A stretch of DNA of 9,611 nt from Bacteroidales bacterium (GTDB lineage Bacteria > Bacteroidota > Bacteroidia > Bacteroidales > P3): positions 1 through 9,611 of the forward strand of contig JAGBSA010000152.1 of NCBI GenBank assembly GCA_017632095.1. Direction: 5' to 3'. Of the stretch, positions 1 through 9,611 are shown piece by piece. The position numbers were made by a program, and so were the translations under genes. The first letter of the stretch is position 1, and every line of letters starts with the position of its first letter. The notes under the pieces were generated by a model. It did no database searches. It saw only the letters and a list, made by a program, of their open reading frames with translations, and had not been told where the DNA came from.

Positions 1-1
1 A

Positions 2-361
2 TTAAAAGTAATTTTGGAAGTAGGGGAGTTGAATACTCTTTCTAACATAATGAAAGCTTCTTTGATTGCCTTAGAAAATGGAGCTGATTTCATAAAAACT
101 TCAACAGGTAAAATAGCACAAGGAGCCGACATTTACTCTGTTTGTGTTATGTTATTGGCTTTAAGAAAACATTACTTCAAACAAGGAGTTTTGAAAGGTC
201 TAAAAGTATCTGGTGGAATCAGAACTTGTTCTGAGGCTTTGCAATACAGACATTTATTCGATACTTTCATAAATAAAGAAATTAAAGATAACACCTATTT
301 TCGTATAGGTTGCAGTCGTTTGTTTGAAAATATACAAGAGAAGATATTAAACATTAAATAG
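2..361 (+). CDS. deoC: deoxyribose-phosphate aldolase, C-terminal part (5' end outside window)
   Basis: DeoC cleaves 2-deoxyribose-5-phosphate to glyceraldehyde-3-phosphate and acetaldehyde in cytosolic deoxynucleoside catabolism. The frame is open from base 2 and reads LKVILEVGEL at once, matching the family segment LKVIIETGEL. The Lys codon at 5-7 is therefore the Schiff-base lysine. Further on come ADFIKTSTGK, typical of the family, and GLKVSGGIRT (about 191-220), which holds the second catalytic lysine and the phosphate-binding Gly-Gly. The catalytic Asp and the N-terminal half of the TIM barrel lie upstream of the window. An apparent TTG start at 14 is only an internal leucine. The gene ends in TAG, and the next gene starts 21 bases later with no terminator between them, so co-transcription is possible although the functions are unrelated. 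The family assignment is secure. Confidence 0.95.
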   Translation, partial: LKVILEVGELNTLSNIMKASLIALENGADFIKTSTGKIAQGADIYSVCVMLLALRKHYFKQGVLKGLKVSGGIRTCSEALQYRHLFDTFINKEIKDNTYFRIGCSRLFENIQEKILNIK

Positions 362-382
362 AAATAACAAAATTTAGATACA

Positions 383-1570
383 ATGAAAGATTTACGTTCA
401 AGATTAGCTCAATATCAAGAACCACAAAGGGTAAAAGACTTAGGGGTATATCCCTATTTTAGGGCTATAGAAAGCGAACAAGATACTGAGGTTACAATGA
501 ATGGAAAGAAAATATTGATGTTCGGTTCTAACAGTTACCTTGGTTTGACTAATCACCCTAAAATTAAGGAAGCTAGTATTGAAGCTATAAGAAAATATGG
601 CACAGGTTGTGCTGGTTCTCCATTTCTTAACGGAACGTTAGATATACACGTAGAATTAGAAGAAAAACTTGCCAAATTCGTAGGCAAAGAAAAAGCAATA
701 GTATATTCGACAGGCTTTCATACTAATATAGGTGTAATACCTACAATAGTGGGTAGGGGAGACCATATAATAGGTGATGAATTGAATCACGCTTCAATAG
801 TTGAAGGACGTCGTCTTTCTTTTGCTTCCTATCATAAATACAAACATAATGATATGTCTTCTTTGGAATCTGTTTTGCAGAAGTTGCCTTACGAAAGCAT
901 AAAACTGATTGTATTAGATGGAGTCTTTTCAATGGAAGGAGATGTTGCTGATTTACCATCAGTAATTAAACTTTCAGAAAAATATAACGCCTCTGTGTAT
1001 GTTGATGAAGCGCATAGCTTGGGAGTTTTTGGAGAAGGAGGACGAGGAATATGCAATCACTTTGGATTAACTGACAAAGTTGATTTGATAATGGGAACTT
1101 TCAGTAAATCATTGGCAACAATTGGTGGATTTATTGCAACAGATGCTGAAACGATTAACTATTTGAAACATCATTCTCGTTCATACATATTCTCAGCTTC
1201 TATTTCTCCTGCAGCAACAGCAAGTGTTATAGCCGCTTTAGATGTAATCAAACAAGAGCCTGAAAGATTGAAAAATCTATGGGAAATAACTAACTATTCT
1301 CTTTCGGCATTTCGTTCACTTGGCTTTGAGATAGGACCTACTGAAACACCGATTATACCTTTGTATATTAGGGATATGGATAAGACTTTTATAATTACAC
1401 AGTAATTATATGAACAAGGAGTATTTGTAAATCCTGTTATTCCTCCTGCATGTTCTCCAAATGATACCCTGATACGTTTTTCTCTAATGGCAACTCACAC
1501 AAAGGCACAAATTGATGAAGCAGTAGATAAGCTACATGCAATCTTCCGTAAATATGAAATAATAAAATAA
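383..1570 (+). pseudogene. spt: serine palmitoyltransferase-type PLP enzyme interrupted by an in-frame TAA
   Basis: This is an alpha-oxoamine synthase (class II PLP aminotransferase fold). Serine palmitoyltransferase condenses serine with a long acyl thioester to give 3-ketosphinganine, the first step of sphingolipid synthesis. The open part is 340 residues. It shows His136 in DELNHAS (ring stacking), Asp208 and His211 in DEAHSLG, and the PLP lysine Lys242 in GTFSKSLATIGGF. A TAA at 1403-1405 then stops it. In the same frame, codons 1406-1567 continue with LYEQGVFVNPVIPPAC and DTLIRFSLMATHT, the conserved C-terminal domain, ending at TAA 1568-1570. Together that is 395 codons, close to the usual family length. 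The truncated product would lack the substrate-carboxylate arginine (codon 365). KBL and BioF are close paralogues, but motif style and the two downstream genes favour SPT. A sequencing error cannot be excluded. Confidence 0.85.
1403..1405 (+). other. premature in-frame stop codon (TAA)
   Basis: The stop lies between FIITQ and LYEQGVFVNPV. In relatives the stretch reads like T-K-L-A-F-D-E-G-V-F, so the TAA falls on a leucine position and a single change TTA to TAA would explain it. Both sides are in the same frame and both look conserved, so this is a substitution and not a frameshift. There is no good in-frame restart: the nearest ATG (1410) is in another frame. Confidence 0.85.
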
Positions 1571-1588
1571 CAATAGAATATCATAATC

Positions 1589-2713
1589 ATGAACGACCTA
1601 ATCGTAAAAGAAGTAACCACAAGCAAGGAATTAAAACGTTTTTTCAAATTCCCCTATGAGTTATTCAAAAATGATAAAATGTGGGTACCATCTCTGTTGA
1701 TTGATGAAAAGACTACGTTTAACAAAAAGAAGAATCCTTCTTTTGAGTTTTGCGATTGCAAAATCTTTATGGCTTTTAGAGGAAATAAAGCCGTAGGACG
1801 TATTGTAGGAATAATAAATAAGAAAGCCAATATCATTTGGAAAGAGAACAGAGTTAGATTTGGTTGGTTTGATTTCATAGATGATAAAGAAGTAAGCAAA
1901 GCTTTATTAGATGCAGTTATTGAATGGGGAAAAGAAAATAAGATGAAAGAGATTGTAGGGCCTATGGGCTTTACCGATATGGACAAAGAAGGAATGATGG
2001 TAGAGGGTTTCGAAGTGGATTGTCCTATGTCTTGTTATTACAATACTTCATATTATCCCGAGCATATGGACTATTTTTCCTACAAAAATGAAGTTGATTG
2101 GATTCAATACCAAATTCCGGCCAATCAACCAGTGCCTGATAAAGTTCATCGCATAAATGAAATGATACGAAACAAGTATTCATTGAAGATAGTTCAAGAT
2201 ATGAAAATGTCAGAAATAGCAAAGAGATATGGCTCAAAGCTATTTGACTCTATCAATGAATCTTTTTCTCACTTGTTTGGCTACGTTCCATTGAACGAAA
2301 GACAAAAACAATTTTACATCAATCAATATTTCCCTTTTTTAGATAAAAGACTTATCTGTTTGATTGTAGATAGTAATGACGATGTTGTAGCATTTGGTGT
2401 TTCTTTACCTTCGTTAAGTAAAGCGCTTCGCAAATGTAAAGGTAAGTTATTCCCATTTGGTTGGATTCATTTGTTGAAAGCATTGAGAAATTTCGAGAAT
2501 ATAGACCTTTATCTTAATGGAGTAAGACCTGAATGGCAAAATAAAGGAATACATTCTATTTATTATGCAGAAATGAATAAAAGTTATATCGCTCTTGGTG
2601 CAAAGATGGCAATTGCTAATCCACAATTGGAAACGAATAAAGCAGCTAATATTTGGGAAAAATACGATAGTCGTGTAGCTATAAGAAGAAGAGCGTATAT
2701 TAAATCTATATAA
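1589..2713 (+). CDS. GNAT-fold acyltransferase, candidate bacterial ceramide synthase
   Basis: This is a 374-residue cytosolic-looking protein with no signal peptide or membrane helix. Two halves resemble GNAT domains. The N-terminal half has FGWFDFIDD (91-99) and a conserved-looking GPMGFTDMDKEGMM block (124-137). The C-terminal half has VRPEWQNKGI (312-321), which has the form of the acyl-CoA-binding motif A of N-acyltransferases, followed by a NPQLETN...WEKYDSR segment. It sits between an SPT-type gene and an extended SDR. Bacterial ceramide synthases are GNAT-like proteins found with these partners, so N-acylation of sphinganine to dihydroceramide is the likely role. That role is inferred from fold and neighbourhood; a generic N-acetyltransferase with another substrate remains possible. 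It starts 18 bases after the SPT reading frame ends and stops 8 bases before the next gene, which indicates one operon. The leader is A-rich without a Shine-Dalgarno sequence. Confidence 0.75.
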   Translation: MNDLIVKEVTTSKELKRFFKFPYELFKNDKMWVPSLLIDEKTTFNKKKNPSFEFCDCKIFMAFRGNKAVGRIVGIINKKANIIWKENRVRFGWFDFIDDKEVSKALLDAVIEWGKENKMKEIVGPMGFTDMDKEGMMVEGFEVDCPMSCYYNTSYYPEHMDYFSYKNEVDWIQYQIPANQPVPDKVHRINEMIRNKYSLKIVQDMKMSEIAKRYGSKLFDSINESFSHLFGYVPLNERQKQFYINQYFPFLDKRLICLIVDSNDDVVAFGVSLPSLSKALRKCKGKLFPFGWIHLLKALRNFENIDLYLNGVRPEWQNKGIHSIYYAEMNKSYIALGAKMAIANPQLETNKAANIWEKYDSRVAIRRRAYIKSI

Positions 2714-2721
2714 CAAATAGT

Positions 2722-3705
2722 ATGAAAAAAGTTTTGGTAACCGGTGCAAGCGGTTTCATAGGAAGTACTCTTATAGATAGATTGCTAGAACTTGGAAATT
2801 ACGATGTATATGCAGGAGTAAGGAGTAGTTCTAACAGAAAGTATTTGCAGAATCCTGATATAAAATTCATAGATATTGCATTTTCCAATGTAGAAAGATT
2901 GAAGGAACAATTGGAACAAGAAAATTTCGATTGTATATTTCATCTTGCAGGATTGACAAAGGCAAAGAGTCAAGAGGAATTTGATAAGGTTAATTTCGGA
3001 TTTACGAAAAATCTTATCGATGCAATAGATCCGCAAATTACAAAGTTGATATTTTTCTCTTCTTTTGCAGCTCATGGACCGGGAGAGGAAGTTTCGTTCA
3101 CTAAGGCTAAGGTTTCAGATGAGAATAAACCGAATACAGCTTATGGACGCTCGAAACTGAAAGCCGAAACTTATATTAACGAAAATTTTAAGGGCAAATA
3201 TGTGATTCTTCGCCCAACTGGTGTGTATGGTCCACGTGAAACAGATTATTTTGTTTTCTTTCAAACGATTGATAATCACATAGAACCGTATCTAGGTTTC
3301 GTTTCACAACATCTAACTTTCGTTTACTCAAAAGATTTAGTGGAAGTATCTATTCAAGCCTTTGAAAGCGAGATCTCAAATAAGACTTACTTTGTTAGTG
3401 ATGGGAATATGTATTTAGATTCTGAGTATGCGGCGATTTCTAAACAAGTGTTAGGAAGTTGGACTTTGAAATTAAAATTCCCTCTTTTTATTGTAAGATG
3501 GATTTCTTTGCTTTTGGATTCCGTAGGTCGTCTAATCGGTAAACAATTTACTTTGAACAAGGATAAATATTCAATCTTAGCAGCGCGCAACTGGGATTGT
3601 GATATTGAGGATTTGAAGAAAGATTTGAATTATGTGCCGAAGTATGATTTGCAAAAGGGGGTAGAGGAGACTATTGCTTGGTATAAGAAAGAAAAATGGC
3701 TGTAA
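2722..3705 (+). CDS. extended SDR NAD(P)-dependent reductase, candidate 3-ketosphinganine reductase
   Basis: This is a 327-residue extended short-chain dehydrogenase (NAD-dependent epimerase/dehydratase family). The N-terminal Rossmann motif TGASGFIG (7-14) binds the cofactor. The catalytic elements are Ser113/Ser114 in FFSSFAAHG, Tyr141 and Lys145 in AYGRSK, and the PTGVYGPRE segment (165-173) typical of extended SDRs. The region around 251-273 is hydrophobic (FPLFIVRWISLLL) and could sit against a membrane or bind a lipid. With an SPT and a GNAT acyltransferase upstream, the likely reaction is reduction of 3-ketosphinganine to sphinganine, as done by the CerR-type SDR of other sphingolipid-making bacteria. 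The substrate is inferred from context; the sequence alone gives only the family. It is the last gene of the cluster, followed by a 65-base gap. Length and motifs look intact. Confidence 0.75.
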   Translation: MKKVLVTGASGFIGSTLIDRLLELGNYDVYAGVRSSSNRKYLQNPDIKFIDIAFSNVERLKEQLEQENFDCIFHLAGLTKAKSQEEFDKVNFGFTKNLIDAIDPQITKLIFFSSFAAHGPGEEVSFTKAKVSDENKPNTAYGRSKLKAETYINENFKGKYVILRPTGVYGPRETDYFVFFQTIDNHIEPYLGFVSQHLTFVYSKDLVEVSIQAFESEISNKTYFVSDGNMYLDSEYAAISKQVLGSWTLKLKFPLFIVRWISLLLDSVGRLIGKQFTLNKDKYSILAARNWDCDIEDLKKDLNYVPKYDLQKGVEETIAWYKKEKWL

Positions 3706-3720
3706 GTTTAGATTTTCTTT

Positions 3721-3736
3721 TTGTTTGATTAAACAA
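3721..3736 (+). terminator. weak AT-rich hairpin after the sphingolipid cluster
   Basis: TTGTTT and AAACAA form a perfect 6-bp stem with a GATT loop, followed by TGTTTTTGG. The stem is almost all A-T and the T-tract is broken, so it is at best a weak terminator. Its place 15 bases after the last gene of the cluster is the main argument for it. Confidence 0.3.
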
Positions 3737-3770
3737 TGTTTTTGGTTTAGGTGTATTAGTATTTGAAAAG

Positions 3771-4304
3771 ATGAAAATAAAACTTGATTTTAAGAAAATG
3801 AATCTTCGTTTTAGAAAATTGAATTCAAGAAAGGAGAGTGCTCTTTCTTCGTTTTGTAAAGGTTTTGTTTTTCTTTCGTTGATTTTAGTTTTAACAAGCT
3901 GTGGAGGTAATGCAGATACACAGTTGCAAAAACATAATGCAGATATGGAAATCGTACATCTAAACAAATCGGGCTTTGAAAAATTAATCAATACCGAAGA
4001 TTTGCTTCAAGGGAAGTTTACTTACATGGGAGATAACCCTATTTTGATAGATTTTTATGCCACTTGGTGTGGACCATGTAGGGCATTGTCTCCAATTTTA
4101 GAAGATTTAGCAAAGGAATATAAGGATAGGATTGTAGTTTATAAAGTAGATGTCGATGTCGAACGAGATTTGGCAGCAATGTTATCTATTCGAAGTATTC
4201 CAACTCTTTTGTTTGTTAGTGCAAATGGGGAAATGAGAGTAGTGCAAGGAGGAATGTCAAAGATTGAATTGAAGAAAATAATAGATGAATTTTTGTTGAG
4301 ATAA
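3771..4304 (+). CDS. thioredoxin-fold lipoprotein (membrane-anchored, periplasm-facing)
   Basis: This is a 177-residue protein. Residues 31-41 form a hydrophobic stretch (GFVFLSLILVL), followed by the lipobox LTSC with Cys44 as lipidation site, so the mature protein should be a lipoprotein facing the periplasm. From about residue 85 there is a thioredoxin domain: ILIDFYATWCGPC with redox cysteines 100 and 103, and the cis-proline in RSIPT (Pro144). The likely role is thiol-disulfide exchange in the cell envelope. The pre-hydrophobic segment is unusually long (30 residues). A second start at 3798 (Met10) would still leave 20 residues; no ATG lies closer to the lipobox. Codons 12-21 overlap a 29-bp sequence repeated near 9178, so the long N-terminus may have arisen from a repeat. 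Spacing suggests its own transcription unit, but I see no convincing promoter box. Confidence 0.88.
   Translation: MKIKLDFKKMNLRFRKLNSRKESALSSFCKGFVFLSLILVLTSCGGNADTQLQKHNADMEIVHLNKSGFEKLINTEDLLQGKFTYMGDNPILIDFYATWCGPCRALSPILEDLAKEYKDRIVVYKVDVDVERDLAAMLSIRSIPTLLFVSANGEMRVVQGGMSKIELKKIIDEFLLR
3804..3832 (+). repeat. 29-bp dispersed repeat, copy 1 (inside coding sequence)
   Basis: It matches 9178-9206 in 27 of 29 positions; the two mismatches are adjacent (AG here, GA there). It contains the perfect 10-bp palindrome TTGAATTCAA (3819-3828). Directly after it lies an imperfect hairpin (GAAAG 3829-3833 with CTTTC 3843-3847), where copy 2 has a perfect terminator stem. Here the repeat encodes part of the N-terminal region of the thioredoxin lipoprotein. 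Confidence 0.7.
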
Positions 4305-4327
4305 TTCATTGTTGCTTTTTGAGTTTT

Positions 4328-4383
4328 CAGACTTTTCTAATTATGAATACAAATCTGTATTTTAATTAGAAAAGTCTGTTTTT
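4328..4383 (+). terminator. long rho-independent terminator between the thioredoxin gene and recA
   Basis: CAGACTTTTCTAATTA (4328-4343) pairs perfectly with 4363-4378, a 16-bp stem. An inner stem AATACA/TGTATT (4346-4351 with 4356-4361) closes on the tetraloop AATC, so the whole hairpin has 22 base pairs with one small internal loop. TTTTT follows at 4379-4383. It begins 24 bases after the thioredoxin stop codon and separates that gene from recA. Confidence 0.85.
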
Positions 4384-4436
4384 CATTTTGTTGCATCTTT
4401 CTGTCACGTGAAACAAATCAATATTGTGTAATCCTG

Positions 4437-4468
4437 TTTCTTAGACTGAAATAATTTTCTTATCTTTG
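4437..4468 (+). promoter_or_regulatory. recA promoter, Bacteroidetes type
   Basis: TATCTTTG at 4461-4468 is an exact match to the Bacteroidetes -7 consensus TAnnTTTG. TTTC at 4437-4440, 20 bases upstream, is a one-mismatch form of the -33 element TTTG with normal spacing. The predicted transcript would start a few bases after 4468, leaving a leader of about 25 bases before the recA ATG at 4499, with no Shine-Dalgarno sequence. I see no clear LexA-type operator around it. Confidence 0.75.
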
Positions 4469-4498
4469 TGCTTCTAAAGAATAAAATGATAGAAAGCT

Positions 4499-5521
4499 AT
4501 GGCAAAGGAACAAGATTTGGCAGCAGAAAAATTAGAGAAGTTAAAGGTGTTACAAGCAGCTATTTCCAAGATAGAAAAGAACTATGGCAAAGGTTCGATA
4601 ATGAAATTGGGAGATAAGGCTGTTGAGGAGGTAGATACGATTTCCACAGGCTCGATTGCACTTGATTCAGCTTTGGGAGTAGGAGGTTTTCCTAAGGGAA
4701 GAATAATTGAAATCTATGGACCGGAGTCCTCAGGTAAAACAACATTGGCTATACATGCGATAGCAGAAAGTCAAAAGAACGGAGGATTGGCAGCTTTTAT
4801 AGATGCTGAACATGCTTTCGACAGCAATTATGCAAAGAAACTTGGAGTTGATGTTGATAATCTTTATATTTCTCAGCCCGATAACGGAGAACAAGCTCTT
4901 GAAATAGCAGATAACCTTATCAGTTCCGGCGCTGTGGATATAATAGTCATTGACTCAGTTGCCGCACTTACTCCGAAGAGTGAAATAGATGGAGAAATGG
5001 GTGATAGTAAGATGGGACTTCACGCTCGTCTTATGAGTCAGGCATTGCGTAAAATGACAGCTACTATAAGCAAAACCAAGTGCTGTTGTATCTTTATCAA
5101 TCAGTTGAGAGATAAAATAGGGGTTATGTTTGGTTCACCTGAAACAACAACAGGAGGAAACGCCCTTAAATTCTACTCCTCTATAAGATTAGACATAAGA
5201 AGAATTCAAGCTATAAAAGACGGAGAAAATAACATAGGAAACAGAGTAAGAGTTAAGATAGTTAAAAACAAAGTTGCTCCTCCTTTCCGTCAAGTTGAGT
5301 TTGACCTTTTGTTTGGTCAAGGAATCAGTAAAATGGGTGAGATGGTTGATATAGGAGTTGATGCAGGCATAATAAAGAAAAGCGGTTCTTGGTTCAGTTA
5401 TGGAGAAACCAAACTTGGACAAGGACGCGAAGCTGTTAAGCAATTGTTGGCAGACAATCCTGAATTGCAAGAAGAAATCACCGCACAAATTAAAGAATAT
5501 CTAACTCAACAAGAAGATTAA
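4499..5521 (+). CDS. recA: RecA recombinase
   Basis: RecA forms ATP-dependent filaments on single-stranded DNA, carries out strand exchange and stimulates LexA-type repressor cleavage. The protein has 340 residues, a normal length. The N-terminal helix leads into [13 protein letters not shown]. Walker A is GPESSGKT (74-81), the catalytic Glu104 lies in DAEHAFD, and Walker B is [10 protein letters not shown] (148-157). The DNA-binding L2 loop region is intact ([20 protein letters not shown], 201-220). The C-terminal domain ends in the usual acidic tail, here short (TQQED). A run of three cysteines at 195-197 just before IFINQ is unusual, since relatives carry mainly Thr, Leu or Cys singly there. 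The gene has its own promoter and follows a strong terminator. nadE starts 62 bases downstream without an intervening hairpin, so read-through is likely. Confidence 0.99.
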
Positions 5522-5583
5522 GCAACAAAGCAATAGTTTATTTCAGATTTGCTGTTTAATTCTTTTGAAAATGATTTTTTGAA

Positions 5584-7119
5584 ATGAAGATAGCGTTATC
5601 TCAAATCAATACAAAGACAGCTGATTTCAAGAGAAATTGTGCCACAATAAAGGATTGCTTGTCAAAGACCAATTCTGATGTGCTTAATGTTTTCCCTGAA
5701 TTGTCTCTTTCCGGTTCTCCGCTTAGGGATTTGACCTTTTATGAGAACTTATTTTCAGAAGGTATGAATTATGCCGAAGAATTGTGTGAAGAAAAGCGAG
5801 ACTTTATTTTTGGACTTCCAATAAAAGAAGGTGAAAAGGCTTATAACGCTCTTGCTTTTGTCAAAAACGGAGAATTACAAGCTTTATCTACAAAACGTAA
5901 TCTAACCGATTTTGATAGGGGATTTTGTGTTGGAAACGGTCTTGAATTGATTGAATACAACGGAAAGTCGATTGCATTTGGCTTTTTTGAAGACTTGGAA
6001 GAATTTGCTAAAACTTCCAAAAAAGCAGACTTGGTTATATGTTCTGCCAATACTGTTTTTGAAATAAGCAAACAACAAGAGATTTTACGCAAGGTTCAAC
6101 CTATTGTACGCAAACTTGCTTGCCCTTTGGTAGTTGTAAATAGATGCGGAGCAGAAGGACGATTTGTATTCAACGGAGGAAGTTTCGTTTTGCAGGCTAA
6201 CGGAAACATATCTGAGCAATTGTCATTTTTTGAAGAAGAAATAAAGGTTGTAGAGACTGAAAACCTACATAATTACGCTCAAAAGGCATTATCGAAAGTT
6301 GAAAAGCTACATGATGCTGCCGTTTTGGGAATAAGAGACTATTTCAATAAGAATGGAATAAAGAAAGCCGTGATTGGATTGTCAGGAGGTATAGATTCAG
6401 CATTGGTAGTTGTGCTTGCAGTTGAAGCATTGGGCAAAGAGAATGTAGTAGGTGTGCTTTTGCCGAGCGAATACTCCACTTCTCACAGCGTAAGCGATGC
6501 AAAAGCAAGTGCGGAGAACCTTCAAATTGAACATTACATCATTCCAATAAAAGAAAGCTTTAATTCAGTTCTTTCAGCTGTGCAACCAGTGTTTGCAGGA
6601 CTTCCTTTCGGTTTGGCAGAAGAAAATATGCAATCGAGAATACGTCTTTCTATACTAATGGGAATAGCAAACAAAATAGGAGCAGGGCTTTTGAATACAA
6701 CAAACAAAAGTGAAACAGCAGTAGGATATGGAACCCTTTATGGCGATACCTCAGGAGGAATCGGTGTAATAGGGGATATGTATAAGACAGAGGTGTGGGA
6801 ATTGTCCAGATGGATAAATCGTAATGGTGAAATCATACCTGAAAATTCTATCACCAAAGCACCTTCTGCGGAATTGAGACCTGATCAAAAGGATACCGAT
6901 AGTTTGCCAGATTATGACGTGCTTGACAGAATATTATATCTACATTTGGAACAACGTAAGAGTAAATCCGAAATAGTTTCAGAGGGATTCGATGAGCAGA
7001 TAGTCGAAAAGGTATTGCGTTTGGTGAGAATAAACGAATGGAAAAGGCATCAAGTGGCACCAAGTTTGAAAGTGTCTTCGATGACATTTGGAATAGATAG
7101 AATAATGCCTATTTCCTAA
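5584..7119 (+). CDS. nadE: NAD+ synthetase with an N-terminal nitrilase-like domain that lacks the nucleophilic Cys
   Basis: NadE amidates nicotinic acid adenine dinucleotide to NAD+. The C-terminal ATP-pyrophosphatase domain (about 240-511) looks complete: P-loop GLSGGIDSAL (265-274), LNTTNKSETAVGYGTLYGD (370-388), PSAELRPDQ (427-435) and EWKRHQVAP (485-493). The N-terminal domain is the nitrilase-type glutaminase that normally supplies ammonia. It keeps the general base Glu39 (FPELSLSG) and a candidate Lys104 (STKRNL). The usual ICED motif reads FFED, so the nucleophile position is Phe135 (codon TTT, 5986-5988). Nearby signature segments are also altered: VICSANTVFE in place of a NASP-type loop, and NRCGAEGR. 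At 511 residues it is shorter than many glutamine-dependent NadEs. It may therefore use free ammonia or ammonia from a partner; that is inference. It probably belongs to the recA transcript. Confidence 0.93.
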   Translation: MKIALSQINTKTADFKRNCATIKDCLSKTNSDVLNVFPELSLSGSPLRDLTFYENLFSEGMNYAEELCEEKRDFIFGLPIKEGEKAYNALAFVKNGELQALSTKRNLTDFDRGFCVGNGLELIEYNGKSIAFGFFEDLEEFAKTSKKADLVICSANTVFEISKQQEILRKVQPIVRKLACPLVVVNRCGAEGRFVFNGGSFVLQANGNISEQLSFFEEEIKVVETENLHNYAQKALSKVEKLHDAAVLGIRDYFNKNGIKKAVIGLSGGIDSALVVVLAVEALGKENVVGVLLPSEYSTSHSVSDAKASAENLQIEHYIIPIKESFNSVLSAVQPVFAGLPFGLAEENMQSRIRLSILMGIANKIGAGLLNTTNKSETAVGYGTLYGDTSGGIGVIGDMYKTEVWELSRWINRNGEIIPENSITKAPSAELRPDQKDTDSLPDYDVLDRILYLHLEQRKSKSEIVSEGFDEQIVEKVLRLVRINEWKRHQVAPSLKVSSMTFGIDRIMPIS

Positions 7120-7161
7120 GACAAATAGAAGCGGAATAAAAAAATACAACAAATAAAAACG

Positions 7162-9063
7162 ATGAGTGAACAAATAAAACATGAATGCGGTATTGCAATG
7201 TTGCGATTGCTTAAACCGTTAGAATATTATCAAGAGAAGTATGGTAATGCTTGGGCTTTGAACCGTATGTATCTGTTAATGGAAAAACAACACAACAGAG
7301 GACAAGATGGAGCTGGTTTGGCTAATATAAAATTTGATACAAAGCCTGGAGAACAATACATAAACATTACTAAGAGCAATAGCTCAAAGCCTATACAAGA
7401 TATCTTCAACGAAGCATTCAAAGATATTAAACAATTGCAAAAAGACTCACCAGAAAAGATGTGTGATGTTAATTGGGTAAAGCAGAATGCAAAGTTTACA
7501 GGCGAACTTTTCTTAGGACACCTTCGTTATGGAACATTTGGCAAAAACGAATTGGACAATCTGCATCCGTTTTTAAGAGAAAACAACTGGAAAACTCGCA
7601 ATTTAGTTTTGGCAGGTAACTTTAACTTGACTAATATTGACGAAATGTTAGACAAATTAATCTCTTTGGGACAACATCCTGTCAAGGTAGCAGACGCAGC
7701 CATTATTTTGGAAAAGATAGGTAAGTTTTTAGATAGAGATGTTGAGAGATTGTTCCGAAAATACAAAGATCAAGGATTGCCAAATGTTGAAATTTCAGAG
7801 CGTATTGCAGAAGAATTAGACATACAAACGATATTAACATCTTCAGCTAAGAAATGGGACGGTGGATATGTGATGGCAGGTTTGATAGGACATGGAGATG
7901 CATTTGTGCTACGAGATGAGAATGGAATCAGACCTTGTTTCTACTATTGCAATGATGAAATTGCTGTTGTAGCATCAGAACGTCCTGTGATAATGACAAC
8001 TTTCAATATTCCTTTGACAGATATAAAGGAATTGGAACCGGGAAATGCTATAATCATAAAGAAAAACGGAGAAATCTCAATCAAAGAAATAAAACAACCT
8101 ACTCAAAAGCCTGCAAAATGTTCTTTCGAAAGAATTTACTTCTCTCGAGGAACTGATGCGGAGATATATGAAGAGCGAAAAGCACTTGGAAGATTGATTT
8201 GTCCTAGAGTCTTGGAAGCAATCAACCATGACATAAAAAACACCGTTATATCTTACATTCCAAACACTGCATCGGTAGCTTTTCAAGGTATGGCTGAGGC
8301 TTTCGCAAATTATGCGGACACTCAGAAGATGAAAGCGATACTTGAAAACAAGGAAAACTTGAATGAGGAACTTCTTAAGGAGATATTCTCTATCCATCCA
8401 AGAAGAGAATATATAGCAGTTAAGGATGTGAAACTTAGAACCTTCATTACAAACGATAGTGAGAGAGATGACATGGTTGCTCACGTGTATGACGTAACCT
8501 ATGGGCAGGTTCGTGAATATGTAGATAACCTTGTGGTGATTGATGACAGCATTGTGAGAGGTACAACCTTGAAACAATCCATTGTAAGAATGCTTGACCG
8601 TTTGGGACCAAAGAAAATAGTAATTGCTTCTTCAGCTCCGCAAGTTCGTTACCCGGATTGCTATGGTATAGATATGTCTCGTATGGGTGAATTCATTGCT
8701 TTCCATGCTGCAATAGAGTTATTGAAAGAGAGAGGCAAGAGTGAGCTTATTGATGAGGTGTATCGTAAATCCAAAGCACAACAAGGAAAACCTAAAGAGG
8801 AGATTGTGAACTATGTTAAGGAGATTTACGCACCGTTTACCGACGAAGAAATCTCTAAAAAGATAACTGAGTTGGTTACTCCTAAGGATATAAACGCTGA
8901 AATCGAGATTGTGTACAACAACATAGAGGCTTTGCACACTGCATGCCCAAATAACACTGGTGATTGGTACTTTACAGGCGACTATCCGACACCTGGAGGA
9001 AACAAAGTGGTGAACCAAGCCTTTATAAACTACTACGAAGGCAACAACAATAGAGCTTATTAG
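7162..9063 (+). CDS. purF: long PurF-type amidophosphoribosyltransferase
   Basis: PurF-family enzymes transfer glutamine-derived ammonia to PRPP, giving phosphoribosylamine, the first step of purine synthesis. The N-terminal class II glutaminase domain has Cys9 in HECGIA, RGQDGAGL (46-53), HLRYGTFG (120-127) and GNF (152-154). Cys9 must become N-terminal, so an eight-residue propeptide should be removed, as in PurFs that carry a short leader. The phosphoribosyltransferase half has FERIYFSRG (322-330), the PRPP motif VVIDDSIVRGTT (458-469) and APQVRYPDCYGIDMS (492-506). At 633 residues it is well above the roughly 470-505 of classical PurF. Extra material lies before RGQDGAGL, between 386 and 415, and after about 535. 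The cysteine pair that precedes FTG.YPT in Fe-S PurFs is absent (GDWYFTGDYPT), so no cluster is expected. It could be the main PurF or a lineage-specific paralogue. Confidence 0.88.
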   Translation: MSEQIKHECGIAMLRLLKPLEYYQEKYGNAWALNRMYLLMEKQHNRGQDGAGLANIKFDTKPGEQYINITKSNSSKPIQDIFNEAFKDIKQLQKDSPEKMCDVNWVKQNAKFTGELFLGHLRYGTFGKNELDNLHPFLRENNWKTRNLVLAGNFNLTNIDEMLDKLISLGQHPVKVADAAIILEKIGKFLDRDVERLFRKYKDQGLPNVEISERIAEELDIQTILTSSAKKWDGGYVMAGLIGHGDAFVLRDENGIRPCFYYCNDEIAVVASERPVIMTTFNIPLTDIKELEPGNAIIIKKNGEISIKEIKQPTQKPAKCSFERIYFSRGTDAEIYEERKALGRLICPRVLEAINHDIKNTVISYIPNTASVAFQGMAEAFANYADTQKMKAILENKENLNEELLKEIFSIHPRREYIAVKDVKLRTFITNDSERDDMVAHVYDVTYGQVREYVDNLVVIDDSIVRGTTLKQSIVRMLDRLGPKKIVIASSAPQVRYPDCYGIDMSRMGEFIAFHAAIELLKERGKSELIDEVYRKSKAQQGKPKEEIVNYVKEIYAPFTDEEISKKITELVTPKDINAEIEIVYNNIEALHTACPNNTGDWYFTGDYPTPGGNKVVNQAFINYYEGNNNRAY

Positions 9064-9074
9064 TATTGAAAAGG

Positions 9075-9088
9075 CTCTTTGTAAAGAG
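9075..9088 (+). other. small hairpin after the purF-like gene
   Basis: CTCTTT and AAAGAG form a 6-bp inverted repeat around GT, eleven bases after the stop codon. No T-tract follows, so it is not a terminator on its own; it may be an RNA 3'-end structure or chance. Confidence 0.3.
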
Positions 9089-9111
9089 TTGATTGATAAG
9101 TAAATATACTG

Positions 9112-9150
9112 AAACGGCATTCGAGTTAAACAGAATGCCGTTTTGTTTTT
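9112..9150 (+). terminator. rho-independent terminator of the purF-like gene
   Basis: AAACGGCATTC (9112-9122) pairs perfectly with GAATGCCGTTT (9133-9143), an 11-bp stem with a 10-base loop. The T-rich tail TTTTGTTTTT (9141-9150) follows. It sits about 50 bases after the stop codon and is the first strong terminator for the recA-nadE-purF-like run. Confidence 0.88.
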
Positions 9151-9177
9151 CTAAAATCAAGAGTTAGTTCTCGGAAA

Positions 9178-9206
9178 CTTCGTTTTGAAAAATTGAATTC
9201 AAGAAA
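9178..9206 (+). repeat. 29-bp dispersed repeat, copy 2 (intergenic)
   Basis: It matches 3804-3832 in 27 of 29 positions and contains the same palindrome TTGAATTCAA (9193-9202). Here it is non-coding and runs straight into the 15-bp terminator stem that starts at 9206. Other identities between the two loci continue loosely past the repeat (GGAG, then CGTTTTG), which suggests a larger ancestral unit. Confidence 0.7.
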
Positions 9207-9243
9207 AAACGGAGCGAATCTTTGTTTTGATTCGCTCCGTTTT
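9206..9243. terminator. bidirectional terminator between convergent genes
   Basis: AAAACGGAGCGAATC (9206-9220) pairs perfectly with 9229-9243, a 15-bp stem with the 8-base loop TTTGTTTT. On the minus strand the stem is followed by TTTTTTC, so it serves the proS gene that ends at 9274. On the plus strand the four Ts at 9240-9243 end the stem and give a weaker signal, as a backup to the terminator at 9112-9150. Confidence 0.85.
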
Positions 9244-9273
9244 GATATTATGAGAATGTATCTTCGATAGCTA

Positions 9274-9611
9274 TTAGTATGACTTAGCAAAGATAACTCT
9301 CTTGTTTGAAGGTTTTCCTGTAAGAATACATTTACCTTCTTCCTCTACTGCATCGAAAGGTATACAACGAATAGTTGCTTTGGTAAGTTCTTTAATCTTT
9401 TCTTCGGTTTCAGGTGTGCCGTCCCAGTGTGCTGAGATAAATCCACCTTCTTTTTCCAAGATTTCAACAAACTCTTCCCATGTGTCAGCTTTTCTTGTGT
9501 TTTCTTCGCGGAAAGCTTTAGCCTTTTCGAACAAATTGCGTTGTATTTCGTCTAAACGTTGTTCGATAATAGCAACTGCATCTTCTATTGCTATGGTTTC
9601 TTTTTCCAAAG
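9274..9611 (-). CDS. proS: prolyl-tRNA synthetase, C-terminal end (5' part outside window)
   Basis: ProS charges tRNA-Pro with proline. The minus-strand frame is open to the right edge. The TTG at 9607-9609 is an internal leucine, not a start. The visible 111 residues match the C-terminal domain of the archaeal/eukaryotic-like ProS class. They show a helical segment rich in Glu and Lys, then GGFISAHWDGTPETEEKIKE, a TKATIRCIPFD strand, EEGKCILTGKPS with two cysteines of a possible reduced metal site, and the terminal RVIFAKSY, where relatives end in RVLFARAY. The C-terminal aromatic residue is typical of this class. Catalytic and anticodon-binding parts lie outside the window. It converges on the purF-like gene and is terminated by the hairpin at 9206-9243. 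Confidence 0.92.
   Translation of the reverse strand, partial: LEKETIAIEDAVAIIEQRLDEIQRNLFEKAKAFREENTRKADTWEEFVEILEKEGGFISAHWDGTPETEEKIKELTKATIRCIPFDAVEEEGKCILTGKPSNKRVIFAKSY

Follow-up and report, generated by a model that had tools for sequence, protein, structure and literature searches.

In the pathway model proposed for Caulobacter, as set out in the accessible part of the source, bCerS acylates 3-ketosphinganine and CerR then reduces the product (PMC11087976). For SPT, the entry enzyme of sphingolipid synthesis, the Sphingobacterium structure assigns stacking to His138 and identifies Lys244 as the PLP lysine; in the available portion of that paper, the contacts named for the serine carboxylate are His138 and waters, and the term Arg3 had no match in its main text (PMC10196870). 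In B. thetaiotaomicron, a transposon located at 88% of the BT0870 gene ablated sphingolipids, according to the accessible part of the report (PMC7235224). Here, these systems are compared with an SPT gene that is interrupted by one in-frame stop codon. A single fragmentary assembly is the only source of this stop, which most likely is not biological.

The interrupted SPT gene and its surroundings

The stretch of DNA analyzed (the window) is one whole contig (C167, 9611 bases) of the fragmentary genome bin G000, which comprises 1.51 Mb in 288 contigs and is 73.35% complete. The gene order is deoC (cut), SPT, a 374-residue acyltransferase, an epimerase/dehydratase-type reductase, thioredoxin, recA, nadE, and purF. 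The deoC and SPT genes, the reductase domain, and thioredoxin were named by NCBIfam or Pfam models, and the names of recA, nadE, and purF were read from the translations without a family search. Among the matches listed, a protein of “Candidatus Onthomorpha sp.” showed 89% identity to the window SPT; this genus is classed in Bacteroidales incertae sedis. The features of the locus are as follows:

2..361, + strand: deoC (deoxyribose-phosphate aldolase), of which the contig start leaves the 3' part; used as a synteny marker; TIGR00126 score 58.3 bits against a cut-off of 117.3
383..1402, + strand: first 340 codons of SPT; the aligned counterparts of His138 and Lys244 (PLP lysine) in the Sphingobacterium enzyme are retained
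1403..1405, + strand: in-frame TAA at codon 341, found only in this bin among the relatives examined
1406..1570, + strand: last 54 codons of SPT and the natural stop, undegraded and the same as in P0002
1589..2713, + strand: 374-aa acyltransferase, presumed to be of the bCerS type from its predicted tandem-GNAT fold and its co-occurrence nested with SPT
2045..2089, + strand: stretch of the acyltransferase with three private residues (codons 153, 163, and 167) in comparison with nearly identical entries; chance of such clustering 0.004
2722..3705, + strand: 327-aa NAD-dependent epimerase/dehydratase, presumed ceramide reductase (CerR type) from PF01370 and its position

The ORF at 383-1405 contains 340 codons and is closed by the TAA at 1403-1405. 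Past this codon, the same frame remains open for 54 codons and ends at the TAA at 1568-1570, giving 395 codons with the inner stop included. This geometry had been described by the sequence-only reading and was confirmed in the sequence, as was its statement that one in-frame stop breaks the gene while the genes downstream of SPT are open. It had called 395 codons the expected length; the NCBIfam model NF047600 (SPT) has 395 positions. This model was the best for both pieces and matched them at positions 3-341 (E 3.6e-174) and 343-394 (E 6.2e-21) of 395; the two matches are much too strong for chance and follow each other collinearly without a gap. When scored separately, the pieces reached 579.1 and 74.5 bits, each below the cut-off of 640. 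The first rank of NF047600 for both pieces supports the earlier assignment to the SPT type rather than to glycine C-acetyltransferase or BioF, and the KBL-type and BioF-type paralogues of the genus were ranked first by their own models.

The truncation removes the last 54 residues, including Arg365, which was conserved in 109 of 109 loci. Lys244 and His138 of Sphingobacterium SPT were aligned and identical before the stop; the query in the alignment to the 8guh and 3a2b chains was the intact relative P0002, which is the same as the window in this part. The sequence-only reading had the substrate-binding arginine lost with the C-terminus. A conserved arginine does lie past the stop; however, its substrate role found no support, as the accessible text on the Sphingobacterium enzyme names His138 and waters instead. 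The stop lies at codon 341 of 395, i.e., at 86% of the gene, close to the place of the BT0870 insertion, in agreement with the earlier expectation of an inactive product. Thus, if the stop is real, the truncated SPT is probably inactive. A search for a second SPT in the genome, as had been proposed, found none in the bin, which is 73% complete; its only other SPT match (G000:C238) proved to be a contig-cut gene of the glycine C-acetyltransferase type.

Occurrence of the stop and of the pathway in relatives

Six database proteins of 395 residues, encoded on 12 contigs, were full length and 99–100% identical to the window SPT over 340 residues, which suggests that they come from the same species. 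P0002, present on seven contigs, equals the window frame at all 394 other codons and differs only at codon 341. A leucine codon (TTA) had been anticipated at this place, but the six nearly identical proteins encode an acidic residue there. In 109 fetched loci of relatives, codon 341 specified M (39), D (33), E (28), L (7), N (1), or K (1). The residue is variable; therefore, it is the truncation that matters and not the position.

The stop was not shared. Among the best 120 of 8000 scored proteins, SPT lengths were 395–406 residues, and no protein of 340 residues was present. The contig of the window itself is apparently part of this database, in which an identical acyltransferase is recorded on a contig of 9611 bases. 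Four of the five other genomes of the genus carried a full SPT frame of 396–402 codons, and the fifth (G004) had no SPT. In the family, 142 of 190 genomes matched SPT with an E value of 1e-100 or lower, and one of these 142, the window's own, has an in-frame stop (0/141 others). The order sample gave an SPT match in 135 of 393 genomes, with an in-frame stop again only in the window's own genome (1/135; 0/134 others); four matching genomes, the window's own included, are common to both samples. None of the 109 fetched loci, which overlap with the family genomes, contained an in-frame SPT stop. Thus, the stable and functional 340-residue form that had been considered for relatives was seen neither among the best proteins listed nor in the family, the order sample, or the fetched loci. 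Viral contigs were also searched for closely related DNA; the 24 pattern matches included no relative. At one locus of the order sample (G324:C37:4940-5890), the SPT match ends at query residue 320 in a 340-codon frame, which may reflect a contig end or a real short gene.

The acyltransferase had no significant match to a Pfam or NCBIfam family and no PDB sequence match at E 1. Its AF2 model (mean pLDDT 91.7) yielded Foldseek matches to tandem GNAT acyltransferases, the best with a TM-score of about 0.6 by query length. A gene with a predicted tandem GNAT fold is adjacent to SPT and a reductase, the combination expected of a bCerS. At E 1e-100, both SPT and the acyltransferase were present in 142 of the 190 family genomes, SPT alone in none, the acyltransferase alone in five, and neither in 43, 15 of which contained a weaker acyltransferase relative. 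This strict nesting of SPT within the acyltransferase-bearing genomes supports a shared pathway; from it and the gene context, we infer the individual roles of bCerS for the acyltransferase and CerR for the reductase. The count of 43 genomes with neither gene includes incomplete assemblies. Several of the 43 are more than 90% complete, which suggests that the pathway disappeared more than once in the family. A single open frame of 710 codons holds both the acyltransferase and the reductase match in two congeners (G002:C23:43212-45329; G003:C160:5431-7548), so that the presumed partners appear to be fused there.

The sister species G004 (100% complete, 1% contamination) has deoC, 17 bases, the acyltransferase, and the reductase at the corresponding locus (L107:4955-8024; G004:C40), with SPT absent; its only SPT-like match at E 1e-30 was a glycine C-acetyltransferase-type gene. 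The acyltransferase and reductase of G004 were 83% and 78% identical to those of the SPT-bearing sister G002, within the range of the other genes compared here (DeoC 70%, NadE 80%, and RecA 96%), so no decay is visible in them. The remaining genomes with the acyltransferase alone at E 1e-100 were G161, G166, G186, and G188. In G161 and G166, the gene lies near or at a contig end, so that both are only candidates for SPT loss. G186 and G188 were rejected as counterparts of G004, as their arrangement is different: an acyltransferase relative (41–43%) stands beside an ORF resembling a short-chain dehydrogenase. Neither genome (G186:C4, L171; G188:C1, L172) has an SPT at E 1e-100; of the neighbor ORFs, that of G186 was family-scanned.

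Explanations for the stop

We tentatively favor the view, with a confidence only a little better than even, that the species does not have the SPT stop, which would be a consensus error in a fragmentary assembly; an assembly error was among the options listed by the sequence-only reading, and it emerged as the likeliest of them. In that case, the gene would encode an ordinary SPT of 395 residues, predicted to make 3-ketosphinganine from serine and acyl-CoA for the adjacent acyltransferase and reductase. Three observations favor such an error over a real nonsense allele, namely the fragmentary state of the bin, a frame break in its dxs gene, and clustered private residues in the acyltransferase. 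We infer that the stop, the dxs break, and the clustered residues are all sequencing or assembly errors, although a fresh, real nonsense allele would look alike.

The dxs break was found in a survey in which 93 of the 953 ORFs of the sister genome G005 were matched at ≥60% by the window and 63 other bin contigs; the breaks recorded were the stop in the window SPT and the frame break in dxs. The latter (TIGR00204) is located at about 8656-8668 of contig C19 (L191; G000:C19) and adjoins six consecutive A. A single intact protein of 635 aa matches the two dxs pieces at 97.7% and 98.7% identity. In G002, G004, and G005, dxs forms a single open frame; G001 and G003 gave partial matches. Among 120 listed entries, one short dxs entry (P0204, 406 residues, 82% identity) was present. 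DXS is normally essential, and the loss of dxs would be hard to survive, which makes the bin consensus suspect. A second “stop” of the survey (an L201 ORF against G000:C19) was judged by eye to lie in a spurious ORF. In the reverse survey, 75 of 231 bin ORFs matched G005, with three stops in two ORFs (two in one L181 ORF and one at the end of deoC) and no frame break; these stops were left out of the tally.

In the acyltransferase, 640–690 bases downstream of the stop, three private residues fall within 15 codons in comparison with 13 nearly identical entries, and two of them affect sites that are unchanged in 119 other listed entries. The chance of three random codons falling within 15 of 374 is 0.004. 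The anomaly consists in this clustering only. By count, the gene is no outlier, which speaks against an error: 12 of the 13 entries have 0–2 private residues themselves and one more divergent entry has 9, and the gene departs at three conserved sites, one of these departures being common to all 13, while 5 of the 119 other acyltransferase entries listed show 3 or 4 such departures. At sites with at least 98% identity among 43 mostly more distant relatives, it did not deviate at all. Three private residues could also be a real polymorphism or early decay. Further points against a consensus error are that SPT codons 1–340 and the dxs pieces contain no excess of odd residues and that the two breaks differ in kind: the dxs break is an indel by a homopolymer, which slippage might tolerate, and the SPT change is a substitution. 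In the same conservation test that covered the 43 relatives of the acyltransferase, the counts of 2/283 sites for RecA, 30/269 for NadE, 28/503 for PurF, and 5/40 for thioredoxin came from 3–7 relatives only and were not used as evidence.

The strongest competing explanation, to which we give a probability somewhat short of even, is a true and very recent nonsense mutation, carried by the strain or, in a mixed population, by a minority; de novo sphingolipid synthesis would then be lost. SPT-null Bacteroides are viable, as stated in the accessible parts of two reports (PMC9278070; PMC7235224). Within the family, the sphingolipid pathway is often absent and a sister species has no SPT; since the pathway seems dispensable, a real null allele is plausible. 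The remainder of the SPT frame is intact, as a fresh mutation predicts. Against this explanation, the stop is missing from the six nearly identical proteins on their 12 contigs, and the same bin carries the dxs frame break.

In a more far-reaching reading, SPT would be an expendable entry gene in the genus. The occurrence of a ceramide-type gene pair without SPT in G004 suggests, from gene content, the use of scavenged sphingoid bases; this species may thus make ceramides from host or dietary sphingoid bases, and the window strain would represent the initial stage of such an SPT loss. We regard this combined scenario for the genus as unlikely. No SPT-less ceramide maker was recognized in the accessible portions of the literature consulted.

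An early decay of the whole sphingolipid locus, with SPT stopped first and the acyltransferase now drifting, appears more doubtful still. It presupposes a real allele, so that the confidence given to the two explanations overlaps a little. Both anomalies are indeed located in adjacent genes of one presumed pathway, and the regular residues of the dxs pieces and of SPT 1–340 are in line with it; however, three changes in 15 of 374 codons are improbable under even drift (0.004), SPT is otherwise unchanged relative to P0002, and none of 47 conserved sites deviates in the reductase.

Stop readthrough or recoding, which would restore a full-length SPT and which had been listed among the earlier options, is highly improbable: the conservation of the frame past the stop, its main attraction, is explained by recency, no relative examined has the stop, and TAA or TAG also terminates the remaining main genes of the window, which argues against reassignment of TAA. 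Phase variation, also suggested earlier, disagrees with the difference of a single codon and the lack of a repeat run at the stop. A functional 340-residue form normal in the lineage can practically be dismissed in view of the 395–406 residues of the best-scoring proteins and the 396–402 codon frames of the four SPT-bearing congeners.

Comparison with known systems

The preferred explanation, a consensus error, carries a caution: before a lone stop in a genome bin is taken as loss of function, it should be checked against copies from the same species, with essential genes as controls. If the stop is real, the window would represent a natural SPT null of a gut bacterium, useful since SPT decides the commensal sphingolipid supply to the host. 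More lasting interest attaches to the SPT-less sister species, which makes sphingoid-base scavenging testable.

Like the Bacteroidota SPTs (NF047600; Sphingobacterium multivorum 3A2B/8GUH; B. thetaiotaomicron BT_0870), the two window pieces together are collinear over the whole length and keep the aligned catalytic lysine and histidine; unlike them, the window copy stops at codon 341, and its first piece alone remains under the NF047600 cut-off. In the B. thetaiotaomicron mutant SLMUT, the same enzyme is disrupted at nearly the same relative place; according to the accessible part of its description, SLMUT is a laboratory insertion with measured sphingolipid loss, whereas the loss in the window is predicted (PMC7235224). 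Prevotella copri offers a parallel in that related gut strains differ in sphingolipid output; in contrast to the window, the available part of that study gives one SPT candidate per genome and differences in accumulated sphingolipids, with no SPT null (PMC10865984). Finally, although the roles of the partner genes in the window are putative, unlike those of Caulobacter, the locus comprises the same three presumed steps as the Spt-bCerS-CerR system in the accessible account of it, with an acyltransferase and a reductase next to SPT (PMC11087976).
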